Part shown: piece by piece, positions 1 through 33,804 of the stretch
How positions within the stretch are numbered: the stretch's first letter is position 1
How the letters are laid out: each line of letters begins with the position of its first letter
Source of the DNA: an uncultured beta proteobacterium
GTDB taxonomy: Bacteria; Pseudomonadota; Gammaproteobacteria; Burkholderiales; Burkholderiaceae_C
DNA: 33,804 nt
Direction of reading: 5' to 3'
Assembly (NCBI GenBank): GCA_903876715.1
Contig: CAIRBF010000384.1
Span: 1-33,804 of the forward strand
Program-made: the position numbers and the translations under genes
Notes under the pieces: generated by a model
What the model was told of the DNA's origin: nothing
Seen by the model: the letters and a program-made list of their open reading frames with translations, nothing else
Databases searched by the model: none

Positions 1-282
<282 letters not shown>

Positions 283-495
283 TCAATGCGTTGAATCTCG
301 GCTGGCGCCACGCCGTGCCAGGCGCGGGCCCAGCCACAGCGCGAGGCCGGCAGCGGCCACGAGCGGGAACACGACCCACTGCACGAGCGCCAGGAAGGTG
401 GCGTTGTCGCGCAGCGCGCCGGCGTAGACGAAGGCCCCGATGACCGGCGATGCGGCCAGGTGCAGGTTGCGGATGAGCTTGTACGGGAGCGGCAT
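283..495 (-). CDS. Small two-helix membrane protein
   Basis: A 70-residue protein with two hydrophobic segments (about residues 9-27 and 33-53) and a basic C-terminal tail, so probably an inner-membrane protein. The ATG at 495 has a good Shine-Dalgarno site (GGAGA, about seven bases away); the open frame extends upstream to 597 but without such a site. It lies between the DUF4281-type gene and the haloalkane dehalogenase on the same strand, so may share their transcript. I do not recognise a characterised family, and no catalytic residues are evident. Confidence 0.6.
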   Translation of the reverse strand: MPLPYKLIRNLHLAASPVIGAFVYAGALRDNATFLALVQWVVFPLVAAAGLALWLGPRLARRGASRDSTH

Positions 496-602
496 GGTGG
501 ATCTCCGGAAGTCAATGAACCGAGGAGTCGCCGCAGCCGGCGGCGGGTATGCCGACAGCAGCCCGAGGCGGGCAGGGGTGCCACAGGCGCGAACCACCCT
601 GG

Positions 603-1856
603 TCAGCCCGCGATCAGCGGCTGGCCCCTCAGGGCCTGGATGAAGACGACGGCGACCAGGCCCGCATAGGCCAGGGCGGCGAACCTGACGGGAGCCTTCG
701 CCTCGGGGCCGAAGAGCCGGGCGCAGGCCAGGGCCGCAAGCGGGACGGCGTGCATTGCATGGGTGGCGAAGAAGTGGGCGGCACGCAGGTCGCCACCGTC
801 AAGCGACCAGCCCATGAGCCACAGGCCGCCGGCATCGCTGGCCGTGCCACCCACCCAGTGGCTGCCCATGCCCGACAGGGTCTGCGCCGTCACCAGGGTC
901 AGCGGCAGCGTGAGGCCGAGCCCCCAGACCAGCCCGGTGCGCACGGCAGCCGACAAGGCCCCGGCCGGGTGGCGGTGCACGGCCCAGGCCAGCGTCGCGC
1001 TGGCCGAGGTCAGCAGGATGGCCGCCACCCCCATGAACGAGTACAGCGCACCCGCGACCGGCGTGGCCTGGTTGAAGTGAGAGCCGGTCCCGAGGGTCGC
1101 CGCCCCGCCGATCCAGATCAACTCCAGGATCACGGCCACGACGACGCCGCGCTCGTGCCAGCGCCACCACGGCCGCGCCCTGAACTGCGGCGATGCGAAG
1201 CGGGCAAAGGCGGCCAGCGTGAGCAGGTAGATGACCAGGGCAGCGTGGAACTTCAGCGGCTTGATCCAGATGTTGATGCCCTGGAAGCGCCGCTCGTCGA
1301 TCAAGAAGGCCCCGAACAGGGGCAGCATGGCCAGCGCGAGCAGGACCGCCAGCCCCGTGTACCGCGGCGAGTCCGCCGCCAGGCGGGCCAGGGTGAAGCG
1401 TCCGGGGGCCGGGGAGCCTGGCGCCGCGGCCGGTGGGCGAGCGCCCCTGCGATGCGCGGCCCGCAGCAATTGGAAGAGCAGGTAGCCCGCCGGCCCGAAC
1501 AGGAAGGTGGCCAGCAGGCAGGGCAGCACGTGCAGGTGCGGGATGCCCTCGCGACGTGCGGTGCGCAACTGCCACGCACCCACCAGCAGGTCGAAAGCCA
1601 GGTAGTGCGCCCACCCCGCCAGCAGGAGCCAGCGGCTCTCGAACAACTGCTCCACCGACTGCAGGCTGTCGAAGCCCCCTTGGCCCGAACTCCAATGGCT
1701 CAGCACGATGGCGGCGTAGCCCCCGGAGAGCACCAGCGGGATGGCCACGCCCCCCACCACGCTCAGCGCCCGCGGCGCGAGCGGGCTCAGGCAGAGCGCG
1801 ATCCAACCCAGCAGCGCCAGCGAGTTGGCGGTCTGGAACAGGGCCTCAGGGCTCAT
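603..1856 (-). CDS. DUF4281 (ABA4-like) multi-pass membrane protein with C-terminal extension
   Basis: A 417-residue, strongly hydrophobic protein with about ten to eleven predicted membrane segments. The first 130 or so residues resemble the ABA4-like family (DUF4281): an N-terminal helix, a segment ending in SHWSSG, a HYLAFDLLVGAW motif and a LFGPAGYLLF motif. In plants ABA4 is needed for neoxanthin formation; the bacterial role is unknown. After an Ala/Pro-rich linker (about residues 136-155) a second hydrophobic half contains the segments INIWIKPLKF and GSHFNQ, which I cannot assign to a named family. The ATG at 1856 has only a weak ribosome site. It sits 35 bases after the MDR-type oxidoreductase gene, so co-transcription is likely. 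Confidence 0.75.
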   Translation of the reverse strand: MSPEALFQTANSLALLGWIALCLSPLAPRALSVVGGVAIPLVLSGGYAAIVLSHWSSGQGGFDSLQSVEQLFESRWLLLAGWAHYLAFDLLVGAWQLRTARREGIPHLHVLPCLLATFLFGPAGYLLFQLLRAAHRRGARPPAAAPGSPAPGRFTLARLAADSPRYTGLAVLLALAMLPLFGAFLIDERRFQGINIWIKPLKFHAALVIYLLTLAAFARFASPQFRARPWWRWHERGVVVAVILELIWIGGAATLGTGSHFNQATPVAGALYSFMGVAAILLTSASATLAWAVHRHPAGALSAAVRTGLVWGLGLTLPLTLVTAQTLSGMGSHWVGGTASDAGGLWLMGWSLDGGDLRAAHFFATHAMHAVPLAALACARLFGPEAKAPVRFAALAYAGLVAVVFIQALRGQPLIAG

Positions 1857-1891
1857 CGGTCAATCCCGTGACGGCGTTGCAGCAGCGCGGA

Positions 1892-2995
1892 TCATGGCGC
1901 CGATCCGGTACGTGTGCGCTCGGCGTCAGTGCCGATCGGCGACGCAAGGTCGAGCACGAGCCGGCCCTCGACCTGCCCCGCCTCGATCAGGCGGTGCGCC
2001 TCGACGGCCTCTTCCAGGCCGAAGACATGCTGGATGCGGGGTGCGATCCGGCCTGCCTCGAGCAGGCTGAACAGCGTGGAGAGATCGTCCTCGAAATCCT
2101 GAGGATGCCGCGTCCTGCGGCCCGAGATGTCGTAGAACGTGACCCGCCTCGACGCGCCCGATCGCAGGGACAGCGCCTTGATCCGCAGGAAGTCGAAGGC
2201 GAAGCGCAGCCGCGCGAACAAGCCTGGGCTCGCGTCGCCGGTCCTGTAGGCCTTGCGGAACGCGGCACTGAAGCCCAGCGCGACCAGACGACCGCCCGGC
2301 GCCAGGCGCGCCATGACCGAGGACAGCGCCTCCCCCCGGGCGGCGTCGAGGATGGCCTTGAAGCCGCCGTGCTCGCGCGACAGGCGGTCCAGCGTCCCGG
2401 ACGCGCCGGCCGCGTCGTAGGCGACGAAGGCCGCGCCCAGGCCGGTCACCGCAGGCTCGCGCCGCGCCGAGGCCACCCCGACCGCCGGCAGCCCGAAGGC
2501 GCGGCACAGGTCGAGCGCGGCCAGGCCCACGGCGCCGCTGGCGCCGTAGATCAGCACCGGATCGCCCGGCTTCGCCTCGGCTTCGCGAAAGAGCGCCTGA
2601 TAGGCGGTCAGGTAGCTCAGGATCAGCGGCTCCGCCTGCGTCGCGGCCAGCCCTGCCGGCACGGGGACGAGCATGGCCGCCGGGCGCACCACGTGCGTCG
2701 CGTTGCCGCCGGTCTGGCTCAGGTCGGCGACCCGGTCGCCGATGCGCCACCGCGTGACGCCCGGGCCGACGCCGTCGATGCGGCCGACGAGGTCGTATCC
2801 GAGGGTCAGCGGCAGGCGCAGCTTCAGGACGGGGTAGAGGTTCCTGCGGATCAGCATGTCGGTGAAGACCAGGCTCGAGGCCTCGACCCGGATGCGCACC
2901 TCGCCCGGGCCCGGCGCCGGCAGCGCCGCATCCTCCACCACCCGGATGACCTCGGGCCCGCCGAAGGCCCCGATCTCGAGCCGCCTGACCGCCAT
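1892..2995 (-). CDS. MDR-superfamily zinc-independent NADPH:quinone oxidoreductase-like enzyme
   Basis: A 367-residue medium-chain dehydrogenase/reductase. The N-terminal GroES-like domain (about 1-125) has the typical GPGEVRIRVEASSL segment and GYDLVGRIDGVG. The Rossmann domain (about 130-280) has YGASGAVGLAALDL as the nucleotide-binding loop. The cysteine cluster of structural zinc is absent, which fits the quinone oxidoreductase branch that reduces quinones or enones with NADPH. The frame stays open upstream to 3616, but the ATG at 2995 has GAGGG close by, begins the family homology and starts just after the DUF4386 gene ends. The substrate is not predictable. Confidence 0.88.
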   Translation of the reverse strand: MAVRRLEIGAFGGPEVIRVVEDAALPAPGPGEVRIRVEASSLVFTDMLIRRNLYPVLKLRLPLTLGYDLVGRIDGVGPGVTRWRIGDRVADLSQTGGNATHVVRPAAMLVPVPAGLAATQAEPLILSYLTAYQALFREAEAKPGDPVLIYGASGAVGLAALDLCRAFGLPAVGVASARREPAVTGLGAAFVAYDAAGASGTLDRLSREHGGFKAILDAARGEALSSVMARLAPGGRLVALGFSAAFRKAYRTGDASPGLFARLRFAFDFLRIKALSLRSGASRRVTFYDISGRRTRHPQDFEDDLSTLFSLLEAGRIAPRIQHVFGLEEAVEAHRLIEAGQVEGRLVLDLASPIGTDAERTRTGSAP

Positions 2996-3006
2996 GACCG
3001 ACGCCC

Positions 3007-3747
3007 TCACGCAGGTTGGCGCCAGGCGCGCCAGAGGAAGAGGACCCCGAGCGCCATGAACCAGAGCTGGATCGCCGTCGTGGACAGCACGATCGAGACG
3101 GGCGGTGCGATGCCGAAGAGCTCGAGCGCGGGCAAGGCGACCAGGCTGCCGGCGAGCAGCCCCGTCAGGCCCGCCCAGGCCGGCAACTGCCGCTCGCGCA
3201 GGATCAGCAGGCCGGTGGCCACGGCCCAGATCGCGGCGAAGGCCGCGACGCCCAGGTTCTCGCCGATGGCGCCGCCCCAGGCGTTGACGGCGGCCTGCAC
3301 GGCCTCGATCGCGGCGCGGCCTTCCGCCGACAGGCCGGGGACGGCATGGGCCTCGGCCAGCACCACGCTGCCGGTCAGCCAGCGCAGGATGCCGATCGCC
3401 CGCGCCAGCGCCGAGACCGCGGCCGCGCCGATGGCGATGAGCGCCAGCGCCCCGAGCGGGCCGCGCCGGGCCGCCAGGCGCACGGTCAGGACGCCGGTCA
3501 CGAGGAAGAGCAGCGAGTAGCCCAGGTAGAGCCCGTAGCCCAGGCGCACGGCGTCGAGCTGCTCCCGCAGCAGCGGCAGCATCTTCGAAGGCGGATAGTC
3601 CAGGCTGTCCGGCCACTGGATCGCGGCGCCGAGCACGGCCATGGGCGCGAAGAGGCTGAATCCCTGGACGAGCAGGACCAGCCCGGCCGCCAGCAGCAGG
3701 CCGCGGGATGGCGTGGCGTGGTCAGGGGAAACGTCGCGTGGTGACAT
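3007..3747 (-). CDS. DUF4386-like integral membrane protein
   Basis: A 246-residue protein with about six membrane helices. The arrangement (helix, a hydrophilic stretch including PPSKMLPLLREQLDAVRLGYGL, then paired helices with a GENLGVAAFA segment) matches the DUF4386 family of uncharacterised bacterial membrane proteins. The ATG has CGGAG seven to eight bases upstream. Its end is 11 bases before the oxidoreductase start, and its start is 40 bases after the lipoprotein hydrolase, so all three are probably one transcript. No biochemical function is known for the family. Confidence 0.72.
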   Translation of the reverse strand: MSPRDVSPDHATPSRGLLLAAGLVLLVQGFSLFAPMAVLGAAIQWPDSLDYPPSKMLPLLREQLDAVRLGYGLYLGYSLLFLVTGVLTVRLAARRGPLGALALIAIGAAAVSALARAIGILRWLTGSVVLAEAHAVPGLSAEGRAAIEAVQAAVNAWGGAIGENLGVAAFAAIWAVATGLLILRERQLPAWAGLTGLLAGSLVALPALELFGIAPPVSIVLSTTAIQLWFMALGVLFLWRAWRQPA

Positions 3748-3787
3748 GAAGGGCTCCGAAGGCTGGGGAGGTCGTGCCGCGGCGGCG

Positions 3788-5083
3788 TCACGGCCGGCGC
3801 GGACGGGTCGCCGCCGCCTCGCGGTGGTGGCCGTCGATCCGGTTCAGGAACTCGCCGATCCGGCGCTCCAGGTCCGGGTAGTGCGGGTTGAAGGTCGCCC
3901 GGGCGCCGGCCTCGCCGGGCGGAGGCGACTGCCCGCCGACGCCGTACCAGACCTGCCGCGCCTGCTTGCAGGACCGGACCTCCTCTTCCGTGCGAAACGG
4001 GGGGCTGCCGCAGTTGCGGTAGGCGCCCGTCACGCCGTAGTGCGGGTTGTCAGGCGCGATGTGCACCGCGAGATGGGAGAGCCCCACCACGCGCAAGGCC
4101 TCATCGGCCGCGGGCAGCCAGATCACACGGTCGCTGGATGCGTCCTCGGGCGACTTGGAGTGGTAGTTGAGGAAGAGGCTGCGCGGATCGCCGGCATTCG
4201 CCTCGAAGAAGCGCCGGTTGGCGGCGACGTCGACGACCTCGTCGTCCTCGCTCTGGACGACCAGCCAGGGGGTGCGCACCGCGCCTTGACGCCTGACGCG
4301 AGCCTCCATCCGGCCGAGCGCCGCCATCGTGGAGGCGATACCGTGGGTCGGCATGGCCCCGTAGCGCGCGAAATCCTCGCGCGGCCCCAGGTCCAGCCAC
4401 GGGCGGAAGGCCGCCACCCATCGGGCCTGCCGCGCCAGGAAGTTCGAGCGCAGCCGGTAGGCCGGCGACAAGCCGATGACCGCATCGACCTTGTCGGGCG
4501 ACTCGGCGGCGACGGCGAGCGCGAGCGCGGCGCCGAGGGAGAAGCCTGCGAGCACGACGACGTCATGCTCGCGACCGGCCTGCGTGACCGCCGCCCCGAC
4601 GTGAGCCAGCCAGTCCCGGTGATCGACGGCCCTCAGGTCCGCGGGGCGTGTGCCATGCCCCGGGAGCAGGAGCACGCGGGACTCGAAGCACAGCCCCGAA
4701 AGCGAACCCGCGAGATCGCGCATGGCGAATGCAGTGTCGGACAAGCCGTGGACAAGGACCGCGATGCCGCGGGGCGCCCCTGCCGTGCATCCCGGGCCCG
4801 GCGGGATGCGGAAGGGCGCCACCGAGGCCAGCTCGGCGTCTGCCGCCGCGGCATCGAAGGGCAGACGGTGGACGCGCAGTTCACGGGCCACGTCCGCGAC
4901 GTAGGCATCGAAATCCGCAGCAGGCGCGAGCGCTGCGGGATCACTCCAGCCACTGCGTGCAAGTTCCGGCGGGGCCGCCATCGTCCCGGTCGAGGTGCAG
5001 CCGGACAGGAACGCGGACAGGAGCAGCCCGGCGAGGAGGGCAGGCACGCAGCGTCCGATGGATCGTCGGTATCGAATCGACAC
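3788..5083 (-). CDS. Alpha/beta-hydrolase lipoprotein (serine esterase/lipase-like)
   Basis: A 431-residue exported hydrolase. The N-terminus has basic residues, a hydrophobic stretch and the lipobox LSGC, so a lipid-anchored envelope protein is predicted. The hydrolase fold shows VHGLSDTAFAMRDLA (oxyanion region), the nucleophile elbow GFSLG with Ser182, a likely acid in QSEDDEVVD and a C-terminal His in GLSHLAVH. The start is uncertain: GTG at 5083 gives a compact signal peptide directly, while ATG at 5137 would add 18 residues in front of it; neither has a strong ribosome site. It is the first gene of the minus-strand run down to position 1. The substrate is unknown; a carboxylesterase role is the plain reading. 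Confidence 0.8.
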   Translation of the reverse strand: MSIRYRRSIGRCVPALLAGLLLSAFLSGCTSTGTMAAPPELARSGWSDPAALAPAADFDAYVADVARELRVHRLPFDAAAADAELASVAPFRIPPGPGCTAGAPRGIAVLVHGLSDTAFAMRDLAGSLSGLCFESRVLLLPGHGTRPADLRAVDHRDWLAHVGAAVTQAGREHDVVVLAGFSLGAALALAVAAESPDKVDAVIGLSPAYRLRSNFLARQARWVAAFRPWLDLGPREDFARYGAMPTHGIASTMAALGRMEARVRRQGAVRTPWLVVQSEDDEVVDVAANRRFFEANAGDPRSLFLNYHSKSPEDASSDRVIWLPAADEALRVVGLSHLAVHIAPDNPHYGVTGAYRNCGSPPFRTEEEVRSCKQARQVWYGVGGQSPPPGEAGARATFNPHYPDLERRIGEFLNRIDGHHREAAATRPRRP

Positions 5084-5546
5084 GGATAGCACCCGGAGAC
5101 TTGGCACCCATGATCTTCCTTCGGAGGGGAAGACCATGACAAGCCATGCCGTTGCATGGCCGCCATGCGGATTTGGAGGGGCAGATGACAGCGCAACTGG
5201 TTGGACCATGTCATCCCGCACGAGCGGGTGCGGGTCCAGACACGTGACCGCAAGCGGCCGGGACGGCTGTCCCGTCACTTCACCCGCGCAGCGGATGACA
5301 CGGCTGCTGACGGCCTGCGCGCCAGGCCCTGCCAGGGTCGCCTCCGGCCACGGGCGCGGCTCGCGGGCTTCTGCCGGGCGCATGCACTCGCCCCAGAGCA
5401 TCGACGGGCCGCGGCGCGGAGACCTGCGCGTACGTCCGCGAAACATCTCGATACACGGCGATACCGCCGCGAAAGGACGGCTCCCCAGGGCATCGGCAGG
5501 ATGCAGGCCTGTCAACACCAACGGGCAAGCGCCCAAGGAGTCGTTC
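5084..5546. other. Divergent intergenic region, no gene recognised
   Basis: This 463-base region separates the minus-strand lipoprotein hydrolase from the plus-strand Spy-like gene and must hold both promoters. Frames run through it on both strands but resemble no protein. Two structures are visible. A hairpin (GCCATGC, four-base loop, GCATGGC) lies at 5143-5160, upstream of the hydrolase start. Two CGATAC repeats at 5449-5454 and 5459-5464, exactly ten bases apart, precede the Spy-like gene. I could not place convincing -35 and -10 boxes. Confidence 0.5.
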
Positions 5547-6020
5547 ATGAAGACCTGGACCAAACGCACACTCATCGGCGTCGTCGGCGGCGCCGTGCTG
5601 CTCGGCGGCCTGGCGGCCTGCGGCCAGCGGCACGAGGGCTGGCAACGCTCGCAGATCAGTCAGGAGGACGCGGCGAAGTGGCGCGAACGCACGCTGGAAC
5701 GCGCCGGCAAGGAACTGCAACTGGACGCGGGCCAGAAGCTGAAGCTCGGCGCGGCCTTCGACCAGTTGCGCCAGCACCGCAACACGGTGGTGGCGAGCCT
5801 CGCCGATCCCCGCGCCGAACTGCGCTCGCTGGTCGGGGGCGAGCGCCTCGACCGGACCCGCGCCCAGGCCTGGGTGGACGAGAAGACACAGGTGCTGCGC
5901 GGCGACAGCCCGCGCACCATCGGCGCGCTCGCGGACTTCTACGACAGCCTCCGGCCAGACCAGCAGGCGAAGCTGCGGGCGTGGCTGGACCGGCGCGGCC
6001 ACGATTCCTGGCGCTCCTGA
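5547..6020 (+). CDS. Spy/CpxP-like periplasmic lipoprotein
   Basis: A 157-residue protein with a signal peptide ending in the lipobox LAAC (Cys at about residue 25), followed by a charged, helical region. Segments such as KLKLGAAFDQLRQHR and LRPDQQAKLRAWLDRR resemble the helical LTxxQ-type repeats of the Spy/CpxP/CnrX group, periplasmic chaperone-like or metal-responsive proteins that often feed back on a neighbouring two-component system. The ATG at 5547 has a strong AAGGAG six bases upstream. The frame is open much further upstream but without homology. The response regulator starts 73 bases later on the same strand, which supports a stress-sensing role. Family membership is judged from overall character, not a diagnostic motif. 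Confidence 0.7.
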   Translation: MKTWTKRTLIGVVGGAVLLGGLAACGQRHEGWQRSQISQEDAAKWRERTLERAGKELQLDAGQKLKLGAAFDQLRQHRNTVVASLADPRAELRSLVGGERLDRTRAQAWVDEKTQVLRGDSPRTIGALADFYDSLRPDQQAKLRAWLDRRGHDSWRS

Positions 6021-6093
6021 CCACCGCCCGGGTGCATGTTGCGCACGCCGGCAACCCTTGCGGTCCGGCGCCGCAAATGGGAGCATTGCGCTC

Positions 6094-6771
6094 ATGCGTC
6101 ATATCCTGCTGATCGACGACGACGACCGGCTCGCGGCGCCGTTGGCCGAGTACCTGATGCGCTTCGACCTGCGGCTGGACAGCGCCGCACGGCCCGGCCT
6201 GGGCCTGGCCCGGCTGCGCGATGGCGGCTATGACGCGGTGATCCTCGACGTCATGCTGCCCGAGATGGACGGGTTCGAGGTCTGCCGCACGATCCGCAGG
6301 GAGAGCGACGTGCCCATCCTGATGCTCACGGCGCGCGGGGACGTCATGGATCGTGTCGTCGGCCTCGAGCTCGGCGCCGACGACTACCTGCCCAAGCCCT
6401 TCGAGCCGCGCGAGCTTGCGGCCCGGCTGCAGACGATCATGCGCCGGGCGCGCGGCGCTCCCCCGGGCACCGCGGCACGGCTGGCCTTCGAGGGCCTGGG
6501 CATCGACCTCGCGCGCCGCCAGGTGCGGCGCCTGGGCGAGCTGGTGGAGTTGACCGGGGCCGAGTTCGACCTGCTGGCGATGCTGGCGCGCGATCCGGGA
6601 CGGGTCTTCGACCGGGACGAGATCCTCAATCGACTGCGGGGTCACGAGGCCGACCTGCACACCCGGGCCGTGGACATCCTGGTGAGCCGGCTGCGCCGCA
6701 AGCTCGAACCCCTGGACTGCATCAAGACGCTGCGCAACGCCGGCTACACCTTTGCCGGAGCCGCGGCGTGA
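6094..6771 (+). CDS. OmpR/PhoB-family response regulator (CpxR-like)
   Basis: A 225-residue two-component regulator. The receiver domain has the acidic pocket D8-D9, the phosphorylation site Asp52 in ILDVMLP, Thr79 in MLTAR and Lys101 in PKPF. The C-terminal winged-helix DNA-binding domain includes LTGAEFDLLAMLA, RDEILNRLRGHE, VDILVSRLRRKLEP and the terminal IKTLRNAGYTF wing. The start at 6094 fits the normal receiver N-terminus. Its stop overlaps the kinase start by four bases (GTGA), so translation is coupled. With the Spy-like lipoprotein in front and the kinase behind, it most resembles the CpxR/CpxA envelope-stress layout, though the signal is not known. Confidence 0.93.
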   Translation: MRHILLIDDDDRLAAPLAEYLMRFDLRLDSAARPGLGLARLRDGGYDAVILDVMLPEMDGFEVCRTIRRESDVPILMLTARGDVMDRVVGLELGADDYLPKPFEPRELAARLQTIMRRARGAPPGTAARLAFEGLGIDLARRQVRRLGELVELTGAEFDLLAMLARDPGRVFDRDEILNRLRGHEADLHTRAVDILVSRLRRKLEPLDCIKTLRNAGYTFAGAAA

Positions 6772-8042
6772 GGGCCGCGCGCCGGCTCCGGACCCTGCTG
6801 GCTTCGCTGCGCATCCGGCTGGTCCTGCTCTTCGTGCTGATGGCCCTGGCCACGACGGCCATCTTCGTGGCGGGCATGCAGCGCGCGCTGTCGGCGGGCT
6901 GGGACACGCTGTTGCGGCCGCTCGTCGTGGACTATGTCGACCGCCTGGCGGCGGAGATCGGCACGCCGCCGGATCCGGCGCGGGCCCGGGCGCTGGCGGA
7001 GCGGCTGCCACTGTCGGTGCGCATCGAGGGTCCGGTCACGCAGTTCGACTCCCACCCAGGGCAGCGCCACTGGCATCGCCACGAGACCGCGGACGACGAC
7101 GATCCCCGCCTGCTGCGACGGCAGACCGCGGACGGGCACCGCATCGTCTTCGGACTCGGCGATCGCGACTGGGCCGACGGGCCGCGGGGCATCGGCTGGT
7201 TGACCCTGGGCGGCCTGCTGCTGCTGACGGCGCTCGCCTACGGCCTCGTGCGGCACCTGGTCCGGCCGCTGGACGACATCCGTGCCGGGGCGCAGCGCTT
7301 CGGGCAGGGTCACTTCGACCTGCCGATCCCGGTCCGCCGCCAGGACGAGCTGGGCGAGCTGGCGGCCCAGGTCAATGCCATGGCGCGCGACATCCGGGCG
7401 ATGCTCGACGCCAAGCGCGAGCTCCTGCTGGCCGTCAGCCACGAACTGCGCTCGCCCTTGACACGCGCGCGGCTGAACGCCGAGCTGGTGGCGGGCGGCG
7501 CCGCCCGCGACGCGCTGCTACGCGACCTCGCGGAAATGGGGGACCTGATCAACGACCTGCTGGAGAGCGAGCGGCTGGCCCTGGGGCACCAGGCCCTGGG
7601 GCGCGAGCCCTGCAACCTGAATGCGCTCGTGCGCGATGTGGTCGCCGAGCACTTCGCGCACGCCGGGCTGCAATTGCAGCTCGCTCCCGGCCTGCCCGAT
7701 GCCGCCCTCGACCCGGTGCGCCTGCGCCTGCTGTTGCGCAACCTGATCGACAACGCCCTGCGTCATGGCGGCACGACCGGGGCGGCGCCCTGCGTGAGCA
7801 CCGCGCAGACCGACGGCCGCCTGCGCCTGGTCGTGCGCGACTTCGGCTCCGGTGTCGACGCGGCCCACCTTGCCCGCCTGGGTGAGGCCTTCTACCGCCC
7901 GGACGCGGCGCGACAGCGCAGCACCGGCGGCGTCGGTCTGGGCCTGCACCTGTGCCGCGCCGTCGCGCAGGCGCACCGCGGAACGCTGCTGATGAGCCTT
8001 GCCGATCCCGGACTCGAGGTGACGCTGGATCTGCCACGGTAG
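6768..8042 (+). CDS. Two-component sensor histidine kinase (CpxA-like)
   Basis: A 424-residue inner-membrane kinase, start codon GTG. Order of parts: first membrane helix (about 17-38), periplasmic domain (about 40-140), second helix (about 142-163), HAMP linker, HisKA domain with the phospho-acceptor His225 in AVSHELRSPLTRARL, and a HATPase domain with the N box LLRNLIDNALRHGG and G boxes DFGSGVD and GGVGLGLHL. The periplasmic domain contains a short stretch very rich in His and Asp (about residues 94-112, HPGQRHWHRH then DDDD), which could bind a metal ion. It should phosphorylate the upstream regulator. The signal (metal or envelope damage) is inference. Confidence 0.92.
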   Translation: MRAARRLRTLLASLRIRLVLLFVLMALATTAIFVAGMQRALSAGWDTLLRPLVVDYVDRLAAEIGTPPDPARARALAERLPLSVRIEGPVTQFDSHPGQRHWHRHETADDDDPRLLRRQTADGHRIVFGLGDRDWADGPRGIGWLTLGGLLLLTALAYGLVRHLVRPLDDIRAGAQRFGQGHFDLPIPVRRQDELGELAAQVNAMARDIRAMLDAKRELLLAVSHELRSPLTRARLNAELVAGGAARDALLRDLAEMGDLINDLLESERLALGHQALGREPCNLNALVRDVVAEHFAHAGLQLQLAPGLPDAALDPVRLRLLLRNLIDNALRHGGTTGAAPCVSTAQTDGRLRLVVRDFGSGVDAAHLARLGEAFYRPDAARQRSTGGVGLGLHLCRAVAQAHRGTLLMSLADPGLEVTLDLPR

Positions 8043-8098
8043 AGACCGGGCCTGCGAAGGCGCCGCGGGGCCGTGGTCAGTGCCGTCGCTGACGGGTC

Positions 8099-8118
8099 AC
8101 CCTAGATCGATCTAGGGT
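8099..8118. repeat. Perfect 20-bp palindrome
   Basis: The sequence at 8099-8118 is identical to its reverse complement (core CCTAGATCGATCTAGG), and the heptamer GGGTCAC occurs on both edges (8094-8100 and 8115-8121). It lies 56 bases after the kinase stop. There is no T run after it, so it does not look like an intrinsic terminator. An operator or a transcript-end hairpin are both possible. Confidence 0.6.
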
Positions 8119-8137
8119 CACTCCAGCTGCTCAGAAG

Positions 8138-8236
8138 CTACGGCCGGCGCGCGACGCTCTCGCTCGTCGTGCATCCCTGCAGCAGCGCCAGCAGCAAGAG
8201 CGACCTTGTCGCCCGGTCCGTGGCCTCAGCAGCCAC
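8138..8236 (-). CDS. Possible tiny lipoprotein or relic of one
   Basis: A 32-codon frame starting with GTG, with GAGG seven bases upstream. It encodes a short polar lead, a hydrophobic core SLLLLALLQGC that looks like a lipoprotein signal peptide, and only nine residues after the Cys. Very small lipoproteins such as entericidins have this shape. It could equally be the surviving signal peptide of a deleted gene, or chance. It lies between the kinase and the divergent TetR promoter. Confidence 0.22.
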   Translation of the reverse strand: MAAEATDRATRSLLLLALLQGCTTSESVARRP

Positions 8237-8278
8237 CAGGGACCTCGACCACTCCGTCAAGCATCCCCGATGATCACG

Positions 8279-8307
8279 TTGATAATAGACCGACCGGTCT
8301 GTAGACT
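8279..8307 (+). promoter_or_regulatory. Sigma70 promoter of the TetR gene with NemR-like operator in the spacer
   Basis: TTGATA at 8279-8284 and TAGACT at 8302-8307 are separated by 17 bases, a good sigma70 arrangement. The spacer holds the inverted repeat AGACC-N4-GGTCT (8287-8300), the same half-site pattern as boxes bound by NemR-type TetR repressors, so the gene product probably represses itself here. Transcription would start near 8314, essentially at the ATG at 8315, so the message may be leaderless. Confidence 0.65.
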
Positions 8308-8314
8308 CCGGCAC

Positions 8315-8923
8315 ATGCGTCATGAACCCTTGCCCGACAGCCCAGCCGGCACCCGCGAGCGCCTGATCGGCGCGATGCTGGAGGCCCTGGGCACCCGCGG
8401 TTTCCACGGCGTGGGCATCAGCGAGTTGCTGAGCCGTGCGCAGGCGCCCAAAGGGGTGCTGTACCACCACTTCCCCGGCGGCAAGGCGGAGTTGGCCGTC
8501 GCGGCCATCGACACGGTGGTCGGTCACCTCACCCACAACCTGGAGGGCCTGTTCTCCCGGCATGGCGACCCCGTACAGGCCCTGACGCTCTGGATGCAGG
8601 ACGCGCAGACCACCCTCGTGGGCAGCGGCTGCCAGCGGGGCTGCCCGCTGGCCACCATCGCGCTCGAGTCCACGGCCGAGGACACGGCCATCCGTGAGGC
8701 GGTGGCCCGGGGCTTCGCCGCCATCCGGGGCACCTTGACCGGCGCCTTGGTTGCAAGCGGCATCGATGCGCCGCTCGCCGGCAGGCTGGCCAGCCTGATC
8801 GTCTCCGCGTACGAGGGCGGGCTCATCCAGGCCCGGGTGGCGGGCAGCGGAGGGCCCCTGCAGGACACCGCCACGACGCTGCTCGACACGCTGCGTGCCC
8901 TCATCCCGCAGGGTCGTCCATGA
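8315..8923 (+). CDS. TetR-family repressor of the LmrA/YxaF type
   Basis: A 202-residue regulator. The N-terminal helix-turn-helix (about 12-60) reads TRERLIGAMLEALGTRGFHGVGISELL followed in the family pattern by APKGVLYHHFPGGKAEL. The ligand domain contains the GCPLATIALE motif typical of the LmrA/YxaF C-terminal family. The ATG at 8315 sits about seven bases past the predicted -10 box and has no ribosome site, which suggests leaderless translation. An alternative upstream ATG at 8270 would lie before the promoter. It is followed 19 bases later by a hydrolase and then a membrane protein, which are likely its regulated genes. The inducer is unknown; relatives respond to small electrophilic or aromatic compounds. 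Confidence 0.88.
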   Translation: MRHEPLPDSPAGTRERLIGAMLEALGTRGFHGVGISELLSRAQAPKGVLYHHFPGGKAELAVAAIDTVVGHLTHNLEGLFSRHGDPVQALTLWMQDAQTTLVGSGCQRGCPLATIALESTAEDTAIREAVARGFAAIRGTLTGALVASGIDAPLAGRLASLIVSAYEGGLIQARVAGSGGPLQDTATTLLDTLRALIPQGRP

Positions 8924-8942
8924 GCCCCGAAGGAAGCCCCTA

Positions 8943-9830
8943 ATGTCGACAGATCAGCCATCGCCACGCCCCGTGCCGCTGACCACCGCGGACGGATACG
9001 GGCTCACAGCCCTGCACTACCCCGCCGTGGGCGCAGCCCAGGCCCGCCTGTTCGTCGCGGGCGCCACGGGCGTGGCGCAGCGCTTCTACGCGCCCTTCGC
9101 GAACTTCGCCGCGAGCCAGGGCATCGACGTCTGGACGCTCGACTATCGCGGGGTGGGCTTGTCGCGCCCGCCGGATCTGCGCGGCTTCCGGATGAACTAC
9201 ATCGACTGGGCCCGGCTCGATCTGCCGGCCCTGCTGGACCATGTCGAGGCGCAAGGCCAGGGCCCGATCTGGATGGTGGGGCATTCCTATGGCGGACACG
9301 CCCTCGGGCTCCTGCCCGGGAACGCCCGGGTGCAGCGCATGGCCACCTTCGCCACCGGTGCCGGCTGGCACGGCTGGATGCCGCCGCTGGAGCGCGCGCG
9401 GGTGATGCTGCTGTGGCACGTGATCGGCCCGGCGCTGGTTCACTCCACGGGCTGTCTGGCCTGGAGCAGGCTGGGAATGGGCGAAGACCTGCCACGCGAC
9501 GTCTTCTTCCAGTGGCGGCGCTGGTGCCAGTGGCCGCGCTACTTCTTCGAGGACCCGGAGCTGCCCGGTCTGGCCGAGGAGTTCGCCCGGGTTTGCACGC
9601 CCATCCGCGCGGTCAACGCCATCGACGACCGCTGGGCCACGCCGGCATCGCGCGATGCCTTCATGCAGGCCTATTGCAACGCGCCCTTGGAACGGGTGAC
9701 GCTCGACCCCCGCAGCCGCGGGATGGGACCGATCGGCCACATCGGCTACTTCAGGCCCCGGGCCGAGTCCTTGTGGCGGGAGACGCTGGCATGGTTGCGC
9801 GCGCCGCTGGCGGCGACCCCGATGCACTGA
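8943..9830 (+). CDS. Alpha/beta hydrolase (COG4757-like)
   Basis: A 295-residue soluble hydrolase without a signal peptide. Visible features are the nucleophile elbow GHSYGG with Ser115, the strand and turn LDYRGVGLSRPP, a likely catalytic Asp in NAIDDRWATP and a C-terminal His in GPIGHIGYFRP. The overall pattern matches predicted alpha/beta hydrolases of the COG4757 group, whose substrates are unknown. The ATG at 8943 has GAAGGAAG about nine bases upstream. It directly follows the TetR gene and precedes a small membrane protein, so is probably repressed by that TetR. Confidence 0.83.
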   Translation: MSTDQPSPRPVPLTTADGYGLTALHYPAVGAAQARLFVAGATGVAQRFYAPFANFAASQGIDVWTLDYRGVGLSRPPDLRGFRMNYIDWARLDLPALLDHVEAQGQGPIWMVGHSYGGHALGLLPGNARVQRMATFATGAGWHGWMPPLERARVMLLWHVIGPALVHSTGCLAWSRLGMGEDLPRDVFFQWRRWCQWPRYFFEDPELPGLAEEFARVCTPIRAVNAIDDRWATPASRDAFMQAYCNAPLERVTLDPRSRGMGPIGHIGYFRPRAESLWRETLAWLRAPLAATPMH

Positions 9831-9834
9831 CCTT

Positions 9835-9858
9835 CCCCACCCACCCACCAACCCACCC
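9835..9858 (-). other. C-rich tract; potential G-quadruplex on the minus strand
   Basis: Five runs of at least three C (9835-9838, 9840-9842, 9844-9846, 9852-9854, 9856-9858) are separated by one, one, five and one bases. The complementary strand could form a G-quadruplex, the plus strand an i-motif. It fills the gap between the hydrolase stop and the ribosome site of the next gene. Confidence 0.45.
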
Positions 9859-9871
9859 AGGAAGTGATTCG

Positions 9872-10303
9872 ATGGACAAGACGGCACTGCTTTTCTGGTC
9901 CCGCCTGATCCAGGGGGCCGCGGCCGTGGTGCTCGCCTTGAGCGCCGTGCTGATGCTCGCGCCCCCGCTGGGCGAGACGTTCTTCCACCTCGTGTACTTC
10001 CAGCAGCCCGCCAGCCCGGTGCCGGTGCCCGCCGAGATCCAGGGCTACCTGCGCTTTGCCAACGGCATCATCGGGGCCGTCATGGCCGGCTGGATGATGG
10101 CCGTCATCGTGCTGGCGCGCGGGCCGTTCCGGGCGGGCGAGCGCTTTGCGTGGAACGCGATCGCCTGGCCGCTGCTCGGGTGGTACGTCATCGACACCAC
10201 CTTCTCCATCGCGCACGGGGTCTGGGGCAACGTGCTGCTGAACACCGGGACCGCGCTGATGTTCGGGGTGCCGCTGCTGGCGTCACGGCGGCATTTGGGA
10301 TGA
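9872..10303 (+). CDS. Four-helix membrane protein of unknown function
   Basis: A 143-residue protein with four hydrophobic segments (about 10-32, 56-78, 92-112 and 118-136), so an inner-membrane protein. The ATG at 9872 has AGGAAG seven bases upstream; the longer open frame upstream overlaps the hydrolase gene and is not coding. It is the last gene of the TetR-hydrolase unit and ends 24 bases before the convergent toxin gene. No characterised family is recognised. Confidence 0.65.
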   Translation: MDKTALLFWSRLIQGAAAVVLALSAVLMLAPPLGETFFHLVYFQQPASPVPVPAEIQGYLRFANGIIGAVMAGWMMAVIVLARGPFRAGERFAWNAIAWPLLGWYVIDTTFSIAHGVWGNVLLNTGTALMFGVPLLASRRHLG

Positions 10304-10327
10304 ACCCTGGTGCTTCAGGCACTGCTG

Positions 10328-10732
10328 TCAGGACCTGAACGGATTCAGCAATGGAACATCGAAGGGTTCGAAGTCAGCCACGTTCCGCGTCACCACCGTG
10401 AGTCCGTGAACCTGGGCCGTCGCCGCGATCATGGCGTCCTCGTACACGGTATCCGACCGCCTGTGCATCAAGCGTGCCCAAGCGCGAAAGGTCCTCGCGT
10501 CCATCGGGAGCACGTTGTATGCGCTGGCCACCATCTCCAGCCAGGCCTCGATTTCCGATGCCTTGACCTCGTCCTGCTCACGCGTGATCTCGATGCCGGC
10601 CTGGATCTCGCCGATGGTCACCGCGGAGAGATGAAGCGTCGTGTCTTCGAGCCCTTCGAACCATGCCAGCACGGCGCCGTGAGGCTTGGGCCTGCGCAGT
10701 TCCGAGACAACGTGGGTATCCAGCAGGTACAT
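10328..10732 (-). CDS. vapC: VapC-family PIN-domain ribonuclease toxin (FitB-like)
   Basis: A 134-residue toxin that would cleave RNA when released from its antitoxin. PIN-domain acidic residues are all present: Asp5 in LLDTHVVSELR, Glu42 in AVTIGEIQAG, Asp99 in VYEDAMIAATA and Asp120 in TRNVADF. Length and the start MYLLDTHVVSELR match FitB/VapC proteins. An in-frame GTG at 10741 overlaps the antitoxin stop codon by four bases, so translation is probably coupled and the product may start there instead of at ATG 10732. It pairs with the Phd-type antitoxin immediately upstream. Confidence 0.9.
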   Translation of the reverse strand: MYLLDTHVVSELRRPKPHGAVLAWFEGLEDTTLHLSAVTIGEIQAGIEITREQDEVKASEIEAWLEMVASAYNVLPMDARTFRAWARLMHRRSDTVYEDAMIAATAQVHGLTVVTRNVADFEPFDVPLLNPFRS

Positions 10733-10737
10733 CGCAT

Positions 10738-10995
10738 TCACCTGGCTGCTGCCGGCATCCGCCTGCGAGCGGCCCCGCGAGCGGGAATGACAAACTCCGC
10801 GCGTGCCGCGTCGGCAAGCAGAAGTTGCTTGAGCGTGGGCCGGGCGGCGGCCTGGAGTCGCCGCCATTCGTCCACCGGCACCAGTACAGCGGCCTCGGCC
10901 CCCCGTTTCGTCACCATCTGCGGGCCTTCGGCCAGGCAGGTGTCGAGGAACTCGCTGAAGCGCGCCTTCGCGTCCTGGACAGGCCATACCTGCAT
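10738..10995 (-). CDS. Phd/YefM-family antitoxin
   Basis: An 85-residue antitoxin. The N-terminal half (about 1-50) has the Phd/YefM pattern MQVWPVQDAKARFSEFLD, then VTKRGAEAAVLVPVDEWRRL, which forms the DNA-binding dimer. The variable C-terminal part would wrap the toxin. The ATG at 10995 follows an ideal Shine-Dalgarno sequence (GGAGGTGAT). Antitoxin-first order, GTGA overlap with the toxin and a promoter with repeated operator-like sites upstream make a standard autoregulated type II module. Confidence 0.9.
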   Translation of the reverse strand: MQVWPVQDAKARFSEFLDTCLAEGPQMVTKRGAEAAVLVPVDEWRRLQAAARPTLKQLLLADAARAEFVIPARGAARRRMPAAAR

Positions 10996-11010
10996 GGATC
11001 ACCTCCAAAC

Positions 11011-11057
11011 TGACTAGTAGGATGACTAGTTTAGAGTCGCTGGCTGCCGAATGTCGA
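11011..11057 (-). promoter_or_regulatory. Promoter and operator of the toxin-antitoxin pair
   Basis: On the minus strand TCGACA (11052-11057) and TAAACT (11028-11033) form a -35/-10 pair with an 18-base spacer. Downstream and overlapping the -10 are two copies of TGACTAGT (plus-strand reading, 11011-11018 and 11023-11030), each containing the palindrome ACTAGT and spaced 12 bases. This geometry suits binding of two antitoxin dimers and autoregulation. Confidence 0.6.
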
Positions 11058-11204
11058 CACCGAGGACATCGACGCCTCCTGGCGCACGGCCATAGTCTTG
11101 CGATCGCCCAGCCGGCCTGAACCCAGGCGTCGAAAGCGTCGGTTTCGAAGGCCCTTGTCCGGCGCAGCCCAGGGTGCGATCGTGATCGACTGAGAGCCAC
11201 CGCC

Positions 11205-11941
11205 ATGACCGCCAGCCCCGATTCGTTCGCTGCCCCTGCGTCGGCCTCGTCGCCTGTGGCACCGCCTGTCCCGGACCCGCGGACCTGGGGCCAGCGGCTG
11301 TTCATCCAGCGACGCCACATCCAGGAGGCCTTCATCGGCCCCGACCCCGATGCGCCGTCGGCACGGCCACTTCAACCCGGGCAGGCGCGCCTGGCGATCG
11401 ACAGCTTCTCGCTCACCGCCAACAACGTCACCTACGCCGCCTTCGGTGAGGCGATGCAGTACTGGCAGTTCTTTCCCTCGGGGCAGGAGGGCCTGGGCTG
11501 CCTGCCCGTGTGGGGCTTTGCCACGGTCTGCGAGTCCGGGGTGGAGGGTGTGCAGGTGGGCCGGCGCGTGTGGGGCTACTGGCCTGCGGGCACCCATCTC
11601 GTGGTGCAGCCGGTGCGGGTCGGGCCTGCGGGCTTCGTCGACGGGGCGGCCCACCGGCAAGGCCTGGCAGCGGTCTACAACCAGATCCTCTTCTGCGATG
11701 CGGACCCGGGCTGGACGCGCGACGGCGAAGGCCTGGGGTGCCGCTGAACGGCAGCGGCGCATGGGGCTGGCCTGGTCGGGCTGCATCGCGCGGGTGCAGG
11801 CGCAGCAGTGGATGCGGATCGTCCGGCACCGGGGGGGCGGCCCAGGCCCTGCAGGCCTATCTCGACAGGGTCGCCGGCCATGCGGACGCGCAGGAAGGGT
11901 GGATGCTGGACATGCACGCAGGCCCGGAAGCAGGGCGGTAG
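11205..11941 (+). pseudogene. DUF2855-family gene, internally deleted and frameshifted
   Basis: The first 175 or so codons match the N-terminal part of DUF2855 proteins (IDSFSLTANNVTYAAFG, YWQFFP, WGYWPAGTHLVVQP, HRQGLAAVYNQ). At about 11735 the frame ends in a stop. The C-terminal part of the same family then continues in another frame (RRMGLAWSGCIARVQAQQW, about 11752-11830). After a run of seven G at 11831-11837 it shifts again (ALQAYLDRVAGHADAQEGWML, to the TAG at 11941). About 110 residues of the middle appear to be missing relative to the usual length of roughly 350. The protein's role is unknown even when intact. A sequencing slip could explain the G-run shift but not the missing centre. 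Confidence 0.72.
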
Positions 11942-11984
11942 CGATCGCGGGCTGCCAAGCCCGGTCGCGCTCGGTGGCTGAGCC

Positions 11985-12056
11985 TTACGCCAGCGTCCGC
12001 CAGAAGACGAGCCCGCCCGTCAGCCCGGTGGCGCCGAAGACGGCGATCCGCGACAT
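11985..12056 (-). pseudogene. Truncated start of an NAD(P)-binding (Rossmann) protein
   Basis: A 23-codon frame whose sequence, MSRIAVFGATGLTGG, is the classic first strand and glycine loop of an NAD(P)-binding protein of the saccharopine-dehydrogenase-like/NmrA kind. It stops at a TAA after FWRTLA. The ATG is six bases past the SDR stop, so it was the next gene of that operon and has lost nearly all of its length. The break lies next to the end of the DUF2855 relic. Confidence 0.55.
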
Positions 12057-12061
12057 GGCCG

Positions 12062-12805
12062 TCACCACCGCTCGACCGAGGGCCGCAGGTCGAGCTCGAA
12101 GGTCCACGCATCCCGGGGCTGCCGGTGCAGCCACGCGTAGGCCTCGGCGATGTGATCGGGGTTCAGGATGCCGTCGGGCCCGGCTTCGGCCACGCGCTGG
12201 GCGAAGTGCTCGCGCGCGAAGGCGGTGTCGATCAGGCCGTCGATGACCACGTGCGCGACGTGCAGGCCACGCGGGCCGAGTTCGCGCGCCATGGACTGCG
12301 CCAGGGCCCGCAGCGCCGCCTTGCCGCCGGCGAAGGCCGCGAAGCCCGCACCGCCGCGCAGGCTGGCCGTGGCCCCGGTGAACAGCAGCGTGCCGCGCCC
12401 GCGCGGCAGCATCACGCGCGCCGCCTCGCGCCCCACCAGGAAGCCGGCCAGCGCGCATATCTCTCAGACCTTGAAGTACTTCTGCGCCGTGGTCTCGAGG
12501 ATGGGAAAGCGCACGTTGCCGCCCACGTTGAACACCACCACCTCGATCGGGCCGACCTCGGACTCGACCTGGTCGAAGAAGGCGCTGACCTGCTCCTCGC
12601 GCCGCGCGTCGAGCGCGTAGGCGCGCGCCTGCCCGCCCTGCGCGGCGATGCCGTCCACCAGCGGCTGCAGCGCGGCGGCGTTGCGCCGGGCCACGCACAC
12701 GGTGTGGCCCTCGCGCGCGAAGCGCCGGGCCACTGCGGAGCCGGTGGCGTCACCGGCGCCGATGACACAGCACACGCCGGGGCGGTTGAGGGCGTCGTCT
12801 TGCAT
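12062..12805 (-). pseudogene. SDR-family oxidoreductase interrupted by one in-frame TGA
   Basis: A 247-residue short-chain dehydrogenase reading frame, complete except for a TGA at 12464-12466. The N-terminal part has the cofactor loop VIGAGDATGSAVARRFA and ends at TAQKYFKV; the second part resumes in the same frame with CALAGFLVGREAARVML and runs to the expected C-terminus WTFELDLRPSVERW. In relatives the position of the stop is usually Trp, so one G-to-A change (TGG to TGA) explains it. The second part has no strong start of its own. The usual SDR Tyr-x-x-x-Lys is replaced by a FAGGKAAL segment, as in some atypical SDRs. It lies behind a GST gene and a TetR gene on the same strand. Confidence 0.78.
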
Positions 12806-12824
12806 GGCGGGGACCCTCAGGCTC

Positions 12825-13433
12825 TCAGGCGCGCGCGGTGGGCCGGGCCGAGACGGCCGCGAACCAGCGCGCGAGGTGGGGCATCTCGGCCGGCACGCGC
12901 AGGCCCACGGCCTTGCCCAGCACGAGGGCACACTGGGCCACGATGTCGGCCAGCGTGTAGTCGGCCCCGGCGATGTGGGGCCGGTCGGCCAGCTCGCGGT
13001 CGAGCCAGGCCATCGTCTGCAGCGCGCGGCGGCACGCCCAGGCCGCGACCTCGGGCACCTGCTCGATGCGGCCGCGGTAGAACTCGCTGGTGTGCGCGAA
13101 GGCGTCGACGATGGGACGCGACAGCTCGTGGTCCATGCGCAGCGTCCACATCTCGACGTGGGCCGACTCCCGCGGCGTGCGCCCCATCAGCGGCGGCTGC
13201 GGGTGCAGCGCATCCAGGTAGCGGCAGATCGCCAGCGACTCGGCAATCGCGCTGCCGTCGTCGAGCTCGAGCACCGGCAGCCTGCCCAGCGGGTTGAGCC
13301 GCAGGAACCCGGGCGTGGCATGGGCCCCGCCCGCGGCGTCGACCTCGCGCTTCTCGATCGACAGGCCCTTCTCGGCCAGGAAGATGCGCACGCGGCGCGG
13401 GTGCATCCCGGGGGTGAGGTCGTGGAGGATCAT
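12825..13433 (-). CDS. Glutathione S-transferase
   Basis: A 202-residue cytosolic GST. The thioredoxin-like domain (1 to about 78) has the LTPGMHPRRVRIFLAEKGL start, the cis-Pro loop GRLPVLELDDG and the glutathione-contacting ESLAICRYLD. The helical domain follows, with HIAGADYTLADI as the conserved N-capping motif. It would conjugate glutathione to electrophiles or act in ring-cleavage pathways. The ATG has AAGGAGA seven bases upstream. It sits between the TetR gene and the SDR pseudogene in one likely operon, consistent with a stress-inducible detoxification unit. Confidence 0.9.
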   Translation of the reverse strand: MILHDLTPGMHPRRVRIFLAEKGLSIEKREVDAAGGAHATPGFLRLNPLGRLPVLELDDGSAIAESLAICRYLDALHPQPPLMGRTPRESAHVEMWTLRMDHELSRPIVDAFAHTSEFYRGRIEQVPEVAAWACRRALQTMAWLDRELADRPHIAGADYTLADIVAQCALVLGKAVGLRVPAEMPHLARWFAAVSARPTARA

Positions 13434-13493
13434 CGCGGGTCTCCTTGGGGGGTGAGGGATCAGTCGGGACGGGTGAGGCGGGTCGGGAACCGT

Positions 13494-14159
13494 TCAGGCC
13501 GCCGCCAGCGGCGCGCGCAGCGACTGGATGACGCGCGAGGCCACCTCGCGCGCCAGTTCAGGCAGGGGCGCGAGCGCCGCCGGCACGCGGCCGCTGCGCA
13601 GCGCGGCTGCGCCGTGGATGGCGCTCCAGGCGAACAGGGCGTCGCGCTCGCCGGGAGGCTGCGCGGTCACGCCCGTCAAGTGCAGGCCCAGCAGCGCGGC
13701 GGGCAGGTGGTCGTAGCTGTTGCGGCGCCCCGGCGAGGCCGCGGCGGCACGGTAGCCGGCGGCCTGCGCCCCAAACATCAGGCGCCACAGCGCCGGCTCG
13801 TCGTCGGCGAACTGCAGATAGGCCTGCGCCAGGCGCAGCATGCGCGCCTGCGCCTCGGCCGCGTCCACCGGCGGCCGGGCGATGTCGAAGGCCTGCGCAA
13901 AGCGCGCGGCCAGCCGCTCGAAGCCCACGCGCGCCACTTCGCACAGCAGGTCCTCGCGGCTGCCAAAGTGCCGGTAGGCCGCGGCCGCCGTGACGCCGAC
14001 GCCGGCGGCCAGCTGGCGCAGCGACAGGCCCTCGATGTCGGGGGCGGCGAGCGCGGCGTCGAGCAGGGCCTGGCGCAGGTGGCCGTGATGGAAGGCGCGG
14101 CCAGGCGCGCCGGGCCTGCGCGCGGGGAGAGTCCTGGATGGCAGCGCCATGCCTTTCAT
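13494..14159 (-). CDS. TetR/AcrR-family regulator with WHG domain
   Basis: A 221-residue repressor. The helix-turn-helix lies at about residues 27-75 (GLSLRQLAAGVGVTAAAAYRHFGSREDLL in family pattern, here interrupted only by normal variation). The C-terminal domain contains the diagnostic WSAIHGAAAL (Trp-His-Gly) motif. The start may be ATG 14159 or ATG 14150; the second has a closer purine-rich site. A perfect inverted repeat 53 bases upstream is the probable operator. It should control the GST-SDR operon behind it and perhaps the hydrolase relic on the other strand. Confidence 0.88.
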   Translation of the reverse strand: MKGMALPSRTLPARRPGAPGRAFHHGHLRQALLDAALAAPDIEGLSLRQLAAGVGVTAAAAYRHFGSREDLLCEVARVGFERLAARFAQAFDIARPPVDAAEAQARMLRLAQAYLQFADDEPALWRLMFGAQAAGYRAAAASPGRRNSYDHLPAALLGLHLTGVTAQPPGERDALFAWSAIHGAAALRSGRVPAALAPLPELAREVASRVIQSLRAPLAAA

Positions 14160-14211
14160 GCGCCGATGTTATCCCTGTTTACTTCAACGGCACCAGGCCC
14201 CAAAGATGACT

Positions 14212-14226
14212 GTGAACGCCGTTCAC
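14212..14226. promoter_or_regulatory. Probable TetR operator (15-bp inverted repeat)
   Basis: GTGAACG-C-CGTTCAC is a perfect inverted repeat with a one-base centre. It sits between the WHG-type TetR gene and the divergent hydrolase remnant. Inverted repeats of this GTGAAC/GTTCAC kind are common targets of TetR regulators, so autoregulation is a fair inference. Confidence 0.65.
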
Positions 14227-14239
14227 TGGGGAGGTCGCG

Positions 14240-14548
14240 CCGTGCGCGCGGGACCCCCGGCCTGCCCGCAGCAGGACGACGGTCCGGCGCTCGCCGCGCG
14301 CGGTGCTGATCGAGCGCGAGGCCCTGGCCCCGCGCCTGGCCAACAGCGCCGCGCCTACGCTGTGGGTCGCCAGCCGGCACGACGCGGGATGGCCCTGGTA
14401 CACGGCCTGCCTGTGCAGCGCCGCCTCCCTGCCCCGCGGACGCTTCGAGGTGCTCGGCACCGAGCACATCTCGGTCGTGGACGCGCCGGCGCAGGACACG
14501 GAGCTGGTCGGCGGCTTGATGGCGAAGCTGGCGTCGGCCGCGAGGTGA
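14240..14548 (+). pseudogene. C-terminal remnant of an alpha/beta hydrolase
   Basis: From about 14291 the frame reads like the end of an alpha/beta hydrolase: a helix IEREALAPRLA, a strand with the likely catalytic Asp in PTLWVASRHDAGWP, and the C-terminal His in EVLGTEHISVVD. The lid, nucleophile elbow and N-terminal core are absent, and the sequence in front (from about 14240) has no recognisable counterpart. The remnant starts just behind the TetR operator, as if the first two thirds of a divergent target gene had been deleted. The only usable start in the homologous part is a GTG at 14303 (81 codons). Confidence 0.6.
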
Positions 14549-14689
14549 GCGCCATGGGTGCCGAGATCCTGGTGTTCCCCCGCTGCCCAAGCCCCCGGCT
14601 TCAAGCAGAGAGAGCGGCTTGAAATGCGGACACCTCGGGTGTGGTGCCTGGGCCAGGGCAGGAAGCGGCCGACGGCGCGCCGCCGCCCC

Positions 14690-15877
14690 TTAAGCCGGCA
14701 GGTAACGCTCCACCAGCCGCGTCCAGAAGGCCGCGCCGGTGGTCAGGATGGCGTCGTTGAAGTCGTACTTCGGGTGGTGCAGCATCGCGCCGTCCTCGCC
14801 ATTGCCCAGGCGGAAGAAGCAGCCGGGGCGGTGCTGCAGGTAGTAGGCAAAGTCCTCGCTGCCCGTCACCGGCGGGTAGGGGGCGATCACGCGGTCGGCG
14901 CCGACGAGTTCCTCGGCCACCTGGCGCGCGAAGTCGGTCTCGGCCTCGGTGTTCACGACCACCGGGTAGCCGCGCTCGTAGTCGATCTCGGCCTCGCCAC
15001 CGTAGCCGGCCGCGTGCGCGGTGACGAGGGCGCGGATGCGCTGCTCGAGCAGCTCGCGCACACCGGGGTCGAAGGAGCGGATCGACAGCGCCATCGTCGC
15101 GCTGTCGGGGATGACGTTGGCCGCCGTGCCGGCGTGCAGCGCGCCCACGGTGACGATGGCCGTCTGGCGCGGGTCGACGTTGCGCGAGACCACGCTCTGC
15201 AGCGCCACCACCAGGCTGCCGGCGATCAGCACCGGGTCCACCGCCTGGTGCGGGCGCGCCGCGTGCCCGCCGCGCCCGCGCACCGTGATGCGCGCCGTGT
15301 CCGAGGCCGACATGAAGGGCCCGTGGCCGAAGCCGAAGCGCCCTGCTACCAGGCCCGGCGTGTTGTGCAGGCCGAAGATCGCGTCGCAGGGGAAGCGCTC
15401 GAACAGGCCGTCGGCGATCATGCGCTGCGCCCCGCTGCCCGCGCCCGCCTCCTCGGCGGGCTGGAAGACCAGGTGCACGGTGCCGCGGAACTGGCGTGTG
15501 CGCGCGATCTGCTGCGCCGCCCCGAGCAGCATCGTCGTGTGCCCGTCGTGGCCGCAGGCGTGCATCACGCCGTCATGCACGCTCTGCCAGGGCCGGCCCG
15601 AGGCCTCCTGGATGGGCAGCGCGTCCATGTCGGCGCGCAGCGCCACGCTGCGGCCCGAGCCGGGCACGCGCAGCGTGCCGACCACGCCATGCCCGCCCAC
15701 GCCGCGCGTGACCGCCCAGCCCCAGGCCTGCAGCCGGTCGGCCACCAGCCCCGCGGTGTCCACCTCCTCGAAGGACAGCTCAGGGTGGCGGTGCAGGTGG
15801 CGCCGGGTCGCGGCCAGGAAGCCGGCGTCGGCGTCCAGGTCGTCGATGCGGCACAGGCAGCGCATGCGGTCGTTCAT
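14690..15877 (-). CDS. M20 family amidohydrolase (hippurate hydrolase/IAA-amino-acid hydrolase-like)
   Basis: A 395-residue metal-dependent amidohydrolase that removes an acyl or aryl group from N-acyl amino acids. Motifs include the HRHPELSFEE start, RADMDALPI (83-85 region), the metal ligands Cys108 and His110 in HACGHDGH, the Glu pair at 142-143 in QPAEEAGAGS, His171 in GLHNTPG, and a C-terminal MLHHPKYDFND with the last metal ligand. The central dimerisation domain is complete. The ATG at 15877 has GGAGAG seven bases upstream. It lies 71 bases behind a Bug receptor gene, suggesting that an amide-linked or carboxylate compound is captured and then hydrolysed. The exact substrate is unknown. 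Confidence 0.93.
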   Translation of the reverse strand: MNDRMRCLCRIDDLDADAGFLAATRRHLHRHPELSFEEVDTAGLVADRLQAWGWAVTRGVGGHGVVGTLRVPGSGRSVALRADMDALPIQEASGRPWQSVHDGVMHACGHDGHTTMLLGAAQQIARTRQFRGTVHLVFQPAEEAGAGSGAQRMIADGLFERFPCDAIFGLHNTPGLVAGRFGFGHGPFMSASDTARITVRGRGGHAARPHQAVDPVLIAGSLVVALQSVVSRNVDPRQTAIVTVGALHAGTAANVIPDSATMALSIRSFDPGVRELLEQRIRALVTAHAAGYGGEAEIDYERGYPVVVNTEAETDFARQVAEELVGADRVIAPYPPVTGSEDFAYYLQHRPGCFFRLGNGEDGAMLHHPKYDFNDAILTTGAAFWTRLVERYLPA

Positions 15878-15948
15878 CGGGGCTCTCCAGGCAGCCTGGA
15901 CACTGTAGCAAGCGCGGGCGCGGCCGGACCGGAGGCCCGCCGACGGCC

Positions 15949-16929
15949 TCAATCCGCCTTGATGCCGTTGTCGCGGATCACCTTGCCCCAGACGTCGACC
16001 TGGGCCTCGAGGAAGCTGCGCGCGGCCTCGGGCGAGCCGGTGAAGACCTCGATGCCCTGGCCGGCCAGGCGCTGCGCCACCTCGGGCTGGCGCAGCACGG
16101 TGTTCAGCGCCTCGTTCATCTGGCGCACCACCTCCGGCGGCGTGCGCGCCGGCGCCAGCACCGCCCACCAGGCCGGTGCGTCGAAGCCGGCGAAGCCGCT
16201 CTCGGCGATCGTCGGCACCTCGGGCAGGGCCGCCGAGCGCTGGCTCGTCGTCACGGCCAGCGGGCGCAGGCGCCGGCTGTCCAGGTGCGGCTTGATCAGG
16301 AAGACCGAGCCGATGCTCACCGGCACGTGGCCGGCCAGCGCGTCGTTCATCAGCGGGCCGCCGCCCTTGTAGGGCACGTGCACGAAGTTCAGGCCGCTGC
16401 CCTTGGCCAGCAGCGCCATCGACAGGTGGCCGAGGCTGCCCGAGCCGATGGTGCCGTAGCTGACGCCGCGGGCCGCGCGCGCCGCGGCCACGGCGTCGCC
16501 GAAGGTCTTGAAGGGCGAGTCGGGGTGCGCGGCGATGACCATCGCGCTCGTGCCCAGCAGCGCCACGGGCGGCAGGTCGCGCTTGGTGTCGTAGGGCAGG
16601 CCGGGCAGCAGCGCCGGCAGCGAGGCGTGGCTGTCGAACACGACGGCGAAGGTATAGCCGTCGGGCGGCGAGGCCGTCACCGCCGCGGCGCCGATCGAGC
16701 CCGAGGCGCCGCCCCGGTTCTCCACCACCACGGTCTGGCCGAGCAGGCGCTGCAGCGCCGGCTGCAGGATGCGCGCGACCTGGTCCACCGAGCCGCCGGG
16801 CGGGAACACGGCGACGAGCTTGATGGGCTGGGCGCGGGGCCAGGGCATGGCCTGGGCCCAGGCGAAGGCGGCGGGCAGTAGCAGGCTGGCGGCCAGCGCG
16901 AGGGCGCACAGGGCTCGGCGTGTGGTCAT
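15949..16929 (-). CDS. Bug/TctC-family periplasmic solute-binding protein
   Basis: A 326-residue receptor with a cleavable signal peptide (hydrophobic 8-24, cleavage near AWA). Family signatures: the strand and loop LVAVFPPGGSVDQVARIL, VVVENRGGASGSIGA, PDGYTF, HVPYKGGGPLMNDALAGHV and the C-terminal helices. Such proteins bind small carboxylates or amides with high affinity and normally hand them to a TctAB permease, but no tctAB lies nearby. The ATG has CGGAGGA directly upstream. It is first of a two-gene unit with the M20 amidohydrolase, which hints that the ligand is that enzyme's substrate. Confidence 0.93.
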   Translation of the reverse strand: MTTRRALCALALAASLLLPAAFAWAQAMPWPRAQPIKLVAVFPPGGSVDQVARILQPALQRLLGQTVVVENRGGASGSIGAAAVTASPPDGYTFAVVFDSHASLPALLPGLPYDTKRDLPPVALLGTSAMVIAAHPDSPFKTFGDAVAAARAARGVSYGTIGSGSLGHLSMALLAKGSGLNFVHVPYKGGGPLMNDALAGHVPVSIGSVFLIKPHLDSRRLRPLAVTTSQRSAALPEVPTIAESGFAGFDAPAWWAVLAPARTPPEVVRQMNEALNTVLRQPEVAQRLAGQGIEVFTGSPEAARSFLEAQVDVWGKVIRDNGIKAD

Positions 16930-17112
16930 GAAATCCTCCGGAGCCGGAAAGGCCGGCGGCGCAGTGTGCGCCAGGCCTGCGGCCGTGAACAGTGTTGGGG
17001 CGCGAATCCGAGCGCGGGTGGCGGCTTTCGACGTACACAAGCCGCGGGCCGGCTGCGTACGGCCCGGCGCGACCGTTAGCATCACCGCCATACACCGGCC
17101 CGCCAACGCTCG

Positions 17113-17988
17113 ATGACACAGCCCACACCTTGGCCCGCCCTGAGCGAAGCCCGCCGTCGCACGCGCCCACGCCGCCACTTCGTCATCGACGACGAGACCG
17201 TCGGCAGCGTCGACGAGGCGCACCTGCCAGCGCTCGCGCGCTGGCCCGCAGCCCTGGCCGTAGGGCCGAATGCGGTGCGGCTGCGCCTGCCTCGCGCCGA
17301 GCGCGATGACTGGTTCGCCGAGGCCAACGCCGCGCTGCGCGCCGACGGCCTGGTGCAGGCCTGGCGCGACGAGCCGTTCGCGCTGCCCTCGCCCGCCAGC
17401 GGCCGTACGCTGGCCGTCATCGAGCGCGCCGCCTCGCGCTTCTGGGGCACGCTCACGCTGGGCACGCACTGCAACGGCTGGGTGGCCGGGGCTGACGGCC
17501 GGCCGGCACAGATGTGGATCGCGCGCCGCTCGCCGCACAAGCCCACCGACCCCGGCAAGCTGGACAATCTGGTGGGGGGCGGCGTGCCGCACGGCCAAAG
17601 CCCCTGGGAGGCCCTGCTGCGCGAGGGCTGGGAAGAGGCCGGCCTGCCACCGCAGCGCATGGCGCAGGCCCGGCCCGGCCGGGTGCTGCAGTTGTGCCGC
17701 GACATCCCCGAGGGCCTGCAGTTCGAGCGCCTGCACGTCTACGACCTCGAACTGCAGCCAGGTGAACAGCCCGTCAACCAGGACGGCGAGGTCGCGGGCG
17801 TGGAACTGCTGACTTGCGCGCAGGCGGGGCAGGCCGCCGCCGGGCAGGAGATGACGGTGGACGCGGCGCTGGTGACGCTGGACTTCCTGCTGCGGCACGC
17901 CCTGCTGCCCGACGCCGATGCCCGTGTGCAGGCGGCCTTCACCACCTGTCTGGTCCACGTCAACACGGAGCCACCGCATGGGCGGTGA
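17113..17988 (+). CDS. DUF4743 / Nudix hydrolase
   Basis: A 291-residue protein. The first 120 or so residues match the DUF4743 domain; the C-terminal two thirds are a Nudix hydrolase. The Nudix box is GGVPHGQSPWEALLREGWEE followed by AGL; the essential REGWEEAGL part is intact, but the Glu usual at the middle of the box is Gln, which also occurs in this subfamily. Plant relatives hydrolyse damaged thiamine diphosphate. The substrate here is inference only. It is a single gene, divergent from the Bug/M20 pair and followed by the TRAP operon. Confidence 0.9.
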   Translation: MTQPTPWPALSEARRRTRPRRHFVIDDETVGSVDEAHLPALARWPAALAVGPNAVRLRLPRAERDDWFAEANAALRADGLVQAWRDEPFALPSPASGRTLAVIERAASRFWGTLTLGTHCNGWVAGADGRPAQMWIARRSPHKPTDPGKLDNLVGGGVPHGQSPWEALLREGWEEAGLPPQRMAQARPGRVLQLCRDIPEGLQFERLHVYDLELQPGEQPVNQDGEVAGVELLTCAQAGQAAAGQEMTVDAALVTLDFLLRHALLPDADARVQAAFTTCLVHVNTEPPHGR

Positions 17989-18091
17989 GCGAGCGCAAAG
18001 GTGCCCGTCGCCGACACGCCGCGACGCCCGAGCACTCGGGTTTACCCACTTGTCTTTTTCGCTGGACCGCGCAATATTCGCGCGCTCGCGC

Positions 18092-18104
18092 TTGTCCTGG
18101 ACAA
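18092..18104. promoter_or_regulatory. Inverted repeat TTGTCC-T-GGACAA upstream of the TRAP operon
   Basis: A perfect 6+1+6 inverted repeat 64 bases before the dctP start, with a further GTCC half-site at 18114-18117. It lies in the 180-base leader between the Nudix gene and dctP, which holds no other gene. Its form resembles operators of GntR/FadR-type regulators, but no such regulator is in the window. Confidence 0.4.
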
Positions 18105-18168
18105 ATTCAGGGCTGTCCAAGCTTGCGCGTCACCGATCTCGCCACTTCCTCCCCATAGGAGAACTTCC

Positions 18169-19308
18169 ATGACCGTGAAGACCCAGACCGCGCCGCAGCG
18201 CCGCGGCTTCCTGAAGACCGCCTCGGCCGGTGCCATCGGCGCCGCCGCCGCCGCCGCACCGATGGTCAGCAACGCGCAGACCGTCAACCTGCGCTTCCAG
18301 AGCACCTGGCCGGCCAAGGACATCTTCCACGAGTTCGCCAACGACTTCGCCAAGAAGGTCAACGACATGGCCGGCGGCCGCCTGAAGATCGAGGTGCTGC
18401 CCGCCGGCGCCGTCGTGCCGGCGTTCCAGTTGCTCGAAGGTGTGTCCAAGGGCACGCTGGACGGCGGCCACGGCGTGCTGGTCTACCACTACGGCAAGAA
18501 TTCGGCGCTCGCGCTGTGGGGTTCGGGCCCGTCCTTCGGCATGGACTCCAACATGCTGCTGGCCTGGCACAAGTACGGCGGTGGCGAGGCCCTGCTGCAG
18601 GAGGTCTACAAGAGCATCAACGTCGACGTCAAGTCCTACGTCTACGGCCCGATGCCCACGCAGCCTCTGGGCTGGTTCAAGAAGCCGATCGCCAAGTCCG
18701 CCGACCTCAAGGGCGTGAAGTTCCGCACCGTCGGCATCGCGGTGGACGTCTTCACCGACATGGGTGCGGCCGTCAACCCGCTGCCCGGCGGTGAGATCGT
18801 CCCGGCGCTGGACCGCGGCCTGATCGACGGCGCGGAGTTCAACAACGCCACCTCCGACCGCATCCTGGGCTTCCCTGACGTGGTCAAGAACTGCATGCTG
18901 CAGAGCTTCCACCAGAGCAGCGAGCAGTTCGAGATCATGTTCAACGGTCCGAAGTACCGTGAGCTGCCGGCCGAGCTGCGCGCCATCATCGACCACGCCG
19001 TCGAGGCCTCGAGCGCCGAGATGAGCTGGAAGATGATCGACCGCAACTCCAAGGACTACATCGACCTGAAGAAGGGCGGCATCAAGTTCTACAAGACGCC
19101 TGACGCCATCCTGCGCGAACAGCTCGTCGCCTACGACAAGGTGGTCGCGAAGAAGTCGGCCGAGAACGCGCTGTTCAAGAAGGTCATCGAGTCGCAGCGC
19201 GCCTTCGCCGAGCGTGCCGGCTCCTGGCAGAACGACTACTCGGTCGACATGAAGATGGCGTGGAACCACTACTTCCGCAAGCCGGCTGCGCCGGCCAAGA
19301 AGGCCTGA
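18169..19308 (+). CDS. dctP: TRAP transporter substrate-binding subunit (DctP/TakP-like)
   Basis: A 379-residue periplasmic receptor. The N-terminus has a Tat signal (RRGFLKTASAG then an Ala-rich hydrophobic stretch, cleavage near SNA), so it is probably exported folded. The mature protein shows the DctP pattern: STWPAKDIFHEFANDFAKKV, AGGRLKIEVLPAGAVVP, LKGVKFRTVGIAVDVFTDMG with the carboxylate-binding Arg, and GGEIVPALDRGLIDGAEF. The closest described relatives by pattern are TakP-type receptors for 2-oxoacids. The start at 18169 has AGGAGA upstream and gives the expected signal length. The small and large membrane subunits follow after an intercistronic terminator. Confidence 0.93.
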   Translation: MTVKTQTAPQRRGFLKTASAGAIGAAAAAAPMVSNAQTVNLRFQSTWPAKDIFHEFANDFAKKVNDMAGGRLKIEVLPAGAVVPAFQLLEGVSKGTLDGGHGVLVYHYGKNSALALWGSGPSFGMDSNMLLAWHKYGGGEALLQEVYKSINVDVKSYVYGPMPTQPLGWFKKPIAKSADLKGVKFRTVGIAVDVFTDMGAAVNPLPGGEIVPALDRGLIDGAEFNNATSDRILGFPDVVKNCMLQSFHQSSEQFEIMFNGPKYRELPAELRAIIDHAVEASSAEMSWKMIDRNSKDYIDLKKGGIKFYKTPDAILREQLVAYDKVVAKKSAENALFKKVIESQRAFAERAGSWQNDYSVDMKMAWNHYFRKPAAPAKKA

Positions 19309-19340
19309 TCCGCCCGTCATCGGGTCTTTGTCCGCGCAAG

Positions 19341-19375
19341 GGGCCATCGCCGAGGCGATGGCCCTGTTTTCTTTT
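19341..19375 (+). terminator. Intrinsic terminator between dctP and dctQ
   Basis: A perfect 10-bp stem (GGGCCATCGC and GCGATGGCCC) with a CGAG loop at 19341-19364 is followed by the T-rich tract TGTTTTCTTTT. It begins 32 bases after the dctP stop and ends 12 bases before the dctQ start. Partial termination here would give more receptor than membrane subunits, as is common for binding-protein operons. Confidence 0.85.
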
Positions 19376-19387
19376 CATGGGGACCAC

Positions 19388-20008
19388 ATGCAACAGTGGC
19401 TGCTCAGGGTCGACCGCCTGTCGACCTGGCTGGGCCAGGCCTTTGCCTGGACCATCGTCATTCTCACGCTGGGCATCACCGGAGAGGTGTTTGCGCGCTA
19501 CGTGCTGAACGAACCGCACGATTGGTCGCTGAACGGCCAGATCATGCTCTACGGCACGCTGTTCATGATGGCCGGCGCCTACACGCTGGCCAAGAACAAC
19601 CACGTGCGCGGCGATGTCCTCTATGGCTTCTTCGAGCCGCGCACCCAGGCCTGGATCGACCTGGTGCTCTACATCCTGTTCTTCCTGCCCGGCATAGTCG
19701 CGCTGACCTGGGCCGGCTGGACCTACGCCAACGAATCGCTGGCCATCCGCGAGAAGACCTTCTCCGCCACGCCGCTGCCGCTGTACCCCTTCAAGTTCGT
19801 GATCCCCTTCGCCGGCGGCCTGCTGCTGCTGCAGGGCTTCGTCGAGATCGTGCGCTGCGCGCAATGCATCCGCGCCGGTGAATGGCCGTCGCGCGAGGAA
19901 GACGTCGAGGAGGTCGACGTCGAAAAGCTCAAGGAGATGGTCAAGGTCAAGGACGAAGACATCGCCGCGCTCGACAAGTTCGTCATGCCCGCTGGAGGTT
20001 CCAAGTGA
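19388..20008 (+). CDS. dctQ: TRAP transporter small membrane subunit
   Basis: A 206-residue protein with the four-helix DctQ topology: helices at about 17-37, 50-70 (with GQIMLYGTLFMMAGAYTLA), 90-112 and 130-150, the conserved HVRGDVLYGFF segment after helix two, and a long charged C-terminal tail (about 155-206). It forms a complex with DctM that drives sodium-coupled uptake of the ligand held by DctP. The start is placed at ATG 19388 because the earlier ATG at 19359 lies inside the terminator stem. Its end overlaps dctM by four bases (GTGA). Confidence 0.9.
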   Translation: MQQWLLRVDRLSTWLGQAFAWTIVILTLGITGEVFARYVLNEPHDWSLNGQIMLYGTLFMMAGAYTLAKNNHVRGDVLYGFFEPRTQAWIDLVLYILFFLPGIVALTWAGWTYANESLAIREKTFSATPLPLYPFKFVIPFAGGLLLLQGFVEIVRCAQCIRAGEWPSREEDVEEVDVEKLKEMVKVKDEDIAALDKFVMPAGGSK

Positions 20009-22326
20009 AGCTGAAACTGCGCAGGGAACTCTGGTTCGGCTTCAGCCTGATGGCGCTGATCATCGCGGGCACCGCGGTGATGCTGCTTTCAGCTGACAAG
20101 CTCAGCACCGGCCACCTCGGGCTGATGATGCTCGCGCTCGTCGTCGTGGCCATCATGCTGGGCTTCCCCACGGCTTTCACGCTGATGGGCATGGGCATGA
20201 TCTTCACCTGGCTTGCCTATGAGCGCAGTGTCACCAAGACGCTGGACCTGATGGTGCAGTCGGCCTTCAAGGTGATGAGCAACGACGTGCTGATCTCGAT
20301 CCCGCTGTTCGTCTTCATGGGCTACCTGGTCGAACGCGCGAACCTGATCGACAAGCTCTTCCGCAGCCTGCACCTGGCGCTGGCGCGGGTGCCGGGCTCG
20401 CTGGCCGTGGCCACGCTGTTCACCTGCGCGGTCTTCGCCACGGCCACCGGCATCGTCGGCGCCGTGGTCACGCTGATGGGGCTGCTGGCGCTGCCGCAGA
20501 TGCTCAAGGGCGGCTATGACATCAAGCTGTCGGCCGGCGTCATCACGGCCGGCGGCTGCCTGGGCATCCTGATCCCGCCCTCGGTGATGCTGATCGTCTA
20601 CGGGGCCACGGCCGGCGTGTCGGTGGTGCAGCTGTATGCGGGCGCGTTCTTCCCGGGCCTGATGCTGGCTGGCCTGTACATCCTCTATGTGATCCTGGTG
20701 GCCAAGATCAAGCCCAGTCTTGCCCCACCCCTGTCGGCCGAGGCCAGGCACGTGGAGCTGCCGCCCGAGCTGGCGGCGTTGAAGGCCCGCGTCTCGCGCT
20801 TTGCGCTGCCAGCCCTGCTGGTGGGCGCGCGCACGGACAAGGGCCTGCGCAAGCAGTTGCTGATCGTACTGATGCCGGCGTTGCTGGTGGCTTCGGTCGC
20901 CGTCATCGCCTGGCGGCTCGATGCCGGGCCGAAGCCAGAGGCCGCCGCGCCTGCGGCGGCTGACGTCGCGGCGCCAGGGGGCAGCGTGCAGGAACCCCCG
21001 GTCGCGGCGGGCGCCCAGGAACCCGCAGGCGGCGGTGTGAAAGAGCCCCCGGGCAGTTCGGGCGGCGTGCAGGAACCCGCTGGCAGCGGCGGTGGCGTGC
21101 AGGAACCGCCCGGCAGCGGTGGCGGCGTCCAGGAGCCCCCCGGCAGTGGTGATGGCGTGCAGGAGCCCCCCGGCAGTTCCAGCGGCGTGCAGGAGCCTCC
21201 GGGGAGTGCTGGTGTCCAGGAGCCGCCAGCCGCCGGTGGTGTGCAGGAGCCTCCGGGCGCCACTGCCGCGGCTGGCCCGGCCGGCGGATCCGGCGTCCAG
21301 ACGCCCGCGGGCGCCGCGGTGGCCGCCAGCCAGGCCGCGGTCGCCCAGGCCGGCGCGGCAGCAGCCCCGCCTCCAGCCTCGCACGGCCTGAGCTCGACCT
21401 ACTGGATCGGGCTGGGCGCGGGTGCGGCGGCGCTGGTGGTGCTGTATGGGCTGATGACCTTCGAGCGCTTCATCATCTTCAAGCTGCTGCTGTCGAGCTT
21501 CTTTCCGCTGATGGTGCTGATCCTGGCCGTGCTCGGATCCATCGTCTTCGGCCTGGCCACACCCACCGAGGCGGCTGCGGTCGGAGCCTTCGGCGGCTAC
21601 CTGCTGGCGGCCATCTACGCCGTGCACGCGCGGCGCGACGACCGCTGGCGCGTGTTCGGCATCTGGCTGCTGATGTGGGCGCCGGCCCTGGTGTGCATCG
21701 GCTGGTTCGTGCTGCACACCGACCAGGTGGTGGCTGAGCCGGTGCCGATGGCCCTGGGCGGGGTGGCCTTGCTCGGTGTGCTCGGCTGGGCGCTGCTGGC
21801 CTACCGACAGGCCAAGCTCAGCAACGAGGTCAACGAGTCGGTCAAGCTCACCGCCAAGACCAGCGCCATGGTGTGCTGGCTCTTCGTCGGCTCGGCCATC
21901 TTCTCGGCCGCCTTCGCGCTGCTGGGCGGGCAGGAGCTGGTCGAGAAGTGGGTGATGTCGATGAACCTCACCAAGACCGAGTTCCTGATCCTGAGCCAGG
22001 CCATCATCTTCATCCTCGGTTGGCCGCTGGAGTGGACCGAGATCATCGTGATCTTCATGCCCATCTTCATCCCGCTGCTGGACAACTTCGGCGTCGACCC
22101 GCTGTTCTTCGGCCTGCTGGTGGCGCTGAACCTGCAGACGGCCTTCCTGAGCCCGCCGGTGGCGATGGCAGCCTTCTACCTCAAGGGCGTGAGCCCGCCG
22201 CACGTGACGTTGAACCAGATCTTCGCCGGGATGCTGCCCTTCATGGGCATCCAGATCTTCGCCATCGTGCTGCTGTACAACTTCCCGGCGATCGGCATGT
22301 GGCTGCCACAGGTGCTGTACCGGTGA
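20005..22326 (+). CDS. dctM: TRAP transporter large membrane subunit with proline-rich repeat insertion
   Basis: A 773-residue permease, much longer than the usual 425-450. The start is GTG at 20005 with GGAGG six bases upstream, overlapping the dctQ stop. The N-terminal half (about 25-250) is normal DctM: GFPTAFTLMGMG, SIPLFVFMGYLVER, ATGIVGAVVTLMGLLALP, GGCLGILIPPSVMLIVYG. A normal C-terminal half resumes with GLATPTEAAAVGAFGGYLLA and ends with LGWPLEWTEIIVIFMPIF and LQTAFLSPPVAM. Between them lie two extra hydrophobic segments (about 289-310 and 470-490) enclosing a Pro/Gly/Glu repeat (about 326-436), and further added helices at about 545-600. All essential family motifs are present, so it is probably functional. 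Confidence 0.92.
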   Translation: MKLKLRRELWFGFSLMALIIAGTAVMLLSADKLSTGHLGLMMLALVVVAIMLGFPTAFTLMGMGMIFTWLAYERSVTKTLDLMVQSAFKVMSNDVLISIPLFVFMGYLVERANLIDKLFRSLHLALARVPGSLAVATLFTCAVFATATGIVGAVVTLMGLLALPQMLKGGYDIKLSAGVITAGGCLGILIPPSVMLIVYGATAGVSVVQLYAGAFFPGLMLAGLYILYVILVAKIKPSLAPPLSAEARHVELPPELAALKARVSRFALPALLVGARTDKGLRKQLLIVLMPALLVASVAVIAWRLDAGPKPEAAAPAAADVAAPGGSVQEPPVAAGAQEPAGGGVKEPPGSSGGVQEPAGSGGGVQEPPGSGGGVQEPPGSGDGVQEPPGSSSGVQEPPGSAGVQEPPAAGGVQEPPGATAAAGPAGGSGVQTPAGAAVAASQAAVAQAGAAAAPPPASHGLSSTYWIGLGAGAAALVVLYGLMTFERFIIFKLLLSSFFPLMVLILAVLGSIVFGLATPTEAAAVGAFGGYLLAAIYAVHARRDDRWRVFGIWLLMWAPALVCIGWFVLHTDQVVAEPVPMALGGVALLGVLGWALLAYRQAKLSNEVNESVKLTAKTSAMVCWLFVGSAIFSAAFALLGGQELVEKWVMSMNLTKTEFLILSQAIIFILGWPLEWTEIIVIFMPIFIPLLDNFGVDPLFFGLLVALNLQTAFLSPPVAMAAFYLKGVSPPHVTLNQIFAGMLPFMGIQIFAIVLLYNFPAIGMWLPQVLYR
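20980..21312 (+). repeat. Coding tandem repeat: about 11 units of GVQEPPGSx in DctM
   Basis: A 30-base unit encoding roughly GVQEPPGSGG is repeated about 11 times, with units of 8 to 18 residues. The middle units are most regular and nearly identical in DNA (from about 21064 to 21230), while the edges are degenerate (SVQEPPVAA, GAQEPAGG, GVKEPPGSSG at the start; GVQTPAG at the end). The reading frame is kept throughout. It looks like expansion by slippage or unequal crossover of an originally shorter Pro-rich linker. Confidence 0.9.
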
Positions 22327-22344
22327 GCTGAAGGAGCGCACCGA

Positions 22345-22366
22345 GGGCTGGGCGGGCGCCCAGCCC
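22345..22366. terminator. Strong hairpin between convergent dctM and BMP-type gene
   Basis: GGGCTGGGCG and CGCCCAGCCC form a perfect 10-bp GC-rich stem 19 bases after the dctM stop. No T tract follows on either strand, so it could stabilise the 3' ends or act with Rho rather than as a classic intrinsic terminator. The convergent gene ends at 22432. Confidence 0.45.
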
Positions 22367-22431
22367 GCGCCGCGGCGGGGTCCAAGAAGACCTGGCGCAG
22401 GTTGGGTGGGCGTTTGCCGGCCCCGCGGGCC

Positions 22432-23358
22432 TCAACCCTGGCGCGGCAACGCCAGTTCCGGCCCGTCGTAGTCGGTCTGCGGCTCCACCTCGCCGCGCAG
22501 CAAACGCTGCTGCCAGGACGCGAGCGCAGCGCCATGCTCGGCCTGCAGCGCCGAGGTCATCACCAGACGCACGCAATCGGGAGACTCCAGGCCGTGGGTA
22601 CGCGCAGTGCCCGGGGCCAGCCGACCGGTCGTGAAATCCTCCACGGCCTCGGTCACGCCGCGCCCGGAGTCGGCGATGGCCGAGGCGACGAAGACCGCCG
22701 GGTCGCGCACCACCCAGTCCAGCACGTTGCCGATCTGACGCAGCGGGCCCTCGCGGCAGGCGCGGTTCACGCCCTCGCGCCCGCCGTCGATCATCGCGAA
22801 CACGAGGTCGGCACCCTCGCGCTCCAGCGCCCGCGCCGTGGCGTAAGCCAGGTCCACATCATGCTGGGCGCCGCAAAAGCTGGTGACGAAGCGGCAGTCG
22901 GGCGCCGCGGCGCGCACGCCGTGCGCGAAGGCGGCGCGGCCCTTCAGGCCCGGACGCACCTTCTCGCCCGACAGGTGGCCGACGACGCGCGTCTTCGACG
23001 CCAGGCCCGCCAGCACGCCGGCCAGGAAGGCTGACTGCTCCTGCAGCACCTCGTAGCAGGCGACATTGGGGGCGAGGAAGTGGCCCTGGGTGATGGCGAA
23101 ACGGGTGTCGGGGAATTCGGACGCGATGGCGCCCACTGGCGCATCGCCCTGGCCCCCGTGGGCCACCAGCAGATCCAGCCCGCGGCGGCACAGCGCGCGC
23201 AGCGCCTCGGCCCGCCCGGCGGCGTCGGGGGGCGCGATCCAGTGCACGTCCAGGGCGTGACCGCCCGCGCGCGCGCGCAGCGCGCCTTGCAGGCCGGATT
23301 CGTTGAAGCTGCCCCGGCCCTCCGGCCCGAACAGCGCCACCGCGATGCGCGCGCTCAC
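22432..23358 (-). CDS. BMP/PnrA-type binding protein without a signal peptide
   Basis: A 308-residue protein of the basic membrane protein (PF02608) type, relatives of which bind nucleosides or purines for ABC transporters. Family features: GRGSFNESGLQGAL near the start, ARGLDLLVAHGGQG-like segment (here RRGLDLLVAHGGQG), DTRFAITQGHFLAPNVACYE, QSAFLAGVLAGLASKTRVVGHL and DLVFAMIDGGREGV. The protein begins directly with the first beta strand (VSARIAVALFGPEG), so there is no signal peptide or lipobox and it should stay in the cytoplasm. The GTG start overlaps the Bug gene stop by four bases, so the two are translationally coupled. No ABC transporter genes lie nearby. A cytoplasmic sensing role is possible. 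Confidence 0.8.
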   Translation of the reverse strand: MSARIAVALFGPEGRGSFNESGLQGALRARAGGHALDVHWIAPPDAAGRAEALRALCRRGLDLLVAHGGQGDAPVGAIASEFPDTRFAITQGHFLAPNVACYEVLQEQSAFLAGVLAGLASKTRVVGHLSGEKVRPGLKGRAAFAHGVRAAAPDCRFVTSFCGAQHDVDLAYATARALEREGADLVFAMIDGGREGVNRACREGPLRQIGNVLDWVVRDPAVFVASAIADSGRGVTEAVEDFTTGRLAPGTARTHGLESPDCVRLVMTSALQAEHGAALASWQQRLLRGEVEPQTDYDGPELALPRQG

Positions 23359-24332
23359 AGCTTCGCGCCGCTGGCGCGCACCACCGGTGCCCAGCGCTCG
23401 GCCTGTTCCTGGATGAAGGCGGCGAAGGCCTCGGGGCTGCGGGCCTCGAGCTCGAAGCCCTGGGCCTCGAGCTTGCCGCGCAGGTCGGGCAGGGCCAGCA
23501 CCTGGTTCAAGGCGCGCAGCAGCGCCTGCTCCACCGCAGCCGGCAGCCCTGCGGGGGCCGAGACGCCAACGAAGTTCTCGGCCACGAGCTCGGGATGGCC
23601 GAGCTCGACCACCGTGGGCAGGTCGGGGGCCTGCGCCACCCGACGTGCCGCCGTCACCGCCAGCAGCCGCAGCTGCCCGGACTTGCGCAGCGGCAGGTTC
23701 TGCGGCAACGCGTCGACGGCCACCTTGATCTGGCCGCCGAGGAGGTCGCTGCGCATCGGGCCGGCCCCCTTGTAGGGCACGTGCATCATCTTCAACCCGG
23801 CCTTCTGGGCCAGCAGCTCGCCGACGATGTGGCCGACCGACGCCTGGCCGCCACTGCCGAAAGGCACCGGGTCCTTCTGGGCGCGCGCCCAGGCCACGAA
23901 GCCGGCGAAATCGTTCACCGGCAGCGACGGGTGGACCGCCAGCACGGTCGGCACGTCGCCCACGTAGGCCAGGTGGCGAAAGCTCTTCAGCGGGTCGTAC
24001 AGGGGGCGGTCGAACAGCGCCGGCGAGATCGACAGCGGCGCGGAGTTCGACATCAGCAGCGTGTAGCCGTCGGGCTGGGCGCGCGCCACGGCAGCCGCGC
24101 CGATGGTCGCGGCGCCGCCGGGGCGGTTGTCCACCACCACGGCCTGGCCCAGGCGCTCGGCCAGCGGCGGGGCGATCAGGCGCGCGACGATGTCGCTGGC
24201 GCCCCCGGGCGGGAAGGTCACGACCAGTTTGACGGCCTGGGCAGGCCAGCCCTGGGCATGCGCCCGGGATGCGGCCAGCGAGGCCGCCCACGGGGCGGCT
24301 GCCAGGGCCAGTGCTTGACGACGGCGGATCAT
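23355..24332 (-). CDS. Bug/TctC-family periplasmic solute-binding protein
   Basis: A 325-residue receptor with a signal peptide (MIRRRQALALAAAPWAASLA, cleavage near AHA) and the family segments VVTFPPGGASDIVARLIA, VVVDNRPGGAATIGA, PDGYTLL, HVPYKGAGPMRSDLLGGQ and TVVELGHPE. The ATG at 24332 has AAGGAGCG seven bases upstream, inside the gap after the CWC gene. It lies between a cysteine-rich CWC protein and the BMP-type protein, overlapping the latter. The ligand is unknown; no TctAB permease is present in the window. Confidence 0.93.
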   Translation of the reverse strand: MIRRRQALALAAAPWAASLAASRAHAQGWPAQAVKLVVTFPPGGASDIVARLIAPPLAERLGQAVVVDNRPGGAATIGAAAVARAQPDGYTLLMSNSAPLSISPALFDRPLYDPLKSFRHLAYVGDVPTVLAVHPSLPVNDFAGFVAWARAQKDPVPFGSGGQASVGHIVGELLAQKAGLKMMHVPYKGAGPMRSDLLGGQIKVAVDALPQNLPLRKSGQLRLLAVTAARRVAQAPDLPTVVELGHPELVAENFVGVSAPAGLPAAVEQALLRALNQVLALPDLRGKLEAQGFELEARSPEAFAAFIQEQAERWAPVVRASGAKL

Positions 24333-24345
24333 CGGTAACGCTCCT

Positions 24346-24606
24346 TCAGGATGGCAAGACCGCTGGCGGGGTGATCGTGGCGTCCGCGCAGCGGCTCGGC
24401 TCGGACTCGTCAGACGCCGGCACGCAGCGGCGACAGATGCAGGCCCGACCCCGGGCCGCGGCCGGCAAACGCTGGATCAAGGCCGGCGGAAAGGTCTGCT
24501 CCACACACCAGCAAGCCGCGTCGGCCGCCCCGCCAGCGGCCAAGGCGCAGCCGTTGGGGCCGCCGCACAGCGGGCAGTTCTCGGGTGCAACAGAGGTAGA
24601 GGTCAT
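24346..24606 (-). CDS. Cysteine-rich CWC-family protein
   Basis: An 86-residue protein with eight or so cysteines in the CWC arrangement (PF14375): CPLCGGPNGCALAAG, then ACWC, then a VEQTFPPALIQRLP segment and ACICRRC. The paired cysteines suggest binding of a metal such as zinc; the function of the family is unknown. The start at 24606 fits the usual N-terminal length. It ends 13 bases before the Bug gene on the same strand, so is likely the first gene of a CWC-Bug-BMP unit. Confidence 0.82.
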   Translation of the reverse strand: MTSTSVAPENCPLCGGPNGCALAAGGAADAACWCVEQTFPPALIQRLPAAARGRACICRRCVPASDESEPSRCADATITPPAVLPS

Positions 24607-24726
24607 GGCGCGTCGGGCGGGTACAGATCATTGCCCGGTGCGGCGGATTGTCGCGTCCTCGGCACCCACCCCTGCGGCCCCGCGCGGGTGCCCGGTGCCG
24701 CAGGCGCGCGGTCGCGCGGGGGGCGC

Positions 24727-25704
24727 TCAGTCGACCTTCGTCCCCGTGAGCTTGACCACCCGCGCCCACTTGTCCATCTCGGCGCGGACGAAGCCGGCGA
24801 ACTCCTGGGGTGTCGAGCTCACGGCCTCGACGTCGATGTTCCTCATCGCCGTGCGGTAGCCGGGGTCGCGCGCGGCCTTCACGAGTTCGGCGTTGAGGCG
24901 CTCGACGATGGGTGCGGGTGTGCCGGCCGCCACGAACAGCCCGGTCCAGCTGTCCACCTGGTAGCCGGGCAGGCCGGCCTCGGCGAAGGTGGGCAGGTCG
25001 GGCAGGGTCGGCCAGCGGCGGCTGCCGGAGTTGGCGATCGCCCGCACCTTGCCGGTCTTGGCCAGGGTGACGGCGTTGGTCACCGTCTCGATCATCATCG
25101 ACACATTGCCTGCCAGCAGGTCGGCCGAGGCGGCGCCGCCGCCCTTGTAGGGCACGTGCAGCAGGTCGATCTGGGCCGTGGTCTTGAGCAGCTCGGTGGC
25201 CAGGTGCGAGATCGAGCCGTTGCCGGCCGAGGCGTAGCTGAGCTTGCCCGGGTTCGCCTTCGCGTAGCGGATCAGGTCCTGCAACGACTGGATCGGCAGC
25301 GACGCGTTGACGATCAGCACGCTCGGGTTGAGCGCCAGCACGGACACCGGCAACAGGTCGCGCGCGGCGTCGACCGGCAGGTTCTTGAACAGCACCGGGG
25401 CCACGCTGTTCGTGCCGATGGTGCCGTACAGCAGCGTGTGGCCGTCGGCGGGCGCCGACACCACGGCCTGCATCGCGGGGCCGCCGCCGCCGCCGGGCCG
25501 GTTCTCGACGATGACCTGGGCGTTCATCTGCTCGGCCAGCTGCTTGCCCAGGGCGCGCGCCATGATGTCGGAGGAACCGCCGACCGCGAACGGCACGATG
25601 ATGCGGATGGGCTTGGAGGGGTAGGACTGTGCGCGCGCGGAGTCGAGGGGGAGCGTCGCGCCCGCGCCCATGGCCAGCAGTCCCAGAAGCAGCTGTCGTC
25701 TCAT
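24727..25704 (-). CDS. Bug/TctC-family periplasmic solute-binding protein
   Basis: A 325-residue receptor with a signal peptide (MRRQLLLGLLAMGAGATLPL, cleavage near ARA) and the family motifs RIIVPFAVGGSSDIMARAL, VIVENRPGGGGGPAM, DGHTLLYGT, HVPYKGGGAASADLLAGN and PTFAEAGLPGY. The ATG overlaps the stop of the FAD monooxygenase gene by four bases, so the two are translationally coupled, and the receptor's ligand is probably the monooxygenase substrate or a precursor of it. No membrane partner is present. Confidence 0.94.
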   Translation of the reverse strand: MRRQLLLGLLAMGAGATLPLDSARAQSYPSKPIRIIVPFAVGGSSDIMARALGKQLAEQMNAQVIVENRPGGGGGPAMQAVVSAPADGHTLLYGTIGTNSVAPVLFKNLPVDAARDLLPVSVLALNPSVLIVNASLPIQSLQDLIRYAKANPGKLSYASAGNGSISHLATELLKTTAQIDLLHVPYKGGGAASADLLAGNVSMMIETVTNAVTLAKTGKVRAIANSGSRRWPTLPDLPTFAEAGLPGYQVDSWTGLFVAAGTPAPIVERLNAELVKAARDPGYRTAMRNIDVEAVSSTPQEFAGFVRAEMDKWARVVKLTGTKVD

Positions 25705-26882
25705 GTCGTCTCCTTGGTGGTGTCGTCCCGGCTCAGGTGCTCGAGCCGGGCGTAGAACTCGTCGACGCGCGCCTGCGCCGTCGGCTTCATCGCCTGCAGG
25801 ATATCCGCATGCTCGCGCGGATCAGACCGGGCGCCGCTGACGCCGACCTGCCGGGACACGTCCTGCACGAAACGGCAGGCTGGCGGGCGCCGGGCGCTGA
25901 AGCGTTCGAGCGTGCGGTCGATGTCGGCCGAGCGCTCAAGAAGGCGCCCGAGCACGACCGCGTCCTCGACGGCCATGGCCCCGCCCTGCCCCATGAACGG
26001 GGTGCTCGCGTGCGCCGCGTCGCCGATGAGCAGCACCCGGCCCCGGTGCCAGGGCGCGGGCATCAGGATCTCCTCCACTGCGGTGTAGAGCAGTTCGGAT
26101 TGCGGGCCGAGTTCGTCGAGGAAGGGCGCGGCCGGTCCGCGGAAGACGGCGAAGCGCGAGGCCATCAGCGAGGCCCAGTCCTCGCGCGGGTACCAGGCGT
26201 CGGCCGGTTCGACCACGGTGCCGAACAGGTACAGCTGCTCCGCCGAGATCGGCATGATGCCCAGGCGCAGGCCGGGCGCCATCATCATGATCTTGTCGCG
26301 CAGGGCCGGGGGCCGGCGATGGACGCTGCGCCAGACGCCGAAGCCGCTGTAGCGGGGCTGGACCTCCGGCCAGAGCAACTGCCGCACACGCGAGCGGATC
26401 CCGTCGGCGCCGAGCAGCAAGTCGGCGTCGACCTCACGCCCGTCGGACAGCGCAGCCCGCACGCCATCCTGCCGCGGCTCCAGCGCCTGCACCGTGCAGC
26501 CCAGGGTCAGCGTCACCCCCAGCTGCGACATCCGGGCCGACAGCACCCGGTGCATCTCGGTGCGGCGGATCCCCAGGATCGGCACCACGTCCAGACCCGC
26601 AAAGCGCCCCGGGTAGACGGTCTCGAACAGCGGCGTGCCGTCGGCCTCCAGGTAGAGGTTGCGCCCGTCGCTGATCGGGAAGCCGGCGGCGACCATCGCC
26701 TCCATCACGTCCAGCGCGTGGAAGTGCGCCAGCCCATTGCTGTAGACGAAGATGCCCGAGCTCTGGAACCGCCACGCGGCCTGCTTCTCGACCACGGTCA
26801 CGGCCCAGCCGGCGCGGGCCAGGGCGATCGCCGCGCAGCACCCGGCGATGCCGGCGCCGCAGATCAAAGCCTGTTTCTTCAT
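25701..26882 (-). CDS. FAD-dependent aromatic-ring monooxygenase (salicylate/6-hydroxynicotinate hydroxylase type)
   Basis: A 393-residue group A flavoprotein monooxygenase. The FAD-binding loop GAGIAG lies at residues 9-14, followed by the acidic strand end VVEKQ. The DG motif is LLGADGIRSRVRQ (mid-protein), and the second FAD motif is LLIGDAAHASTPFMGQGGAMAVEDA. The family hydroxylates aromatic or related rings with NAD(P)H and oxygen. The size and motif order resemble salicylate hydroxylase or NicC-like enzymes, but the substrate is not determined. It sits between the MarR gene (33-base gap) and the coupled Bug gene. Confidence 0.9.
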   Translation of the reverse strand: MKKQALICGAGIAGCCAAIALARAGWAVTVVEKQAAWRFQSSGIFVYSNGLAHFHALDVMEAMVAAGFPISDGRNLYLEADGTPLFETVYPGRFAGLDVVPILGIRRTEMHRVLSARMSQLGVTLTLGCTVQALEPRQDGVRAALSDGREVDADLLLGADGIRSRVRQLLWPEVQPRYSGFGVWRSVHRRPPALRDKIMMMAPGLRLGIMPISAEQLYLFGTVVEPADAWYPREDWASLMASRFAVFRGPAAPFLDELGPQSELLYTAVEEILMPAPWHRGRVLLIGDAAHASTPFMGQGGAMAVEDAVVLGRLLERSADIDRTLERFSARRPPACRFVQDVSRQVGVSGARSDPREHADILQAMKPTAQARVDEFYARLEHLSRDDTTKETT

Positions 26883-26915
26883 CCGTGCTCCGCGCAGGTA
26901 CGGCCGGTCATCCCC

Positions 26916-27392
26916 TCACTGGTCGGCGAGTGAGTCACGGACCTTCTTCAGCAGCAGCTTCAGCAGCACTGCCTCGGCCTGGGTGAGGTCGCGGACCATC
27001 AGCTCGTTCACCGTCTGCGCGACCTCCATGAGCGCGGGCTCGATGGCCCGCCCCTGGGCGGTGAGTTCGATGCGGACCTTGCGCCGGTCCTGCGTGTCGC
27101 GGGTGCGCGTGACCAGACCGTCACCCTCGAGGGCGCGCACCATCTCGAGCACCGAGGACTCCATCAGCCCCAGCCGCTGCGCCAGCTCCCGGTGCGTGAT
27201 GCCCTCCTGCTCCCAGAGCGTACGCAGGACGAACCAGCCGCCCCGGCGGATGCCGTGCTCGGCGATGCGCGCGAACAGCACACGCTTGGAGGCGCGCTCG
27301 GCCTCGGCGATGAGGAAGCCCAGGCTCTCGTCGAGGCCGGCCCGCGCCCGCGCAGCGACCGGATCCGACTCAGGAGCGGCAAGGGAAACCAT
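26916..27392 (-). CDS. MarR-family transcriptional regulator
   Basis: A 158-residue winged-helix regulator. The DNA-binding part reads ITHRELAQRLGLMESSVLEM, then VRALEGDGLVTRTRDTQDRR (recognition helix and wing), with dimerisation helices at both ends. The ATG at 27392 was chosen because the family N-terminus begins there; the open frame continues upstream through the promoter. One copy of TAGGATCCAAAG begins at the start codon and the other lies at the dioxygenase promoter, so it probably represses both directions. It heads the MarR-monooxygenase-Bug unit. Confidence 0.9.
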   Translation of the reverse strand: MVSLAAPESDPVAARARAGLDESLGFLIAEAERASKRVLFARIAEHGIRRGGWFVLRTLWEQEGITHRELAQRLGLMESSVLEMVRALEGDGLVTRTRDTQDRRKVRIELTAQGRAIEPALMEVAQTVNELMVRDLTQAEAVLLKLLLKKVRDSLADQ

Positions 27393-27403
27393 AGGATCCA
27401 AAG
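27392..27403. promoter_or_regulatory. Putative MarR operator, copy 1
   Basis: TAGGATCCAAAG, directly at the MarR start codon. The same 12 bases recur at 27470-27481. The motif contains the palindrome GGATCC. A neighbouring GGATGTATCC (27404-27413 region) may extend the site. Confidence 0.45.
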
Positions 27404-27446
27404 GATGTATCCATCGCGCTTCGCAGCATTTGCTGATGCAGTGTAC

Positions 27447-27481
27447 TTGCCGTCGCGGAAGAAAACACCTAGGATCCAAAG
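27447..27481 (+). promoter_or_regulatory. Promoter of the TauD/TfdA gene with MarR operator copy 2
   Basis: TTGCCG (27447-27452) and TAGGAT (27470-27475) are 17 bases apart, a plausible sigma70 promoter. The second copy of TAGGATCCAAAG (27470-27481) covers the -10 box and the likely start site, so a bound regulator would block transcription. The gene starts 30 bases downstream. Confidence 0.5.
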
Positions 27482-27511
27482 CAATTTCCCCCGCTCCTGG
27501 AGTGATTCGTC

Positions 27512-28381
27512 ATGTTCACCAGCACCGTCGGCGCCCCGATCTCGGCGCGCACCCCGGATCAGGGCGCCCACGCCTACAGCAGCATCGTGGTGACGCCCGC
27601 CTCGCCGCATATCGGCGCCGAGGTCACCGGCATCGACCTCACGCGCGAGCTCTCGCCGCAACAGGTGGCCGAGGTCAAGGACGCCTTCGTGCGCCACCAG
27701 GTGCTCTTCTTCCGCGAGCAGCGCATCAGCTTCGAGGACCACATCCGCTTCGCCAGCCTGTTCGGCACGCTGGGCCGGCACGTCGGGGCGCAGACGATCA
27801 GCAAGCCCACCGACCACCCGCTGGTGCGGCGCTTCCACTACGACGAGACCTCGCAGCGCATCTCGGGCGAGAGCTGGCACAGCGACCAGTCCTGCGCGCC
27901 CGTCCCGCCGCTGGGCAGCATGCTCTACAACCACATCGTGCCGCCCGACGGCGGCGGCGACACGATGTTCGCGAGCACCTATGCCGCCTACGACGCCCTG
28001 TCAGAGCGGATGAAGGCTTTCCTGTCGGGGCTGACGGCCACGCACGACGGCGCCCGGGTGTTCGGCCCCGGCACGCCCAAGGCCTCGCACCCGGTGATCG
28101 TGCACCACCCGGAAAGCGGGCGCCGCGGCATCTTCGTGAACGCCGACTTCACGAGCCACATCAACGAGCTGCCGCGCAAGGAGGGCGACGCCGTCCTCGA
28201 CTTCCTCTACCGCCACATCGGCCGCGACGAGTGGTCCTGCCGCTTCCGCTGGCGCGCGCACTCAATCGCGTTCTGGGACAACCGCTGCGCCCAGCACAAG
28301 GCGCTGTGGGACTACTGGCCGAACGTGCGCTCGGGCTACCGCGTGCAGATCGAGGGCACGGCGCCGCCGCTGGCGGGGTGA
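27512..28381 (+). CDS. TauD/TfdA-family Fe(II)/2-oxoglutarate dioxygenase
   Basis: A 289-residue non-haem iron dioxygenase that hydroxylates a small acid while converting 2-oxoglutarate to succinate. Iron ligands are visible: His123 and Asp125 in SWHSDQS and His262 in CAQHKALWDY; the 2-oxoglutarate-binding Arg follows in NVRSGYRVQIEG. The N-terminal GAEVTGIDLTREL is typical. The start ATG has GGAG ten bases upstream. TfdA and TauD act on phenoxyacetates and taurine respectively; this enzyme's substrate is unknown. Divergent from the MarR-monooxygenase-Bug unit with shared operator motifs, so likely part of the same pathway. Confidence 0.92.
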   Translation: MFTSTVGAPISARTPDQGAHAYSSIVVTPASPHIGAEVTGIDLTRELSPQQVAEVKDAFVRHQVLFFREQRISFEDHIRFASLFGTLGRHVGAQTISKPTDHPLVRRFHYDETSQRISGESWHSDQSCAPVPPLGSMLYNHIVPPDGGGDTMFASTYAAYDALSERMKAFLSGLTATHDGARVFGPGTPKASHPVIVHHPESGRRGIFVNADFTSHINELPRKEGDAVLDFLYRHIGRDEWSCRFRWRAHSIAFWDNRCAQHKALWDYWPNVRSGYRVQIEGTAPPLAG

Positions 28382-28462
28382 GCCCGGGGTCGTCGAGGCT
28401 CACGCCGGAGGCCGAGCGCAGGCAGGCTTCCCGGGCACGCGCCGGGGGCTGCCACCAGGTTC

Positions 28463-28921
28463 TCAAGCCCGCGGCGGGAAGCGGTGGAACATGAAGTACT
28501 CGCCGTCCTGGACCCAGCCCCGCGTCTGGTAGAGCTGCTGCGCGGGCAGGTTGTCCCGGGCCACGTTCAGGCTCAGCCGGCAGGCGCCGAACGCCTGCGC
28601 GTGGTGTTCGACCGCCGCCAGCAAGGCCGATGCCAAGCCGGTACGGCGCGCTGCTGGCGCGACGAAGAGGTCGTTCAGGATGAACACGCGCGCCAGGGCC
28701 GTGGACGAGAAGATCGGATAGAGCTGCGCGAACCCGGCAGCCCGGCCTTCGGTCTCGCCGAGGAAGACCACCGACTGCCCGTGCTCGAAGCGCGCGTTCA
28801 GGAAGGCGCGGCAGGCGGGCAGGTCGGCCGGGCGCCCCTGGAACTGGCGGTACTGGTCGAACAAGGCCGACAGCGCTTCGAGGTCGGCGAGGACGGCCTG
28901 GCGGACGGCGAAGGGGGTCAT
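28463..28921 (-). CDS. GNAT-family N-acetyltransferase
   Basis: A 152-residue acetyltransferase that would transfer acetyl from acetyl-CoA to an amine. GNAT elements: the FAVRQAVLADLEALSALF start, strand 4 with VFILNDLFVAP, the CoA pyrophosphate loop ARRTGLASALLAAVE (Arg-x-x-Gly-x-Ala form) and the C-terminal NLPAQQLYQTRGW. The start at 28921 fits the family, though no clear ribosome site precedes it. A single gene; the acceptor substrate is unknown. Confidence 0.88.
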   Translation of the reverse strand: MTPFAVRQAVLADLEALSALFDQYRQFQGRPADLPACRAFLNARFEHGQSVVFLGETEGRAAGFAQLYPIFSSTALARVFILNDLFVAPAARRTGLASALLAAVEHHAQAFGACRLSLNVARDNLPAQQLYQTRGWVQDGEYFMFHRFPPRA

Positions 28922-29094
28922 CGGTGTGGAGTGGGGATGCGGGCGCAGGCGAGGGTCGCCTGAGCTTTGGCATATTCTCGCCATCCCGGCCACGGGCGCG
29001 AAGGCGCTCGAGCGCTGTCATTTCAGCGGCGACCCTGGGCAAAGGTCGCCGCGAGGTGCGGCCGGGTGCCGCCCTCGACGACCCACCGCAGCCC

Positions 29095-29994
29095 GTGCAA
29101 CAGCTCGACATCTTCGCCGACAGCCGCGACGTCGGCCTGCGCAACGACCTGGCGCAGGCCTTGCTCGACGGCGACGGATTCACCGCGCAGCGCGTCGCGC
29201 GGGAACTGCGCGCGGCGTGCGGTGACGGTGCGGTGCTCGCATCTGCGGCGGTGCTGATCGAGCACCTGCAGGCGCAGCTGGCGGCCGACGCCCCCGGCGC
29301 CTCGGTCCGCCGCCTGGACGCGCAGGCCGTGCTCGACGCCCGGCGCCGCCTCGACGGGCCCGTCACGGCCGCAGCCGCCGTCGTGTTCGACCGGGAGGCG
29401 GCGCAGGTCTGGCTTGCCGGCCGATGGCAGGCGCTGGCGCAACAGGCGGACGGTGTCGACTGGCACCCGGCGCAAGCCGACGCTCACGCCGCCGGCCTCT
29501 ACCTGCGCGCCCAGGCCTGGATGGCGGCCGCTGACGCCGTGGACCGCATCGACTCGTGGCGCCGCATCCCGCAGCCGCTGCTGTGGATGACACAGGCGCG
29601 CTGGCGCGCCGCGGGTGCTGACGCTGGCTGGCCGCTGCTGGCTGAGGCCCTGTGGCTCGCACCGGCCCGGGCCGCCGCGCTGCTGCCGCTGCTGGCCGAC
29701 CCGATGCTGACGAAGCTTGCAGCCCGCTTCGAGGCCTGCTTCGACCTTGCCGGCCCACCCGGCGAGGACTGGGCCTGGCTGCCCGCCTTCGCCCTGGTGG
29801 AACGTCCCTTGCTGGCCGATCTGCTGGCGCCCGCCAGCCCGCCCCCGGCGCAGGCGCCCGGCGAAGCCTTCAAGACCGTGGCCGCCCTGCTGCGGCTCGA
29901 GCGCCAGGGACGGCACCACGAGATCGTCGCGCAGCGCGCGCGCCTGAAGGCCTTGTCGCCGCCGCTGATGGCGGCCTACATGGCGACGCGGTGA
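29095..29994 (+). CDS. Conserved hypothetical protein, alpha-helical
   Basis: A 299-residue Ala/Leu/Trp-rich protein, probably all-helical and cytoplasmic, without signal peptide or catalytic motif. The segment QLDIFADSRDVGLRNDLAQAL at its N-terminus looks like the true beginning, so the GTG at 29095 is preferred; the open frame continues back to 28924 and the start remains uncertain. Its repeated WxAA/LLAEALWL pattern suggests a helical-repeat fold. It resembles proteins I recall only as hypothetical in Burkholderiales. It stands alone between a GNAT gene and M20 debris. Confidence 0.65.
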   Translation: MQQLDIFADSRDVGLRNDLAQALLDGDGFTAQRVARELRAACGDGAVLASAAVLIEHLQAQLAADAPGASVRRLDAQAVLDARRRLDGPVTAAAAVVFDREAAQVWLAGRWQALAQQADGVDWHPAQADAHAAGLYLRAQAWMAAADAVDRIDSWRRIPQPLLWMTQARWRAAGADAGWPLLAEALWLAPARAAALLPLLADPMLTKLAARFEACFDLAGPPGEDWAWLPAFALVERPLLADLLAPASPPPAQAPGEAFKTVAALLRLERQGRHHEIVAQRARLKALSPPLMAAYMATR

Positions 29995-30109
29995 GGGGCT
30001 GGATGTGCGGCCTGCGGGCCGTGCGGGCGGCGCGTCGCGGCACCCTGCAGCCGAGTCGGCCCGGGGCGCACCGCGCGGCCCGGCTCGGCCGCGTCCGGCA
30101 CCTCCGGGC

Positions 30110-30512
30110 TCACCCCCGCAGCAGGTCCAGCAGCGTGCACGCGATCACCTTCGTCGCGCGGCGCAGGTCTTCCAGCACCAGGTGCTCGTCGGCGCGCTTG
30201 GCGTTGGACTCGAGCACGGTGCGCGTACCGGCGCCGTAGATCACCGCGGGCACACCGTGCTCGCCGTACAGGCGCACGTCGGTGTACAGCGGCGTGCCGC
30301 TCTCGGGGACGGGCTCGCCGAAGACGGCCAGCCCGTGGCGCTGCAGTGGCTCGATGAGGGCGCGGTGGCCTGTTGGCCGTCTGCAGCGCGTCCACCCCGG
30401 TGTGCGCGTAGGCAGCTTGCCGTCGACGACCTCGCCACCGCAGGGGTCGTGCGTCCGGCCGTCGCCCGGAGGCACGACGTCGCCGTGCGCGTTCAGCGCG
30501 ATTAGGTCCAGA
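30110..30512 (-). pseudogene. M20 peptidase remnant A: three pieces joined by deletions
   Basis: Read on the minus strand, about 30512-30420 gives an N-terminal M20 piece (ALNAHGDVVPPGDG, GGEVVDGKL). It runs, with a change of frame, into a middle piece (AAYAHTGVDALQTAN, about 30418-30376). That is joined after another deletion and frame change to the C-terminal piece (ALIEPLQRHGLAVFGEP to the stop, about 30370-30110). The last piece is almost identical in DNA to 33127-33390. Compared with that gene, about 300 bases are missing at the second junction. No continuous frame remains. Confidence 0.8.
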
Positions 30513-30620
30513 GCCCGACACGCCTTAGGGACGGCGCACGGTCCATCGCCGTGTACTAAACTGAAAATCGAATTCGGAGTCGGAACCCGCGACTCGAAGC
30601 CTGTAGGAGAAGTGAACGAG

Positions 30621-30905
30621 ATGAAGCCCCTGACCATCATCCTGGCAGCGCTCGCCCTGACGGGCTGTGCCAACCAGCGATTCGACCTGCGTGCCAGCGA
30701 CGCCGTCCCCACGCAGACACAGACCCACAGCTTCTGGGTTTCCGGCATCGGACAGAGCAAGGGCGAGGATGCGGCCAAGGTCTGCGGTGGTGCGGCCAAG
30801 GTGGCCCGCGTCGAGATGCAGCAGACCGCGACGGACGTGCTGATCGGTGCAGTGACGCTGGGCATCTACACGCCGCGCGAGATGCGCATCACCTGTGTTC
30901 GCTGA
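30621..30905 (+). CDS. Bor-family lipoprotein, first of a tandem pair
   Basis: A 94-residue lipoprotein with the signal peptide MKPLTIILAALALTGC (lipobox LTGC). The mature part has the Bor pattern (PF06291): HSFWVSGIGQSKGEDAAKVCGG, then TLGIYTPREMRITC with the second conserved Cys. Bor of phage lambda is an outer-membrane lipoprotein expressed by the lysogen and linked to serum resistance; homologues also occur in chromosomes. The ATG at 30621 lies 14 bases after TAGGAGA and close to AACGAG. It is followed 19 bases later by a second bor-like gene. Confidence 0.85.
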   Translation: MKPLTIILAALALTGCANQRFDLRASDAVPTQTQTHSFWVSGIGQSKGEDAAKVCGGAAKVARVEMQQTATDVLIGAVTLGIYTPREMRITCVR

Positions 30906-30924
30906 CCCGACAGGAGACCATGAC

Positions 30925-31212
30925 ATGAGAGCGAAGATCTTCGCGGCGGCCCTCGTCCTTGCCTTCCTCAGCGGATGCGCCACCCAGACCGCGACCGTCC
31001 ATTCGACGGAAGGCCGCCTGGCCAAGCAGGAAATGCAGACATTCTTCGTCAGTGGCCTGGGCCAGACGCAGACCATCGACGCTGCGGCGGTCTGTGGCGG
31101 CGCAGACAAGGTGGCCAGCGTCGAGCGTGCGCTCAGCCCGATGAACTGGCTGCTCAACTTCCTGACATCGGGCATCTACTCGCCGTTGGACGCTCGGGTC
31201 TACTGTCGCTGA
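30925..31212 (+). CDS. Bor-family lipoprotein, second of a tandem pair
   Basis: A 95-residue lipoprotein with lipobox LSGC in ALVLAFLSGCATQ. It shares FFVSGLGQTQTIDAAAVCGG and SGIYSPLDARVYC with Bor proteins and with its upstream neighbour, from which it differs at most other positions, so the duplication is not recent. CAGGAGA lies about eight bases before the ATG. The two genes form an operon between M20 remnants A and B. The role is presumed to be at the outer membrane surface; serum resistance is known only for lambda Bor. Confidence 0.86.
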   Translation: MRAKIFAAALVLAFLSGCATQTATVHSTEGRLAKQEMQTFFVSGLGQTQTIDAAAVCGGADKVASVERALSPMNWLLNFLTSGIYSPLDARVYCR

Positions 31213-31645
31213 CGGCCTGGCGTCCGGGGCGCGGCAGGCGACACCTGCCGTCTCGCGCATGACCAGCGCGGGTCGCGTCGGACAGGGCAAAGGCTCGGTG
31301 TCCCCTTGCGGGTAGGCCAGCGAGCGCGGGCTGCAAGTTGACGACCGCTACGGGGTCCGTCTTGGCGTGCTCAGCGCGCCGAACAGAGCGTCGAGCGCAT
31401 GGGCAGGGCTTGTGCTTTGCGCGCTCGCAGCGCGGCGCCTGCAGGCGCTGCTGCAGCGTCACCCTCAGCGCACGCGCCGCACAGAGGGACGGGTGACACA
31501 TGGCGTCGCGCGTTCGCGCCTGTCGGCCCTCACGGGCCCGAGCCAGAACCGCCGCTCGCGCCCCGACACGACCTGTGTCGCTTCCGACCCTGTGCGGCAG
31601 GTCTTCCCTGTCTGCGCCCGCGAGTCCTCGACCCGAAGGGTGCCC
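31213..31645. other. Intergenic region, no gene recognised
   Basis: This 433-base stretch separates the bor pair from the convergent deformylase gene. Short frames occur but none has a ribosome site plus recognisable content. A hairpin at 31232-31250 (CGGCAGG, five-base loop, CCTGCCG), 20 bases after the second bor stop and without a T tract, could help end that transcript. Confidence 0.5.
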
Positions 31646-32194
31646 TCAATCATCGTCGGCAGTTGCCGCCAGTGCCGGGAACAGCACCTCGGTGTAGCCG
31701 AAGTGCGTGAAGTCGCGCACTCGCATGGGGTACAGCTTTCCGATCAGGTGATCGCACTCGTGCTGCACCACGCGGGCGTGGAAACCCTCGACGCTGCGGT
31801 CGATCGGCCCGCCCTCAGGGTCGAAGCCGGTGTAGCGGATCCGTGACCAACGCGGCACCCTGCCACGCAGCCCCGGCACCGACAGGCAGCCCTCCCAGTC
31901 CTCGTCCTCCTCGGCGCCCAGCGGCGTGATGACCGGGTTGCACAGCACGGTCACCGGGACGCGCGGGCGGTCAGGGTAGCGGGGGTTGGGCTGGTCGCTG
32001 CCGAAGACCACCAGCTGCAGGTCCAGGCCGATCTGCGGTGCGGCGAGACCGGCGCCGTTGGCGGCATGCATGGTGTCGAACAGGTCGGCCACCCACCGGC
32101 GCAGTTCGAGCGAGCCGAAGGCCGAGGCGGCAACGGGTTGGGCCACGCGCAGCAGGCGTGGATCACCCATTTTCAGGATGTGGTGGACGGTCAT
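31646..32194 (-). CDS. def: Peptide deformylase
   Basis: A 182-residue enzyme that removes the formyl group from new proteins. All three family motifs are present: [10 protein letters not shown] (47-56), EGCLSVPG (101-108) with metal ligand Cys103, and QHECDHL (144-150) with His145, catalytic Glu146 and His149. The Cys in HECDH where many enzymes have Phe/Leu is a tolerated variation. The ATG at 32194 matches the family start; the open frame continues upstream but without homology. It is not next to fmt, as the housekeeping gene usually is, so is probably an extra copy. Confidence 0.92.
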
Positions 32195-32317
32195 GGACGA
32201 GGCTCTTTCGGGTGCGGATGGATTCCGATCGGCATGCATGCTGTATGCGACGCGCCGTCGCGCAGGAAGCGTGGATCCATGCACCTGGAGCGCGTGACGC
32301 TGCATCTGGGCCGCGCA

Positions 32318-32614
32318 TCATCCATCAGTCTCCCAGGCCGTCCACGCCAAATCAAGCAGCGTCCTCGCGATCACCGTCGTCGCGCGGCGCAGGGCCCCGG
32401 GCAGCAGGCGCTCTTCGGCGCGTTTGGCGTTGGACTGCAGCACGGTGCGCGGGCCGGCGCCGTAGATCACGGCGTGCACGCCGTGCTCGCCGCACACGCG
32501 CACGTCGGTGTACAGCGGCGTGCCGCTCTCGGGGATGGGCTCGCCGAAGACGGCCTGGCCGTGGCGCTGCAGCGGCTGGATGCGGGTGCGGTTGCCCGGC
32601 AGGGGCTTCAGCGC
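32318..32614 (-). pseudogene. M20 peptidase remnant B: C-terminal end only
   Basis: About 95 codons matching the end of the M20 gene at 33127-33390, with ESGTPLYTDVRVCGEHG, VIYGAGPRTVLQSNAKRAE and RTLLDLAWTAWETDG; the final residues run past the normal stop position. Homology stops abruptly near 32614, inside the sequence for the GNRALIEPLQ segment (here GNRTRIQPLQ). It is more diverged than remnant A, so it separated earlier or decays faster. It lies between deformylase and the PIN relic. Confidence 0.78.
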
Positions 32615-32644
32615 ATGCGCCGGCCTGCATGGCCGCTCAAGGCT

Positions 32645-32850
32645 TCATGCATCCGCAGCGATGCGCATGACCGCCTCGGCCGCGTCGGTGATATCGATGC
32701 CCAGATGGCTGCGCAGCGGCAGCAATGACCTGATCGTCATCGACGTCGCCGACCACCACACGCGGGACGCGGGTCGGCTCGACGAACTCGATCGCCTCGA
32801 TGTCATCCGACAGCACATCACGGGCTGATCGACCGATCGAGGTCAGCCTC
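32645..32850 (-). pseudogene. Remnant of a PIN-family toxin gene
   Basis: The piece IEAIEFVEPTRVPRVVVGDVDDDQVIAAA resembles, over its second half, the core of PIN_3-family toxins, whose next residues normally hold the ADLIVTGD strand. Here that strand is missing, and the tail HLGIDITDAAEAVMRIAADA continues in another frame to the TGA at 32645. The N-terminal half cannot be traced with confidence. No antitoxin is recognised beside it. Confidence 0.5.
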
Positions 32851-33126
32851 GCAGCGGCCGACCTCTGCGTGTGCTCGACGTGCCATCGCCTGAAGCTTCT
32901 TCTCGGCAGTGAGGGCGTCGAGTCGCTCCGTGCCGAAGTCTTCGCATGTTCCATCGGCACTACGCGTCCGCATCAAGCGCTACCGCCGCCCGCTGTTGCA
33001 CTCCGGTTGATTTGGAAGAACAGCCAGCCAACGCAGGCGTCGAGCAGAAAGGGGGTTCCCCTTGAGGGTTTCCGGCAGTCAGCAGGGAGGCGGGCCTGTG
33101 AAGGCCCTCCACCTCCCATCAGCCCC

Positions 33127-33804
33127 TCACCCCTGCAGCAGGTCCAGCAGCGTGCGCGCGATCACCTTCGTCGCGCGGCGCAGGTCTTCCAGCACCAGGT
33201 GCTCGTCGGCGCGCTTGGCGTTGGACTCGAGCACGGTGCGCGGGCCGGCGCCGTAGATCACGGCGGGCACGCCATGCTCGCCGTACAGGCGCACGTCGGT
33301 GTACAGCGGCGTGCCGCTCTCGGGGATGGGCTCGCCGAAGACAGCCTGGCCGTGGCGCTGCAGCGGCTCGATCAGCGCGCGGTTGCCCGGCAGCGGCTTC
33401 AGCGAGTTCGCCAGCAGCAGGCGGCGGATCTCGAGGCGGATGCCGGGGCAGCGGGCGACGGTGGCGGTGATGAGCGCGCGCACCTCGGCCTCGACCGTGG
33501 CGGAATCCTCCTCGGGGATCATGCGCCGGTCGAGCTTGAGCACCACCTTGCCGGGCACGACGTTGGTGTTGCTGCCGCCCTCGATGCGGCCGACGTTGAG
33601 GTAGGGGTGCGTGATGCCCGGCACCTGCGAGCGGCGCTCGCGCAGCACGTCGTTGTGCGCGTACAGCGCGGTCAGCAGTTTGTTCGCCGCCTGCAGCGCG
33701 TCGACGCCGGTGTGCGGAAACGCCGCATGCGAGGCAACGCCGTGCAGCGTGAGCTCCATCTGCAGGCAGCCGTTGTGCGCGGTGACGACCTCGTAGCTGA
33801 AGCC
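33127..33804 (-). CDS. M20 family metallopeptidase (ArgE/DapE-like), C-terminal part (cut by window edge)
   Basis: The last 225 codons of an M20 hydrolase; the N-terminal metal-binding half lies beyond the window. Visible are the dimerisation domain (GVASHAAFPHTGVDALQAAN, GGSNTNVVPGKVVLKLDRRM) and the return to the catalytic domain with ESGTPLYTDVRLYGEHGVP, VIYGAGPRTVLESNAKRADE (the His usually seen in this last ligand region would be in ADEH) and the stop at 33127. Such enzymes hydrolyse amide bonds in small N-acyl amino acids or dipeptides. It is the apparent parent of remnants A and B upstream on the same strand. Confidence 0.9.
   Translation of the reverse strand, partial: GFSYEVVTAHNGCLQMELTLHGVASHAAFPHTGVDALQAANKLLTALYAHNDVLRERRSQVPGITHPYLNVGRIEGGSNTNVVPGKVVLKLDRRMIPEEDSATVEAEVRALITATVARCPGIRLEIRRLLLANSLKPLPGNRALIEPLQRHGQAVFGEPIPESGTPLYTDVRLYGEHGVPAVIYGAGPRTVLESNAKRADEHLVLEDLRRATKVIARTLLDLLQG

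Follow-up and report, generated by a model that had tools for sequence, protein, structure and literature searches.

What could a proline-rich repeat do inside the membrane subunit of a solute importer? The window, i.e., the whole stretch of 33,804 nucleotides analyzed here, contains such a repeat in the large membrane subunit of a TRAP transporter. The way in which binding proteins are recruited by TRAP permeases is, to our knowledge, unsettled, as is the purpose of dimeric ones such as TakP. Based on Pfam matches, DctM is encoded in one operon with DctQ and DctP:

18169..19308, + strand: DctP, TakP-type TRAP substrate-binding protein (PF03480, 1.6e-34)
19328..20008, + strand: DctQ, small TRAP subunit (PF04290, 1.2e-24; start codon provisional)
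20005..22326, + strand: DctM, large TRAP subunit, 773 amino acids (PF06808, 1.2e-65, in two stretches)

The dctM gene starts with a GTG codon (20005-20007) that overlaps the stop codon of the DctQ gene, and its own stop codon is at 22324-22326, in agreement with the length of about 773 residues given in the original prediction. The residue numbers below follow P0001, which is DctM minus its first residue, and are hence one lower. The DctM profile PF06808 scored 222.5 bits (cut-off 23.8), split into two stretches, and the insert lies between these, that is, between the two halves of the protein. NCBIfam TIGR00786 matched in three stretches with 248 bits, below its cut-off of 268.45, a score that was probably lowered by the insert. 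In the window's own genome (G000, 5.6 Mb), the DctM profile matched 29 times, corresponding to about 27 genes. Elsewhere in the window, the products of 23355-24332 and 24727-25704 (both - strand) and the C-terminal part of that of 15949-18120 (- strand) presumably resemble Bug-type binding proteins of tripartite tricarboxylate transporters; the one of these that was searched had no NCBIfam match. Within dctM, the following parts were distinguished:

20839..20925, + strand: extra transmembrane helix A, predicted to run from cytoplasm to periplasm (residues 278-306; AlphaFold2, hydropathy)
20926..21393, + strand: disordered acidic tether, predicted to be periplasmic (residues 307-462; pLDDT, charge)
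20983..21312, + strand: repeat array of about 11 G-V-Q-E-P-P-G-like units (TRF, relaxed register, shuffles)
21394..21450, + strand: extra transmembrane helix B, predicted to run from periplasm to cytoplasm (residues 463-481; AlphaFold2, hydropathy)
21607..21825, + strand: second accessory hydrophobic hairpin, separate from the tether (residues 534-606; alignment)

The original prediction had placed about 11 repeat units at 20980..21312, and in a relaxed register 11 were indeed found at about 20983-21312, starting at residues 327 to 430 with spacings of 9, 8, 10, 10, 10, 10, 10, 9, 9, and 18. Eight units fit the strict pattern (V/L/I)-x-E-P-P, while shuffling that segment 20,000 times gave on average 0.03 strict units and three at most. 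TRF reported two arrays, 21028-21208 (period 30, 6.0 copies, 76% matches) and 21187-21265 (period 27, 2.9 copies, 71% matches). The central units had also been described as nearly identical in DNA. This did not hold, as three comparisons between neighbouring equal-length central units gave identities of 80, 77, and 67%, and among the 11 units the 18-bp cores averaged 77% (61-94%) with synonymous codons mixed. An origin of the array by recent slippage copies is ruled out by the 67-80% DNA identity of the central neighbours. An assembly artefact is unlikely as well, since L001, a separate MAG at 93% identity, has nine strict units. Nor is the repeat a genome-wide element: with up to three mismatches, the unit pattern had 278 and 266 matches in the window's genome and 280 and 296 in the reversed control. 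Exact matches to the unit core in the same genome were limited to three in the array and one on contig C84, the latter an isolated VQEPPG of an unrelated protein. Of the eight sites on other contigs with at most one mismatch, none was observed in tandem (C84 being the one read).

The structure of DctM was modeled by AlphaFold2 with 69 sequences. The quality of the whole model was moderate (mean pLDDT 68.3, pTM 0.55), with parts of the core below 60. Both extra helices were modeled with pLDDT blocks of 90-93, falling to 72 at the end of helix A, and residues 312-455 had a pLDDT below 50, so the tether is predicted to be disordered. In the model, the helices flank an unstructured repeat in the region for which a topology prediction had been proposed (residues 280-500), and together with the split profile they bear out the earlier description of a Pro/Glu/Gly tether that lies between two extra hydrophobic segments and between the DctM halves. 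The best 19-residue hydropathy was at least 1.76 for helix A and at least 1.39 for helix B in all 90 insert-bearing proteins. A fold search with the model gave, at E up to 0.001, six TRAP chains and nothing else; their TM-scores ranged from 0.32 to 0.34 by query and from 0.39 to 0.53 by target, for a model with core parts of pLDDT below 60.

On which side of the membrane does the tether lie? In the window it has 156 residues and a net charge of -11. Among the insert proteins its length is 75-203 residues and its mean net charge -11.2, negative in 90 out of 90, and the loop before helix A has a mean net charge of +5.1. The pseudosymmetric halves of DctM are inverted. DctM is described as two pseudosymmetric halves (PMC9352664) and the N-terminus of canonical DctM as periplasmic (PMC5812351). 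From the loop charges, the pseudosymmetric halves, and the periplasmic N-terminus we infer that the tether is periplasmic and the junction of the two halves cytoplasmic. As the two extra helices would make the repeat a periplasmic loop, it need not space the DctM halves, which was one of the roles originally offered.

To find out how widespread the insert is, species-representative genomes were scanned, and 189 loci were confirmed, of which the best 80 were kept. According to their titles, these relatives were mostly Comamonadaceae, Rubrivivax, Ramlibacter, and their kin, with some unplaced Proteobacteria or uncultured organisms and one named Nitrosomonadaceae. The insert, as a segment of 143-263 residues with similar units, was present in 80 out of these best 80 of 189 loci, a figure biased towards insert-bearers because two of the six search peptides lay in or beside the insert. 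A fairer sample was made up of 90 genomes of the order. Among the 27 that matched at E 1e-60 or better, 14 had the helix pair and the tether, nine were insert-free, and one, L143, had by eye the helix pair joined by a short, repeat-free loop; the remaining three (G096, G138, and G160, with open frames of 452, 489, and 602) were left unread. Of 56 genomes across the class, two matched at E 1e-60, the window's own and an insert-free one. Between fixed motifs, 98-100 residues were counted in the six insert-free proteins measured versus 261-297 in the nine insert-bearing ones.

A core tree of 112 proteins was built with the insert columns removed; the partial proteins L016, L017, L026, L036, and L071, as well as L114, were left out. 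In this tree 89 of the 90 insert-bearers formed one clade (support 0.977) with the insert-free L099 as its sister (0.963), surrounded by other lines lacking the insert. The exception, L109, fell outside the main clade and paired with L143 (1.0), with a node of 0.66 joining it to insert-free DctMs. With insert-free homologues surrounding the insert clade, the sequences suggest that the insert was gained. The early branches of the clade mostly carry few repeats, with 0-5 EPP in 14 of the 15 looked at and 16 in L027. The insert is, by sequence comparison, a conserved feature of a Burkholderiales subfamily, found in many Burkholderiales. The original prediction had named a common insertion of constant length, already characterized, as the finding that would speak against it. 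The insertion proved common, its length varies, and no description of such a DctM insertion was found among the titles and abstract openings listed in a literature search. The kind of transporter is already known, and the helix pair with its EPP repeat is the new part.

The second insertion in DctM, about 72 residues long, is a hydrophobic hairpin located after a PTEAAA motif and before the next canonical helix. It was found in 25 of the 112 aligned proteins, while nearly all others have nine residues at this place. As it also occurs in early branches (L127-L129, L133, L023, and L027), it points to repeated loss or recombination.

How strongly is the repeat motif kept? Position -3 was L or V in 93% and position -1 was E in 90% of the 541 isolated Pro-Pro sites, which came from 89 proteins, and the Pro-Pro was followed mostly by G, A, or S and then by a free spacer. 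The unit number, which the original prediction had proposed to compare across related genomes, differs between close species: the residues between fixed columns numbered 240 in the window versus 229 in L001, and 215 in L011 versus 205 in L012. Fourteen close pairs were picked by hand to compare substitutions. At motif positions no amino-acid change was seen in 11 of the 14 pairs, at 0.07-0.83 synonymous differences per site, a result that is partly built in because the alignment sets motif on motif. The spacers changed more than the motif in all 14 pairs. In all 14, the synonymous difference was also higher in the tether than in the core, most extremely for L019 and L036 (0.62 vs. 0.07). Seventy genes had at least four strict units, with five-codon cores averaging 74% identity; their 161 neighbouring equal-length units had a mean DNA identity of 71%. 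Seven of the 161 pairs, in six genes (L008, L017, L019, L038, L067, and L077), were at least 90% identical, indicating that duplication goes on in the relatives. The earlier idea of recent expansion therefore holds for some relatives and not for the window, where the units have diverged and the insert is shared with all the relatives kept. In our reading, these sequences probably reflect units that turn over while selection keeps the motif.

The same numbers bear on another explanation, that of a neutral low-complexity spacer, in which slippage resizes a loop that need only be hydrophilic. The fast change in unit number fits such a spacer, as do the unit pairs with at least 90% DNA identity in six of 70 genes, the two insert-bearers without any EPP (L028 and L108), and the excess of synonymous difference in the tether, which is expected under unit turnover. 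On the other hand, a loop of this kind does not account for L/V and E each being kept in at least 90% of the sites, over 89 proteins and next to positions that vary, nor for a tether that is net negative in every insert-bearer. We therefore regard the neutral spacer as unlikely. Even if the repeat were a mere spacer, it would still be a clean case of array turnover with the protein motif kept.

Alternatively, the motif could act during translation. Ribosomes would be slowed at PPG, PPA, or PPS between the two halves, the first half would be inserted ahead of the synthesis of the second, and EF-P would ease the pause. In coherence, most of the 461 EPP units in 76 proteins continue with G (264), A (104), or S (53), and PPG is reported as an EF-P-dependent pause motif for which upstream residues matter (PMC4140641). 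However, in one third of the units the ending is PPA or PPS, not PPG, and the same study gives significant pausing without EF-P at only 2.8% of PPX motifs (PMC4140641). Insert-free relatives exist, and pacing predicts neither the acidity of the tether nor its covariation with DctP described below, so that we consider it improbable. It is also conceivable that the function resides in the two extra helices, as stator support or oligomer contact, and that the repeat is incidental. L143, with its two such helices and short loop, is an example of this arrangement, but the conservation of the motif, the charge, and the presence of at least one EPP in 88 of the 90 insert-bearers make this explanation hardly credible.

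DctP of the window carries a Tat-like signal, and its C-terminal tail is basic. The last 12 residues of DctP have a net charge of +2 to +5 (mean 3.1) in 89 out of 89 insert systems, compared with -1 to +2 (mean 0.7) in 14 insert-free systems, and 23 of the 89 insert tails have +2, which equals the insert-free maximum. The distant paralogues L110, L112, L113, and L114 (tails +1, +2, +1, and +3) were excluded from the insert-free group, and L143 (tail +2) from both groups. The charge of mature DctP was +4.1 with the insert (n = 88) and +0.8 without it (n = 18, L143 and three distant paralogues being counted here as insert-lacking). Since the insert systems form one DctP clade, the tail difference may reflect a single ancestral event.

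Independent contrasts, spanning six traits against tether charge, were calculated for 86 systems. On the DctM tree, tether and DctP charge were related with r about -0.45; none of 5000 sign flips gave a value as large, 49 contrasts were negative and 17 positive, and without the five largest r was -0.34 (p = 0.0003). The corresponding values were -0.03 for DctQ, 0.18 for the DctM core (p = 0.09), and 0.07 for the cytoplasmic loop. Within DctP, the body without its tail was weakly related to the tether (r = -0.22, p = 0.04), and the 14-residue tail gave -0.34 (p = 0.004). On the DctP tree the relation was weaker (r = -0.31, p = 0.024; 38 negative and 29 positive signs), with p = 0.053 when five contrasts were removed, and rank correlation of the contrasts gave p = 0.065 on the DctM tree and 0.013 on the DctP tree. 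Uncorrected, tether charge also tracked the charge of the DctM core (rho 0.30, p = 0.006), and tail charge alone was not robust against the tether (rho -0.06 for 12 residues, -0.38 for 14). Neither the EPP count (rho -0.14, p = 0.19) nor the insert length (rho 0.008) correlated with DctP charge.

A single case adds to this relation. In G017, a genome of the same genus as the window, the best match to the window DctM was L109 (E 1.5e-72), a DctM whose matches in other genomes share 50-63% identity with it. L109 carries a helix pair like that of the main clade, with GLQEPPG units, on a DctM core of another lineage. Its operon (1481-5442) encodes a DctP 74% and a DctQ 59% identical to those of the window, and the DctP falls in the tether-type DctP clade, with weak placement within that clade (0.24-0.95). 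Thus, in this one case, the tether has kept company with this type of DctP despite a different DctM core.

We take FcbT and COG4663-4665 to be the group names for TakP-type TRAP transporters. The relatives of DctP in the PDB were 4yzz, 7ug8 (ketoacid-binding), and 2hzk (TakP). A profile of DctPs matched 2hzk at 6.2e-52 over residues 2-347 of the 365 in the chain, so that the match enters the swapped C-terminal helix of the TakP dimer. TakP is reported to form a dimer by helix swapping and to bind 2-oxoacids together with a cation, and the authors of that study propose the C-terminal extension as a mark of the dimeric family (PMC1839085).

Taken together, the sequences and models favor, with a little less than an even chance, the repeat being a putative multivalent periplasmic tether that captures DctP. 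The repeats would act as a series of weak docking sites along an acidic, extended, and flexible chain, and this chain would catch the basic DctP, presumably dimeric by homology to TakP. Capture would raise the DctP concentration at the surface of DctQM, where the tethered DctP could hand over its substrate and rebind without diffusing away. The fuller version, in which a dimeric binding protein is held by a multivalent acidic disordered (L/V)-x-E-P-P tether with the sites tuned by repeat turnover, we propose more tentatively. Among the roles offered originally, binding of a partner is the best supported by sequence and remains putative.

The tether might instead serve another envelope partner, such as a peptidoglycan-associated protein, porin, protease, or chaperone, or provide a TonB-like periplasmic reach. 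Motif conservation would fit any partner, and the charge tie to DctP is incomplete. The tether length also lies within the range of TonB domain II, given as 40-245 with a median of 113 (PMC12204202). Against reach, a loop anchored at both ends would extend about half as far as a free tail. The gene neighbourhood offers little for another partner. Beyond DctP and overlapping frames, every neighbour cluster was confined to fewer than half of the 80 loci, of which 75 include more than 1.5 kb of downstream sequence. The best downstream cluster, in 25 of the 80 loci, was an icmF-like gene (fused isobutyryl-CoA mutase) on the same strand as dctM. The covariation with DctP and the L109 pairing would stay unexplained as well. 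We thus consider a different partner possible and rather doubtful, and prefer DctP as the candidate partner of the tether.

The icmF-like open frame starts 42-1520 bases downstream of dctM (for example 6385-9600 in L003), and one member was identified by profile (1848.8 bits, cut-off 1500). By analogy with TakP, the substrate of the importer is probably a 2-oxoacid or similar monocarboxylate, and the icmF neighbour combined with the TakP ligands tentatively suggests an oxoacid or acid with a short or branched chain.

Conserved within one subfamily and variable in length, the tether provides a direct handle on the recruitment of TRAP binding proteins, as this type of operon occurs with 0 to 16 EPP units, with the helix pair alone (L143), and without any insert. 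If docking is true, a repeated linear motif would be at work in the bacterial periplasm as a short-linear-motif system.

In comparison with known systems, the window operon is most like TakPQM of Rhodobacter sphaeroides in its DctP-DctQ-DctM order and in the DctP profile match to TakP, while the helix pair and the EPP repeat set it apart from the TakP type, the TakM sequence being outside this comparison. The DctM protein matched five distinct PDB sequences, those of SiaQM (7qha, 7qe5, 8thi, and 8y4w) and IseQM (9pym), which were also the top fold matches; in the alignments with 9pym and 7qha the halves adjoin without such an insert, unlike in the window DctM. TonB and TolA resemble the tether in being Pro-rich, variable in length, periplasmic, and anchored in the inner membrane (PMC12204202). 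Unlike in these proteins, the repeat is an internal loop between two DctM helices with no C-terminal domain of its own, so the layout of an N-terminal helix, a Pro-rich middle, and a globular C-terminal domain is not that of DctM. In the ABC importers OpuA and GlnPQ, linked binding domains are likewise reported to stay beside the translocator (PMC11065425, PMC8025302). There the link is covalent, whereas the link proposed here by analogy for DctP would be non-covalent.
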